48,385 nucleotides of DNA from Deltaproteobacteria bacterium (GTDB taxonomy: Bacteria; Bdellovibrionota_B; Oligoflexia; Oligoflexales; CAIYRB01): NCBI GenBank assembly GCA_016874735.1, contig VGTI01000032.1, positions 1 through 48,385 on the forward strand, written 5' to 3'. Of the stretch, positions 1-48,385 are shown piece after piece. Under the pieces are notes generated by a model. That model worked only from the letters and a program-made list of their open reading frames with translations, did no database searches and was not told the origin of the DNA. Numbering within the stretch: position 1 is the stretch's first letter; each line of letters starts with the position of its first letter. The translations under genes were made by a program, and so were the position numbers.

Positions 1-199
1 GGGTGAACAGGAGCGTCGCCGTCAGTTCAGGTGCGTAGGCCACCATCGCCGTCAGACCTGCCACCACGCTACCAAACCCACCAAACCATGGCACGGCAAG
101 GAGCAGCAAGTAGCGAGGATGCGCCCACAACCACCGTACGCCTTCGATATAGGTCTTAAAACCACGACTGAGATCAGCCGCGGGGGTAAGTAACGCCAT
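1..199 (-). CDS. EI24/CysZ-like membrane protein, partial (N-terminal 66 residues)
   Basis: The gene runs off the left edge, so only the N-terminus is seen. Translating the minus strand from the ATG at 199 gives a start like MALLTPAADLSRGFKTYIEG, followed by WLWAHPRYLLLLAVPWFGG and a second hydrophobic stretch. An N-terminal amphipathic 'xxRGFxxxxxGxxxLxxHPR' segment followed by transmembrane helices is typical of the EI24/CysZ family of inner-membrane proteins (sulfate-permease-like or of unknown role). The family call rests on this short segment only. No strong Shine-Dalgarno is visible. Confidence 0.5.
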   Translation of the reverse strand, partial: MALLTPAADLSRGFKTYIEGVRWLWAHPRYLLLLAVPWFGGFGSVVAGLTAMVAYAPELTATLLFT

Positions 200-476
200 G
201 ATCGCCTCGACTCCAGACAACTGGGAACATCCGTCACAATACACAAAAACCAGGTGGACACCTAGCAGATACCGTACAATTGTCTGGCACCGACCTTCAA
301 GTCCGCGACCATTAGGGTTTTCGTGCCTACCATCCCACTCACTTGGGTGCCCAAGCTTTTGACAAACGCCCCTTACCAAAGACTCAAGATTGCGAATTTC
401 CAAGGTTTTAGATTGCGCTCACTTCTTGCAATCGACGATGCTGATCAAGGGAGTCTCATAAGAGAAAGGAAGGCCG
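200..476. other. Intergenic region between divergent genes
   Basis: This is the spacer between the EI24-like gene (minus) and the first vWA lipoprotein (plus). It must hold both promoters. A TTGACA hexamer lies at 359-364, but no good -10 is found 16-18 bases downstream (the nearest, CAAGAT at 385-390, is too far), so I do not call a promoter. A purine-rich Shine-Dalgarno (aagagaaaggaagg, ending near 473) precedes the ATG at 477. Confidence 0.4.
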
Positions 477-1793
477 ATGCTGAATTTACATACCTTGCGG
501 CTCGTGCGGATGATGCCGCTGCGGCGCACTGCAGCAGTGACTGGTCTGACCGTTCTTACGACCGCTCTGACATGGGGTTGCAAAAATGCAAGCTTTGGCG
601 GCAAAGAGCAGGGGGTCCAGGGTAAAAAGAGAGGGGCCGTAGCAGGCGACCTCCAGGCAGTCGATCCCAAAGCCTACGGAACCCCCACTACCGACGCCAT
701 CAGCAAAGCTGGCTGGACGCAGGGCCCAGCAGTGAAATCGCAAATAGACGGACTCTTTACACCGAGCGTGCCCACCATCGGTGGCAACGATGAGGGCCAG
801 AACGGCAGCATCCACAATGATTCCTCGGGTGTTTTATGGCTGCCTTGCGCCGACCAAGGCCTCAATGCGAGTCCACTGAAGTCAGAGTTTTTCGCCAAAG
901 AAGGCGCTAAAGTACGCGTCGCTGGCGAGCTCTGCCCTACGACTCAGATCACGGGCGACGTTAACGTGCTCTTCGTGATTGACCGTTCGGGATCGATGGA
1001 AGGTGCTGGCGGCGAGGGCCCCAACGACAAGACCAGTGGCGGCTCATGCGGACGCCTCCGTGCCGCTCAGGCTCTGACCGACAAGTTTAAATCCATGCCG
1101 AACGTCAATGTGCGGGCTGGCGTCGTCAACTTCTCGACGTCAGCGCGGACCGCAGCGGGCATGGCTCCGCTCAGTCAGCTACCATTGAACGCCTCTCTGT
1201 TCTGCGGCGCGGATCTGGCGGGACTCACTAACTATTACGCGGCATTTTCCGAGGCAACCTCGGTTCTCTCAAAAATTCAGGGCAAAAAAATTGTTTATTT
1301 TATCTCCGATGGCTCACCGACTCTTGGTTTAGGCGATGCGCGTAGCTCCGGCCTGCAGGCTGCCCAGGCTCTGCGTCAGGTTCCGGACGTCACTTTGTAT
1401 GCCCTCTTTGTCGGCTACACGAGCGGCAAAACTACCAATCCTCAGGGGTATCTCGAACAAATCACTGGCGACCCTCAGGCCGTGCGTGTCACCACTAATG
1501 CCCAGGAGCTGGTGCAAGCAGCATCCGGTCTAGGCCAGCCGATCATAGTGATCAAAAAAGAGGATATCGTCGCCCAGCTATCCTCGGGCAACAGCAACCG
1601 CGCCATTAAGATCGAAAGACTCGAGCCCAGTAAAGACACACCAAACCGTTACCACTGGGTCACCGAACCCTTCGAGCTCATCAGCGAAGCAGGTAAGCCG
1701 ACACTGCAACAGCTAGGCGTAACGGCCACGACATCACTGGGCGGCACCGTTAGCACGACGACCGACATCACTTATCACCGGACCACACCGTGA
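477..1793 (+). CDS. von Willebrand factor A domain lipoprotein (copy 1 of tandem pair)
   Basis: This is a 438-aa exported protein. A basic N-terminus and hydrophobic helix end at LTWGC (Cys35), a lipobox-like signal-peptidase II site, so the protein is probably a lipidated envelope protein. The motif ASFGGK follows the cysteine directly. A vWA domain begins near residue 160 with the MIDAS motif DRSGS (Asp169-Ser173). The conserved Thr and Asp of later MIDAS loops may be supplied by the NYYAAFSEA and FISDGSP segments. vWA domains bind ligands through a chelated divalent cation; the partner is unknown. A strong Shine-Dalgarno supports the start at 477. The next gene is a close paralogue, with identical stretches such as GPNDKTSGGSCGRLRAAQ. 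Confidence 0.85.
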   Translation: MLNLHTLRLVRMMPLRRTAAVTGLTVLTTALTWGCKNASFGGKEQGVQGKKRGAVAGDLQAVDPKAYGTPTTDAISKAGWTQGPAVKSQIDGLFTPSVPTIGGNDEGQNGSIHNDSSGVLWLPCADQGLNASPLKSEFFAKEGAKVRVAGELCPTTQITGDVNVLFVIDRSGSMEGAGGEGPNDKTSGGSCGRLRAAQALTDKFKSMPNVNVRAGVVNFSTSARTAAGMAPLSQLPLNASLFCGADLAGLTNYYAAFSEATSVLSKIQGKKIVYFISDGSPTLGLGDARSSGLQAAQALRQVPDVTLYALFVGYTSGKTTNPQGYLEQITGDPQAVRVTTNAQELVQAASGLGQPIIVIKKEDIVAQLSSGNSNRAIKIERLEPSKDTPNRYHWVTEPFELISEAGKPTLQQLGVTATTSLGGTVSTTTDITYHRTTP

Positions 1794-1948
1794 TCCTGTC
1801 GAAAGCACGACTAAAAACGACTAGGTATTAAACGATTGTTGTTTGAATTCGGTCTAACTCATTGGATTCTATAGACACGGTAACGCGCACAGTTCTTGCA
1901 GCTACTAAACTAAAATAAGGGGAGTCGAAATATGAGAAAGGTAAGTAA

Positions 1949-3385
1949 ATGCGTACTCAGGGTACACTTCGACTCCCGCGTTTCGCCGTGGCCGCAGGCC
2001 TGGCGGCACTCACAATCTCGTTAGTATTTGGCTGCAACCAAGCTAGCTTTGGCGGCAAGGAAACCGGTGCTAAGGGTTCGCGCCCATCGGCTAACGGTAC
2101 TGGTAACGACAGCACTAAAAACCCAGGCATCAACGGTGCGGATCCCGCGATCGACCCACAGGCCTACGGGACACCGCCAACCAATGACATCAAAGTGCCG
2201 GGTTGGGTACAAGGCCAACCACTCAAAGACCTAGTGGACGCGCTTTTCGCTCAAGGTAACAACCCCACGATTGGTGATGCACCAGGTGGCGGAGGCGACA
2301 ACGGTGCCAATCAGACTGCGCCGGGTGGCGGCCAAGGTGGTGGCAACGGCAACGTTCCCGTGGGTGCGCCAGGTGGTGGCGGACCGGGCGATAAAGGTAG
2401 CCTGTTTAGCGATGCGTCCGGGGTGTTGTGGTTACCGTGCAACGATCAAGCGAAGAATGACGTACCGTTTAAATCGGAATTCTTTGGCAAGGCTGGCGCG
2501 CAAGTGCGCGCTGCCGGCGAGTTATGCCCTCAAGTTGCATTGACAGGCGACGTCACCCTGCTCTTCGTCATCGATCATTCTGGATCCATGGAGGGCGCAC
2601 TCCTTGAAGGCCCCAATGACAAGACCTCTGGTGGCAGCTGCGGACGCCTCCGTGCGGCTCAAGTTTTAGCGGAGAAATATCGCGCCATGCCTAACGTTAC
2701 GGCACGCGCCGGTGTCGTCAACTTTTCCACCGCTGCGCGGACGGCAGCAGGAATTGCTCCCATCGATCAGCTACCTCTAAGTGCCAATGTTTTCTGCGGT
2801 GCCGATTTAGCGGGATTCACCAACTACTACGCCGCATTTTCTGAGGCGGCATCCGTCCTGGCTAACATCCCCGGTAAAAAATTGGTGTACTTCGTGTCTG
2901 ATGGCTCGCCAACTGTGGGCTTGGGTGACGCACGTAGCTCCGGACTGCAGGCAGCGCAGGCTCTGCGCCAAATTCCGGATGTCACGCTTTTTGCCCTATT
3001 TGTCGGCTACACCAGCGGCAGTGCCAATAATCCGCAGGGCTATCTGGAGCAACTAACCGGTGATCCGAAGGCGGTGCGTGTGACCGCGAATGCTCAAGAA
3101 CTAGTTCAGGCAGCGGCAAGCCTAGGTCAGCCACTCATTGGGATCAAGAAAGAGGACATCACGGCAGAAGTGCTCTCTGCCAGCGGCGCCCGCGAGGTCA
3201 AAATCGACAGATTGGAAGCACGTAAGGACATGCCTAATCGCTATTACTGGGTGACCGAACCATTTGAACTCGAGGGACAAGTTGGTAAACCAACTCTGAG
3301 TCAGCTTGATGTTTCTGCAACGACGTCTTTTGGCACCACAGTTAGTGCTCGGGCAGAGATCACGTATCAGATGACTGCACCTTGA
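1949..3385 (+). CDS. von Willebrand factor A domain lipoprotein (copy 2 of tandem pair)
   Basis: This is a 478-aa paralogue of the preceding gene, 155 bases downstream on the same strand. The signal segment ends at LVFGC (Cys29), again followed by ASFGGK. It differs mainly by a glycine-rich linker of about 45 residues (near residues 108-152, runs such as PGGGGDNG and GGGQGGGNGN) between the N-terminal part and the vWA domain. The MIDAS motif is DHSGS. The region after MIDAS is nearly collinear with copy 1 to the C-terminus. An ATG at 1932 with a good upstream AAGGGGAG is out of frame. The in-frame ATG at 1949 has GAGAAAGG upstream. The last 19 bases overlap the convergent ATPase gene. Confidence 0.85.
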   Translation: MRTQGTLRLPRFAVAAGLAALTISLVFGCNQASFGGKETGAKGSRPSANGTGNDSTKNPGINGADPAIDPQAYGTPPTNDIKVPGWVQGQPLKDLVDALFAQGNNPTIGDAPGGGGDNGANQTAPGGGQGGGNGNVPVGAPGGGGPGDKGSLFSDASGVLWLPCNDQAKNDVPFKSEFFGKAGAQVRAAGELCPQVALTGDVTLLFVIDHSGSMEGALLEGPNDKTSGGSCGRLRAAQVLAEKYRAMPNVTARAGVVNFSTAARTAAGIAPIDQLPLSANVFCGADLAGFTNYYAAFSEAASVLANIPGKKLVYFVSDGSPTVGLGDARSSGLQAAQALRQIPDVTLFALFVGYTSGSANNPQGYLEQLTGDPKAVRVTANAQELVQAAASLGQPLIGIKKEDITAEVLSASGAREVKIDRLEARKDMPNRYYWVTEPFELEGQVGKPTLSQLDVSATTSFGTTVSARAEITYQMTAP

Positions 3386-4539
3386 AAAAGCTCAGTTATA
3401 AACTGAGCTACAGGCCAGATGTCGACACCATCGTCTCGCATACGATCTTGGCCACAGTAGATAAGATGAGTGGCCTTGATTTTGTCCTTGCTCAGACCTG
3501 CAAAGTCCCTCAGTCCACGGGTCCATTCAGAGCGGTATTTGTTCCCGTATTTAATCTCGATGCAGATCAGTTCTCCGGGTTTACCCATGACGGGCTTGCG
3601 GGTCTGTATGATCAAGTCGATATCGTAGGACCCATTAATGGTGTAGTGATAAATCGGGAACAGCTTGAACGTCTGACTCAAGTAGGCACGTAATTGCCCA
3701 AGCACAAAGGTCTCGAGCTGAAAGCCTAGGAAAGCGCTTTCGAGAGGCTGGTTGAGCAGTCCAGCTGTGGCACTAACTACGCCTGGATCAAACAAATAAA
3801 ATTTAGGATGCCTGCTTTCTTTGGTCTTTAGTCCTGGCGACCAAGCAGACACCATAGTACCGAGAAGCGTATCTTCCAAAATACCGAAGTAGTGATCGAC
3901 TGTAGTACGCTTGACCTGACTTTCGCGAGCGATTGACTCCTTATTCAATAACTGACCGTTCGTCAGCCCTACTATGTCGAGAAACCGACGAAATGGATCT
4001 AGGCTGCGTACAACTGCCTCCTCCAAAATCTCTTGACGAAGATAAGTCGTCAGGTAACTGGCAAGTCGCGGCACGCTTTTGCTGTAGTCACTGGCAATGC
4101 CAGGTAACGAGCCATAGTGCAGGCAAGAGTTCAAATCAAAGGCATCACCGAGTTCTAAGCCGTTAAGAGGATAGAACTGCAAATCAAGCAAGCGCCCGCC
4201 GAGGAGATTGGCATGATTCATTTTTAATTTGCGTGCACTTGAGCCAGTGATCGCAAACCGCAGCTTTTTTTTCTGGTACAAAGCATGGACTTCATCGAGG
4301 AGTCCGGGGACCTTTTGAATTTCATCGATGACGACCCATGCACCCTCTTTTAGAGGTTCGCACATTTTACGCAGTAGACTTGGTGTTCGCGAAAGCTCTA
4401 GAAAGCGATCACTCTCAAGTAAGTCGATTGCCAAGTCGGCTGCAATGGACTCCTGGATCCATGTCGACTTGCCGGTGCCTCGCGGTCCCAGCAGCAAGAA
4501 CGAGTCTTCGGGTGGCTTTAAATAACGCTTGAATTTCAT
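3367..4539 (-). CDS. ATPase with DUF4143 C-terminal region (AAA_14/COG1373 type), copy 1
   Basis: This 390-aa protein is probably cytoplasmic. Walker A is GPRGTGKS (residues 18-25), Walker B is VVIDEIQK (about 69-76), and a sensor-like ITGSSARKLK lies near 97-106. A winged-helix-like stretch follows (about 194-227), then a C-terminal part with a PD-(D/E)xK-type pattern: Asp308 in YDIDLII and Glu328-Ile-Lys330 in CIEIK. The architecture and length fit the COG1373/DUF4143 ATPases, which are widespread accessory genes of uncertain function. A homologous gene lies divergently at 4932. The 3' end overlaps the vWA gene by 19 bases, and a terminator-like hairpin sits inside its last codons. A promoter is proposed at 4563-4590. 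No good Shine-Dalgarno precedes the ATG. Confidence 0.85.
   Translation of the reverse strand: MKFKRYLKPPEDSFLLLGPRGTGKSTWIQESIAADLAIDLLESDRFLELSRTPSLLRKMCEPLKEGAWVVIDEIQKVPGLLDEVHALYQKKKLRFAITGSSARKLKMNHANLLGGRLLDLQFYPLNGLELGDAFDLNSCLHYGSLPGIASDYSKSVPRLASYLTTYLRQEILEEAVVRSLDPFRRFLDIVGLTNGQLLNKESIARESQVKRTTVDHYFGILEDTLLGTMVSAWSPGLKTKESRHPKFYLFDPGVVSATAGLLNQPLESAFLGFQLETFVLGQLRAYLSQTFKLFPIYHYTINGSYDIDLIIQTRKPVMGKPGELICIEIKYGNKYRSEWTRGLRDFAGLSKDKIKATHLIYCGQDRMRDDGVDIWPVAQFITELFQGAVI
3384..3409 (-). terminator. Hairpin plus T-tract inside the 3' end of the ATPase gene
   Basis: A perfect 9-bp stem (3389-3397 with 3401-3409, loop ATA) is followed on the minus strand by TTTTTC (3388-3383). In minus-strand orientation it looks like an intrinsic terminator, but it lies before the ATPase stop codon (3367-3369). 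On the plus strand it begins just after the vWA stop and lacks a T-tract. It may serve mainly as a 3' end for the vWA transcript. Confidence 0.45.
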
Positions 4540-4552
4540 TATGTTACACTAT

Positions 4553-4569
4553 TTACAACGCTATTGTAA
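4553..4569. promoter_or_regulatory. Palindrome TTACAA-N5-TTGTAA, candidate operator
   Basis: This 6+6 bp inverted repeat overlaps the proposed -10 element of the minus-strand ATPase gene, 14 bases upstream of its start codon. The position is typical for a repressor site. The regulator is unknown. Confidence 0.4.
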
Positions 4570-4590
4570 TATTCGCTTCTATTTCTACAA
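4563..4590 (-). promoter_or_regulatory. Candidate sigma70-type promoter of the minus-strand DUF4143 ATPase
   Basis: On the minus strand, TTGTAG (4590-4585), a 16-base spacer, and TACAAT (4568-4563) lie 24 bases upstream of the ATG at 4539. Both hexamers are close to consensus. Confidence 0.45.
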
Positions 4591-4883
4591 TACCATCGTA
4601 GGAATAGAAATCAACCAGAACCGCATGCATGCCGCCACCTTAGCCTTTCAGTTTCCGCGCCCGGCTGCTCCGGGCGAGCGGTGAAAAAAGTCCAGGCACC
4701 GGGTCCTAAACACCGAAAACTTTAGCCCTATAAATGCCAAATTTTTTCACCTCAATTTTAGACCCAGGGCACCGATTTACCCAATGTCATGTGCTAAGAA
4801 TTAAATCAGTGGTGCTCACTATTTCAGTAACCTAGCGCCAGTGACCGCACGCCCTTTTCGAGAAAGTTTGTGATCCGCATTCA

Positions 4884-4928
4884 AAAGTGCTACTTTATAT
4901 TTTTGACCAAAATCGAAAGTAATACTTT
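4884..4928. promoter_or_regulatory. Two AAAGTNNTACTTT palindromes upstream of the plus-strand DUF4143 ATPase
   Basis: The copies lie at 4884-4896 and 4916-4928 and share the consensus AAAGT[GA][CA]TACTTT. Their centres are 32 bp apart, close to three helical turns, so both face the same side of DNA. The second ends three bases before the ATG at 4932. The pair looks like a cooperative operator, possibly for autoregulation. Confidence 0.5.
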
Positions 4929-4931
4929 TCT

Positions 4932-6140
4932 ATGGATGGCTATCAAAGAACGTTAAACCTACCCGATTTAATCAGGAAAAATTCATTTTTCCTGTTCGGC
5001 CCCAGGGGGACAGGTAAAAGTTACCTGATCCGCAACACCCTAAAAGACATAGCGATCAAGATCGACCTCCTACGTTCTTCTATTCAGATGCGTCTTTTAC
5101 AAGATCCGTCCCTACTTGAGTCTATGATCAGGGCCGAGATCCGCCCAGGAACTGCAGATAGCGCTGTCGTCGTTGTGATAGATGAGGTGCAAAAGATCCC
5201 TGTGCTGCTCGACGAGGTACACCGGCTCATCGAAGAGCATGGCTGGCGCTTTTTGCTCACCGGTAGCAGTGCGCGCAAATTGAAGTCCCAGGGGGTCAAT
5301 CTACTGGCTGGTCGCGCTTGGATTGCCAAAATGTTTCCGCTAACCTACGCAGAGCTGCCGCACTTTGATCTAGATCTGTATCTTCGCTTTGGTGGGCTAC
5401 CTGCAGTCGTCAACAGCTCGGACCCAATCGAGCAACTAGATGCCTACGTCAGCACCTTCATCAACGAGGAAATTAAGGCAGAGGGAGCGATACGAAAACT
5501 ACCTGCTTTTGTCGAGTTTTTACGTCTAGCGGCCTTGAGTAATGGGCAATTGATCAATTTCGCAAACATCGCACGAGATGCTGGAGTCTCCGCTCCTACA
5601 GTCGCAGGTTATTTTCAAATCCTTGAGGATACGTTGGTCGGCTTTCAGCTACAGCCGTGGAAAAAACCAACATCACGTAAGTCCATAAGTACGGCCAAGT
5701 TTTATTTCTTCGATACAGGCGTGGTCAATACTCTAGCAGGTACAAAGCACGTCGATCGCAACTCGAATCTTTACGGTAATCTATTTGAAACCTGGATTGC
5801 CATGGAGCTCCAAGCATACCTGAGCTATCGCCGTATCAAAGACAAGCTTTACTTCTGGCGCACAGACGACAAGATCGAAGTAGATTTTATCATCGAGGAT
5901 CGCGTCGCTATTGAGGTCAAATCTACGACCAAAGTGAGCAGAAGCGACCTGAGCGGACTCGCAGCGCTCAAGCAAGACGGACTAGTAGCTAAATACTATG
6001 TCGTCTCAAACGACCCCTTGGATCGCTTACTGGATGAAGTGCACCACCTCCACTGGCGCACTTTCATGCAAAAACTTTGGCGGGACGAGTTACCCGGATT
6101 AATGCCTCGTTCACCAAGTTATCACAACACCCGACCTTGA
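4932..6140 (+). CDS. ATPase with DUF4143 C-terminal region (AAA_14/COG1373 type), copy 2
   Basis: This 402-aa protein is a paralogue of the divergent gene at 3367-4539. Walker A is GPRGTGKS (23-30), Walker B is VVIDEVQK (81-88), and LLTGSSARKLK follows near 108-118. A winged-helix-like stretch occurs around 204-238 (NGQLINFANIARDAGVS). The C-terminal half carries a PD-(D/E)xK-like pattern, Asp318 in EVDFII and Glu328-Val-Lys330 in AIEVKS. The two proteins share the same order of motifs but are clearly diverged. No ribosome site is visible before the ATG, and a palindrome almost abuts it. The family is often found in accessory regions; its substrate and role are not established from sequence. 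Confidence 0.85.
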   Translation: MDGYQRTLNLPDLIRKNSFFLFGPRGTGKSYLIRNTLKDIAIKIDLLRSSIQMRLLQDPSLLESMIRAEIRPGTADSAVVVVIDEVQKIPVLLDEVHRLIEEHGWRFLLTGSSARKLKSQGVNLLAGRAWIAKMFPLTYAELPHFDLDLYLRFGGLPAVVNSSDPIEQLDAYVSTFINEEIKAEGAIRKLPAFVEFLRLAALSNGQLINFANIARDAGVSAPTVAGYFQILEDTLVGFQLQPWKKPTSRKSISTAKFYFFDTGVVNTLAGTKHVDRNSNLYGNLFETWIAMELQAYLSYRRIKDKLYFWRTDDKIEVDFIIEDRVAIEVKSTTKVSRSDLSGLAALKQDGLVAKYYVVSNDPLDRLLDEVHHLHWRTFMQKLWRDELPGLMPRSPSYHNTRP

Positions 6141-6250
6141 TTAACCAAAGTCGCAAGATTTTCGCTTATCGAGAACACTACTCACCCACGACAATTAAAG
6201 GGTCACAGCCCTCTATGCCGAAAGCCATCAATGGGCGAAGGGGGTGATTC

Positions 6251-6652
6251 GTGGGCGCAGTTGCCAACAAAGAGCACATGGAATTGATCCTAGACGGTGC
6301 TGCCTTTCATAAGGCTGTGAGCATCATAGTCGATCGCGACGAGATACTTTGGCTTGGCTTTGATCCGTTCAGCCAAATTGGTATGTTTCAAAGTAGCAAT
6401 ACACCGTCACTGCAAGATTTTTGCGAGAAGAACCCAGAATACCATATCGTGACCTACACGTCCGACCATCGCTACGTGAACCGTTTTGTTCCAGATCAGA
6501 GAGTGTATATGCTGGCTACTGGAGATAAGAATCCATACTTGGTGCATAACCCGTGGATCGATCCTATGCATCACCTAATCGAGGAAGACGTCTTCAGTCA
6601 ACTTAGCTGCGAACCTAACCAGATCCGGCGAGGTCGCAAGACCAAGGCGTAA
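6251..6652 (+). CDS. Hypothetical protein, 133 aa
   Basis: I do not recognise this protein. The GTG start at 6251 is supported by the Shine-Dalgarno AAGGGGGTG just upstream. There is no signal peptide or membrane segment. The sequence has several aromatic-rich stretches (EILWLGFDPF, NPWIDPMHHL) and a basic C-terminus (RRGRKTKA). It stands alone between the ATPase gene and the IS-disrupted lipoprotein gene, in a locally AT-richer, accessory-looking stretch. A TTG-started frame on the opposite strand (6575-6871) overlaps its end but lacks a ribosome site. Confidence 0.6.
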   Translation: MGAVANKEHMELILDGAAFHKAVSIIVDRDEILWLGFDPFSQIGMFQSSNTPSLQDFCEKNPEYHIVTYTSDHRYVNRFVPDQRVYMLATGDKNPYLVHNPWIDPMHHLIEEDVFSQLSCEPNQIRRGRKTKA

Positions 6653-7118
6653 CTTTTCTGTCGCAATGAATTCGTCACTAATACATCCCTTGTGAATATT
6701 TGCATATCGGGAAAATCTACGATAATCCGCGGAAAAACGGTCAAACCGCCGCATCGCTCGCACAGTAAGTCGCTCAAAAACGACCCAAGCATCAAAATGA
6801 TCTGCGGAGATATAACTCGCAATCTGCTGCTCAATTATCTTCCGGTCATCAGTCGCAAACCTATTTATCAATTTGCCACTACGGCAAGTACCAATCTACT
6901 GTGATGGTATCTTCATCGATTTGCTCCTTGAGACTCGACACAAGCCCCTTAACAGGGGAGCACCACCAAAACGAATTGAGTGGCCAGTCCATGTTCCATC
7001 GTTCACAGTTGATCGCGGCGAGTATCGCAAGTTAGACTAAAATCGCCAGACTACATGAAAAATCACTTTATGCTCTCGTGCTGCGCCGGTTTTTAAACTT
7101 TAGGGCTTTAGGGTATTT
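6653..7118. other. Gene-poor gap, 466 bp
   Basis: No supported gene is seen. The only sizeable frames are a 70-aa plus-strand frame with no ribosome site and a TTG-started minus-strand frame (6575-6871). A weak 5-bp stem (CCCCT-TAAC-AGGGG) lies near 6943-6956. A tandem CTTTAGGG repeat near 7100-7113 supplies the AGGG ribosome site for the ATG at 7119. Confidence 0.4.
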
Positions 7119-7240
7119 ATGACTCAATCATACAAACTACTCGCTCCCATCGTCCTATCTTTAGCCATCCTCAGCGCCTGCGTCACCACCTCTGACGGCG
7201 ATAAAATCCCTCCCCTAGGACCGGAGCGTTGCACGCATCT

Positions 7241-7248
7241 TAAAAAGA
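7241..7248. repeat. Left target-site duplication (TAAAAAGA)
   Basis: This 8-bp direct repeat immediately outside the left IS end is identical to 8546-8553. Eight-base duplications are usual for ISL3-family elements. Confidence 0.9.
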
Positions 7249-8545
7249 GGGGCTTCCGGTTATCAAGTGGCGAGCAAGTCAGGTTGCAAGTCTAATCCAC
7301 CAAGATGGAAGTAGACCGCCATCTTAAAATTCTCGGTGTTGCGAAAGCCACATGCCATCTTTTTTACTTTCTGGATTCTAGCATTGTTGCTTTCCGCATT
7401 GCCGCTGTTCGCCTTTAGCCTGATCGCGTTAATGATCATCCAAAGTTGTTTTTTCAAGCTTTTTGCCAGCGTCTTCATTGGCTCAAGTCGGCTTTTCGCC
7501 ATACGCGACAGCAACTGCTTCCATTCTCGTTCAGCTACACCTATGTACACATAATCCCACAGGCCATGCGCGATCTCTTTTAACGCCCAAGCTCTAGATG
7601 TTTTTAGCGCGCTGTTTGCCACCTCCATGAAGCTTCTTCGGCTGCGATTATCGATTGCGGCGCTTGTTCTTAGCCAATCGTATTTTGTGCCCTTTAGAGT
7701 TTCGTCACCCTCTGCCATTAGCTTGCGATGCTCTTTCTTTCGAACATCGTTAACGGCCTTTCCGAAATATCCAGCAACATGAAATCGGTCGAGACAAATC
7801 TTCGACTCGGCATCTGGGACATATTCTAGGGTACTTGAACGATAGGCATTCCACAGATCCATGCTGACGCTTCGGACGCCTGCACGAGCCTCATCAGATA
7901 GGGTATTCCAGAATGCATCAATGGACTCCTTGTCACGACCTGCCTCTACGTGGAGTACACAACCCCCTTCGCTGACAACAGTCAAATAGTTGTGCCCCTT
8001 CTTTTCGCTAGTCTCGTCGATTGATATATCAATTGGCGTGACAGGGCCTCGGCGATTTAACCCGCGCTCAACAGCTCTGTGCTGGATTCGTAGAGCGGAA
8101 TCCCAGTCAATTCTCATGCGTTCAGATACCGCTGACACTGGAGCGGCTTCCAGCCATTTGATAACCAATGCCTCAAACAATAACGTAAAATGAGATCCCT
8201 TTTCGGCCCATGGGACACTCACCATTTTTACGCCATGCTCCGTGCATTTAATCCGCGGGACTTGACATTCAATGATTGTGTCTAGCTGGCATGTATCTAG
8301 ATGCCGCCATCTGCGAGGCTTTTTGTCGTGACGTGGGCATTCTGCCGAGCACTCTGGGCAGGGAAATGAGTAACTCTGGTCAAACTCGAGGGCCACTGTG
8401 ATTGAGTTAGACTCAATTGAGAGCTTCACGGATTCAACTGACCACGGGAATGAGATGCCTAAAATTTGAGCGTATAAATCTTTGTCGTTCATTCCCTGGA
8501 TTATACATGTTTTCGGTGATTAGCCACTCGAATTCCTGATGCCCC
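7249..8545 (-). mobile_element. ISL3-family insertion sequence, complete, 1297 bp
   Basis: The ends are imperfect terminal inverted repeats. Reading inward, the left end is GGGGCTTCCGG...TCAAGTGGC and the right end is GGGGCATCAGG...TCGAGTGGC, with 17 of the first 23 positions matching. An identical 8-bp duplication flanks the element. One transposase gene fills it, with its stop codon inside the left repeat. A TATAAT on the minus strand (8505-8500) lies just upstream of the transposase start. Exact duplication, intact repeats and an uninterrupted transposase suggest a recent, possibly still active insertion. Confidence 0.92.
7263..8492 (-). CDS. tnp: ISL3-family transposase
   Basis: This 409-aa DDE transposase has an N-terminal zinc-binding cluster (Cys45, Cys48, Cys52, then Cys76, Cys83 and His86) that fits the ISL3 family's ribbon DNA-binding domain. 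The catalytic acids are Asp159 (SIDET), Asp212 (SMDLW) and Glu367 (NAESNN). CLDRFHVAGYF matches the family's conserved 'D.FH' region. Length and motif order fit a full-length enzyme. The ATG at 8492 lies 53 bases inside the right end, preceded directly by CAGGGA and by a TATAAT 8 bases upstream. Confidence 0.93.
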   Translation of the reverse strand: MNDKDLYAQILGISFPWSVESVKLSIESNSITVALEFDQSYSFPCPECSAECPRHDKKPRRWRHLDTCQLDTIIECQVPRIKCTEHGVKMVSVPWAEKGSHFTLLFEALVIKWLEAAPVSAVSERMRIDWDSALRIQHRAVERGLNRRGPVTPIDISIDETSEKKGHNYLTVVSEGGCVLHVEAGRDKESIDAFWNTLSDEARAGVRSVSMDLWNAYRSSTLEYVPDAESKICLDRFHVAGYFGKAVNDVRKKEHRKLMAEGDETLKGTKYDWLRTSAAIDNRSRRSFMEVANSALKTSRAWALKEIAHGLWDYVYIGVAEREWKQLLSRMAKSRLEPMKTLAKSLKKQLWMIINAIRLKANSGNAESNNARIQKVKKMACGFRNTENFKMAVYFHLGGLDLQPDLLAT

Positions 8546-8553
8546 TAAAAAGA
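8546..8553. repeat. Right target-site duplication (TAAAAAGA)
   Basis: This copy is identical to 7241-7248 and directly follows the right IS end (GCCCC, 8541-8545). Coding sequence of the disrupted lipoprotein resumes at 8554. Confidence 0.9.
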
Positions 8554-9677
8554 AGATCCGCTGGTCAGATCCTATCGACACGCTTAATCGTGTCTCGCAG
8601 TTATTTGCCAACGAGTGCTACGAAGAAACCGTGGCCATAGGCTCTAAGGCTCGGGACGCTTATAGTCACAAAACTTACTCCGTCCTCAAAGAGTCGCTCG
8701 AGCTGTTTGTCGCCGAGGGTACGGTCACCGATTACGTACTAGAGAGTTACGAGCGTGGGTATTTGTCATTCTTGATCACCATGGCACTCGTCAATTTGCA
8801 GCGCACGGATCAGGTCACGGCTGAGCTCAATAGGTTTTATAATGAGGAGGTCGCGGCGACTTATAACCACGGCCAGGATCCGGTCAATGCCCTGCTGCAA
8901 GCCACCCTGTGGGACAACTTCCCGCGCGAGGGTTATTCATCGCGGCCGTTCTGGCTCTGGCTCAGTAAATCGCCACAATCGTCGTCAGAGTTGCGCTATT
9001 TTGCGGCCAATCGCGTCAAGAATATCGACCTCAAGTCAAGCACCCCCTCGTGGCACATAGCTGCCGTTGGCAACTTCCCGGAGCTCGATTGGTCGCTTAA
9101 GTTTACCGACTCCTCCAACGGCTTCCTTGCGGTGAAACCAACTACACCGTTTATCGCCACCTGCTCAGACCCTAGCTCGATCGTCGTACCAACTAATACC
9201 TGGTTTAAAAAGATCGCCATTCGACACAGCAACAGTTATCACCCGCTGGTCAACGCCAAGACCTGGATCCGCATGCCCGTCGGCATCATTTACGGCATCT
9301 CGACCGTAGTTGCCGGAGCCGGCATTGCCGTGGGTGGCTGCACCGCTGATGTGAGCATGGATGTGAAAGGAGCCCTCTGCCAGCTCAGCCTGCGCGGCGG
9401 CGTCGCCGTGATGGCTTCTAGTGGCGACGTGGTGAAGAGCACCGTTCGTCCGGATCTCAGGCATTGGGAGGCAATCCCCGAGGCTATTGTGATCACCAAC
9501 GATCAAAAGGGCATTAACAGGGACTCAGACGGCCAGTCCGCCTGCTTAAAGACAATCAAGCAACGCACGGTGACGCCTTTGTTCGCGCCTAGTTGAGATG
9601 ATGTCCTATATTTGCTGTGCTAATCGACCGCTTTTATCGCAACCACCAAATGACTAAATAAACCAAGTTTAGGGTGC

Positions 9678-9704
9678 TAATCCCCCGGCAATTTTTGCCG
9701 ATAC
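9678..9704 (+). promoter_or_regulatory. Possible sigma28-like promoter and overlapping stem-loop
   Basis: TAAT (9678-9681), 15 bases, then GCCGATAC (9697-9704) resembles the FliA pattern TAAA-N15-GCCGATAA with one mismatch in each box. A perfect 6-bp stem CGGCAA-TTT-TTGCCG (9686-9700) overlaps the -10. The predicted transcript start would fall almost on the ribosome site, so either reading is tentative. Confidence 0.25.
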
Positions 9705-9720
9705 CTCGTAGGGAGGATCC

Positions 9721-11019
9721 ATGGGGGTTAGTCACCCAAATCTCAAACGCAGCAGCGTGCCATTGCTTGGTGCCCTAGCCCTGTTGTTACTGTCTGCCGC
9801 TGCCCCGGGCTCAGTGGATCAGGCCCCAGCCCCCCTACCCTACCCGGCGGGCCTCAGTATGCCGTGGCGCCTACTCAACATCGATAGTGCCGAAGCCGCG
9901 CGTACAAGGCCTGCACTTAATGCGAGCGCCAAAGCTCTAGCAGCGAGCTGGCTCACTGCACCCGACCTCGTCACCAAGTCCTTAACGCGCACCAAGCCAA
10001 CCCATAATAATCAGCGTCGCACTGACCAAATACAAGCTGGTCAACCTAAGGCGGCAGTTGGCGTCCCATCGGTGACGGTGGAGCCTAGTTGGTGCTCGAT
10101 CATGAATCGCCATCTCTTCTTTGTCACGGTAACGGATAGCAAACTAAATACGGTGCTAGGGTCAGCTCATACAGCTATCCCGCGCGGTGACTGGGCCAAG
10201 CTCCGGACTAAAGAGCAGATGACCAATTTCCTCACGAGCAAACTAGAAGACCTCGCCACCAAAGCGATCGCCAAGGCGACGATTAAGCCCAAAGTCGCAA
10301 CGGATGCGATGCATCTAGGTTTAACTCTTGGCAAAGAAGTCACACGCATCGACGAGGGTAGTAGCTGGTGCCTCAATCAACTCCTAGAGGAGCAGTTGGC
10401 ACCAGAGCACACGGTGGTGCGCTCCCTAGGCCACGACCATTTAGGACTACTCAGGGACTTGCTCGGTCAACCCGCCGCACTTAAGCGGCCAACGCGGATG
10501 TTATTGCTCGATTGGATGCACGATGGAGAGGCTACCTTCAAACCTGAAGTGCCGGTTAAGTTCACCGTGACTGGTGCGCTCCTCGAATCTGTATACGGTA
10601 AACACGTTCATGATGACTATCAGGGTAATATTCTCGGCCGTGACGGTGCAGCTGCCACAGTGGAGCTGACGGGTCCAGGCTACGATAGCCTGGTCTCACT
10701 CGTGAAAGCTGAGGAAAAAACCCTACAACTCGCCGAGTGGCCCCAAGTCGTTAAGCGCGACCGCGCCTGGGTCTATCTCGATCGCGGCAGAGCCTGGGGC
10801 TTGAAAATGAACGACAGACTCCTAGCCGAGGTCGATGGCGAAACGGTTAAGGGACACGTCGTCCACTTCTACGGACCGGAGGCCAAGCTGAAATCGCCAC
10901 GGGGATTCCCAGTCGAAGAGGGCGCAGTCCTCTTTATCCGCCTCAACCAGAAGTTGCCACGCGTAGGCACCACCTTTAGATTCGATCCAAGAACATTCCC
11001 GACCAAGTATCCGCCGTGA
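9721..11019 (+). CDS. Secreted protein of unknown function with a FlgT-like C-terminal segment
   Basis: This 432-aa protein has an N-terminal signal peptide (hydrophobic LLGALALLLLSAAAPGS) and a strong ribosome site (AGGGAGG, 4 bases before the ATG at 9721). A mixed alpha/beta region from about residue 115 contains SWCSIMNRHLFF and SSWCLNQLLEE; the two Trp-Cys pairs could form a disulfide. The C-terminal 100 residues include DRAWVYLDRGRAWGLKMNDR and EEGAVLFIRL. These resemble the small beta-barrel 'V.LN.G...GVK.GD.' repeats of FlgT and CsgG-type proteins, but this is pattern resemblance only. The next gene begins 13 bases after the stop, so the two are probably co-transcribed. Confidence 0.7.
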   Translation: MGVSHPNLKRSSVPLLGALALLLLSAAAPGSVDQAPAPLPYPAGLSMPWRLLNIDSAEAARTRPALNASAKALAASWLTAPDLVTKSLTRTKPTHNNQRRTDQIQAGQPKAAVGVPSVTVEPSWCSIMNRHLFFVTVTDSKLNTVLGSAHTAIPRGDWAKLRTKEQMTNFLTSKLEDLATKAIAKATIKPKVATDAMHLGLTLGKEVTRIDEGSSWCLNQLLEEQLAPEHTVVRSLGHDHLGLLRDLLGQPAALKRPTRMLLLDWMHDGEATFKPEVPVKFTVTGALLESVYGKHVHDDYQGNILGRDGAAATVELTGPGYDSLVSLVKAEEKTLQLAEWPQVVKRDRAWVYLDRGRAWGLKMNDRLLAEVDGETVKGHVVHFYGPEAKLKSPRGFPVEEGAVLFIRLNQKLPRVGTTFRFDPRTFPTKYPP

Positions 11020-11032
11020 TCAGGACCAGACG

Positions 11033-11911
11033 ATGAGTGTCATAAACAAAACTTTAATAATCGTGGCACTGTTCTTACTGGTGCCGTCAGCCGTTGCATC
11101 GCTCACCGCGACGACAGCTTGGGCGGCCAGCCGCTGCCGCGCACCCACTTGGTTTAACGGCCCAGAAACCGTGACCGACGGCGACCACATGATTGTCAGA
11201 TGCACGGCAACAGCGATTGTCGATGAAATTGCTGAGATGAGAGCCACGCAAACCTGCGAAAACACGGCCATAGCCGAAGTGCTCATTAGAGCCGTTAAAA
11301 ACCGCCCCGCACGCTCAGCCACGGAGGTTGGCCCGCCTGCTGATCTTGCTCCTCCTCCTTGCATCGTTGGTCTAGTCTGTGACTCACCGCGCATGCGCAG
11401 CTGCAAATCTGAGGACGAGGTCACCATTTGGCGTCGCTGCAGCTACAATATGGTCGCAGCTCATGAGGGCAGTAAGAAAGAGTGCGGCGTCCCTCCCACT
11501 GCGGTGAATGAGGCAACTACTGTAGCCGAGGAGCCACCAGCATCATCCACTCCCCCAACATCACTAGCACCCGCTGCCACCCCAAGTAGCGAAGTCACAC
11601 CGCCGGTGGCCGCAGCGACTGAGGGCGCGCCCAGTGCAGACGTTCCCCCAAAGCCAGACGCTCCGCCCCCTCCAACATCAGACTTTGTGCTCACCGTCAC
11701 CACGAATCCCATTTGTGACGAAATCGTCATAGCAGGCGCCACCGAGCGACGGTACCAGTGTCCCTCGACTCTAATGGAAATTCCCATCACTGCCGGTGAC
11801 ACCACGATCACTGTCCTAGCTCGCGGCTACAGTGATAAACTAATTCCTGTTGAGTCGCTGAGCGCGGATCATAAACTGGACGTCACGCTGGAGGCGCTGA
11901 CGTCTCAGTAA
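11033..11911 (+). CDS. Secreted Cys-rich protein with Pro/Ala linker and PEGA-like C-terminus
   Basis: This 292-aa protein has a signal peptide (TLIIVALFLLVPSAVASL, probable cleavage after AWA). The N-terminal domain (about residues 35-155) has eight or so cysteines (SRCRAP, VRCTAT, QTCENT, PPCIVGLVCDS, RSCKSE, RRCSYN, KECGVP), suggesting periplasmic disulfides. A Pro/Ala/Thr-rich linker spans about 155-222. The last 70 residues (FVLTVTTNPICDEIVIAG to LDVTLEAL) look like a PEGA-type beta domain, with a further disulfide possible between NPICDE and RYQCPS. It lies 13 bases after the preceding secreted-protein gene. The pair may act together at the cell envelope; the role is unknown. Confidence 0.7.
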   Translation: MSVINKTLIIVALFLLVPSAVASLTATTAWAASRCRAPTWFNGPETVTDGDHMIVRCTATAIVDEIAEMRATQTCENTAIAEVLIRAVKNRPARSATEVGPPADLAPPPCIVGLVCDSPRMRSCKSEDEVTIWRRCSYNMVAAHEGSKKECGVPPTAVNEATTVAEEPPASSTPPTSLAPAATPSSEVTPPVAAATEGAPSADVPPKPDAPPPPTSDFVLTVTTNPICDEIVIAGATERRYQCPSTLMEIPITAGDTTITVLARGYSDKLIPVESLSADHKLDVTLEALTSQ

Positions 11912-11923
11912 TCACACGCACTT

Positions 11924-12790
11924 TTACTTGCCTAGCGCCTTCGGAGCGCGCGCCTGCCCGACAAATCCTGCCAAAACAACAATGGTGACGACGTAAGGCA
12001 GTATCTGAATAAACTGCACGGGCACCTTGCCCAAATACTGTAGTTCAATACCCTGGAGACGCATCTGCATAGCGTCAGCTAAACCGAAAAACAAGCAAGC
12101 CACGAGCGTCGGGACTGGCTTCCATTTGCCGAGTATCAGTGCAGCAAGAGCAATGAATCCACGGCCAGAGGTCATATTGCGCGAGTACGACGACGACAGG
12201 AAGATCGAGAGACTTGCCCCGCCGAGACCAGCAAAAAAGCCGGAGGCCAAAACCGCAGCCCACCGCACTCTGGCGACATTAATGCCTGCAGCAGCGAGCG
12301 CTGCTGGGTGCTCACCGGCAAACTGCAACCACAGGCCACCACGCGTAAACCTTAGCCCCGCTGCTAGGACGACCGGGAGCACAAGCGCGATCACAATAGG
12401 CGCATAGGCAAACCGGTGCACCAAGTCGATGGCCGGTGTTGAGCCAGTAACATCATAGAGCACTTTGGCGCAGAAGGGCGGCAGACCGTAGGCCAGCATA
12501 TTGATACCTGTGCCGGCGACAATTTGATTGGCACGCAGCGGCAGCACGATCCAGCCATAAAATGCAGCGAGCAGTAATCCAGTCGCGCCACCGGCAACAA
12601 GACCAAGCCACGGTGACGACAGATCGTAGGTCACCACAGCGGCGGCAAACGCTCCAACGAGCATCATCCCTTCGAGTGCGATATTGATGACCCCGCTGCG
12701 CTCACAGATTAGGCCACCCATGGCGGCAAATATCAGCGGTGTCGCTAAGCGCGCCGAGGCGCCGCAGATGTCTAGGAGATAGCTATCCAT
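11924..12790 (-). CDS. Nucleoside-type ABC transporter permease (NupQ/YufQ family)
   Basis: This is the last gene of a four-gene BMP-family ABC transporter operon. From ATG 12790 it encodes 288 aa with about eight to ten hydrophobic helices and the typical GLICERSGVINIALEGMML segment of this branched-chain-like permease family. The start is chosen at 12790 because AAAGGAGG lies 8 bases upstream; a longer frame to 12862 exists but lacks support. It overlaps the preceding permease gene by 8 bases (ATGGATAG). Known relatives import purine nucleosides across the inner membrane; the substrate here is inferred. Confidence 0.88.
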   Translation of the reverse strand: MDSYLLDICGASARLATPLIFAAMGGLICERSGVINIALEGMMLVGAFAAAVVTYDLSSPWLGLVAGGATGLLLAAFYGWIVLPLRANQIVAGTGINMLAYGLPPFCAKVLYDVTGSTPAIDLVHRFAYAPIVIALVLPVVLAAGLRFTRGGLWLQFAGEHPAALAAAGINVARVRWAAVLASGFFAGLGGASLSIFLSSSYSRNMTSGRGFIALAALILGKWKPVPTLVACLFFGLADAMQMRLQGIELQYLGKVPVQFIQILPYVVTIVVLAGFVGQARAPKALGK

Positions 12791-13865
12791 GTGCCCTACC
12801 TCCTTTGGCAGCCGTCTGCCGACGCAGGCGCATGAGCCACGCCAGCGCTCCATCAGCCGCAACAGCCAAGACGACCATGGCTTGAATGATACCAGCCAAA
12901 TCTTTGGTCACGTGATCCGTCTCGAGATCAAGCTCCGAGGTACCCTTCTGCAGAATGCCAAACATCAGCGCACTGGCGACCAGTCCCAGCGGATGAGCCC
13001 TAGCCATCAGTGCCACAGGGATCCCGATAAATCCGTAATCGGGAGAAAATCCCAGGCGAAATCTACCGCTGTTGCCGCACACCTCAGCCACGCCGACAAG
13101 TCCAGCTAGGCCACCACCGATAGCCATTACCCATAGCTGGGTAAGGCGCGTATCGATACCAGCAAAGCGAGCCGCATCGGTGTTTAGGCCCGTAGCTTTC
13201 AGCTCAAAACCGCGCACGGTGTATTTAAGTGCCAGCCAGATGCCGAGCGCGACTAAACCGGCCAGAAGTAAAGCAGCCGTCACGGGCGCACCACCGAATA
13301 GACTGAAAGCATGCCACATATAGCCAGCACCGATCTTGGCTGACTCAGGATTTTGTGAATCCGTGCTCGGGATCAGCGCCAGCACTACCCAACTCGTCAG
13401 CCCAGCGGCAACAAAGTTGAGCATGATGGTGGTAATGACTTCGTGGCTGCCACGGTAGGCTCTCAGCCAACCCGCCATTGCGCCCCACAGAGCACCGCCG
13501 GCGAAGGCAACTAGTACAGCGAGTACGGCACTGTAGGGGGCCGGAATATTAGGTAACGAGACGCCAAGAGCCGCCACAGCCACAGCACCCATCAGCAGCT
13601 GGCCCTCGGCACCTATATTAAAGAGACCAGCTCTAAATGGAAGTGCCACGGCTAAACCGGTAAAAATGAGCGGCGTTGCATAAAAGAGTGTCATGCCAAG
13701 GTCATAAGACGTACCGACTGCACCCTGAATGATGACGACTAGTACTTGCCACGGATTTTCTCCGGCAAACGCCGTGAGCCCTACACCGAGAAGAAGACCG
13801 ACCAAGGCAGCAACGACGGGCCGCAGCGACTGGGCAACATTGCGCATACGGTTTACGCTAGTCAA
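12783..13865 (-). CDS. Nucleoside-type ABC transporter permease (NupP/YufP family)
   Basis: This inner-membrane permease of about 360 aa has roughly nine to ten hydrophobic segments. It includes TPLIFTGLAVALPFRAGLFN and NIGAEGQLLMGA, the signature region of BMP-associated permeases, and YRGSHEVITTIMLNFVA. I prefer the TTG at 13865. It overlaps the ATPase stop in TTGACTAG, exactly as the next gene overlaps this one by 8 bases, and GGGGGG lies 5 bases upstream. ATG 13847 is the alternative, without a ribosome site. The open frame extends to 13922 inside the ATPase gene. It pairs with the NupQ-like permease to form the channel. Confidence 0.88.
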   Translation of the reverse strand: MTSVNRMRNVAQSLRPVVAALVGLLLGVGLTAFAGENPWQVLVVIIQGAVGTSYDLGMTLFYATPLIFTGLAVALPFRAGLFNIGAEGQLLMGAVAVAALGVSLPNIPAPYSAVLAVLVAFAGGALWGAMAGWLRAYRGSHEVITTIMLNFVAAGLTSWVVLALIPSTDSQNPESAKIGAGYMWHAFSLFGGAPVTAALLLAGLVALGIWLALKYTVRGFELKATGLNTDAARFAGIDTRLTQLWVMAIGGGLAGLVGVAEVCGNSGRFRLGFSPDYGFIGIPVALMARAHPLGLVASALMFGILQKGTSELDLETDHVTKDLAGIIQAMVVLAVAADGALAWLMRLRRQTAAKGGRAHG

Positions 13866-15462
13866 GGACACCCCCCATGAGGCGACCCAGCTTTGCCTCG
13901 TCGACGCCGCGCTCGCATTCACCTACCAAGCGACCTTCGTACATGACAACAATACGATCAGAGAGTGCCAGAATTTCCTCAAGAGACGAGGATACGAGTA
14001 AAATGGCCATACCTGCATTACGTGCGGCTAGAATACGCTCGTGAATGAATTCAATAGCACCGACATCAACACCGCGAGTTGGTTGCGCGCAGATGAGGAG
14101 GTTCGGCTTGCGCGCAAACTCGCGCGCAAGAATGAGCTTCTGCTGATTACCACCGGAAAGGCCATGGGCCAGTGCCGATGGCGATGCCGGACGTATGTCA
14201 AATTCCTTGATTGCCTCACGCAGTCTATCCTGGACAACCTGTGAGCGAATGATGCCTGATTCGCTAAATTCGGGCTCATGAGCGAGACCCAGGAGAAAGT
14301 TTTGCGTGAGGTCTTGGTCCATCAAGAGGCCTTGGCGATGCCGATCCTCGGGCACCATACCAACCCCAAGCGCCCGCACGGCAGCAGCACGCATATGCCG
14401 GACGTCGGTGCCAAACATAGTTAGCTGACCATGGGCGTTTAATTTGCCCCGCACATCATGCCGCCGAAAATATTCATGCGGATCTGCCAGTAGCTCCAGG
14501 AGCTCTGACTGGCCGTTGCCCTCGACGCCGGCGATTCCCAAAATTTCACCACTGCGCAAGGTAAGATCGATCTGGGATAGCCGTGGTTTTTCGCCCTTGA
14601 GTCCGAGACTCAGCTGATGGCAGGAGAGCGCCACACCACCAAGCTGCGGCTCTGGCGGTTTTGCTGCCGTCAGCTGCACGGCGCGTCCCACCATTTGCTC
14701 GGCCAAAGTTTGTTCCGTCAGACCATCGGTGGTACCGGTTGCCACGATGCGTCCAGCGCGCAGCACGGCGTAATCATCGGCATGCGTCAGCACTTCGCTG
14801 AGTTTGTGCGTGATGACGATGACAGTTTTCCCCTGCTCCTTCAAATGAGCAAGGTTAGTATAAAACGATGCCGCTTCTTGTGGTGTCAGGACGGCGGTCG
14901 GCTCGTCCAAGATCAGAATCTGGGCATCGCGGTAGAGTAGTTTCAAGATCTCGAGTCGCTGCTGCACACCCACGGGCGTGGCATTAACGAGAGCATCTAA
15001 GTTGACCGCCAATTGGTGCGAGGCCATCAGTCTTGTCAGCTTGTCGATTGCCTTGCTGCGCACGATAGGGCGCAGCCACTTAGGTAACCAACTCCCCAAC
15101 GCGGCCTCAGGCTCGTCACCGAGGATGATATTGTCGAGTCCCGAGTGCGGGGCCGCCAGCATAAAGTGCTGATGGACCATGCCCAAACCAGCTTTAATCG
15201 CATCTCTGGGCGAGCTCCAGGTGTGTTCTTGACCGTTGATCAAGATTTGACCCTGATCGGGCCGGTGTAGGCCGTAGAGAAGATTCATGCATGTGGATTT
15301 ACCGGCACCGTTCTCGCCAACCAGCGCAAAGATACTGCCGCGGCGCACCGCAAAGGACACGTCGGCATTAGCCCGCAAGCTGCCGAAGCTTTTGCTGACG
15401 CCGCGCATTTCTACGGAATAAGCGCTAGCTGAGACCGATGGGGCTTGTGGGGGGGTGCTCAC
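13858..15462 (-). CDS. Nucleoside-type ABC transporter ATP-binding protein (NupO/YufO family)
   Basis: This 534-aa protein has two fused nucleotide-binding domains. The first has Walker A GENGAGKS (49-56), Walker B ILILDEPTAVL, and a degenerate signature (TPVGVQQRLEI). The second has a degenerate Walker A (GVEGNGQSEL), a good signature LSGGNQQK, and Walker B LLICAQPTRGVDVGA. This asymmetry is standard for the RbsA/NupO/YufO group. It powers import by the two downstream permeases. The GTG start overlaps the stop of the binding-protein gene in GTGA (15459-15462), showing translational coupling. Confidence 0.92.
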   Translation of the reverse strand: MSTPPQAPSVSASAYSVEMRGVSKSFGSLRANADVSFAVRRGSIFALVGENGAGKSTCMNLLYGLHRPDQGQILINGQEHTWSSPRDAIKAGLGMVHQHFMLAAPHSGLDNIILGDEPEAALGSWLPKWLRPIVRSKAIDKLTRLMASHQLAVNLDALVNATPVGVQQRLEILKLLYRDAQILILDEPTAVLTPQEAASFYTNLAHLKEQGKTVIVITHKLSEVLTHADDYAVLRAGRIVATGTTDGLTEQTLAEQMVGRAVQLTAAKPPEPQLGGVALSCHQLSLGLKGEKPRLSQIDLTLRSGEILGIAGVEGNGQSELLELLADPHEYFRRHDVRGKLNAHGQLTMFGTDVRHMRAAAVRALGVGMVPEDRHRQGLLMDQDLTQNFLLGLAHEPEFSESGIIRSQVVQDRLREAIKEFDIRPASPSALAHGLSGGNQQKLILAREFARKPNLLICAQPTRGVDVGAIEFIHERILAARNAGMAILLVSSSLEEILALSDRIVVMYEGRLVGECERGVDEAKLGRLMGGVLD

Positions 15463-16463
15463 TTTGCTTTTGCCGCCACGTAGTAGTCTGGCACCTTCAC
15501 CTTACCAGCGACGATGTCAGATTTTATTTTTGCCAGCTTAGCCAAAATCACAGGTGTCAGTAGCTTGGTGTTGTGATCGTCGAGCGCGAAGTCGACACCA
15601 CCGTCGGCCAGTCCATAGCGCACAGTGCCGTTGTGAAAGACGCCTTTTTGACCATCTTCGATCATGCGGTAAACAGCATTGTCGACGCGTTTAAGCGCAC
15701 TGCTTAAAACAAATCCAGGTTTAACCCAGTTCTGGTTAGAGTCACAACCGATCGCCAACTTGCCGCGTTCTTCCGCGGCGTCGAATACACCCATATTCGT
15801 CGCGCCGGCCGCGGCAAAGATCACGTCCACGCCCTGATCGTACTGCGAGATAGCGAGTTCTTTACCCTTAGGTGGGTTGTTCCAAGCCTCGCCGGTCACT
15901 CCGGTGAAGTTGATGGTGACCTTGTCCTTCGGCCGCTGGGATTTCACACCAGCCTCGTACCCCATATAAAAACGACGAATCAGCGGTATGTCCATCCCGC
16001 CAATGAACCCCACCTTGCCCGACTTCGTGGTGAGGGCGGCCATGGCCCCCACGAGGTAGCCAATCTCGTGCTCCTCAAACAGAACCGAGACGACGTTAGG
16101 CGCTTTGACCTCGGCGTCAACCAAGACAAAATGCCGGTCTGGAAACTGGGCCGCGATCTTTTTAACGGCCTCGGCCTGGCTGAAACCAATGGCAAAGATC
16201 AGGTCAAAGCGTTTACTGGCCAGCGAGCGCAGCATAGGCTCGGCCGAATTGTCGTCGCGGCCTTCGAGCACTTTGACTTTAACGCCCAGATTTTTCTCGG
16301 CTTCTTGCGTCCCCTTGAAGGCCGCGGCATTGAAGGACTTATCGTCCTTGCCGCCTTTATCCAGCAGCACGGCCACCCGGTAGGCGCTCGTGGCAGTCGC
16401 GACCTGGGCCACCGACAGGCTTAAGACACTTGCTAGTATCCAGACCAGGCTCTGTCGCACCAC
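15459..16463 (-). CDS. BMP family ABC transporter substrate-binding protein
   Basis: This is the first gene of the operon and encodes a periplasmic binding protein of the basic membrane protein/PnrA family. Motifs include LLDKGGKDDKSFNAAAF, FAIGFSQAEAV, VGFIGGMDIPLIRRF and DVIFAAAGATNMGVFDAA, all typical of purine-nucleoside-binding BMP proteins. I place the start at GTG 16463, which has GGGAG 7 bases upstream and gives a compact signal peptide (VVRQSLVWILASVLSLSVAQ, cleavage near VATA). The frame is open to 16538, with an ATG at 16508. There is no lipobox, so it is probably soluble in the periplasm. A TTTTCATGAAAA palindrome lies upstream. Confidence 0.9.
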   Translation of the reverse strand: MVRQSLVWILASVLSLSVAQVATATSAYRVAVLLDKGGKDDKSFNAAAFKGTQEAEKNLGVKVKVLEGRDDNSAEPMLRSLASKRFDLIFAIGFSQAEAVKKIAAQFPDRHFVLVDAEVKAPNVVSVLFEEHEIGYLVGAMAALTTKSGKVGFIGGMDIPLIRRFYMGYEAGVKSQRPKDKVTINFTGVTGEAWNNPPKGKELAISQYDQGVDVIFAAAGATNMGVFDAAEERGKLAIGCDSNQNWVKPGFVLSSALKRVDNAVYRMIEDGQKGVFHNGTVRYGLADGGVDFALDDHNTKLLTPVILAKLAKIKSDIVAGKVKVPDYYVAAKAK

Positions 16464-16550
16464 CCGCAGACTCCCGACGTTAGTCCCCGTAATAATTAGG
16501 GAAAGCATTACTTTACCGAACGTCGCGGACTCTATCACAAGATTTTTTGA

Positions 16551-16562
16551 TTTTCATGAAAA
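16551..16562. promoter_or_regulatory. Palindrome TTTTCATGAAAA upstream of the ABC transporter operon
   Basis: This perfect 12-bp palindrome lies between the BMP gene (minus) and tRNA-Arg (plus), within an AT-rich stretch. It could be an operator for the transporter operon. There is no other support. Confidence 0.3.
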
Positions 16563-16569
16563 ATCATCA

Positions 16570-16599
16570 TTGGAGCGAAGGCCCTCAGTAGGGTATTTT
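16570..16599 (+). promoter_or_regulatory. Candidate promoter of tRNA-Arg
   Basis: TTGGAG (16570-16575), an 18-base spacer, and TATTTT (16594-16599) lie 18 bases upstream of the mature tRNA 5' end. The match is moderate. Confidence 0.35.
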
Positions 16600-16617
16600 G
16601 ATGCCCCACGACGAATG

Positions 16618-16692
16618 GGCCCCATAGTTCAAGGGATAGAATAAGCCTTTCCTAAAGGTTAGATGCATGTTCGAGTCATGCTGGGGCCGCCA
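16618..16692 (+). tRNA. tRNA-Arg (anticodon CCT)
   Basis: The 75-nt sequence folds into a complete cloverleaf. The acceptor stem is GGCCCCA with TGGGGCC, the D stem GTTC with GAAT, and the anticodon stem AGCCT with AGGTT enclosing TTCCTAA. The T arm is GCATG-TTCGAGT-CATGC, the discriminator is G, and CCA is encoded. Anticodon CCT reads AGG. The last 17 bases (16676-16692) overlap antisense with the end of the pentapeptide-repeat gene. Confidence 0.95.
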
Positions 16693-17122
16693 CGCAACCC
16701 TCTAAATCAGCACCGACCGTAATAGCACCGGTGAGACGCGTGCCACGCATATCGGCACCGCGTAGATTAGCATTGGTAAAGTCGGCGAAATCGAGGAGCG
16801 AATCCTTGAAGCTTGCTCCCTCGAGATTGCAGCCACTAAAATCAGCGCCGCGTAAGTCAAATTCAGCAAACGACATGCCCGCCAGGTTAAGACCGCGGAA
16901 GCAAGCTCGCTTGCCTTGTACCGGAAGCGCTGGCGCCGAAAGTGAGTTCAGCCACTGGGCGTGGAGTTTAATGACTTCGAGAAGGTCGTCCTCGTCACCG
17001 ATCTTGACTGGCTCTGGCGGCGTTAACTGCACCATGGAGTTGATCTTGTCTGTAAACTCACTAATGTTTGGCAGTACATGATTTGGCTCTAACTGTAAGC
17101 CGTTGCCGTCGAATTTCGCCAT
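16676..17122 (-). CDS. Pentapeptide repeat protein
   Basis: From ATG 17122 the protein has 148 aa. The Shine-Dalgarno GAGGAGGAG directly upstream fixes this start; a longer frame to 17194 is not supported. The C-terminal half has about eight pentapeptide units of the A(D/N)LxX type (FRGLNLAGMSFAEFDL, RGADFSGCNLEGASF, FTNANLRGADMRGTRL), which form a right-handed beta-helix. The N-terminal half is ordinary and acidic. No function follows from the repeats alone. The final codons (VAAPA, stop) are the complement of the tRNA-Arg 3' end. Confidence 0.85.
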   Translation of the reverse strand: MAKFDGNGLQLEPNHVLPNISEFTDKINSMVQLTPPEPVKIGDEDDLLEVIKLHAQWLNSLSAPALPVQGKRACFRGLNLAGMSFAEFDLRGADFSGCNLEGASFKDSLLDFADFTNANLRGADMRGTRLTGAITVGADLEGCVAAPA

Positions 17123-17415
17123 GATCTCTCCTCCTCGGGGCAAATCTGCGATCGTCACGTTACCAATACAAGATATCACGACATGCAGGGTCAAGGCTTG
17201 AGGGCAGCTTTTGCCTACAAATCGGGCTTTTTACTGGTCGGCAAATTTTGCTTAGTTATCTTAGATCACTAGGTAAATTCGCCTTATTTATCTGTCGCGC
17301 GGACGGTGCTAGAGTTTTAGTAAGCGTTGGTTTTCAGCGCTCCTCATAGCCCTATCTCCTACCCTTCTCCCATTTAAAATTAGCACGAAACACTCAAGAA
17401 GCGGACAAGAGACCT
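17123..17415. other. Divergent intergenic region
   Basis: This 293-bp spacer lies between the pentapeptide gene (minus) and the repeat-protein gene (plus). It is AT-richer than the flanks (AAATTTTGCTTAGTTATC around 17245). No promoter pair or strong hairpin stands out. The ribosome site before 17416 is weak (AAGAGA). Confidence 0.35.
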
Positions 17416-19926
17416 ATGAACACGAAAGACATCGTTGGCCAGGAAGAAGTAGTGAACGCAAGCGCTCATGCGAACGACGAGCAAGCTCCCGAGAGCTATG
17501 CCGCACCTTCCCCCGAGGAGAGCGACGGCGTTGATAGCGTCGATCTCGCCGATCTTGAGGAACAACTAGCCGAGTCCGGTGACGACGGACAGTCACCAAA
17601 GGCCAGTGTGCCGGTCAAGGACTCGGACTTGAGCCAACGCCAACTGCAAGCGGTCGTAGCCTTCACCTCGGAGCTAAAGAGTCGCGAGGAATTTGCGCTG
17701 CAGAACTTGCGCCAAGGTCTACTAAGAACCGAACAAGAAGCCGCGACGCAACGCCTCAATGAACGTCTGCAACAAGAAGAGACAGCGAGCAAGTCGCGAC
17801 TAGCGCGCCGTATCAAGGCGGAACTTGCTGAGTCTGAGCGTCGCCAGCAACGGCAGCTACAACTTGAGCGCATGCAAGCAAAGACCAGGCATGCCGAGCG
17901 TCTGGCTGCCGAGAAAAAGCTAGCGGCTGAACGCGAGGGCGAAACCCGTAAACGCGAAGCGGACGATGCAGAAAAACGCCTCGCCTCAAATTTAGAAGCA
18001 GAGCGCCTGGCCGCCGAGCAACGCCTAGCCGAAGCGTTTAGAGCAGAAGAAACACGCGCGCAGCATCGCCTATCCTCTGCCCTGGCGGACGAGGAAAATT
18101 TAGCGCGCGAGCGCCTCGACACAGCGCTGCGTAACGAAGATGCTGCTGCCGAGCGGCGCTACCGCCAACAAATCTCTGAAGAAGGCCGCATGGCCGAGCA
18201 GCGCCGCAAGGCCCAGCTCGTCGCCGAAGCGGAAGCGAGTAAACAGCGCCTAGCTGCCGCTCTCGCTGCTGAGGAAAAAGCCGCTGCCGAGCGCCTCGCC
18301 GACGAACTCCGCGCCGAAGCCGAAGCCGCCGACGAGCGTGCCGCCTGCGACCGTGCCCGTGAACAAGCGGAAGTCGACTGCTGGCGCCAAGCCTACGAGA
18401 CTAAGGCTGACGCCGAGCGCCAAGAGCGCGCCGCCAAAGCTCAGACCGCTGAGAAAGCAAGTTACGACGAGCGCCTCGCCGCCCGCCTGGCTGACGAAGA
18501 AGCCGCTGCCGCCGAGCGCCTCACTATCGCTCTAGCGAAAGAGGCCGAAGACGCGAAGATGCGGCATGAGCAATCGCTCAAAGACGAAGAAGCCGCAGCT
18601 GTCATCCGGGCCGAAGATCGGCGCCTCGCAGAGGTCGAGCAAAGTAAACTACGTCTGGCACGCCAACTCGCGGACGAAGCCGAAGCTTCGCAACTGCGCA
18701 CCGAGCAGGCCATGGAGCAAGAAGAAGCCCAAGCCCAACTGCGCGCCAAAGAGATTGCGCTCTGCGAGAACATCATCGTTAGCATGCTCCGTGACCGCCT
18801 TATCCAGGCCGAGATCGAACCCGCAGGCAACCGCGCCAAACTGCGCGCCGCCATGGAGGCCAAAGCGGCCGAAGAGCGCCTCGAACAAGCCGTCCAGTTT
18901 GAAGAGGAAGCAGCCAGCGCCCGTCTCCGTGAACAGCTGATCAGCGAAGAACGCGCCGCCGAAGAGCGCCTCGCCGAGACTCTGATCCAAGAGGCCAAAG
19001 TCGCCGAAGCCCGCGTCAACGCCACCATTGGTCAGGAGAACGCCGAGGCTGAGCAGCGACTCCAAGAAGCGCTCCGTCATGAGGCCGAGGCCGCTCGCAT
19101 CCGTCACCATCAGGCCATGAAGCAAGAAGAGGACGCAGCACGGCAACGCGCCGTAGCGAGAGCACAGCAAGAGGTTGCTGAAGCCAACCGCCGCAAAGAA
19201 TTGCGCGGCAAGCAGGAAGCCATCGCTGCCAAACACCGCCTCGAAGACTCGCTTGCTCGCGAGGAAATGGAGGCGAAGCGACGCCAAGCAGAACTCGAGG
19301 CTATCGAACAGGCCGACATGCTGAAGCTCGAGCAAGAGACCTCCTCTGCCGAAGCCTTTGCTGCCGAAATGCGTAAAGTCAAACGCCTCGAGGCCGAGCA
19401 GAAAATCATCGCTGAGTACGAGCAGCGTCGTCAGACCCTACTCAAAAAACGCGAGCAGCAAGCCCTTGCAGCTGTAGCCGACACCAAGCCGGCCAAGATG
19501 CCAGACATCGGCACTGGTAACTCATTTGGCGACTTGTCGCTCCGTCCCGAGCCAAAATTCTTCGACACGCCAGACATCACTCCCCGGCCCCAGCCTCAAG
19601 TCGTAGCGCGTTCTGTGGCAGTCCCACACGCCGCTTCTATCTCTAAGGCCGCAGCCGAAGGCTTCGCCTCTGGCGGCGAGCTGGCTAGACTGAAAGCCTT
19701 TACCGCCGATGACATCCAGCGGCAGCTATCGCGCTACACTCCTGCCGAGACACTCAGTATCCTCACCCGCTGTACAGTCCCGGCACGTCAGTATCTACTC
19801 GATCACATCGCCCAACCGATGCACTCAGCTATGGTTTATGCGCTTGAGCAAAATGCTGGCGACCCGAGTCCAGGCGTGAACTCCGGTGTTGACGACTTTA
19901 TCCTCGGCCTTCAGACCGGCGGCTGA
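17416..19926 (+). CDS. Large pentadecad (15-residue) repeat protein, Ala/Glu/Arg-rich helix
   Basis: The protein has 836 aa and no signal peptide or membrane segment. Residues 1-100 are acidic and low in complexity. From Leu103 to about residue 672 the sequence divides without insertion or gap into 38 units of exactly 15 residues. The consensus is L-x-x-E-x-x-x-A-x-x-R-L-x-x-x. By my reading, Glu at position 4 occurs in 37 of 38 units, Ala/Ser at position 8 in 32, and Arg at position 11 in 34. This predicts one continuous helix, either a right-handed pentadecad coiled coil (15/4 periodicity) or a stable single helix. A Pro-rich linker (about 695-725) leads to a C-terminal domain of about 100 residues (LARLKAFTADDIQRQLSRYT...LDHIAQPMHSAMVYAL). 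The function is unknown; a structural, ruler or filament role is plausible. Confidence 0.85.
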   Translation: MNTKDIVGQEEVVNASAHANDEQAPESYAAPSPEESDGVDSVDLADLEEQLAESGDDGQSPKASVPVKDSDLSQRQLQAVVAFTSELKSREEFALQNLRQGLLRTEQEAATQRLNERLQQEETASKSRLARRIKAELAESERRQQRQLQLERMQAKTRHAERLAAEKKLAAEREGETRKREADDAEKRLASNLEAERLAAEQRLAEAFRAEETRAQHRLSSALADEENLARERLDTALRNEDAAAERRYRQQISEEGRMAEQRRKAQLVAEAEASKQRLAAALAAEEKAAAERLADELRAEAEAADERAACDRAREQAEVDCWRQAYETKADAERQERAAKAQTAEKASYDERLAARLADEEAAAAERLTIALAKEAEDAKMRHEQSLKDEEAAAVIRAEDRRLAEVEQSKLRLARQLADEAEASQLRTEQAMEQEEAQAQLRAKEIALCENIIVSMLRDRLIQAEIEPAGNRAKLRAAMEAKAAEERLEQAVQFEEEAASARLREQLISEERAAEERLAETLIQEAKVAEARVNATIGQENAEAEQRLQEALRHEAEAARIRHHQAMKQEEDAARQRAVARAQQEVAEANRRKELRGKQEAIAAKHRLEDSLAREEMEAKRRQAELEAIEQADMLKLEQETSSAEAFAAEMRKVKRLEAEQKIIAEYEQRRQTLLKKREQQALAAVADTKPAKMPDIGTGNSFGDLSLRPEPKFFDTPDITPRPQPQVVARSVAVPHAASISKAAAEGFASGGELARLKAFTADDIQRQLSRYTPAETLSILTRCTVPARQYLLDHIAQPMHSAMVYALEQNAGDPSPGVNSGVDDFILGLQTGG
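17722..19431 (+). repeat. About 38 tandem coding repeats of 45 bp
   Basis: These are the DNA counterpart of the 15-residue units. The repeats are strongly diverged at DNA level (GAGCGCCT and GCCGAAG words recur), while protein positions 4, 8 and 11 stay fixed. That indicates old duplication under selection, not a recent satellite expansion. Confidence 0.8.
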
Positions 19927-20003
19927 AGTCTAATTCACTAGTCGATTCTTGAGCTCCGCGGTAAAGGTTAAGGACGACCTTCACCGATGGGAGCTTAAGT
20001 TTT

Positions 20004-20792
20004 ATGAGTGATTTGCCCAAAGCCGTCAGTACGGAAATAAAAAGCAATGGCTACGCTATAGTTACGATAGCCCGAGAGCCGGTCAATTCGATGAACCTTG
20101 AACTATGGCGCGAGCTAGCGACGACCCTAGCTGAGCTCGAGGTTAATCCGCAGGTTCATGGGCTGATTTTACAATCTGGACTAAAGCGCGATGTGTTTAC
20201 AGCTGGAAATGATATCAATGAGCTTTACGCGCCCAAGACCAGTCAGGAGCGTTATACCGACTTTTGGGTGACGCAAACCACATTCCTGGCACGCCTCTAC
20301 CGCTCAAGACTAGCCACCGTCGCTGCGATTCGCGGTGCCTCACCGGCAGGCGGCTGTGTGACTGCGCTGTGCTGTGACGTCCGCATCATGACGGACTTTG
20401 GCAATATCGGCCTTAACGAAGTAGCCCTTGGTATCCCGGTGCCCGAATATTGGGGTGGCTTGATGGCCCGGACCATCGGCCAAAGAGCGGCCGAAAAGTT
20501 ACTGCTGAACGGTCTGTTACCAAGTAGCGAAGAGGCTCTGAAGCTTGGCATGGTCGACGCCGTGGTGCCTCAAGCGCAACTATTGGCCGCGGCGGAAGAC
20601 GCTATGCAAAACCTACTGAAGGCACCGGCGGCACCAAGGGCGCAAACGAAAAAGCAGCTGCGCGCGGCATTCTCCAAAGAATGGGAGGCCTTTGGCCCCA
20701 AAGAAGCCGCAGGAGCCTGGCCGATGCTGAGTAGCGCGCCCGTAGTAGCAGCATTAGGAAAGGTGCTTGAGCGCCTCAGTAAGCCCAAGTGA
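20004..20792 (+). CDS. Enoyl-CoA hydratase/isomerase family protein (ECI1-like delta3-delta2-enoyl-CoA isomerase)
   Basis: This 262-aa crotonase-fold enzyme has oxyanion-hole segments VFTAGNDINELY (near 64-75) and RGASPAGGCVTALCCDVRI (about 110-128). GLNEVALGIPVPEYW follows, with Glu139 at the place of the catalytic Glu of mitochondrial enoyl-CoA isomerase 1. The spacing of FWVTQTTFLARLYRS and IGQRAAEKLLLNGLL also fits ECI1 better than a hydratase, which would carry a second Glu. The predicted role is to shift the double bond of unsaturated fatty acyl-CoA intermediates for beta-oxidation. An 8-bp imperfect hairpin (19960-19985) precedes it. It ends in a strong hairpin shared with the convergent GH2 gene. 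Confidence 0.85.
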   Translation: MSDLPKAVSTEIKSNGYAIVTIAREPVNSMNLELWRELATTLAELEVNPQVHGLILQSGLKRDVFTAGNDINELYAPKTSQERYTDFWVTQTTFLARLYRSRLATVAAIRGASPAGGCVTALCCDVRIMTDFGNIGLNEVALGIPVPEYWGGLMARTIGQRAAEKLLLNGLLPSSEEALKLGMVDAVVPQAQLLAAAEDAMQNLLKAPAAPRAQTKKQLRAAFSKEWEAFGPKEAAGAWPMLSSAPVVAALGKVLERLSKPK

Positions 20793-20808
20793 CAACCATG
20801 CAAAACCC

Positions 20809-20835
20809 AGTAGAGCAGTCAGGGACTGCTCTACT
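20809..20835. terminator. 12-bp perfect hairpin between convergent genes
   Basis: AGTAGAGCAGTC (20809-20820) pairs with GACTGCTCTACT (20824-20835), loop AGG. An outer GACAAC/GTTGTC pair (20791-20796 with 20838-20843) extends the structure. It lies between the 3' ends of the isomerase (plus) and GH2 (minus) genes. The T-tract is weak on both sides, but position and stem strength favour a bidirectional terminator. Confidence 0.6.
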
Positions 20836-20860
20836 CGTTGTCCTATAGCTCAGAACTAGG

Positions 20861-23770
20861 TCACTCCGCCGACACTTCGATGCTTGCCGTGGCCAGTCCC
20901 GGAGCTGCGGCGGTGAGCGCTACCCTTCCCGGGTCGCCGGACTTACTGCGCAGAATGATCACAGCTTTGCCGTGAAATAGACGCACAGACCTGGCAACCA
21001 TACGGTCGGTGGAATTGGGGTCACCATTGCCCACGCCTACGATATCACCCGGTCCCGTAAGCTCAAACTGCACCATCTGCATCCCATCGGGATCGACAGT
21101 GCCAGCGCCATCTTGAGCCTCTACCGTAACGAAGCTCAGATCATCACCGTCGGCGGCGATGAGTTTACGGTCCGCCGTGAGCACGAGGCGTGTCGGTGGT
21201 GCCGCCGTCCGCACAACGGTTTCACCAAGTTTCTTCGCACCTTTGTAGGTGACCAGGCGGAGCTCTCCCGGCTCGTAAGGAACGTCATCCCAACGCAGCC
21301 GGTAAGCCCTGGTGACACCGTAGTAGGACCTATCGACGGGTTGATCATAGGCCTCGAATTCGCGAATGGATGCCCAGCTACCGTCTTTTAGGGCAAGGAA
21401 TTCGACGCGGAGATAGCGCGCCTCTGCGGTAACCGCATGAGTACTGGCGAGATCGTCGCGTTCAAAGTGACGCTTAGTGGCCAGTGTCACCCAATTCTTC
21501 CCGTCCATCGAGCCTTTGAGCAAGTATTGATAGTTTGAACTATCCTGCTCAAAGTCTATGTGAACGGTGCGCACTGCTTTCGGCTCGCCTAGATCAACCT
21601 GCCACCAGCTTTGGGCACTGCCGTCACGCGCACACCAACGGCTGCTGCTATTCGCATCGACCGCCTGTTGCGCCAAATTGCCGTGATTCATCTCCTCGCT
21701 GCTAGCGCTGCTCAGCCTCCCCTTAGCCAGATTTGGCGGCAGTTTGATAGGTGGCGCAAATTTGATCTGGCGCCCAAGGGACCTGCCATTTAAAAACAAC
21801 TCCGCAGCATCGCCATTAGTGTAGGCCATCACCGGCACGCTTTGCCCCAGGCGATCTGGCCAGTTCCAATGCGGCAGTAAATGCGTCGTATCGGCGGCCT
21901 GGTTCCAGTGGCTGCGGTAGAGATAGAACCGATCTTTGGGTAAGCCAACCAGATCGACGGCACCGAAGTAGGAGCTTCTTGCCACTTTTTCAAAGGGCGA
22001 GGGTTCGCCTATGTAATCTATGCCCGTCCAGACGAATTCACCCGCCACATAAGGATCGGCATCGCGATTGGCAAATTCCGTATCGGCAATATCCCCCCAC
22101 GAAACTGAGTTCAGGTCATACGAACTGACCACAGGCGATGCAAGAAAATCATCCTTGTACCGCGGCAATGGCAGTCGGTATTCACCCCTGGTGCTCACCG
22201 CCGATGCCGATTCGCTCATCACTACCGGCATATCAGGATAGGTGGCGCGCCCTTCTAAATACTTGCGGCCGTAGTTCCAGCTCTGCACGTCCAGATAGCG
22301 ATGCATCCCAGTATTCACGGCCTGCGTCAAATGGGTAGCCATAGTGACAGGACGCGTCGGATCGTTTGCGCGTACGTAGCTGGCGATGGTGCCTACCTGC
22401 TCTGCGCTACCGCCAAAAAGATTGACTTCGATGTCCCAAATCTCGTTGCCAATACTCCAGATGACGATGCTCGGATGGTTGCGGTCACGCTTAAGGAAGT
22501 GCCGGATTTGTCTCTCGGCATAGCCATTCAAATCCACCTGGGGCAATCGGTCTGCAGTTTGGTCCCATTTATCAAAGCAATCAGCGAAGACAAGTAAACC
22601 CATAGCATCGGCCAGATCGAGCAGCTCTGGAGCCGGCGGGTTATGACTAAACCTTATGGCATTTACACCCATATCACGCATGATCTCGAGTTGCCTCTCC
22701 GCCGCACGGCGGTGAAATGCCGCGCCCAGAGGACCAAGGTCATGGTGGATATTGGCGCCCTTGAGCTGCACACGCCGCCCGTTGAGCAAGAATCCATTAT
22801 CTTTTGTAAATTCGAAGGCACGCACGCCAAATACGGTATAGTAACGGTCGCGCACCTGACCATTTACCTCTACTTGCGTCTCCGCCGCGTAAAGATGCGG
22901 GGCGTCAATGTCCCAAAGCTGAGGCCTCACGATCGTCAGATTCTGCACGACATGAGCCGCAGCCAGACGCGGCACATGGGTGTCGGTGACTTTGGTAGCA
23001 ACCACCCTGCGGGTGCCATCTTTGGTCAAGATTGTGGTGCGCACGGTGACATGGACGGGCTCAGTCAATTCGTTACCAATCGTCGTCGCGATGTTGACGG
23101 ATGCCTCAGCCTCACTAACGCGCGGCGTCGTGACGACAGTCCCCCAGTGGGCAACGTGCACAGGGTCGGCGATGGTCAGGACAACTTTACGGTAGATGCC
23201 AGCACCCGGATACCAGCGCGAGGCATGCTTACGTGTATCGACCTGAACCGCAATGACGTTGTCCTCGTCGAACTTCAGGTATGGCGTGGCATCGACACGA
23301 AAGGAGTTGTAACCATAGTCCCATTCGCCGGCGAGTTGGCCATTGATGTAAACCTTGGGAAAAGCCATAACGCCATCAAAATCGAGCCAAAAGCGCCGGC
23401 CCTCGTCGCTACGCTCTGGGGTGAAGTGATAACGGTACCAGCCCTCGCCACGCCAATTAAACTTGGTGTTACTGTCGCCGCTAGGGTCATGGTCCTGCTC
23501 GATGGCCCAGTCGTGAGGCACCCTAACCTCCCACCATCCGCTATCGTCAAGCTCGGGTAAGGCGCCACGATCTTCAGGACCAAGCCTGAAACGCCAGCCC
23601 TCCGCCAGCCTGTGGACGCGCCGGGGCGTTTGCTGACCTGGCACGTCCAGGTGATCAGCCGCTATGGGCACAGCCCGCACCGTGGCTTCACTTTGGGGCG
23701 CATAGGCCATTCCGAGGAAAATCACAAAAATCATCCGACTGCAGCTTGGTCGTAGTGACTTAGCCATCAT
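20861..23770 (-). CDS. Secreted glycoside hydrolase family 2 protein (beta-galactosidase type) with inserted F5/8C (discoidin) domain
   Basis: This 969-aa protein has a signal peptide (IFVIFLGMAYAPQSEA). In order it shows a GH2 sugar-binding domain (WEVRVPHDWAIEQ, GVMAFPKVYINGQ, about 55-205), an immunoglobulin-like domain, and a TIM barrel from about 325 (GRRVQLKGANIHHDLG). The acid/base Glu443 lies in WSIGNEIW and the probable nucleophile Glu520 in VVMSES. A DUF4982-like region (TNGDAAELFLNGRSLG) is split by a discoidin-type domain (about 690-795; WWQVDLGEPKAVRTVHI). A C-terminal beta domain includes GDIVGVGNGDPNSTD. It probably cleaves beta-galactosides of a complex polysaccharide outside or in the periplasm. 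The ATG has GAGGAGG 8 bases upstream. Confidence 0.88.
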   Translation of the reverse strand: MMAKSLRPSCSRMIFVIFLGMAYAPQSEATVRAVPIAADHLDVPGQQTPRRVHRLAEGWRFRLGPEDRGALPELDDSGWWEVRVPHDWAIEQDHDPSGDSNTKFNWRGEGWYRYHFTPERSDEGRRFWLDFDGVMAFPKVYINGQLAGEWDYGYNSFRVDATPYLKFDEDNVIAVQVDTRKHASRWYPGAGIYRKVVLTIADPVHVAHWGTVVTTPRVSEAEASVNIATTIGNELTEPVHVTVRTTILTKDGTRRVVATKVTDTHVPRLAAAHVVQNLTIVRPQLWDIDAPHLYAAETQVEVNGQVRDRYYTVFGVRAFEFTKDNGFLLNGRRVQLKGANIHHDLGPLGAAFHRRAAERQLEIMRDMGVNAIRFSHNPPAPELLDLADAMGLLVFADCFDKWDQTADRLPQVDLNGYAERQIRHFLKRDRNHPSIVIWSIGNEIWDIEVNLFGGSAEQVGTIASYVRANDPTRPVTMATHLTQAVNTGMHRYLDVQSWNYGRKYLEGRATYPDMPVVMSESASAVSTRGEYRLPLPRYKDDFLASPVVSSYDLNSVSWGDIADTEFANRDADPYVAGEFVWTGIDYIGEPSPFEKVARSSYFGAVDLVGLPKDRFYLYRSHWNQAADTTHLLPHWNWPDRLGQSVPVMAYTNGDAAELFLNGRSLGRQIKFAPPIKLPPNLAKGRLSSASSEEMNHGNLAQQAVDANSSSRWCARDGSAQSWWQVDLGEPKAVRTVHIDFEQDSSNYQYLLKGSMDGKNWVTLATKRHFERDDLASTHAVTAEARYLRVEFLALKDGSWASIREFEAYDQPVDRSYYGVTRAYRLRWDDVPYEPGELRLVTYKGAKKLGETVVRTAAPPTRLVLTADRKLIAADGDDLSFVTVEAQDGAGTVDPDGMQMVQFELTGPGDIVGVGNGDPNSTDRMVARSVRLFHGKAVIILRSKSGDPGRVALTAAAPGLATASIEVSAE

Positions 23771-23902
23771 GTGTGCGTCCTCCTCAGGGCATTTTGACGC
23801 AGCTTATCAGTCAGCGGGGAATTGTTAAAGATTCTTCCTATATAGCATCGACACACGAGCGACACAGGATCGACGGCCGAACCAGGTGTCCGCGGCTAGG
23901 CG

Positions 23903-23931
23903 TTGCCTTACGGGTTAAGGTCCAGTATCTT
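23903..23931 (+). promoter_or_regulatory. Candidate promoter of the small acidic protein gene
   Basis: TTGCCT (23903-23908), a 17-base spacer, and TATCTT (23926-23931) lie about 40 bases upstream of the ATG at 23973. Confidence 0.4.
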
Positions 23932-23972
23932 GGTTAATGTCATCTCCGGACATTCAATGCTGAGGACCTGAT

Positions 23973-24389
23973 ATGAAGAAGCTGCTGATCTTTGTGGCCG
24001 CTGTTGCAACGACCGGAGCAAGTTACTTCCTGTTGACCAAAGCCACCGACACCCCCAACACAGCAGCCTCGAACTCTCCCGGCACCAATGCGCTCGAGAT
24101 TGAGGAGTTCGAAACGCCACACGCCGAGGATGCAACTGGCGGCGATACGGCGGAGACAGCTGGCGCCGACTATTTCGAGAACGACTACGATCGTTACGAT
24201 GACCCCACCGCCGGTATTCTAGAGGGGCAAGACAGCGATCAGGCGCAGGCGCAGGCGCAGGCTCAATCGCAGCAAGTTAACGCTGCCGACCTTGAGCCCA
24301 TCGACGATGCCGATGCCCCAACCCAAAATAATAAAGGGCAGGATAAGTCCGAGGCCCAAGAGCCGCTGACTACCGCCCGTTCTCGCTAA
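23973..24389 (+). CDS. Small acidic exported or membrane-anchored protein
   Basis: This 138-aa protein has an N-terminal MKKLLIFVAAVATTGASYFLL helix, either a signal peptide or an anchor. The remainder is highly acidic and low in complexity (EIEEFETPHAED, YFENDYDRYDD). It contains a QAQAQAQAQ run encoded by a CAGGCG hexanucleotide repeat at about 24239-24262 that could vary in length. GAGG lies 9 bases before the ATG. I do not recognise a family. It is flanked by the divergent GH2 gene and the convergent rpsU gene. Confidence 0.65.
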   Translation: MKKLLIFVAAVATTGASYFLLTKATDTPNTAASNSPGTNALEIEEFETPHAEDATGGDTAETAGADYFENDYDRYDDPTAGILEGQDSDQAQAQAQAQSQQVNAADLEPIDDADAPTQNNKGQDKSEAQEPLTTARSR

Positions 24390-24457
24390 TATCTAAATCA
24401 ACCGATAGTCAGTCACCGATAATCAGCGTTGATCAACGAGGACCGATGCGGGGCAGC

Positions 24458-24661
24458 TCAGGCGCCGCGACCCATCTTGCGCAACTGCTTAATGCGACGC
24501 TTACGTGCAGCGATCGCCTTTTTCTTGCGCTTTACTGACGGTTTCTCGTAGTGCTGACCTTTTTTGAGATCGCCGATCACGCCGGCCTTCTCGACCTGCT
24601 TCTTGAAAATCCGCAGCACCTTTTCGATTGGCTCTCCGTCTCTGACCTTAATCCCCGGCAT
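24458..24661 (-). CDS. rpsU: 30S ribosomal protein S21
   Basis: This 67-aa protein begins [20 protein letters not shown] and ends in the basic tail [20 protein letters not shown], matching bacterial S21. The start at 24661 has AAAGGA 6 bases upstream. A longer frame to 24775 is only upstream leader. S21 sits on the small subunit near the 3' end of 16S rRNA and helps initiation. Its own promoter is proposed at 24701-24730. Confidence 0.95.
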
Positions 24662-24700
24662 AGATTTCCTTTCGCGTCCCTGGGCAAAATGAGAAATCGG

Positions 24701-24730
24701 ACCATAACAAAGATTAATCTTACCTTGCAA
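24701..24730 (-). promoter_or_regulatory. Candidate rpsU promoter
   Basis: On the minus strand, TTGCAA (24730-24725), an 18-base spacer, and TATGGT (24706-24701) would give a leader of about 33 bases. Confidence 0.4.
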
Positions 24731-24900
24731 CCACAAAAGCCCACCTCTCGTGCCTGCGACTCCAGAGGTAGCCATGATACAATGTAACCATAGGGTTTAG
24801 CGTGGTTTTTCTGATGCTTCGCTAGGCTATCCAGTGATCCCAGCCACATAATTTCGCAGGTTTGGTAAATCCCCAAACATTTTACCCCGAGGTAGTACCC

Positions 24901-26529
24901 ATGACGTCGCGTGTTTGGTCGTACCTTGCAGTCGGTCTCTGTGGGTTGACCCTTGTTAGTTGCGGTAAGACGCAGCAAATAGCCTCACAGGAGGCAACTC
25001 TCGCGGCCAAAAAGGGCTACACCGAACGCCATCACCGCATCGCCATGGCGGACGGCACCAAACTTGGCACTAGCATCTTCACCCCTGACCCCGTTAGCTT
25101 TCCCGGCAAAAGACCGGCCATACTCATGGGGAGCTCCTGGGCCCTGAACGAATGGGAGTACGACGGGCCTGCGCGGGAATTTGCCAGGGACGGCTACGTC
25201 GTGCTCAATTTTGCCCCGCGAGGTTTTGGCATCTCTGGCGGGCGGGTGGGCGTGGCGTCTGGCCGCGACATCCAAGACATCTCAGAGCTTATCGATTGGC
25301 TGGTCACCAATACGCCAACTGACGGCACCAAAATTGCCATGGCCGGAGTTTCCTACGGTGCGGGCTTGGGCCTACTCGCCGCGGCACATGACGAACGCAT
25401 CAAAGCGGTGGTCGCCCTGAGCGGCTGGGGTAACCTTATCGAAGCGCTGGCGCCCAACGAAAGCGGGCGGCAAGTCGCCATGAGTCTCCTGGTCGGCAGT
25501 GGCACCCTCTTTGGACGCTTGGATCCGCAGCTCTATCAGCTCGTGGATGACCTAAAGCAGCACCGTAACGTCGATACTCTGAGAGCTTGGGCTCGTGTGC
25601 GCTCGCCCCTCACCTACATCGATCGCCTCAACGCCCGCGGTGTTGCCATCATGATCGGCAACAGCTATCAGGATAGCCTCTTCCCCCCAAACCAAGTGCG
25701 TGAATTCTACGAAAAACTGACTGGCCCCAAAATGCTGTACATGGATCACGGCATCCACGCCGTCAGCGCAGTACCGGGGATGTTTGGCATGCCGAGCGAG
25801 ATCTGGTTCGATGTCCACGCCTGGTTCGACTACCACTTACTGGGCAAGGAATCCGAGGTGATCAAGCGTCCTCCCGTCAGCTTCGGTACCGATCACGGCC
25901 GCGAATACTACGCGCAAATTCCTCAGCCGAGCTCCGCCGAGAGCGCCGTGTTCCGCCTGAAGACCCTCAATAAAGTGGTCCCGAAGGAGACCCCGTCCAG
26001 TCGGGAGTCTCATATACCGAGCGTCGTCATTCGTTTGATTGGCAACATCGATTCAGCCGCAACCTCGGGGATACCCCTGCTCTCGGATGCTGCCGATGCC
26101 TACCTGCGCCTACCGGTGATGCAGGCTATTAGCTTCATCAATAAAAGCCATGCGGCCATTTATCTGTCCGAGCCTATGGGTATTACCACTAACATACGTG
26201 GTATGCCGCGGGTCACAGTGAACCTCGAACCACATCGGGGACCGGTGCAGTTGGCCTCCTACCTCTACGACGTCGACCGCAACAACATCGGACGCCTCAT
26301 TACGCACGGTATTTACAGCCGCTACGAGCCCAATCCTAGTCCGGCTTCCGTCAGCACCGACATGTTCATGGCGGCCTATGATGTGCCGGCAGGTCACCGT
26401 ATTGCGATTGCTATTGATACCCGTGACCCGCTATACGTAGACCCAACACCAGAGACTTATCAGCTTGAGATCAATCATTCCCCTCATCAGGAGGCCACGG
26501 TATCTCTACCTACCGTCAACTTTCTTTAA
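24901..26529 (+). CDS. CocE/NonD family (S15-type) alpha/beta-hydrolase lipoprotein
   Basis: This 542-aa protein starts at ATG 24901, which has GAGGTAG upstream. The frame is open to 24862 without a ribosome site. The signal ends GLTLVSC, a lipobox. The hydrolase core shows PAILMGSSW, LNFAPRGFGISGG and the nucleophile elbow GVSYGAG. The probable acid is in GNSYQDSLFP and the base in MDHGIHAV, giving a complete Ser-Asp-His triad. A C-terminal jelly-roll-like part (about 350-540, YDVPAGHRIAIAIDTRDP) matches the PepX_C domain of X-Pro dipeptidyl-peptidase/CocE enzymes. It is likely an envelope-anchored peptidase or esterase; the substrate is open. The next gene starts one base after its stop if ATG 26531 is used. 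Confidence 0.88.
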   Translation: MTSRVWSYLAVGLCGLTLVSCGKTQQIASQEATLAAKKGYTERHHRIAMADGTKLGTSIFTPDPVSFPGKRPAILMGSSWALNEWEYDGPAREFARDGYVVLNFAPRGFGISGGRVGVASGRDIQDISELIDWLVTNTPTDGTKIAMAGVSYGAGLGLLAAAHDERIKAVVALSGWGNLIEALAPNESGRQVAMSLLVGSGTLFGRLDPQLYQLVDDLKQHRNVDTLRAWARVRSPLTYIDRLNARGVAIMIGNSYQDSLFPPNQVREFYEKLTGPKMLYMDHGIHAVSAVPGMFGMPSEIWFDVHAWFDYHLLGKESEVIKRPPVSFGTDHGREYYAQIPQPSSAESAVFRLKTLNKVVPKETPSSRESHIPSVVIRLIGNIDSAATSGIPLLSDAADAYLRLPVMQAISFINKSHAAIYLSEPMGITTNIRGMPRVTVNLEPHRGPVQLASYLYDVDRNNIGRLITHGIYSRYEPNPSPASVSTDMFMAAYDVPAGHRIAIAIDTRDPLYVDPTPETYQLEINHSPHQEATVSLPTVNFL

Positions 26530-26530
26530 G

Positions 26531-28313
26531 ATGTGGCCACTTTTCCAGTCTGGTTAACCTCGCGGCCTGGGTCATCCTGGTAGTTAGCGACAGTGTCTCA
26601 GCTGCTACGCCGCTAAAAGAGGCGCAGCTTTACCCACCAATCGATCCGAGTCGCCCGCGCGCCAGTTACGTGGCGCGCAGTCAGCGCGCCATGATGGCAA
26701 CAGCGCATCCGCTTGCTAGCGCCGCCGGTATCGAGATTCTGCGCGCCGGCGGTAATGTCGTTGACGCCACGGTCGCTGCCTCGTTTGTCATTTCGGTGGT
26801 CAGGCCGCAGTCGACCGGCATTGGTGGTGGCGGCTTTCTTCTTTACTACGATGCTAAAGATAAAAAGACGCGGGCCTATGATTTTCGCGAACGCGCCCCC
26901 GCAGCAGCCACGCGCGACATGTACGTCGGGCCTCAAGGGCAATCGCGACCGTTTCGCTATGGCAAAGTGGAGATACCTGATGCCTCGGTCAACGGTCACT
27001 TGGCTGCCGGGGTACCAGGCTTAGTGGCAGGCCTGACGGCCATTCATCGCAATCACGGGCGACTACCTCTGGCCAAGGTGTTGCAACCAGCGATTAAAAT
27101 TGCCACTAGTGGCTTTCCTGTTTATCCTATGCTGGCCGCGAGGCTAACCGAGCGCGCGGCGGTACTCAGCAAGTTTCCGGCTACAGCGAAGATTTTTTTC
27201 AAACATGGCCAACCACTGCCCACCGGTAGTCTCCTCGTTCAAAAAGACTTGGCCAAAACTCTGGAGCGCATAGCCAAGTTTGGCGCCGCTGATTTTTATA
27301 CGGGAGAAACCGCCAGGCTACTTCTTGCCGAGATGAAGCGCGGACGCGGACTGATCACTAAAGCCGACTTAGCCGATTACAAAATGATCGAGCGCGAACC
27401 ACTGCAAGTCACCTATGCTGGTCATCAACTGGTGGCCATGCCCCCACCCTCCTCCGGGGGGATCACCCTACTCGAAGTGCTCAATATCCTGGCTGACTCC
27501 CCTGCCGCTAAGGCGCCCTTTGGGAGCGCGGAGTCCGCACATTGGTTAGCAGAGTCTATGCGGCGTGCTTTTGCTGATCGCGCGCAGTTTCTGGGCGACC
27601 CAGCATTTACCAAGATGCCGCTACGCGGCCTTCTGTCGCTAGATTATGCTGCCGCGCTCCGTCAGAGTATCGACTCTAAAAAAGCCACCAACTCAAGCAA
27701 GCTCGCTCCGAGCCAACCAGAAAAATATGAGCACCCATCGACCACCCACTTAGCGGTCGTGGATGCGGCGGGCAATGCGGTGAGTACGACGCAAACAGTC
27801 AATTACTACTTCGGCTCCGGCGTCGTCGCGGCTGGCACCGGCGTGCTACTCAACGACGAGATGGATGACTTTGCCAAACGTCCAGGGGCAGCCAATGTTT
27901 TTGGTTTAGTTGGCAGTGATGCCAACGCCGTCGCGGCTGGCAAAACACCGCTGTCGTCGATGTCTCCCACCCTCATCTTTGACGCCCAGGGTCAGCTCCG
28001 CTTGGCTCTCGGGTCGCCAGGTGGGCCGCGCATTATCACGGCGACCTTGCAAACCATATTCAACAAGCTTGCTCGTGGCCTCGATCTTGCCGACGCCGTT
28101 CATGCCTACCGCATTCACCATCAGTGGTTACCGGACCAGCTGGAGTTTGAGCGCGGCGGCCTGGACCCCAAGGTGCGCGACGAGCTAAAAGCCTTGGGGC
28201 ATAAACTTACGGAGCACCCTGGTATGGGTGACGTCGAGGCTGTGGGGCGCGAACCGGACGGCCTCCTCGGAGTTTCCGACACCCGCTCTGACGGTCAACC
28301 CATGGGTCTTTAA
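26531..28313 (+). CDS. ggt: Gamma-glutamyltransferase, with apparent 1-base frameshift in the signal peptide
   Basis: The frame from GTG 26670 (547 aa) already starts inside the mature enzyme (ARSQRAMMATAHPLASAAG). Hallmarks are the autoprocessing and catalytic Thr in STTHLAVVD, LLNDEMDDF, PLSSMSPTLIF and GSPGGPRI. It belongs to the N-terminal nucleophile family that hydrolyses or transfers gamma-glutamyl groups, usually in the periplasm. The same frame is open upstream and encodes a signal-like SLVNLAAWVILVVSDSVSA but has no ATG, GTG or TTG. ATG 26531, one base after the previous stop, would supply MWPL... if one T were absent from the TTTT run at 26541-26544. I therefore mark the gene from 26531. 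It may be a real frameshift, a sequencing error or a non-standard start (CTG 26550). Confidence 0.85.
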
Positions 28314-28368
28314 GCCATCCGCCGTTTGTCAAGTAACCGCCAGAGTCTGTCTTAAGCTGAGGATGGGA

Positions 28369-28374
28369 TATAAT
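28369..28374 (+). promoter_or_regulatory. Candidate -10 element of the GH36 gene
   Basis: A perfect TATAAT lies 33 bases upstream of the ATG at 28407, in the gap after ggt. The -35 is poor (CTGTCT region). It suggests the GH36 gene has its own promoter. Confidence 0.4.
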
Positions 28375-28406
28375 CTAGGGACCCATCCACAACTTGGAAC
28401 AACGCA

Positions 28407-30326
28407 ATGACCCTCTACCCCACCCGTGTAGTGTTCGTGGCCGCTTCATTCCTTGCCTCTTCGTTCCTTCTATGGGCATCGCCTAGCACCGCCGCAGTGC
28501 CGGAGCCCGGCTGGCACCTCAATCATCAGGGACTCGCGGCCAAAAGCGCCGACTCTGAGGCCCTGCTGCGCCCAGTCTTGCGAACCAAGACCGGATGGGT
28601 CGAGCCCCGGGTGAGTGACTGTGAATTGCGCGCTGGTAGTTACACCTGCCGCCTCGATGGATATGGTTATTTGCGCGTTGAGAAGAATCCCGCCTACCGC
28701 GTGGTTTTTGAGGCTACGAGTGACACCCAAGTGCGCAGTATCGGCCTTAGCGGTCAACTCAAGCTACCTGGGGCACGAGGCTGGTTGTCCAACGGCTTCC
28801 AGTCTTGGTCACAGACGGGTTTCATTTCGCTGCAGGCCGAGATTCCCGAGCGTGAGTTGGATCGTGCGTTGGCACTGGTAGGTGAGGACGAGGTATATCG
28901 TCGCGGTCCCGAGATGTCTTGGTGGTATAGCTATGCCGCTGGGGGCGACCACAGTTTTCTTGCTGGGGCATCGAGCGCGCGCCATCTTAAATCTTGGGTC
29001 CAAATGACGCGCCCTACCGCGGGCCATGATCTGGCTGTAAAGCTCGTCAGTGGCGCTACCGAAGAGCTCACTGTGGCTGCCGGCAATCAAATCACCAGTG
29101 AGAATTTTTACCTCTATCTAGGACCCTCACTGTCCAAAGCCATGGCCGACTACAGTGCCGCCATGCCTAGTCGGCGCAAACTAAGCCCTAAACCAACTCC
29201 TGTAGGTTGGAACTCCTGGTACGAACTCTGGAACAAAGTAAAGCCACAAGATCTCGTCAGCAATGCGCGCATCTTTGCTGATCTCTTTCAGCCGCGGATC
29301 CCCGATGCCAATCTGCCTGGATTTGTGGTCCTCGACGATGGCTGGCAACAAGCATGGGGCGACTGGTACCCCAACACCAAGTTCCCCCACGGTATCGCGA
29401 CGGTCGCTCGGGAGCTAAGCGACCAAGGATTTCAGATGGGCATTTGGATTGCTCCGCTGCTCGTAGCGAAGGGTAGTCGCACGGCCCGACTCCACCCTGA
29501 CTGGCTCGTGCAAGGCGCTAACTACTCCCACCCCACCACGGGCGAGTATGGAGTGCTCGATGTCACACATCCAGCTGCTGCGGCGCACTTGCAGCAAACC
29601 ATAGAGCGACTCGTCGGCTGGGGCGTTAAATTGATCAAAATCGACTTCCTTTTTGCCGGAACGATCGAAGGCAAGCGCCACAAGAAAGCCACGGGCACCG
29701 AGGCCTACGAGCGCGCCCTGTCGCTGATCCGGGCGGCGGCTGGAACCAACACCGAACTGCTTGCCGTCGGCTCCCCACCGATCCCGACCATGAGCTACGT
29801 GGATGGTTGGCGCGTCGGTGGCGACATCGCCTTCACACCGTCGCTTATTGGCTGGCCACCGCCGACTTTTGCCTTCATCGCCAACCAGGCGCGGAGCGTC
29901 GCCGGTCGCTACCCATTCTGCCTCGCCACCTTGTGCGATGCCGATCCCATCCTCATGCGGGCTCCCTTGCCAGAACATGAGGTACAGCTAGGCAGTTGGG
30001 TGGTCGCGTCCACGGGCGGTGCCTTGTTCTTATCTGATGATCTGCCAAAGTTGACGGCAGAGCGTGTATTTTGGGGACTGGGCGCACCGCAGTTACGCGC
30101 TGCTCTGTCGGGACGACCTGCGCTGCCTGTTAGTTTCGTACCTCCCTATGTGCCGCAGGAGCTGGTTAGCATGAAAGACAACCTATACACGGCCGAGCAC
30201 GACGTTCCGAACCTGTGGCGTATGCCCGACGGTACGTTGGTCGCATTGAATTTTAGCCATAGCCCTCAGGAGATTGCGGGCCGTCGCGTGCCGGCAAAAT
30301 CGAGCTTGATCATCCACAACCCTTAG
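28407..30326 (+). CDS. Secreted glycoside hydrolase family 36 (alpha-galactosidase-like)
   Basis: This 639-aa protein has a signal peptide (VVFVAASFLASSFLLWASPSTAA). An N-terminal beta domain spans about 35-240. The TIM barrel starts at TPVGWNSWYELW (about 264-275) with VVLDDGWQQAWGDW. The nucleophile is probably Asp413 in KLIKIDFLF and the acid/base Asp473 in WRVGGDIAF, the expected clan GH-D arrangement. A short C-terminal beta domain follows. The specificity (alpha-galactose or another alpha-sugar) cannot be settled from sequence. With the GH2 enzyme nearby it suggests use of galactose-containing polysaccharides. The ribosome site is weak. Confidence 0.85.
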   Translation: MTLYPTRVVFVAASFLASSFLLWASPSTAAVPEPGWHLNHQGLAAKSADSEALLRPVLRTKTGWVEPRVSDCELRAGSYTCRLDGYGYLRVEKNPAYRVVFEATSDTQVRSIGLSGQLKLPGARGWLSNGFQSWSQTGFISLQAEIPERELDRALALVGEDEVYRRGPEMSWWYSYAAGGDHSFLAGASSARHLKSWVQMTRPTAGHDLAVKLVSGATEELTVAAGNQITSENFYLYLGPSLSKAMADYSAAMPSRRKLSPKPTPVGWNSWYELWNKVKPQDLVSNARIFADLFQPRIPDANLPGFVVLDDGWQQAWGDWYPNTKFPHGIATVARELSDQGFQMGIWIAPLLVAKGSRTARLHPDWLVQGANYSHPTTGEYGVLDVTHPAAAAHLQQTIERLVGWGVKLIKIDFLFAGTIEGKRHKKATGTEAYERALSLIRAAAGTNTELLAVGSPPIPTMSYVDGWRVGGDIAFTPSLIGWPPPTFAFIANQARSVAGRYPFCLATLCDADPILMRAPLPEHEVQLGSWVVASTGGALFLSDDLPKLTAERVFWGLGAPQLRAALSGRPALPVSFVPPYVPQELVSMKDNLYTAEHDVPNLWRMPDGTLVALNFSHSPQEIAGRRVPAKSSLIIHNP

Positions 30327-30363
30327 GCACCCAGTTTAACGGCAGCATCACAGGGAGACTACC

Positions 30364-30945
30364 GTGTCGCACCGCACCAAACTAACTAATAAAAAGTTGT
30401 TCATAATCGCTAGCGCACTTTGCTCTGTCGCGTTAGCAACACCTGGTGTCGCCAAGAATTACAGTGCCGAGATCGGTGCGAGCGGTAGTCTGGATTCGGG
30501 TAGCTACCAAGTCGGCGACGGCGGTGACCAGTCGCGGACCACAGTGAAGGCCGATCTCACGTGGCTATTCTTCCTGAGGCAATATCAAATAGGTCCAACA
30601 ATTCGCTATAGTTCAACGAGTTACGGCAGCAGCAACGCGAGCAGCCTAGCCGTAGGGCCAATGTTCAAATACAATTTTGGTACGCTCGGCGGCGATGCGA
30701 CAGTGCCTTTTGCTTACGCCGGATTTGAGTTCAGCTCTGGTGAGAACAGCTACCTATCATTGACCGGCGACTATAGTGGAACCAACTTAGCCTTCGGTGG
30801 TGGCGTCAACTTCATGGTGGGACCGAATGTGAGTTTTCAACCACGTCTGGAGCGTTACCAACAATGGCGCAAGACCTCTAGTGGCAACGTCAACGTGACC
30901 GCCGGGGGATTCCAAGTGTTGCTCGGTCTTTCGATTTTCATCTGA
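30364..30945 (+). CDS. Outer-membrane beta-barrel protein
   Basis: This 193-aa protein starts at GTG 30364 with AGGGAG upstream. The signal peptide (KKLFIIASALCSVALATPGVA) is followed by alternating amphipathic strands rich in Gly, Ser and Tyr. About eight strands are predicted, and the C-terminus is hydrophobic and aromatic (FQVLLGLSIFI), as expected for an outer-membrane barrel. No specific family is recognised. The next gene follows after 19 bases, so they are probably co-transcribed. Confidence 0.75.
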   Translation: MSHRTKLTNKKLFIIASALCSVALATPGVAKNYSAEIGASGSLDSGSYQVGDGGDQSRTTVKADLTWLFFLRQYQIGPTIRYSSTSYGSSNASSLAVGPMFKYNFGTLGGDATVPFAYAGFEFSSGENSYLSLTGDYSGTNLAFGGGVNFMVGPNVSFQPRLERYQQWRKTSSGNVNVTAGGFQVLLGLSIFI

Positions 30946-30964
30946 CTCGTTAGGGAGAGGTATC

Positions 30965-32020
30965 ATGAGCACCATGAAACCTGCGGCCGCAGGTACCGCC
31001 AACAAGGTCGAAGAACGCAGCTTTACCCAGGGTAAGGTCATATTCAATGCTGGTGATACAGGTGGCGATCTCTTCTTTATCGACGAAGGCGAAGTCGAAA
31101 TTTACACCGTCAAGGACGGTCAGGAGGTGCGTCTCAGCACCATGCGTCCTGGCGAGATTATCGGTGTCATGACCTGCCTGACTGACGGGCCGCGCATGGC
31201 ATCCGCGCGGACCTTGACGGCGACGCGCTGCCGCGTCATTCCGCATGCCAGCGTGATGAAGACGGTTGAGACCCTACCACCGTGGCTGAAGATCGTGCTG
31301 AAGGAATACGGGGCGCGTCTGGATCAAATGAACTCGTCTTTTGCCTCACAGTCTCTGCGCGTCCGTGAACTTCAAGATAACCAACTCAGTCATCTTTACT
31401 ATGCACAGCTCATGGTTTCTGCCATCGCTAACATGTCCGAATTTATCGCCATCACCCAAGAAGCTGGCAAGGTCGTCGTTATTGCCGACCTCCTACAACG
31501 ACTGGAGATGGTCCTCAATTTGGAGCGGCCACTCATCGACCGCATCTACGGCGTCCTCTTGGATTCAGGCCTGATCCGTGTCGAAATCGAACCAGAACGT
31601 AAAAGACAGGTCATTAAGCTGCAAGCAGCACAAAAGATGACGCACTTTGTCCAGTTTGTACGCGAGACCAAACACGGTGCTGCCAAAAAATATTTGAAGG
31701 CCAAGTTTAATTACAAAGAGACGCGGTTGCTCTCGGCCCTAGTTAAATTTGCCGCGCGTCAGAATATGCCCCTCGATCAGGCCTGTACCCTGCCTTACGA
31801 TCTGCTGAAGGAAAATTTGCAGAAAGCCATTGGCGTCCCTTTTGAGGAGGCGCTGCTAGCCAAACCAGCGACACTGCAGCTGGTGAGCCTGAAGACCAAC
31901 CCGGAAGCGGTGGAGATCAGGCCGCAGTCGGTGTCGCGGACGGTAGCCTGCATTGAGGCCGTGCTCAAACTTAAGGAGCTGGATGATCCCTCGGCTAAGA
32001 AAAAGTCGGATGCCGCCTGA
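30965..32020 (+). CDS. Cyclic nucleotide-binding domain protein
   Basis: This 351-aa cytoplasmic protein has a CNBD at about residues 17-125 (FTQGKVIFNAGDTGGDLFFI, then GEIIGVMTCLTDGPRMASA in the phosphate-binding cassette position). There is no C-terminal CRP-type helix-turn-helix that I can place with confidence. The region 140-240 is helical, with a possible winged-helix (IADLLQRLEMVLNLERPLIDRIYGVLLDSGLI). The tail is Lys/Ala-rich. It may be an effector module responding to cAMP or c-di-GMP-like ligands; the conserved Arg for cNMP phosphate may be the Arg of GPRMASA. AGGGAGAGG gives a strong start. Confidence 0.8.
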   Translation: MSTMKPAAAGTANKVEERSFTQGKVIFNAGDTGGDLFFIDEGEVEIYTVKDGQEVRLSTMRPGEIIGVMTCLTDGPRMASARTLTATRCRVIPHASVMKTVETLPPWLKIVLKEYGARLDQMNSSFASQSLRVRELQDNQLSHLYYAQLMVSAIANMSEFIAITQEAGKVVVIADLLQRLEMVLNLERPLIDRIYGVLLDSGLIRVEIEPERKRQVIKLQAAQKMTHFVQFVRETKHGAAKKYLKAKFNYKETRLLSALVKFAARQNMPLDQACTLPYDLLKENLQKAIGVPFEEALLAKPATLQLVSLKTNPEAVEIRPQSVSRTVACIEAVLKLKELDDPSAKKKSDAA

Positions 32021-32120
32021 TTTTGGGTAAAAACACTTGCCATAGTGGCGTTAACCCCGATACCTCTATGGCTCGTATTCTCGACTCCCAAGTGCTGCCG
32101 CCTGAGGTCCGTTAAGTTAC

Positions 32121-32717
32121 ATGTCTTTCGACCAGCCTATCGATGCCGTTCGTAACCGTAAGAATCTGAAACTATTCATTGTAATCGATGATAGCTTGGA
32201 TTTCCGCTACAAGGTCATCAACCCCAGCGGCGAGGTGTTGATCCTGCCCGACCTCCTCTTTGAGGACGATCCGATCATCGTAGCACCAGAGGATGCGAGC
32301 ACCGAGTTTTCGCCTGAGCAATTGAGCGCCTATAGCGAGCACTTGGTTAAGGCTGCGGCAGCTGCCGCGGCAGCTAAGCTCGCAGCATCACGCCCAGAGC
32401 CACCACGCCGTATTGTGGCCGAGCCTGCACCTCGGCCCAAGACCCGCCGTCAGCAAAGCACTCCGATCCAGACTCGTCGTGGACTAGCTGCCTCGTGGAG
32501 CGCTCCGCGCCTGACTTTCTACAAACACAAGATCGAGCCCCTACACCCGAAGCAATCGTTCAAGATCACTGTCGAGGGGACCGGCGACTTCGAGATCACC
32601 AAGGAAGACTTCGTAGCTCATTTCAACGACGTCATGATGTCACCGTCATACCGGGCTGATGGGCTGTTTACATACCCCCAGATTCCAGACAAAGCGCTTC
32701 GTTACCGCAAGGCCTAA
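32121..32717 (+). CDS. Hypothetical protein, 198 aa
   Basis: I do not recognise a family. The N-terminal 60 residues look like a small beta domain (NLKLFIVIDDSLDFRYKVIN, GEVLILPDLLFEDDPI). A poly-alanine stretch and a basic Pro/Arg linker (about 75-125) lead to a C-terminal domain with ITVEGTGDFEITKEDFVAHF. No signal peptide is present. It ends 6 bases before greB, so they are probably co-transcribed. Confidence 0.65.
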   Translation: MSFDQPIDAVRNRKNLKLFIVIDDSLDFRYKVINPSGEVLILPDLLFEDDPIIVAPEDASTEFSPEQLSAYSEHLVKAAAAAAAAKLAASRPEPPRRIVAEPAPRPKTRRQQSTPIQTRRGLAASWSAPRLTFYKHKIEPLHPKQSFKITVEGTGDFEITKEDFVAHFNDVMMSPSYRADGLFTYPQIPDKALRYRKA

Positions 32718-32723
32718 GTCTGC

Positions 32724-33248
32724 ATGCGCGGGGCATCAACTATCAAACCAACGAGTGACAAACCCAAGCGCCTGATGACACGTCATGGCTTCGAGGCGCT
32801 AGCCAAGGAGCACGACGAACTGCTGCTAGTCGAGCGACCCAAGGTTGTGCAGGGCATTGCCATAGCGGCCGCCGAGGGTGATCGCTCGGAAAATGCCGAG
32901 TATATTTACGGCAAGAAGCGTCTGCGCGAGCTCGACAAGAGGCTCCGCTACCTGGGTGGACTCCTGAAAGACGTGCAGTTGGTCGATCCGGCCAAGCTAA
33001 CGGGCGACCGCGTCAGTTTTGGATCCACAGTCGAGATAGTCGACGAGGACGGAGTCGAGAAGTCCTATACTATAGTGGGAGAGGGTGAGACTGAGTTCCA
33101 CGCTGACGGTATTTCTTACAAATCACCCGTAGCACGAGCGCTCCTGGGGCGTCGCGTAGGTGACATTGTCGTAGCTCAAAGGCCCGCCGGCGAGATTGAA
33201 CTGGAGATTACGGGTCTGCTTTTCGCAGGCCGCCCATGGAGGTCCTAG
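32724..33248 (+). CDS. greB: Transcription elongation factor GreB
   Basis: This 174-aa protein has the GreA/GreB coiled-coil with the acidic tip EGDRSENAEYIYGKKRLREL. YIYGKKRLRE is typical of GreB rather than GreA. The C-terminal FKBP-like domain follows (GDRVSFGSTVEIVDEDG, SPVARALLGRRVGD). GreB enters the RNA polymerase secondary channel and triggers cleavage of backtracked RNA. An N-terminal extension of about 17 residues precedes the usual start; a second ATG lies at MTRHGF. Its stop is one base before the pepP start. Confidence 0.92.
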   Translation: MRGASTIKPTSDKPKRLMTRHGFEALAKEHDELLLVERPKVVQGIAIAAAEGDRSENAEYIYGKKRLRELDKRLRYLGGLLKDVQLVDPAKLTGDRVSFGSTVEIVDEDGVEKSYTIVGEGETEFHADGISYKSPVARALLGRRVGDIVVAQRPAGEIELEITGLLFAGRPWRS

Positions 33249-33249
33249 A

Positions 33250-34710
33250 GTGAGCACCTTTAAGAATTCCCGCCCGGAAGCCAAGCAAGCCCACGACACC
33301 GCAACGCCACCTAACCTCGTTCAGTTCATGCTGCGTCACTGGCGTGTCAGCCCGACGCGCGCTAATCCCGCGCGCCATCTGGCCAATCACAAGGCGCGAC
33401 GGGCAGCGCTGAGCGCCCTTTTCCCGCGCGAGCTCGTCGTTATTCCCACCGGGGAGCGCAAGGTCAGAGCCAACGATCAGTTCTACCCATTCCGGGCTGG
33501 ATCCGACTTCTTTTATCTGACTGGGTGCCACGAGCCGGATTGTGTTTTGGTGCTGGATCCACGCAACAAAGGGCCGAAGGGCCACAAGGCGGTGCTTTTT
33601 GGCGAGCCGAATCCCGGCAAGACCGACGCCAGCTTTTTTACCGATCGCATCAATGGCGAGCTCTGGGAGGGACCGCGTCCGGGACTGCCCGAGCTGCAGG
33701 TGTTAACAGGGGTCGATGAGTGCTTACCGCTCAGTGAGCTTGAAGCCTACCTAGAGGCGGCCAAGAAGCGTGCCCCCAAGGGTTACCGGTTACTGCGGGA
33801 CTATGCGCCACGTTGCGCGCGGGCGCTCAGCGGTACCGATCAAGATGGCAACAAGGCACGCGACCTCGAGCTAGCCAACGCCCTGAGCGAGCTGCGTCTC
33901 ATCAAGGACGCTCAAGAGGTGGCTGAGCTGAGCGCGGTGATCAAATCAACCAAGCGAGGCTTCGAAGATGTGATCTGCGCGCTCAAAACGGCAAAAACCG
34001 AGCGCGAGCTGGAGACCACCTTCTGGGCGCGTGCGCGGCAAGAAGGTAACGACGTCGGTTACGGTACCATAGCTGCTGCCGGTGCCCATGCCTGCACTCT
34101 GCATTGGAAAAAGAACGACGGCAAGTTACGTCCCAAGGATCTCCTACTGCTCGATGCCGGGGTCGAAGGTCACAGCCTGTACACCGCCGATATCACTAGG
34201 ACCTTACCCATAGGTGGGAAATTTAGCAAAGAGCAGCTGGCGATCTACAGCCTTGTGCTCAAGGCCCAAAAGGCGGCTATTAAAGCCGTACGCCCAGGCA
34301 ACGACTTCATGGAACCAAATCGCGTCGCCATGGAGGTGCTAGCCTTAGGCCTTGAGGAGCTTGGCCTCTTGCCGATGAGCGCAGCGACCGCACTGCTGCC
34401 AGAAAATCAGTTCTACAAGCGCTATACACTTCACAACGTCAGCCATATGCTGGGCTTGGATGTGCATGACTGTGCCCAGGCGCGGCAAGAAACCTACAAA
34501 TACGGTAAGTTACAACCAGGCATGGTGCTAACCGTTGAGCCCGGTCTCTACTTCCAGCCGGACGACCTAACGGTCCCCGCTAAATACCGCGGCATCGGCG
34601 TGCGGATCGAGGACGATATCCTAGTAACTGCCAAGGGTTGTCGCAACCTATCGGCTGCCATCCCGAGCGAGCCAGGCGAGGTGGAGGCCTGGATGCGGTC
34701 GGTCTCATAG
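33250..34710 (+). CDS. pepP: Xaa-Pro aminopeptidase (M24B family)
   Basis: This protein of about 486 aa starts at GTG 33250, one base after the greB stop, with GGAGG 7 bases upstream. The frame is open to 33196. An N-terminal AMP_N domain (NHKARRAALSALFPRE, FRAGSDFFYLTGC) is followed by the pita-bread metallopeptidase domain. All metal-binding motifs are visible: LLLDAGVE, YTADITRTLP, HNVSHMLGLDVHD, LTVEPGLYF and VRIEDDI. It removes N-terminal residues before proline in the cytoplasm. Coupling to greB shows an operon. Confidence 0.92.
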   Translation: MSTFKNSRPEAKQAHDTATPPNLVQFMLRHWRVSPTRANPARHLANHKARRAALSALFPRELVVIPTGERKVRANDQFYPFRAGSDFFYLTGCHEPDCVLVLDPRNKGPKGHKAVLFGEPNPGKTDASFFTDRINGELWEGPRPGLPELQVLTGVDECLPLSELEAYLEAAKKRAPKGYRLLRDYAPRCARALSGTDQDGNKARDLELANALSELRLIKDAQEVAELSAVIKSTKRGFEDVICALKTAKTERELETTFWARARQEGNDVGYGTIAAAGAHACTLHWKKNDGKLRPKDLLLLDAGVEGHSLYTADITRTLPIGGKFSKEQLAIYSLVLKAQKAAIKAVRPGNDFMEPNRVAMEVLALGLEELGLLPMSAATALLPENQFYKRYTLHNVSHMLGLDVHDCAQARQETYKYGKLQPGMVLTVEPGLYFQPDDLTVPAKYRGIGVRIEDDILVTAKGCRNLSAAIPSEPGEVEAWMRSVS

Positions 34711-34769
34711 GCTCCGTCTAATGCTTGTCCCCAACCCAACCGATATACGGTCTGGCCGGGGGTAGTCTT

Positions 34770-36458
34770 ATGACGGATGGTTTGAAAAAGATTTTAACGC
34801 GAGTCGCCGAAACACCCACCTCGACGATGATCGACCGTTATTTGGCGCTGGTTAGCGAGTTGTCAAACGAGCAGCAGAAGACCGAGCGCGTGCTAGATCT
34901 CGGCGAGGCCCTGATAGCGAAAGCGCCGACAGAAGCGCTACGCGTCGTTGGTATGGTGCACGATGCTGCACCCAAAAATGTGCGTGCCTACGCCATCCTG
35001 ATCGCTGCCTTTGAAAAGTTGGGGCGAACAGCCAAAGCCGGCGTGCTGCGTCTTGAGCGTGACAAACTACTTAAGGCGGCACCCCCCGTTGAGCCGGCAC
35101 AGGTTGCGTTGGAGCTTTCGTCCGAAACGTATCCGCTCGAGGTCACTCCGGAACCATCGCTTTTGGCACCTCCCCCAGAGGGTACTGGATCGATGGCTGA
35201 TCTGGCCTTGTCTTTAGCGGGATTGAGTGAAGCGGCCAGCGACTCCACAATGACTCTCAGTATCCCATCGTCCGCTAAAGACAGTGACGCTAGGGGCAGT
35301 TTCATTGCAATTGAACAGCCTCCAAACCTTGGCGCTGAAGCAAATAAAAATACCGTATCAACGGCCTTGGGCCTCAATAAGATCCAATCGATGGTTGACG
35401 GGCTGCTCAAGGACCGCAGCCCGAGTCGGGTCGGGTCTGCATTAAAATCAGCCAACTCCTTGCGCAATCCCCTGGCTGCCACCAAGAGCGACGACGCTCC
35501 AACGCCCCCGACGACTAAGACTGGCAGTACCCGCATCTCCCAAGCGCTGCGCCGGCGCAGTGGGCTCAAGACGCCCGACCATGTGGCGGGGGACGAGCCG
35601 TTATTATCGTCCGAGCGGACCAGTCTGGCGGTTCCCCCACTGGATCTTGAACTGATTGGGCAAGGTGAGGCAGGCGCACCAGATGGCGTCATCAGTGCGG
35701 CCAGTGAGTCGCTGGATCCAGAACGACTAGACCTTTTGACGCGTGAGGCGCAGGCCGCATTCGGCAAGGGCATAGGCCTCGAGGCTCAGGCGGCATCTGA
35801 TGCTTTCACGGAAGGTGGAGATGACGGAGAAACACCTAGTCTGCGCGACGATTCTTCCGCTTTGTCAGCTACAAATTTGAGAGACCTCACCGATATTTCG
35901 GAATTCTGGGACCCTCTGCACGCGCGGATGGCCAAGGTAGACTGGGACCAGGTATTGGGCGCGATGCATGAGCAACGGGAAAGTCACTTAGGTAACTTAG
36001 AGCAGGCTACACGCTTTCAGTTTTCGTTGCCTGCTGCAGCTATTCAAGCATTAAGTGCACAGTTTCAGTCCCAGGTTGTGACCGACCCAGCCAAAGCTCT
36101 CATCGCCATATGGGAGACGATCCAAGGGATCTGGGGCGAAAAACCAGACTCCGTAACCGTCGCCCTGCTGCAAGATCTTAACCTGACGCACGCAACGCGC
36201 GGGTTTTGGGGGCTGTACCTAGACGCTTTGCTCGCCCGTGGTTCGGGGCGCCGCGTACTGTTCGAAGTGGCCTCGGTTGTAGCCCGCGAGCGCCAACTTA
36301 GCTGGGCCAAGACCGGGTGGCAGCGGCTGCCAACCGCATGGCGTCAACTAGGTTTGCGTGGCTTTGCATGGCAAGAGGACGAGGGTGTGGACGCGCTCCT
36401 CGTCCGACTCAGACAAAGACCACGCCAAACCATGCGTTCGCTATTAGTGAGCGCTTAG
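34770..36458 (+). CDS. Hypothetical protein, 562 aa, helical N-terminus and long disordered middle
   Basis: The start at ATG 34770 has GGGGGTAG 7 bases upstream; the frame is open to 34725. Residues 1-110 are helical and TPR-like (LGEALIAKAPTEALRVVGMV). Residues about 115-390 are low in complexity, Ser/Pro/Ala-rich and probably disordered. The C-terminal 180 residues (EFWDPLHARMAKVDWDQVLG to RPRQTMRSLLVSA) form a helical domain I do not recognise. There is no signal peptide. The stop codon lies inside a hairpin shared with the convergent methyltransferase-like gene. Confidence 0.65.
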   Translation: MTDGLKKILTRVAETPTSTMIDRYLALVSELSNEQQKTERVLDLGEALIAKAPTEALRVVGMVHDAAPKNVRAYAILIAAFEKLGRTAKAGVLRLERDKLLKAAPPVEPAQVALELSSETYPLEVTPEPSLLAPPPEGTGSMADLALSLAGLSEAASDSTMTLSIPSSAKDSDARGSFIAIEQPPNLGAEANKNTVSTALGLNKIQSMVDGLLKDRSPSRVGSALKSANSLRNPLAATKSDDAPTPPTTKTGSTRISQALRRRSGLKTPDHVAGDEPLLSSERTSLAVPPLDLELIGQGEAGAPDGVISAASESLDPERLDLLTREAQAAFGKGIGLEAQAASDAFTEGGDDGETPSLRDDSSALSATNLRDLTDISEFWDPLHARMAKVDWDQVLGAMHEQRESHLGNLEQATRFQFSLPAAAIQALSAQFQSQVVTDPAKALIAIWETIQGIWGEKPDSVTVALLQDLNLTHATRGFWGLYLDALLARGSGRRVLFEVASVVARERQLSWAKTGWQRLPTAWRQLGLRGFAWQEDEGVDALLVRLRQRPRQTMRSLLVSA

Positions 36459-36482
36459 CCCAGGCAGAGGCTTAGAGCGCTC
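36449..36482. terminator. Hairpin between convergent genes
   Basis: GAGCGCTTAGCC (36449-36460) pairs with GGCTTAGAGCGCTC (36469-36482) with a small bulge, loop CAGGCAGA. It overlaps the stop of the plus-strand gene and lies just before the 3' end of the minus-strand gene. There is no strong T-tract. Confidence 0.5.
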
Positions 36483-36489
36483 CAAACTA

Positions 36490-37221
36490 CTAGACCGGTG
36501 GACGACCCGAGCCACTGAGCAACGACAGTGAGATCAACATGAAGGCAATGGCCAGTAAGGTCCGCCGCTCACTCTTTAGTGCCGGAGAAAAAGTCGTGGG
36601 CCACTCCAGATTCTCCAGCGTGGGCCATTTGGTTGGGACCCACGGAGGAACCTGAGTCATGTATTCCTCATAAGCGGTGCCGAAGCGTCCGACCAGCAGC
36701 CGCTCCTCGTGTTTAACGATGCAGTAATACTGAAAGCCGAAAAGGGCAGCCGCCACAAAAACTATCCAACCCACACCGCTGAACACGGCTAGGCCGACGG
36801 TGATCAGAAAATTGCCGACGTAAAGTGGGTTGCGCACGTAGCTGAAGGGGCCGCTGGTGATGAGCGCCGACCCTGCCGTCTCGACGTTACGCGTCCGCGA
36901 CACGGATCCGATGAAAGCCACGCTATAGATCCGTACCAGCTCGCCTAGGACCACAATCAGCGTGCCCAGCACAGCCGATTTGACCGACGGTTCACAGGCA
37001 AACAGGACCAGGGCGATCAGCGGAATCGGCGTGTAGTCGCGCCATTCAAATAGGCGCTCACCGATATCCTCCGCACTCCACTCAGACCAGGCTGGGCGAG
37101 TCGAGCCGCTCCCGGCCTCAGTCTCAGTAGTGGCGCGCCCAAACGTCGGCCCCCCCGCCACAGCTAATGCACTGTCGGTGGGCTCTGGCGACCCTGGTGG
37201 TTGTTTGTTCTCATCACTCAC
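36490..37221 (-). CDS. Isoprenylcysteine carboxyl methyltransferase-like (ICMT/PEMT) membrane protein
   Basis: This 243-aa protein has a disordered N-terminus (about 55 residues) and then four to five membrane helices. The family signature ITSGPFSYVRNPLYVGNFLI is followed at the usual distance by KHEERLLVGRFGTAYEEYMTQVP. This is the S-adenosylmethionine-binding C-terminal region of ICMT/PEMT-type methyltransferases. The bacterial substrate is unknown. The GTG start has GAGG upstream. Confidence 0.85.
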   Translation of the reverse strand: MSDENKQPPGSPEPTDSALAVAGGPTFGRATTETEAGSGSTRPAWSEWSAEDIGERLFEWRDYTPIPLIALVLFACEPSVKSAVLGTLIVVLGELVRIYSVAFIGSVSRTRNVETAGSALITSGPFSYVRNPLYVGNFLITVGLAVFSGVGWIVFVAAALFGFQYYCIVKHEERLLVGRFGTAYEEYMTQVPPWVPTKWPTLENLEWPTTFSPALKSERRTLLAIAFMLISLSLLSGSGRPPV

Positions 37222-37271
37222 GGTTAGCGTCCTCTATGTACGAGATCAGTTGCGAATCGAAAAGTTTCTGT

Positions 37272-37952
37272 TTACTGGGGCGATGGCTCAGCAAAAATCA
37301 CGGGAGTCGCTAAAGATAGCCGACTGACAGCCTCGCTGGCAACCCGCGAATCCGCTAAATCAGCTGCCGACATGCCCATGAGCAGAGGCTCCATCGCCAC
37401 CAGCTGTGCGCCGATGTGATCGGCAAAAGTCGCACGAAACAGACCCTCAAACAAGGTCCTCGCCTTTTTACTACTGGAGAAGAGCATAACCACCCCCGCC
37501 TGGTCCCGCCAGAAAGCATCGACGTAACTCAAGGTCGGCAGGGCACGTCCCATCAACTCGGCCTTAACCTCATCACGTAGGTCCCGGCGCTCTTTAGGCC
37601 CTGGAGTCTTGCCGGTTTTTTGACTGATGGCAAAAAAACGCTGCTTGTACACAAGCTGCAGCAAGGTCGCCGGCACTTTGCGGCGCTCAATCCGCAGACG
37701 CAGGAGCACCCCGTCAGCGACGCGGCAATCGTGCAAATCCCAGGGATGATCCGGGGGCAAATCGACCTTGACGCCATCAATGCCAACTGGCCGTACCCAC
37801 CCGCATTGTTCCTCTTTCTTAACGCCGTCCAAGACCACAGGGGTGGCTTGGTACAGGCCGAGCCGATCCGCCATATCGGAAAGCTTGGGCCGACTGCCAT
37901 CACCGATCAGCAGGTAACGGGAGAGGGCAATGCTGCCTTGCTGAATTGCCAA
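37272..37952 (-). CDS. RdgC-like protein
   Basis: With the TTG start at 37952 (GAGG upstream, N-terminus AIQQGSIALSRYLLIGDG) the protein has about 226 aa, shorter than the roughly 300 aa of E. coli RdgC. The frame is open to 38015. The C-terminal half shows RdgC features: KTGKTPGPKERRDLRDEVKA, then LMGRALPTLSYVDAFW, then VVMLFSSSKKARTLFEGLF. These align in order with RdgC's GRKIKKxEKxxLKDE, LPRAF, ID and SAKKAE elements. RdgC forms a DNA-encircling dimer that modulates RecA. The match is moderate and the N-terminal domain is short. Confidence 0.65.
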   Translation of the reverse strand: MAIQQGSIALSRYLLIGDGSRPKLSDMADRLGLYQATPVVLDGVKKEEQCGWVRPVGIDGVKVDLPPDHPWDLHDCRVADGVLLRLRIERRKVPATLLQLVYKQRFFAISQKTGKTPGPKERRDLRDEVKAELMGRALPTLSYVDAFWRDQAGVVMLFSSSKKARTLFEGLFRATFADHIGAQLVAMEPLLMGMSAADLADSRVASEAVSRLSLATPVIFAEPSPQ

Positions 37953-38098
37953 AAGTAAACACCTCGTCAAAAGGTTTGAACCCGTTATGTTACTACTCTC
38001 AGCGCCGAGGTCCACGAACTTTTAAAGAAATCGGGCGGCGGGCCGATGAAAAACAAGTGACAGATGTATTTAACCGGCGTGATGCCATAAGGCTGACG

Positions 38099-38401
38099 AT
38101 GCGTAACGATCAATCCACCGACTTTGCGACCTATCGCGAGATCATGGGCGAGCTCCTGAGGCCCATTGAGGCTCATGGTCTGGACGTGGATACGTTAAAG
38201 CGCCTCTACGAGAGTAAGCTGGTCTACCTGGAAAACCTCCGTGTCCGCTGCTTCTTCGAGCTTAACAGTGCCGCTGGCGGCCACTTCACTATGAACGACT
38301 ACAAGCTGATTTTGCAGGCCTTGGCGGACACTAACCGGCACCTACGAAATTTGATCCTTTTGGCCATAAGTACCAACCTCAAAAAACGCACGGCTAGCTG
38401 A
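38099..38401 (+). CDS. Hypothetical protein, about 100 aa
   Basis: I choose ATG 38099 (AAGG upstream). The frame is open to 37946, overlapping the divergent RdgC-like start, and the upstream residues look non-coding. The protein is helical and soluble (YREIMGELLRPIEAHGLDVD, LENLRVRCFFELNSAAGGHF, LILQALADTNRHLRNLILLA). I do not recognise the family. Confidence 0.55.
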   Translation: MRNDQSTDFATYREIMGELLRPIEAHGLDVDTLKRLYESKLVYLENLRVRCFFELNSAAGGHFTMNDYKLILQALADTNRHLRNLILLAISTNLKKRTAS

Positions 38402-38449
38402 TCCTGAGGGTCATTCCCGGGCGCCGCGGTGTGGTCCAGGGCAAACCTC

Positions 38450-38458
38450 TGCTATAAT
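38450..38458 (+). promoter_or_regulatory. Extended -10 promoter (TGCTATAAT) of the receiver-domain gene
   Basis: TGC plus a perfect TATAAT (38453-38458) lies 56 bases upstream of the ATG at 38514. The -35 region is poor, as often with extended -10 promoters. Confidence 0.55.
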
Positions 38459-38513
38459 TAGGTTTGGTCTCCCACAATTCCGTAACAGTTCTGTCGATCA
38501 GTTAGAGGGTCGC

Positions 38514-39668
38514 ATGCGTCGTAACCTGCTTGTTGCCGACGACTCGGTCACCATCCAGAAAGTCATCCGCATTGCCTTTCATAGGTTACCGGTTGAGCTC
38601 GTCGAGGCGGCATCGCTCATCGAAGCCTTAGCTACCGTCGGTAGGGCCAGGCCCGACGCCATCATTGTTGACGCCAGTCTGCCCGGTGTACGCCGACCCG
38701 AAGACTTCGCCCGCCTTCGGGCCGAAGCAGGGGGCGTCCCAATGCTCCTCCTGATCGGGTCGTATGACGGAGTGGATGAAGCCGCACTCAGTCAGATTGG
38801 TTTTGCCAAGGTGTTGAAAAAACCCTTTGAGTCGACCGACATCGTCGCCGCCATTGACCAACTACTCGGGCTGCATGCACCACCCCCGCCGCCGCCACCC
38901 ATGCGGGCTGCGCCGTCTGGTCCACCAACCTCATTGCCACCGAAGCCGCTGTCTTTGGGTTTCAGTGAGGCGCCGGCACCTCAGGTCTCTCAGGCATCGC
39001 TGATTGGTGAGCCGATGTCCCTCTTTTCCTTTGAGGCGGAGCCGACCGATCCCACTCTGGGCGCTCCAGCGGGGGAACCAGATCTGGGGCTGACCCCACC
39101 GAATAGGGCGCAGCACGCCACCGTGGTGCACAGCGATGGGTTTCCCGGCCTACCTCCGGTGAACGACGTCAACCTCAAAGAGACCCCGCGCCCGCCAGTG
39201 ATGCCGCAGACACTGGAGGGTCAACGTGGTCGGCGCGTGTTTGCCTCTTCCGAAGCCCCGCCACCACCGGTGGCAACCGACGATTTTGACCTGAGTTTTG
39301 CCGTGTTCGACACTGACAACGTCGAGCCTGCGTCCGTCGGCGGCGCCAGACCAGAGCCGCGCATCAACGTCGCTGTGCCGCCACCGCCACCACCACCGCG
39401 CGCCGCGGCCCAGGTGGCTCCTCCTGTGGCGACGCCTCCCCCACAAGTCGAGCCGCCGCCGACTCCCAAGGCCGAATTCGCCTTTGGCGGGGACGGTACC
39501 GTGTCGGCGACGATGAGTCAGATCACCATGGCCCAAATGCCCGCGTGGGTGCGACAGGCCGTCGAGGATTACTGCGAGCGTCACTTCAAGAGTCTGGCTC
39601 GGGAAGTCTTGACGTCCGAGCTGAGACGTCTAGCCGACGAGAAGGCGCGGCACCTCGTTGACAATTGA
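38514..39668 (+). CDS. Response-regulator receiver protein with long proline-rich tail
   Basis: This 384-aa protein has a receiver domain at residues 1-118 with the acidic pair Asp9/Asp10, phosphoacceptor Asp53 (IIVDASLPG), Ser83 in LLIGSYDG and Lys102/103 before Pro (VLKKPFE). A Pro/Ala-rich, probably disordered linker (about 120-330, with runs of seven prolines) follows. The last 45 residues form a conserved-looking helix (MPAWVRQAVEDYCERHFKSL). The layout resembles myxobacterial and delta-proteobacterial localisation or motility regulators rather than DNA-binding regulators. No kinase is nearby. It has its own extended -10 promoter. Confidence 0.82.
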   Translation: MRRNLLVADDSVTIQKVIRIAFHRLPVELVEAASLIEALATVGRARPDAIIVDASLPGVRRPEDFARLRAEAGGVPMLLLIGSYDGVDEAALSQIGFAKVLKKPFESTDIVAAIDQLLGLHAPPPPPPPMRAAPSGPPTSLPPKPLSLGFSEAPAPQVSQASLIGEPMSLFSFEAEPTDPTLGAPAGEPDLGLTPPNRAQHATVVHSDGFPGLPPVNDVNLKETPRPPVMPQTLEGQRGRRVFASSEAPPPPVATDDFDLSFAVFDTDNVEPASVGGARPEPRINVAVPPPPPPPRAAAQVAPPVATPPPQVEPPPTPKAEFAFGGDGTVSATMSQITMAQMPAWVRQAVEDYCERHFKSLAREVLTSELRRLADEKARHLVDN

Positions 39669-39711
39669 ACCAGCTTGGACGAGGATCCGGCCACAGTCCG
39701 GAGGATGGTCT

Positions 39712-40554
39712 ATGGCGCCAATTCATGCAATTCAGTTAACCCCGATGATCACTCGTGCTCTTGAAGAGGACTGGGGTTTCGGCGATTGGACCACGGACAT
39801 CTGCGTGGCAGCAACAACACAGGCCAAGGCCCGCATCATCGCCAAGGAACCCACCGTGGTGGCTGGCGTCGAAGTGGCCGCGGCGGTCTTTAACCTCGTC
39901 GATCCAAGTCTTAAGGTCACGCTGCGGGCGCAAAATGGTGACCAGCTAAACCGCGGCGATTTAATCATCGAGATCTCAGGTGCAGCTAGGTCGCTCCTCA
40001 AGGCGGAGCGCGTTGCACTTAACTTTCTCGGCCGCATGTGCGGCATTGCGACGCTGACGCGAGAATTTGTGAAACAACTTGCCGGCACTAAAGCGCAGCT
40101 TTTAGACACGCGCAAGACGACTCCAGGCATGCGCCTCCTCGAAAAGTCCGCCACGGTCATTGGCGGCGCGCGCAATCACCGTATGTGCCTCACCGATGGT
40201 GTCATCGTGAAGGAGAATCACATTCGCGCAGCTGGCGGCATCAGCGCTGCCGTGAGTCGTCTACTTGAAAGTTTGCCACCAACACTCAAAATTGAGGTCG
40301 AGACCACTAACTTGAGCGAGGTACAGGAGGCTCTTGATGCCGGTGCTGACCTCATCATGCTCGACAATATGTCAGTCGCCGAGATGGCTCTGGCGGTGCG
40401 CACGGTGCGTGGCCGTGCGCTACTCGAGGCCTCGGGCAATGTCAGATTGGATACCGTCCGCGAGATCGCTCAGACCGGCGTTAACTTCATTTCGACTGGT
40501 GCCATCATCCACTCCGCACGTTGGTCTGACCTAAGCTTATTATTTGACGTGTGA
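39712..40554 (+). CDS. nadC: Nicotinate-nucleotide pyrophosphorylase (quinolinate phosphoribosyltransferase)
   Basis: This 280-aa enzyme starts at ATG 39712 with GGAGGATGG upstream. An open frame reaches back to 39658 but is unsupported. Motifs are FGDWTTDICV, AERVALNFLGRMCGIAT, LLDTRKTTPGMRLLEKSA, GGARNHRMCLTDGVIVKENH and ISTGAIIHSA. They match NadC, which converts quinolinate and PRPP into nicotinate mononucleotide for NAD synthesis. The birA-coaX fusion gene starts 31 bases after its stop. Confidence 0.95.
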   Translation: MAPIHAIQLTPMITRALEEDWGFGDWTTDICVAATTQAKARIIAKEPTVVAGVEVAAAVFNLVDPSLKVTLRAQNGDQLNRGDLIIEISGAARSLLKAERVALNFLGRMCGIATLTREFVKQLAGTKAQLLDTRKTTPGMRLLEKSATVIGGARNHRMCLTDGVIVKENHIRAAGGISAAVSRLLESLPPTLKIEVETTNLSEVQEALDAGADLIMLDNMSVAEMALAVRTVRGRALLEASGNVRLDTVREIAQTGVNFISTGAIIHSARWSDLSLLFDV

Positions 40555-40585
40555 CAGCCACCGGCGGTGTGGCAGAGGTTCCCAC

Positions 40586-42163
40586 TTGAGTAAGCCAGCC
40601 GTAACGGTCCACCATCTGAAGACGGTCGATTCCACGTCGCGCCATGCGGCTGCAATGCTGCGCGGTGATGCAGCGGGCGCCACGCATCAGGCCCCGTTCA
40701 TGATTTGGGCCGACGAGCAGACGGCCGGCCGCGGGCGTCTTGGCCATGAGTGGCTCAGTCCGCGCGGTAATCTCTATTGCACGCTGGTTTTGCCACCGCC
40801 GGAAGCCGCTCCGGAGCAACATGGACTGCTGCCGCTCAAGGCTGGTGTCATTACCGCTCGTTTTATCGAGCGAGAGTTTGGCCTCCGCCTCACTCTCAAG
40901 TGGCCAAATGATATTTTGTTTGGCGGCAATAAACTCGGCGGTATTTTGGTCGAGACCAGTCTAAATGGATCTAAGTTTGGTGAATTATTGATCGGCATTG
41001 GCCTCAATGTGAATCATGCTCCCGATTTAAGTGACGGCGATTACCGGGCCGTCGCGCTACATACGCTCCTAGGCCACAGCGTCGACTTAGCTGAGTTGGC
41101 GCGGAAATTTTCTGAGGCTTTTGTCACGCTGTGGGCCGCGCTGCCACTTGATCGTGTGATCAGCGCCTACAACGAATACGCGCTGACACCGGACGAATTG
41201 TTCTATCGCGACTTGAACGGTGAGCGACACTATGCCCGCTTGGGTGTCCTGCGCGACGACGGCGCGCAACTACTACAAGACTATCAGTCACCAGATCAAC
41301 TGATTGCCCTTAGCCACGCTGATCACGGTTGGCGCTGGACGCTGCAAAGTGCCGAGGCGCGCGAGCTTGTGATTGTTGACATTGGTAACACGGCTACAAA
41401 GTTCGCCTACTATCAAGATGCACGGAGTGAATCAGCACACTGGATAGCGCCGGTGCCGCACGATGGCGGCGAGACGTCGCTCCGGCAAGCTCTGGTCCAG
41501 CTGGCTCATCGCGTCGAGGGTCAAGCAGTCCCGCTGCACGTCACGTCGGTGCGGCCCGAGCGCACCAAACTCCTCATGCAGCTGGCTTCCGCCCTCGGCT
41601 GGCCCGTCGTCGTTGTCGGCAAGAGACCGCTGCGGCGCCGCGGCGACGGCTATCTCCTAAAAGACCTAGGTATCGATAGACTCGCTGCCATTGAGGGATG
41701 GCTCGCCAGCCTCAGTGACAACGACAGGCGCCACCAAGACCACTACGGCATAGTCGTTGCCGCTGGTACCGCGACGACGGTCGACGCCGTCACTGTGCGT
41801 GGGCAGCATTTAGGCGGCCTGATCCTGCCAGGCCTCAAGCTTGCGTTGCGCAGCTTGCACGAGGCAGCAAGCCTACTGCCAGACATCAATTTAGAGCTTG
41901 AGCTTAGCGCCGACGCGCCCAGGCAAGGATTAGGACATGACACGCGCAGCGCGATGATCTGCGCCGCTATCGAGATGACCGCTGGCGCGGTGAACGAAGT
42001 GCGGCGGCGGCTAGAGCGTCAGCAACGACGCTCTGAACTCTCTGGAGGCATTGTAGTCACTGGGGGCTGGGGTCAGCAGTTGGCGACGCGACTTGGAGGC
42101 AGCTACAAACCAGAACTGATTCTAAGTGGGGCACGCGCTCTAGCTCTGGGTGGCTGGCGCTAA
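40586..42163 (+). CDS. Bifunctional biotin-protein ligase / type III pantothenate kinase (BirA-CoaX fusion)
   Basis: I choose TTG 40586, which has GAGG 7 bases upstream (525 aa); the frame is open to 40544. The first 250 residues are a biotin-protein ligase catalytic domain: DSTSRHAAAM, ADEQTAGRGRLGHEW, LTLKWPNDILFGGNKLGGIL and IGIGLNVNH. There is no N-terminal helix-turn-helix, so it is not a repressor. From about residue 278 it is a type III pantothenate kinase (CoaX): ELVIVDIGNTATKFAYY, LGIDRLAAIEGWL, VVAAGTATTVDAV, LGGLILPGLKLALRSL and TRSAMICAAIEMTAG. One polypeptide thus attaches biotin and starts CoA synthesis. Such fusions are known (for example in Neisseria) but uncommon. Confidence 0.93.
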   Translation: MSKPAVTVHHLKTVDSTSRHAAAMLRGDAAGATHQAPFMIWADEQTAGRGRLGHEWLSPRGNLYCTLVLPPPEAAPEQHGLLPLKAGVITARFIEREFGLRLTLKWPNDILFGGNKLGGILVETSLNGSKFGELLIGIGLNVNHAPDLSDGDYRAVALHTLLGHSVDLAELARKFSEAFVTLWAALPLDRVISAYNEYALTPDELFYRDLNGERHYARLGVLRDDGAQLLQDYQSPDQLIALSHADHGWRWTLQSAEARELVIVDIGNTATKFAYYQDARSESAHWIAPVPHDGGETSLRQALVQLAHRVEGQAVPLHVTSVRPERTKLLMQLASALGWPVVVVGKRPLRRRGDGYLLKDLGIDRLAAIEGWLASLSDNDRRHQDHYGIVVAAGTATTVDAVTVRGQHLGGLILPGLKLALRSLHEAASLLPDINLELELSADAPRQGLGHDTRSAMICAAIEMTAGAVNEVRRRLERQQRRSELSGGIVVTGGWGQQLATRLGGSYKPELILSGARALALGGWR

Positions 42164-42173
42164 AAAAATAGAA

Positions 42174-42193
42174 GCCCGCCTAAAAAGACGGGC
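42174..42193 (-). terminator. Intrinsic terminator (minus strand)
   Basis: On the minus strand, GCCCGTC (42193-42187) pairs with GGCGGGC (42180-42174), including one G-T pair, with loop TTTTTA. TTCTATTTTTTT follows. It would end transcription from mtaB or from a small RNA in the gap. Confidence 0.65.
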
Positions 42194-42434
42194 CCCCCAT
42201 GCGGAGAAGATAAACCTTGGTGCAAAGAGTTGTTTCTTTCCTGAGACGACGGCCAGGGCCCTCGGCCTCAAATTCCAGGTATGATGCCGCTACGGAGTGC
42301 GACCATCCCGGACCACCACGGATGATTTTACCAGACTCGCGGGAGTTTGCACGGCCAGACCTGTAACCCCTTGATTACCCGCAAAGCCTTATCGGACCTG
42401 CGTTGTAACTGTCTAAGATTGCAAAGGTCCTTAC
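42194..42434. other. Gap between birA-coaX and mtaB; possible long 3' UTR or small RNA
   Basis: No open reading frame of note is present in this 241-bp stretch. It lies upstream (in minus direction) of the good terminator at 42174-42193. It is either the mtaB 3' UTR or an independent RNA. I see no match to known structured RNAs that I could defend. Confidence 0.35.
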
Positions 42435-43793
42435 TCAGTGTACGGGACGGCCGAGGAGCCTACTCGGGCCTACCAGACCCTTCAGTTGCACAAAAGATAT
42501 GCAACCAGCCTCGACTTTCGTAGCATCAGCGACCACCGACAGGTAGTTGGGGGTGTGACCCAGGCGGCGTCCCTGATCATCGAGGTCCTTCTCCCAAAGT
42601 ACAGGCAGCGAGCGACCGATAAATTTGCGCGCATAATTGGCCGCGAGCTCGTCCGAGAGGCGTCGCAGCGTGGCCGCCCTTTCCTTGATGACATCGGCGG
42701 GTAGATGGCCTGGCATGCGCACGGCTGCTGTGTTTGGCCGCTGCGAGTAGGGAAACACATGGAGATAGCTCAGTTCGAGGCTGCGAATCAGCTCCACCGT
42801 GGCCTCAAAGTCTTCGTCCGTCTCGCCCGGAAATCCCGGTATGACGTCGGCCCCCACACAACCGTCGGGGAACTCAGCCCTGAACCGCTCCACAGCATCT
42901 GCATAACCGGCCCGGTCGTAGGTGCGACGCATGAGCTTCAAGATGCGGTCTGAACCCGACTGCAGCGGTAAATGCAGATGATCGCACACTTGCGCCCGCT
43001 GCGCCGCCAAGGCGTCTACCAGCGCGGGCGACAGTTCGGCAGGCTCGAGCGATGAGATCCTGAGCCGTTTTGGTGCTGCGACCGTCAGAATGTCTTCCAC
43101 CAGACCGACGATAGGGTCGGCTTCGACGTCAGCAGCGACGAGATCACGCCCGTAGTCGCCGATATGGATACCAGTCAGGACAATTTCGGCCACGCCTTCG
43201 GCGACCAGGCGTACGCATTCGGCTATGACCTGATCTCTGGGCACGCTGCGGCTAGCACCGCGGGCGTAGGGGATCAGACAGTAGGTACAGAAGCCGTTAC
43301 AGCCATCCTGCACCTTAACGAAGGCGCGGGTCTGTTCCGAACTAGCCTGATCGAACAAGGTTACCGACGATTTGAAGTGGGCCTGCTTATTGGCCGCCAC
43401 GGCCGCCACCCCGTCAGGTAGCTTGGCGGGTTTTGCGCCCGTCTTAAGCGACTCCATACCCGCGGCAACGGTGTCGACGAGGCGTTCTTTAGCCACGTTA
43501 GGGACGACCAGGTCGATCTCATCCATGGCCACCAGCCGCGCTGAGTCGGTCTGGGCGTAACATCCGGTAAAGACGAGCATGGTGTCGGGGGATTCCCGCC
43601 GGAGGCGGCGCGCCAGGTAGCGGGCCTCACGCTCAGCGTTAGCCGTCACACTGCAGGTGTTGACCACCGTGATGTCGGCCGCCTCGGGCGCTGTGACTAG
43701 CTCGTAACCTCTCGCTCTGAATTGGTTTTCCAGCGCGTGGCCGTCGAAAGTATTGACCTTGCATCCGAGAGTTTTAACGTATACGCTGGCCAT
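42435..43793 (-). CDS. mtaB: tRNA (N6-threonylcarbamoyladenosine(37)-C2)-methylthiotransferase MtaB
   Basis: This 452-aa radical-SAM enzyme has an N-terminal UPF0004 domain with three cluster cysteines (TLGCKVN Cys11, VNTCSV Cys47, FTGCYA Cys78). The radical-SAM motif CNGFCTYC is in VQDGCNGFCTYCLIPYARG. LHLPLQSGSDRILKLMRR and VIPGFPGETDEDF follow, and a C-terminal TRAM-like part is present. GCKVN and the overall spacing favour MtaB over MiaB or RimO. It adds methylthio to t6A37 of tRNAs reading ANN codons. The ATG has AAGG upstream. Confidence 0.92.
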   Translation of the reverse strand: MASVYVKTLGCKVNTFDGHALENQFRARGYELVTAPEAADITVVNTCSVTANAEREARYLARRLRRESPDTMLVFTGCYAQTDSARLVAMDEIDLVVPNVAKERLVDTVAAGMESLKTGAKPAKLPDGVAAVAANKQAHFKSSVTLFDQASSEQTRAFVKVQDGCNGFCTYCLIPYARGASRSVPRDQVIAECVRLVAEGVAEIVLTGIHIGDYGRDLVAADVEADPIVGLVEDILTVAAPKRLRISSLEPAELSPALVDALAAQRAQVCDHLHLPLQSGSDRILKLMRRTYDRAGYADAVERFRAEFPDGCVGADVIPGFPGETDEDFEATVELIRSLELSYLHVFPYSQRPNTAAVRMPGHLPADVIKERAATLRRLSDELAANYARKFIGRSLPVLWEKDLDDQGRRLGHTPNYLSVVADATKVEAGCISFVQLKGLVGPSRLLGRPVH

Positions 43794-43941
43794 GATTTGC
43801 CTTGTGTTTTACGGCAGTGCTCGTCGCCGCTGGATCGCGCAACAACCAAAGGTGCCACGCCTAATTCATCCCCCAGTTACCGGAAAGTCAGGCCCCCTGG
43901 CAAGTCTCACTTGTAGTACCTGAAGTGGAGGAATCGCTCGG

Positions 43942-45921
43942 ATGCTCGCTGATTTAGGCTTTTACCTACTGTTACTGTGCCTCGTCAGTACTTGCTACGG
44001 AGTGGTGGCGGCGGTGCTTGCAGCACTTTGGCGTCACCGGCGGCTCTACCGCTCCTCACGCCTAGCCCTGACAGCTAGTTGCACCATGGCCAGCGTCGCT
44101 GCGCTGATGCTTTGGTATCTCTTTTTCAACCGGGACTACTCCGTCGCTTACATCTTCAAGACTTCGAGCAATGACCTGCCGCAGATCTATACGCTGACAG
44201 CGTTTTGGTCGTCGCTTGAGGGGTCGCACTTCCTCTGGACGCTGCTCCTTTGCATCTATGGGACCATTGCACTGTGGACCTACAGTAAGGACAATGAGCA
44301 CATCATGCCTTACGTCTCAGCCAGTATACAGGCTGTGCTGGGCTGGATGTTTTACCTGCTGCTCAGTCACTCCGATCCCTTTTTGCGCCTGTTCCCGGCC
44401 CGTCCTGACGGTCAGGGGATGAACACCCTGTTGCAGAATCCCTACATGGCGATTCACCCACCTACCCTCTTTACCGGCTATACTGCACTAGCCATTCCGG
44501 CAGCTTACAGTGTGGCGGCCCTGTGCTACGGCGATATTACTGAGGGCTGGCTTAAGACCACGCGCCGGTGGACGCTCTACGCTTGGTGCGCTCTAACGGC
44601 TGGGATTATCCTCGGTGGCCACTGGGCCTACGTCGAGCTGGGTTGGTCTGGCTACTGGGCCTGGGACCCGGTGGAGAATTCTAGTTTCATTCCGTGGCTC
44701 TTTTGCACGTCGTTACTCCATTCGCTCGTAGTGCAGGACAAACTCGGGCACCTCAAAAGGCTCACGATTATCTTGGCGTTCCTGGCCTTTTTCTTTAGCT
44801 TCTTCGGTACCTTTATCACGCGCTCGGGAGTGATTAGCTCGGTACACTCTTTTGCCGAGTCACCGATCGGTCCCAACTACCTGGCTTTCCTGGCTGCCAT
44901 GCTGCTGGCGGTGGCGGTGATTTACGGCTTCCGTGCCCCGTCCATCCTGCCACCCGAGGCCGACAAGGCATGGGGGGTGTCTAAGGAGTCAGCCCTGGTC
45001 ATCACGCAGTTTTTACTGCTGACGCTGGCGGCGATCGTCTGCGTTGGGACCTTGTATCCGATCGTATCAGAGGCCATCACGGGCGAGCGGACGACAGTAC
45101 AGGCGCCTTACTTCAATGCTTTCGCTCCCTGGATCGGGCTCGGCCTCGTGGTCGCCATCGCCCTTGGCAACCTCATGCGCTACCAGACCAATAAGATGCC
45201 GGGCGGCCCGCGTCTCATGATCGGGGCAGCCGTAGTGGCGCTACCGCTGACGGCAGTCCTGGTGATTGGCGGCGATGTCATGAGCACTAAGAAGCCGTTC
45301 AACTTGGCGGCGCAGGTAGTCGGTCTATTCCTGTGCGCTTGGTCCACCGTAAGTCTGACGGGTGACCTGGTGCAGAGGCTGCGGGACATCCGCTTTAAGC
45401 TCGGACTCTTTCTCAGCCGCAACCTGGCCTACGTTGGTGGCTACATCGCGCACATCGGGCTTCTGATCGCCATTGCCGGGTTCCTCGGTAACTACCGCGG
45501 CCTGCAAAAGATCGCCACCCTGAACTCGGGCGAGACGGTCGACTTCTATGGCTACCAGCTGCGCTTTGATGAGATCAAAGAGCTGCAAAAAGATAACGCC
45601 ACGCTTTATCAAGGAGCGCTTGAAGTGACCCGCGCCGGTGCACCGATAGGTGCCATCACGCCAGCGCGTAGCCGCTATCCCACGTCGACCAACCTCAATC
45701 ACGAGGTGGCGCTGATGTCGACCTTCTGGCACGACCTCTATGTCACCCTGTCCGACTTTGATCGGGAGAACGGGCGCAAGGCCACCTTTGAACTCCACAT
45801 CAACCCGACCGTTCGGTTTGTCTGGATTGCCGCTTTTGTCATGGTGATTGGTGGCATCATCGCGATGTTTGATCGCTACCGAGGCAATAAGAGTCGGGAC
45901 GCCATTCGTGCGGCGCTATGA
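43942..45921 (+). CDS. ccmF: Cytochrome c maturation protein CcmF (heme lyase component)
   Basis: This 659-aa inner-membrane protein has about 14-15 predicted helices. The tryptophan-rich heme-handling segment is WSGYWAWDPVENSSFIPW (235-252). Conserved histidine motifs include NPYMAIHPPTLFTGY (about 166-180), GGHWAY (225-230) and FITRSGVISSVHSFAES. The C-terminal periplasmic region precedes a last helix. CcmF with CcmH and CcmI ligates heme to apocytochrome c in the periplasm. GGAGG precedes the ATG. The next gene overlaps its stop by 4 bases (ATGA). Confidence 0.95.
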   Translation: MLADLGFYLLLLCLVSTCYGVVAAVLAALWRHRRLYRSSRLALTASCTMASVAALMLWYLFFNRDYSVAYIFKTSSNDLPQIYTLTAFWSSLEGSHFLWTLLLCIYGTIALWTYSKDNEHIMPYVSASIQAVLGWMFYLLLSHSDPFLRLFPARPDGQGMNTLLQNPYMAIHPPTLFTGYTALAIPAAYSVAALCYGDITEGWLKTTRRWTLYAWCALTAGIILGGHWAYVELGWSGYWAWDPVENSSFIPWLFCTSLLHSLVVQDKLGHLKRLTIILAFLAFFFSFFGTFITRSGVISSVHSFAESPIGPNYLAFLAAMLLAVAVIYGFRAPSILPPEADKAWGVSKESALVITQFLLLTLAAIVCVGTLYPIVSEAITGERTTVQAPYFNAFAPWIGLGLVVAIALGNLMRYQTNKMPGGPRLMIGAAVVALPLTAVLVIGGDVMSTKKPFNLAAQVVGLFLCAWSTVSLTGDLVQRLRDIRFKLGLFLSRNLAYVGGYIAHIGLLIAIAGFLGNYRGLQKIATLNSGETVDFYGYQLRFDEIKELQKDNATLYQGALEVTRAGAPIGAITPARSRYPTSTNLNHEVALMSTFWHDLYVTLSDFDRENGRKATFELHINPTVRFVWIAAFVMVIGGIIAMFDRYRGNKSRDAIRAAL

Positions 45922-46463
45922 GGAGCGACACTGAGATGTTGAAGACGATGACGCGTCATGGACCCACACTAAACATAATTAAATTGCTCGTGCTCAATCT
46001 GTTGCTGACGACCGCCCTCGTGGCTGGTGAGTCCGGCCCGGTTGACGAGGACGCGCTGAAAAAGGCGTGGCCCAGCGACGGGCCGATTGGCGAGCTATTT
46101 CATGACGTCGCCGGCTCGCTGCGGTGCCCCACCTGTACGGGCCTGAGCGTGCTCGAGTCGGACGCCCGCTTTTCGCAGCAGATTAAAGAGATCGTCCTCG
46201 AGCAGGTCGAGGCGGGTAAAAATCGTGAGCAGATACTTCAGTATTTTACCGAGCGCTATGGCCCGTGGATCTTGCGGTCACCGCCGCCGCGCGGCTTCAA
46301 CGTGCTGGCGTGGCTTTTACCACTGACGATCCTGCTGCTAGGCCCACCGGCTGTGTGGTTCTTCGTCTGGCGCAAGCGCCGCGTCATGAATACGCTGGGT
46401 GTGCGCTCCGCGGATGACATCATCAAGGAGATGCAGGGTCGGCTTAAGGAGATGCAGGGATGA
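45918..46463 (+). CDS. ccmH: Cytochrome c-type biogenesis protein CcmH (CcmL/NrfF family)
   Basis: This 181-aa protein has a signal or anchor helix (IIKLLVLNLLLTTALVAG). The redox pair is Cys70 and Cys73 in LRCPTCTGLSVLESDA. FTERYGPWILRSPPPRGFN follows, then a membrane helix. It reduces the apocytochrome heme-binding cysteines. Either ATG 45918 (overlapping ccmF) or ATG 45936 (GAGGAG upstream) could be the start. It overlaps the next gene in ATGA. Confidence 0.92.
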   Translation: MRSDTEMLKTMTRHGPTLNIIKLLVLNLLLTTALVAGESGPVDEDALKKAWPSDGPIGELFHDVAGSLRCPTCTGLSVLESDARFSQQIKEIVLEQVEAGKNREQILQYFTERYGPWILRSPPPRGFNVLAWLLPLTILLLGPPAVWFFVWRKRRVMNTLGVRSADDIIKEMQGRLKEMQG

Positions 46464-46765
46464 TTTACATAGCGGTCTTAATCGGCATCTTGCTCCTAGC
46501 TGTGCTCATGGCGCCTTTTTGGTTCGGCCCGGGAGGCCTACTGCAAGCTGGCTCTTCCATCAACTCCCCGAGCGAACTGCAAGCCCTTAAGGACGCCTTG
46601 CTCAAGCGCTATGTTGAGGACGAGCGGGCCTTCAAGGCCGGCCACCTATCGGCCAATTCCTGGGAGCAGCGCCAGAGCTTTCTCACCAATCGTTATATCG
46701 ATGCTGCGCGACGCCTAGACTTTTTGCAGCATACCGAGTCAAGGCCAAGTCGAGGTGCCCAGTGA
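46460..46765 (+). CDS. Short CcmI-like membrane protein
   Basis: This 101-aa protein has an N-terminal membrane helix (IYIAVLIGILLLAVLMAPFWF) and a helical soluble part (LQALKDALLKRYVEDERAFK, SWEQRQSFLTNRYIDAARRL). It matches the N-terminal portion of CcmI, without the TPR domain, and sits directly after ccmH with start and stop overlapping (ATGA, 46460-46463). It probably helps the CcmF-CcmH heme lyase. The next gene overlaps its stop too. Confidence 0.75.
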   Translation: MIYIAVLIGILLLAVLMAPFWFGPGGLLQAGSSINSPSELQALKDALLKRYVEDERAFKAGHLSANSWEQRQSFLTNRYIDAARRLDFLQHTESRPSRGAQ

Positions 46766-47454
46766 GTAGTTTGAGAGGAATGCTACAGTCAATAGTGGTG
46801 CTCGGTAGTCTAGTCGCAAGTGCCCCCTGCGCCCAAGCCGAGGTCTATGTCACGCCTAAACATCTTTTGATTTTGCGTGGCGCTCTCGATACGCTTTACG
46901 GCAGTTATATCTTCGCCCTGCAAAATACGGGCGAAGTCGCCGAGAATTACAAGACACCCGTGGCACTCCCCAAGGAAAAGGACGACTGGGCGACGCAGGA
47001 AGGGCTTGAGCCCAGCGAAGTGTCGCTCTCGCCTACGGGCAGCCTGGTCGTCGAGAAGAGCGTGCAACCAGGCGTCAACCTGCTCGGCATCGATTTCAAA
47101 GTCCCGGCAAGTTTCGGCCACACAACACTCACTTTTAAGCCTGAAGTCGCGATCGAGAGCATGATCGTCCTCGTGCCACGTGGTAGCTCGGTCAGCATTG
47201 AGTCGGGACGTTTTGCACCGGCTGATAGCAGTCAGGCGCCGGATCCGCAGTACGTGCCTTGGCACAGTGCGGGGCCTCTAGCAGCTGGCGAAGAGATCAA
47301 GATCGACGTCTACGGCCTCCCCGAGGGCCGGGCACGGCTTTGGATCGTCGGCGGTGGCGTCGCTGCCCTACTCCTCGCCTTAGCTGGCGTGGTCGCCTGG
47401 CGGACGCGACCTAAGATCACTAGCGACGGCGCTCAGTCAATGCTAATTGGTTAG
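46762..47454 (+). CDS. Exported membrane protein of the ccm cluster, unknown role
   Basis: This 230-aa protein starts at GTG 46762, overlapping the previous stop (GTGA). The signal peptide is VVLGSLVASAPCAQA. The periplasmic part is all-beta (VYVTPKHLLILRGALDTLYG, LGIDFKVPASFGHTTLTFKP). A C-terminal membrane helix (LWIVGGGVAALLLALAGVVAW) leaves a short cytoplasmic tail. Translational coupling ties it to the cytochrome c maturation genes. It may be an accessory component; I do not recognise a named family. Confidence 0.72.
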   Translation: MSSLRGMLQSIVVLGSLVASAPCAQAEVYVTPKHLLILRGALDTLYGSYIFALQNTGEVAENYKTPVALPKEKDDWATQEGLEPSEVSLSPTGSLVVEKSVQPGVNLLGIDFKVPASFGHTTLTFKPEVAIESMIVLVPRGSSVSIESGRFAPADSSQAPDPQYVPWHSAGPLAAGEEIKIDVYGLPEGRARLWIVGGGVAALLLALAGVVAWRTRPKITSDGAQSMLIG

Positions 47455-47510
47455 GGACTTTTAGTTAGGGAATTTTGGTTAGTGACGGACCGTGTCGGAG
47501 CCGATCCTGC

Positions 47511-47828
47511 ATGATGAAAGACAATAAATGGACGGTGGCAGCTCTTGCTGTCATTGCCGTAGCGCTACTATCAACCCGCGGTGGGATGGCCTCGCTAGTC
47601 CCGCTGCTGCGCAATTTGATGCCGCTCATCCTGGCTGTGCTGGCCTACCGTTTTATCGTGCGCAAGGTGCGCAGCGTCCTCGGGCAAAATCCCGAGCAGC
47701 CGCAGCAGCGGCAGTCGCAGTTCCGTTGGCCCCAGTCGCGACCGGCGGAGGACGAAAAGCGCGTCATCGATCTCTGCCCCAAGTGTGGGGCCTATATGCG
47801 TCCTGGACATCGCTGTAGTCGAAATTAA
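47511..47828 (+). CDS. Small membrane protein with C-terminal zinc ribbon
   Basis: This protein of about 105 aa starts at ATG 47511 or 47514 (the frame is open to 47475). Two hydrophobic segments (WTVAALAVIAVALL, LRNLMPLILAVLAYRFI) precede a basic Gln-rich linker. The C-terminal CPKCGAYMRPGHRC gives four possible zinc ligands. It lies 56 bases after the previous gene and may belong to the same transcript. The function is unknown. Confidence 0.7.
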   Translation: MMKDNKWTVAALAVIAVALLSTRGGMASLVPLLRNLMPLILAVLAYRFIVRKVRSVLGQNPEQPQQRQSQFRWPQSRPAEDEKRVIDLCPKCGAYMRPGHRCSRN

Positions 47829-47843
47829 CAGTTTTAAATTTGG

Positions 47844-48385
47844 GTGAAGCGTCAAGTGCGTCAACTAACTTTAGTGATCGTGCTGCTACCTATGCTCGCC
47901 GCGGCCCTCGCCGGGTGTGGGCAGAGTGAATCCAGTCATCCAAGTAGCGTTGAGGAGTCTAGGGCCCACTGGCGCAGCCTCGCCCCAACCTGCGCGGGCT
48001 ACCCATCGAAGGCGGACTGTGACGACGGCGACATGACGCTCTTTGGTGGCCTGATTTGCGCCGGCGGCGAATCTGCAGGTTGCGCGCTGGTGCGGGATGC
48101 TCAGGGACCAGAGGGCCAGTGGTGGCGCTCACCGCGGCGTGCGGGCGGCAACCTGGGCCAGCCGAACTCGTTCTCCCGGGACATGGCCATGGGCGTGCTC
48201 CTCTACCTCGCGACGACACGCGACACGGCAGCGGCCGAGCGCTGGCTCACTTGGATCCATGCTAATCGCAGCTGCAGCGTCACTGGTCCGCGTGGCAAGT
48301 GCGTGGTGCCTGGCGTGCATCGGTTTTGCCGCGATGACAAAGACTACCGCTGTCTCATGACGCCCGGTAACTGGGCGATGATGGG
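47844..48385 (+). CDS. Lipoprotein, partial (runs off the right edge)
   Basis: The frame from GTG 47844 is open to the window end (180 codons). The signal LVIVLLPMLAAALAGC ends in a lipobox (LAGC). The mature part is Cys-rich (PTCAGYPSKADCDDGD, LICAGGESAGCALV, RSCSVTGPRGKC, HRFCRDDKDYRC) with NSFSRDMAMGVLLYLATT and RWLTWIHANR in between. It looks like an envelope-anchored, disulfide-stabilised domain. I do not recognise the family. No clear ribosome site is present; GTG 47856 is an alternative. Confidence 0.7.
   Translation, partial: MKRQVRQLTLVIVLLPMLAAALAGCGQSESSHPSSVEESRAHWRSLAPTCAGYPSKADCDDGDMTLFGGLICAGGESAGCALVRDAQGPEGQWWRSPRRAGGNLGQPNSFSRDMAMGVLLYLATTRDTAAAERWLTWIHANRSCSVTGPRGKCVVPGVHRFCRDDKDYRCLMTPGNWAMM

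Follow-up and report, generated by a model that had tools for sequence, protein, structure and literature searches.

An ISL3-family insertion sequence in an accessory lipoprotein gene of an Oligoflexales bacterium

Is the lipoprotein gene that appears to be cut in two by a transposase gene in a bacterium of the order Oligoflexales (assembly GCA_016874735.1, contig VGTI01000032.1, positions 1 to 48,385; this entire stretch of 48,385 nucleotides is called the window below) a genuine knock-out by an insertion sequence (IS) and, if so, which gene was hit, how recently, and by what kind of element? The answer that we hold with very high confidence is that an autonomous IS of the ISL3 family split an accessory lipoprotein gene of 390 codons, leaving a null allele. 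The features concerned are the following.

7119..7248, plus strand: 5' piece of the lipoprotein gene, with the start codon, a signal-peptide-like stretch and the lipobox LSAC (Cys21)
7119..7295, plus strand: truncated open reading frame (ORF) after the insertion, 58 codons, 43 from the gene and the last 15 from the left end of the IS
7241..7248, no strand: left copy of the 8-bp target-site duplication TAAAAAGA, a direct repeat in the window
7249..8545, minus strand: ISL3-family IS, 1297 bp, single copy in the genome
7249..7270, no strand: left terminal inverted repeat, 16/22 match to the right one
7263..8492, minus strand: intact transposase, 409 aa (Pfam PF01610, PF13542, PF14690; NCBIfam NF033550)
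8524..8545, no strand: right terminal inverted repeat, 16/22 match to the left one
8546..8553, no strand: right copy of the target-site duplication TAAAAAGA, a direct repeat in the window
8554..9596, plus strand: 3' piece of the lipoprotein gene, with the remaining two bases of codon 44, a further 346 codons and the stop

The element, its ends and its provenance

The 409-residue transposase matches three Pfam domains above the curated cut-offs (PF01610 at 2.3e-55, PF13542 at 2.8e-13 and PF14690 at 4.2e-8) and scores 270 bits, against a cut-off of 180, with the ISL3 model of NCBIfam (NF033550), which bears out the initial annotation of this locus as an ISL3 element with an intact transposase. 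The aspartates of the SIDE and SMD motifs and the glutamate of NAESNN are aligned and conserved with two homologues, and we take these three acidic positions to be the DDE triad. Imperfect inverted ends starting with GG are a defining trait of ISL3 elements, and the two ends of the IS in the window, GGGGCTTCCGGTTATCAAGTGG and GGGGCATCAGGAATTCGAGTGG, show this trait; once either is reverse-complemented, the two have 16 of 22 positions in common. The 8-bp target duplication expected of the family is present as well, with TAAAAAGA flanking both sides of the IS, so that the initially proposed exact duplication around a 1297-bp element with inverted ends was recovered in full. This target is A-rich and the 8-mer is frequent in the window (7 occurrences against 0.92 expected), so the 8-bp repeat by itself proves little; when pairs of 400-bp flanks were subjected to Markov shuffling, 4003 of 5000 contained such a repeat, whereas an 8-bp repeat bounding inverted ends with at least 16 of 22 matches occurred in none of the 5000. 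The genome is a draft assembly of 166 contigs, a circumstance under which the junction might be suspected of being an assembly chimera; we consider this extremely improbable, because an exact 8-bp duplication bounded by both inverted ends of a complete IS is not what a chimera is expected to produce.

In plasmid records, the closest transposases are approximately 40% identical to the one in the window, and all 3325 matching records are below 60%. The IS boundaries were inspected for 2 of the 15 plasmid-borne relatives listed, namely, a homologue of 1333 bp on a Salinivibrio proteolyticus plasmid, with the 8-bp direct repeat AAATGCAT, and an ISKox3-like homologue of 1316 bp on an Escherichia coli plasmid, with the 8-bp direct repeat ATATGCAT. 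The end pattern GGNNCTTC...GTGG is common to the IS in the window and both of these homologues, with the right end in the window differing by one base; with the same end pattern and 8-bp duplications in two homologous IS, the delimitation of the element to the base, as claimed from the outset, is supported. Moreover, no copy of the IS with different ends came to light: the host genome contains exactly one copy, and the ends of the homologous IS agree.

The other 57 genomes of the class yielded no DNA-level relative of the IS; with no sister copy in the host genome or in the class, the ends were compared with those of homologous IS only. Among the 37 relatives sampled, only distant transposases were detected, 24 to 54% identical over matches of varying length, and a search for inverted ends around three ISL3 elements among the relatives (a set including genomes G003 and G007) gave none that were clear. 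The transposase had no relative in the viral contigs and no match among the solved structures. The G+C content of the IS is 48.4%, compared to 57.6% for the window downstream of position 11924. To judge from these sequence comparisons, the IS would have arrived from outside the class, a scenario that fits the single copy and the exclusively distant relatives. The ends are defined here for an ISL3 element to which nothing closely related was found in the collections searched.

The interrupted gene and its uninterrupted relatives

The 5' piece runs to the end of codon 43 and takes in one further base, the first of codon 44; the 3' piece continues without a stop or a frameshift across 346 codons. 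The coordinates add up to a single gene: 43 codons to position 7247, a split codon made of 7248 and 8554-8555, 346 codons in 8556-9593 and the stop in 9594-9596, that is, 390 amino acids, in agreement with the initial claim that removal of the IS and one copy of the duplication rejoins a 390-residue lipoprotein in frame. As it stands, the upstream part encodes a truncated peptide with a signal-like N-terminus and the lipobox LSAC, both predicted from the sequence; the lipobox had been correctly noted at first, but the length given then, 57 residues, should be 58 codons. The start listed for the ORF in the 3' piece is a GTG at 8631, which yields 321 amino acids without a signal-peptide stretch, and translation of the remnant from an internal start is conceivable. 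The number of promoter-like sites in this region, 2, was no higher than the 2.4 expected by chance.

Each of the two pieces has its own ORF with a possible start, so one might suppose that they have always been separate genes, with the IS located between them by chance. This supposition is effectively eliminated by the relatives, in which the pieces form one gene. Querying 38 genomes with the 3' piece identified it in 7, namely, the host genome, five more members of the genus and a genome from a different family. The uninterrupted protein that had been anticipated was found in 5 of the 6 other carriers, where one ORF spans the insertion point; this ORF is complete in G001, G003, G005 and G013, and in G002 it is an ORF fragment that crosses the insertion point and is continuous as far as the contig reaches. 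In separate tblastn queries, the match of the 5' piece in G001, G002, G003 and G013 ends within a few codons of the start of the 3' piece in the same ORF; in G005, the 5' piece gave no tblastn match, and the ORF continues for 47 codons upstream, including the lipobox cysteine. By eye, the lipobox is LSAC in the window and SGC or SAC in the relatives. At the insertion site itself, G002 reads LKNKIKW and the window reads LKK, the split codon and IRW, with no alignment gap; the G002 contig stops 45 codons past this point and the other half of the gene is on a second contig. Besides the continuous ORFs and the gap-free alignment, the lack of a signal peptide in the 3' piece taken by itself is again at odds with two independent genes. 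The sixth carrier, G004, is the closest relative at this locus, and its contig starts inside the gene, so that the insertion point lies outside the sequence. As a separate observation, contigs 41 and 224 of G002 (L039 and L038) break inside the lipoprotein gene, 45-48 codons past the insertion point, with approximately two codons missing.

The preferred explanation is that an autonomous ISL3-family IS inserted itself at codons 41-44 of this accessory lipoprotein gene, duplicating the A-rich 8-bp target TAAAAAGA and splitting the 390-codon gene into a 58-codon ORF for a truncated lipoprotein and a 346-codon remnant without an export signal. The outcome would be a null allele: we infer that the function of the gene has been lost, and this suggests that the strain can do without the broken gene. 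Conceivably, the state of the locus might instead be reversible or polymorphic, with an empty site in some of the cells and precise excision between the 8-bp repeats restoring the gene. The exact repeats and the intact transposase are compatible with such a switch, as are the circular intermediates reported for ISL3 elements (PMC3812183), but we assign it only a slim chance.

Age of the insertion and the accessory nature of the gene

Given that the 3' part contains neither a stop nor a frameshift, we infer that the insertion is young on the evolutionary scale. By simple counting, neutral drift is expected to introduce 41.7 stops per unit of divergence into the 346 codons; none is observed, so that the neutral divergence since the insertion should be less than about 0.07 (95%, calculated by hand). 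The initial description of the insertion as probably recent is therefore supported in evolutionary terms, not in years. Synonymous sites are saturated in all pairs except for G001-G003, and accordingly, the analysis relied solely on non-synonymous counts and unique changes rather than on dN/dS. Of 110 positions at which the five other sequences all agree, the window retains the common residue at 105 and departs at 5, in a stretch shared with G002; in the same test, G002 departs at 1 of 106 positions in the shared stretch. Unique changes in the window and G002 numbered 17 and 13, respectively, with G005 as the outgroup, 17 and 8 with G003, 17 and 6 with G001, and 15 and 7 with G013; in a Tajima test by hand, only the 17:6 ratio obtained with G001 would pass at 5%. 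This excess in the window could reflect relaxed selection for some time and hence a less recent insertion. The slight surplus of unique changes, together with a 6-residue insertion at the C-terminus, also would be compatible with the IS having fallen into an old pseudogene, after the death of the gene. However, 346 codons without a stop or frameshift, when some 41.7 stops per unit of divergence are expected under neutrality, and the retention of most of the invariant residues make this improbable. Under the preferred explanation, in which the IS broke an intact gene, selection on the remnant may have been slightly relaxed, yet the insertion cannot be called old.

Two parts of the locus are conserved across the genus, namely, the gene that comes after the lipoprotein, at 9721-11019, and the transporter genes within 11924-15462. 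The lipoprotein itself is upstream of the 9721 gene in G000 and G004 and elsewhere in G001, G002, G003 and G005; in G002 and G005, the homologue of the 9721 gene is directly preceded by a relative of the gene at window positions 2-418. Core genes of G002 and G005 are 95-99% identical in many proteins, and yet, their lipoproteins are only 63% identical, and the G002 lipoprotein is closer to that of the window (74%). The changing neighbourhood and the similarities that are at odds with the core genes mark the lipoprotein as accessory; the sequence comparisons point to its movement or differential loss within the genus.

Several further observations concern the surroundings. Nothing corresponding to window positions 477-9596 lies between the conserved flanking genes of G002 and G005, and this interval looks like a site of gene turnover; beyond the 9721 homologue, G002 and G005 have other genes. 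The G+C content of 477-7118 is 51.4%, compared to 57.6% downstream. Two divergent ATPases of the AAA_14/DUF4143 type are encoded at 3367-4539 (minus strand) and 4932-6140 (plus strand); such ATPases are strongly expanded in the group, with 17 matches in the host genome, 43 in G003 and 40 in G007, some of the copies containing stops. Two small convergent, overlapping ORFs, at 6251-6652 (plus strand) and 6575-6871 (minus strand), have relatives (40% and 29%) that are again convergent and overlapping in G002 (L065 8924-9679), and possibly form a two-gene module; for the ORF at 6575-6871, there was only a sub-threshold Pfam match (E 0.053), which was not taken as a function. Finally, the secreted proteins encoded in tandem at 477-1793 and 1949-3385 look related to each other and contain von Willebrand A domains, with the match for 1949-3385 below the Pfam cut-off.

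Probable distant relationship to the lpoB-linked lipoprotein and comparison with known elements

What the broken gene encodes was approached through its family. Six lipoprotein sequences matched no family in Pfam and gave a single chance-level match in NCBIfam (E 0.11, one member), which was dismissed; the lipoprotein profile had no match among the solved structures, and the G005 lipoprotein had no relative in plasmid and phage records. An AlphaFold2 model of the 3' piece, built on a two-row alignment, reached a mean pLDDT of 30 and was set aside. When the class was searched with a profile, the family was detected in 7 of 58 genomes and, in addition, a weak match in G031 (E 1.6e-4); the phylum search covered the same 58 genomes. 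In G031, the match is to a TPR-like lipoprotein encoded beside LpoB, the latter identified by both Pfam and NCBIfam. LpoB is an activator of peptidoglycan synthase, and the TPR lipoproteins encoded next to lpoB presumably are those named COG3014. Lipoproteins of the G031 type (L074 661-1962 and its relatives) occur in 52 of the 58 class genomes, with an intact copy in the host genome, and lpoB adjoins this core lipoprotein at all 20 loci inspected. Of these lipoproteins, the G031 protein was the one scanned; it belonged to no NCBIfam family and matched only weak TPR models in Pfam.

When a profile of the four intact accessory lipoproteins was compared with 1595 ORFs from the loci retrieved, the lpoB-linked proteins came immediately after the family itself and ahead of all remaining ORFs (E 4e-6 to 0.6). 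In the opposite direction, a profile of the lpoB-linked proteins gave E values of 4e-5 and 6e-5 for the accessory lipoproteins of G001 and G003, 0.006 for that of G005, 0.17 for that of G013 and 4.3 for the piece in the window, and the profile-profile comparison (hhalign), which was weak and local only, gave 57% (A4) and 20% (A1). The lpoB-linked alignment (A3) comprised 9 sequences, from G031 and 8 of the 19 other loci, picked from full-length ORFs found at 17 of the 20 loci with one strand read. Of 236 distinct ORFs with a length of 250 amino acids or more, 22 contain the motif D.R.W..LP, all of them in the two lipoprotein families, with another residue at the leucine position in the window, G001 and G003. 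Thus, the broken gene resembles the lpoB-linked TPR lipoprotein in its lipoprotein signal with a lipobox, in the local similarity around DY..E.YE (profile E down to 4e-6 among 1595 ORFs) and in D.R.W...P near the C-terminus, but differs in the low overall similarity, in its accessory rather than core distribution and in its neighbours, lpoB being found in none of the 8 sequences that contain the family, the window included. Since lpoB is not near the accessory genes, these likenesses are taken as signs of distant homology rather than of family membership: judging by sequence, the broken gene probably is a distant homologue of the lpoB-linked lipoprotein and not a member of that group. The more specific scenario, in which the broken gene would be a horizontally moving accessory paralogue of the partner lipoprotein of LpoB and the IS would be a natural knock-out with the core copy persisting, is one that we can put forward only tentatively, as it seems rather doubtful. 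In any case, the locus draws attention to an unnamed family of accessory lipoproteins and to an unnamed, nearly universal lipoprotein beside lpoB in this class. On contig 39 of G003 (L076 1243-1692), a second piece of a lipoprotein C-terminus, nearly the same as that of the intact gene of G003, is located where an unrelated reading frame ends and is probably the remnant of another copy.

Mechanistically, the insertion is an ordinary, textbook case of an IS knock-out, and the element itself belongs to a well-known family. With the ISKox3-like branch of ISL3, the IS in the window shares the transposase family, the 8-bp duplications, a similar length (1297 bp compared to 1316 and 1333 bp) and ends with the starting GG, CTTC and GTGG at matching positions, although its transposase is only about 40% identical to those of the best plasmid-borne relatives. 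Eight base pairs is the classical length of the ISL3 direct repeat, exemplified by TTCTTTTT in an element of Pseudomonas aeruginosa (PMC7643977). The P. aeruginosa element CLJ-ISL3 / ISPst2 likewise interrupts genes, produces A/T-rich 8-bp duplications and, like the IS in the window, has imperfect inverted ends starting with GGG (PMC7643977). By contrast, CLJ-ISL3 / ISPst2 is 2985 bp long, contains two further genes and reaches up to 40 copies (PMC7643977), whereas the IS in the window is an element of 1297 bp that encodes the transposase only and is present in one copy.

Follow-up and report, generated by a model that had tools for sequence, protein, structure and literature searches.

What kind of structure is built by a bacterial protein whose chain repeats a single 15-residue pattern over hundreds of residues? 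The question is raised by one gene of the window, as we call the whole 48,385-nucleotide stretch of Deltaproteobacteria bacterium DNA analysed here, for which an earlier note had proposed a right-handed coiled coil with a regular salt-bridge ladder between chains, serving as a cytoskeletal filament, ruler or scaffold. The parts of the gene and of its product, hereafter the rod protein, are collected in Table 1.

Table 1. Parts of the rod gene and their positions in the window
Feature	Position	Strand	Basis and remarks
Whole rod gene	17416..19926	+	ORF call; 836-aa repeat-rod protein; orthologues at 68-71% (G002, G005) and 26% (G006) identity
Residues 1-70, acidic N-terminal tail, net charge -15	17416..17625	+	pLDDT 32-40
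First rod segment, repeat units 1 to ~25 (residues 88-390, on to 461)	17677..18585	+	Register; AlphaFold2 helix 71-461
Residues 462-481, predicted break or hinge with Pro469	18799..18858	+	pLDDT 41-44
Second rod segment, residues 482-686, repeats to 672	18859..19473	+	AlphaFold2 helix 482-686; register
Residues 687-752, disordered linker	19474..19671	+	pLDDT 31-37
Residues 754-836, small six-helix C-terminal domain	19675..19923	+	AlphaFold2 (helical domain at 754-834 in the whole chain); Foldseek; FliG_C profile match

The repeat itself holds as first described. Residues 103-672 divide into 38 consecutive gapless 15-residue units, and one more unit with Glu91 and Arg98 occupies residues 88-102, the full register being 39 gapless units over residues 88-672 (585 residues). 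The reported counts are exact, with Glu at position 4 in 37 of the 38 units, Arg at position 11 in 34, and Ala (27) or Ser (5) at position 8 in 32; no column was fuller than 21 of 38 in any of 5000 shuffles, against the 37 of 38 observed. Automatic detection also leaves the period unbroken, since self-similarity peaks only at lags of 15, 30, 45 and 60 residues (z 11.2, 12.1, 10.4 and 11.0). The unit consensus reads hydrophobic1-x-x-Glu4-x-x-x-Ala/Ser8-x-x-Arg11-hydrophobic12-x-x-x, and the charge is concentrated at two places, averaging -0.97 at position 4 and +0.89 at position 11 and not exceeding about 0.25 at any other. The underlying DNA is well diverged, as had been claimed: Tandem Repeats Finder detects no DNA repeat within the gene, and mean identity between units is 28% for protein and 41% for DNA.

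Fourier analysis of the large hydrophobic residues (I, L, M, V and F) places power of 9.3 at a period of 3.75 residues in the window protein, 10.3 in its G002 orthologue and 25.7 in that of G006, compared with 0.2-1.5 at 3.5 and 0.2-0.8 at 3.667 residues in the same three proteins. The 15/4 periodicity is thus strict, without heptads or hendecads. The strongest single hydrophobic harmonic lies at 5.0 residues (15/3) and is a by-product of the unit pattern. Pentadecads are a general class of coiled coil, with hydrophobic residues mainly at positions a, d, h and l (PMC9858780), and of their marks the 15-residue register with its 3.75-residue hydrophobic period is present here. The rod protein works like a pentadecad coiled-coil rod, and it falls outside each of the named families for which membership was tested: searches against Pfam, NCBIfam and PHROGs returned nothing credible (no Pfam family at E 0.001), nor did PDB sequence searches with the whole protein and a repeat profile.

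For a functional register, the sister-genus genome G006 provides the strongest evidence. Its homologue carries 63 gapless units over residues 67-1011 (945 residues), self-similarity at lags in multiples of 15 giving z 10.6-14.3, and keeps Glu4 in 55 of 63 units, Arg11 in 48, Ala/Ser8 in 41 and Ile, Leu or Val at position 12 in 41. Alanine content is much lower there than in the window protein, and the position-wise profiles of the two proteins correlate at r 0.93 for charge and 0.92 for hydrophobicity despite 26% identity. Register is therefore conserved across genera, and unit number is not. Within the genus, unit number and order are fixed, with no indel across 581 aligned codons. When the window protein is compared with that of G002, 35 of the 38 units have their best match in the unit of the same number, and recent duplication of units was rejected on this account. 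Between these two proteins Arg11 is conserved at 100%, Glu4 at 97%, Ala8 at 95% and position 12 at 85%, the remaining positions at 58-79%. Between species dN is 0.19 and dS saturated, and for G002 versus G005 dN/dS is ~0.08; such strong purifying selection, keeping the pattern while synonymous sites are saturated, bears out the proposal that the periodicity is under selection.

In all, the family comprises four proteins, from three of the six genomes of the genus and one genome of the sister genus: besides the window protein, those of G002 (883 aa, 71% identity), G005 (875 aa, 68%) and G006 (1239 aa). A profile of four repeat units and one of the C-terminal domain, the latter search having been proposed in the earlier note, each recover these four alone among 58 genomes of the class, and at a looser threshold the C-terminal profile adds one doubtful match in G015 (E 0.003). 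Among the families sampled, the rod is confined to one bacterial family. A wider scan of genome collections used a single-sequence query that reaches close relatives only, and by that scan absence elsewhere in bacteria is unproven; the viral contigs and plasmids searched contain no rod protein. The gene was not found in three of the six genus genomes, G001, G003 and G004, whose assemblies are incomplete, and on this count it is not essential. Loss or patchy presence within the genus is likely.

The repeat region is predicted to be helical. AlphaFold2, run on single chains with an alignment of four sequences whose low depth limits the models, returns the succession of disordered tail, two long helices, disordered linker and C-terminal domain given in Table 1; the length of the N-terminal tail differs among orthologues. 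A rod of ~85 nm had been envisaged, and of this the long helix agrees with the models while its continuity does not, given the break at residues 462-481. Pro469, the sole proline of the repeat region, has an equivalent in G002 and G005 and none in G006, and the 15-residue register continues straight through the predicted hinge. The models thus indicate that the rod probably consists of two segments, which at 0.15 nm per residue would measure about 58 and 31 nm, and not of a single continuous helix of 85 nm.

AlphaFold2 models a lone helix, and one may argue that the rod protein is just that: a stable single α-helix that works as a monomer, holding the acidic head and the C-terminal domain apart with nothing packed against its side. 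The composition suits this idea, being rich in Glu, Arg, Ala and Lys with almost no Gly or Pro, as does the depletion of like charges at i+3, i+4 and i+7 (z -2.0 to -6.7). However, single α-helices usually show a charge period of 6-9 residues, and here charge periodicity peaks at 15, 5 and 3. Nor are Glu-to-Lys/Arg pairs at i to i+4 enriched in the window protein (z -0.5), and in G006 they are so only mildly; the reverse order gives z 2.8 in the window protein. A solitary helix gives no reason for one register over 63 units or for the kept Ala/Ser8. We consider a solitary spacer unlikely. An amphipathic helix lying on the surface of a membrane or lipid body would also be repetitive with a fixed polar/apolar pattern, but only 2 of the 15 positions regularly carry large hydrophobic residues and the others are charged or Ala, a poor face for lipid that makes this arrangement extremely improbable.

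If the helices have partners, how do they pack? With a turn of 96 degrees per residue, the conserved positions 1, 12, 8, 4, 15 and 11 all fall on one face of the helix. The model implied in the earlier note is an in-register parallel right-handed coiled coil, a trimer or tetramer like VASP or the YadA stalk, and the 15/4 hydrophobic period speaks for it, as do positions 1, 8 and 12, which correspond to a, h and l of the canonical frame (PMC9858780). In that frame a and l are rich in Leu and Ile, but h is Ala/Ser and d is an almost invariant Glu; the alternative core of positions 5, 8, 12 and 1 has a polar residue at position 5. Moreover, Crick-type models of two, three and four chains at three core phases, assuming a right-handed supercoil and reduced side chains, bring Glu4 within 3.6-9.3 Å of Glu4' in in-register parallel bundles and leave Glu4 and Arg11' 11.5-15 Å apart, whereas antiparallel chains bring Glu4 and Arg11' down to about 5-8 Å. 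With Glu4 facing Glu4', the screened Coulomb sum is repulsive in all 18 in-register parallel cases, that is, with two, three and four chains at every core phase tried; it is favourable in all antiparallel cases, and neutral to favourable for parallel chains staggered by 5-7.5 residues. The sign of this electrostatic result is consistent across the reduced models.

For the ladder of Glu4 and Arg11, this means that one part of the original proposal survives and another has to be revised. The alternation of charges is real, with Glu followed by Lys/Arg at i, i+7 and Arg followed by Glu at i, i+8 both enriched (z 4.6-6.2). Pairing between chains fails in the modelled in-register parallel bundle and would be plausible only if the chains ran antiparallel or were staggered; that geometry belongs to a bundle or filament and not to an autotransporter-like stalk. 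Because the conserved charges repel each other in the in-register parallel arrangement, the autotransporter-like picture is doubtful, and we regard a bundle of that type as having little probability. Nor is the geometry known from autotransporter stalks alone, as the wording of the note implied: a 15-residue right-handed coil is also described for the tetramerisation domain of VASP (Kuehnel et al. 2004, cited in PMC11043620 and PMC4721544).

The explanation that we favour, tentatively and at somewhat less than even confidence, is a cytoplasmic fibrous scaffold packed through the Glu/Arg ladder and capped by a FliG/MgtE-like head, a function suggested by the features of the protein. The repeats are predicted to form two long helices, which would pack side by side with 3.75-residue periodicity and a slightly right-handed course. 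Chains would run antiparallel or be offset by roughly half a unit. Glu4 could then meet Arg11 of the adjoining chain at intervals of about 2.25 nm, and Ala/Ser8 would let the helices approach closely. Any stagger by whole units of 15 residues would fit equally well, which would suit a bundle or a striated filament. The C-terminal domain, probably of FliG/MgtE_N ARM type, may dock the rod to a partner or stack on itself, as the ARM domains of FliG and FlgY do, and the protein may serve as a fibrous spacer or scaffold that is perhaps connected to a membrane or motor complex bearing FliG. Side-by-side assembly, chain orientation, handedness, filament formation and docking are all conditional in this proposal. 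The same applies to a cytoskeletal, ruler or scaffold role, and the case for a ruler is the weaker for the change in length from one genus to the other (39 versus 63 units), although length is fixed within the genus. The protein has no signal peptide by sequence, in agreement with the earlier note, and would accordingly be placed in the cytoplasm on the evidence of its sequence. A bolder version, which we think rather unlikely, is an intermediate-filament-like fibre of natural pentadecad rods of 39-63 units, set antiparallel or at a half-unit stagger by a two-residue Glu/Arg code and bearing a FliG-like stacking head; neither its handedness nor its packing would have a described counterpart among bacterial cytoskeletons.

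The domain at the C terminus is a separate unit, as had been claimed, AlphaFold2 placing a small helical domain beyond the disordered linker. Modelled alone, it reaches pLDDT of about 84-87 across its first five helices, and the first 13 PDB matches of this model in Foldseek are all FliG (best probability 0.94, E 0.55, none individually significant). A profile built from the class's long membrane proteins with FliG_C can be aligned to the domain over 56-58 columns with no gap, in the expected FliG_C part, and scores 21.3, compared with a maximum of 21.0 in 150 column shuffles (none as good) and 16.6 for the reversed profile. In hhalign comparisons none of 100 shuffles did as well as the match to MgtE N domains, by a narrow margin (17.3 versus 17.2), the match to FlgY-like proteins, which four of 100 shuffles equalled, does not convince, and the genome's own two FliG proteins alone, too few sequences, gave no signal. 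Pfam FliG_C and MgtE_N do not match the domain of the window protein; that of G006 has a weak MgtE_N match (E 0.032) below the curated cut-off, and against PDB sequences the C-terminal profile finds weak matches to Pumilio helical repeats only. Taken together, a FliG/MgtE ARM-type fold is probable.

Two other families of the class carry FliG_C-type or MgtE_N domains. Proteins of ~740-930 aa that begin with a signal-like stretch, have a single transmembrane segment and end in a FliG_C-type domain occur across most of the class besides ordinary FliG; members are L020 (own genome, C15:45304-45621, minus strand), L083, L085-L095 and L102. FlgY-like proteins of 244-341 aa, with a membrane anchor or signal, a coiled coil and an MgtE_N domain, are encoded at L126 (own genome, C47:17940-18092) and across L121-L135, also in members of the genus without the rod.

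Could the rod protein then be an accessory of a flagellar or FliG-like membrane complex, its C-terminal domain binding a FliG, FliM or MgtE-type partner and its rod reaching into the cytoplasm? The FliG-type fold match and the profile match to the long membrane FliG_C proteins agree with such a role, the own genome encodes one membrane FliG_C protein besides two ordinary FliG proteins, and FlgY shares the plan of a long helix followed by an ARM-like domain. However, no flagellar gene lies near the rod gene in the window or in G006, and FliG_C is present in 54 of the 58 class genomes whereas the rod is present in 4; we judge a flagellar accessory to be very unlikely.

The neighbouring genes do not name a partner either. 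The rod gene is flanked by a divergent pentapeptide-repeat gene and, 77 bp downstream, by an enoyl-CoA hydratase-like gene, with a Bmp-type ABC transporter adjoining. This order is kept in G002 and G005 and not in G006, where the surrounding genes encode DNA-alkylation-repair, Rce1-like, nitronate monooxygenase and topoisomerase VI proteins. In G001 and G003 the hydratase gene follows a mechanosensitive channel gene, with no rod gene there, and in G001 and G004 the transporter has other neighbours. Since the neighbours differ in G006 they say little on function, and no operon partner can be inferred, the hydratase, pentapeptide and transporter genes being shared with G002 and G005 only.

Several features of these surroundings deserve mention in their own right. 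In G006 the genes for topoisomerase VI subunits A and B (L010, 13055-16361) stand beside the rod gene, in a bacterium. In the window, a tRNA-Arg(CCT) gene (16618-16692, plus strand) overlaps the 3' end of the pentapeptide-repeat ORF (16676-17194, minus strand), a GalB-like β-galactosidase (20861-23770, minus strand) contains an inserted F5/8 type C (galactose-binding) domain, and one ORF (40544-42163, plus strand) fuses a biotin/lipoate ligase domain to a type III pantothenate kinase domain. The ORFs at 9721-11019, 34725-36458 and 32121-32717 (plus strand; 432, 577 and 198 aa) have no Pfam match, and at 47450-47486 a 14-bp tandem repeat, GTTAGGGACTTTTA, in 2.6 copies, lies at the 3' end of ORF 46762-47454 and just past it.

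How does the rod compare with known systems? The VASP domain is short, about two units, and forms a parallel tetramer with an all-hydrophobic core, whereas the rod has 39-63 units, carries Glu and Ala/Ser at two core positions and has no VASP family match in Pfam. The YadA stalk has ten 15-residue right-handed repeats in series (PMC3539135, PMC5297931). This type of trimeric autotransporter shares repeats in series with the rod, but it is a surface-exported trimer with a β-barrel anchor, while the rod has no signal, anchor or Pfam family match, its units are four to six times as numerous, and its charges speak against in-register parallel packing in the models. FlgY, the 172-aa E-ring protein of the Campylobacter flagellar motor, has a signal peptide and a long α-helix followed by an MgtE_N/FliG ARM-like domain that dimerises and stacks (PMC11870540). 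The rod resembles it in its predicted long helix and small helical C-terminal domain, whose family is not established, and differs in its size (836-1239 aa), its pentadecad ladder, its apparently cytoplasmic location without an export signal, and the absence of adjacent flagellar genes. With the C-terminal ARM domain of FliG the rod may share its predicted fold (the top 13 PDB matches, none significant by itself), but sequence similarity is low, Pfam FliG_C does not match, and the N and M domains of FliG are absent. Cytoplasmic coiled-coil filaments, such as are proposed for the rod, are formed in bacteria by FilP/Scy and DivIVA (PMC6599971, PMC9858780), from which the rod differs in its strict pentadecad and in having no DivIVA-type or other Pfam match. 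Natural 15-residue coiled coils in the surveyed literature are short or lie within exported adhesin stalks; the rod, with one register over 585-945 residues and two fixed charged positions, offers a simple natural code with which to test how the handedness, chain orientation and stagger of a helix bundle follow from sequence. Should the rod assemble into filaments, a little-studied group of bacteria would gain a further cytoskeletal type, and rod proteins would be connected to the stacking fold of FliG and MgtE.
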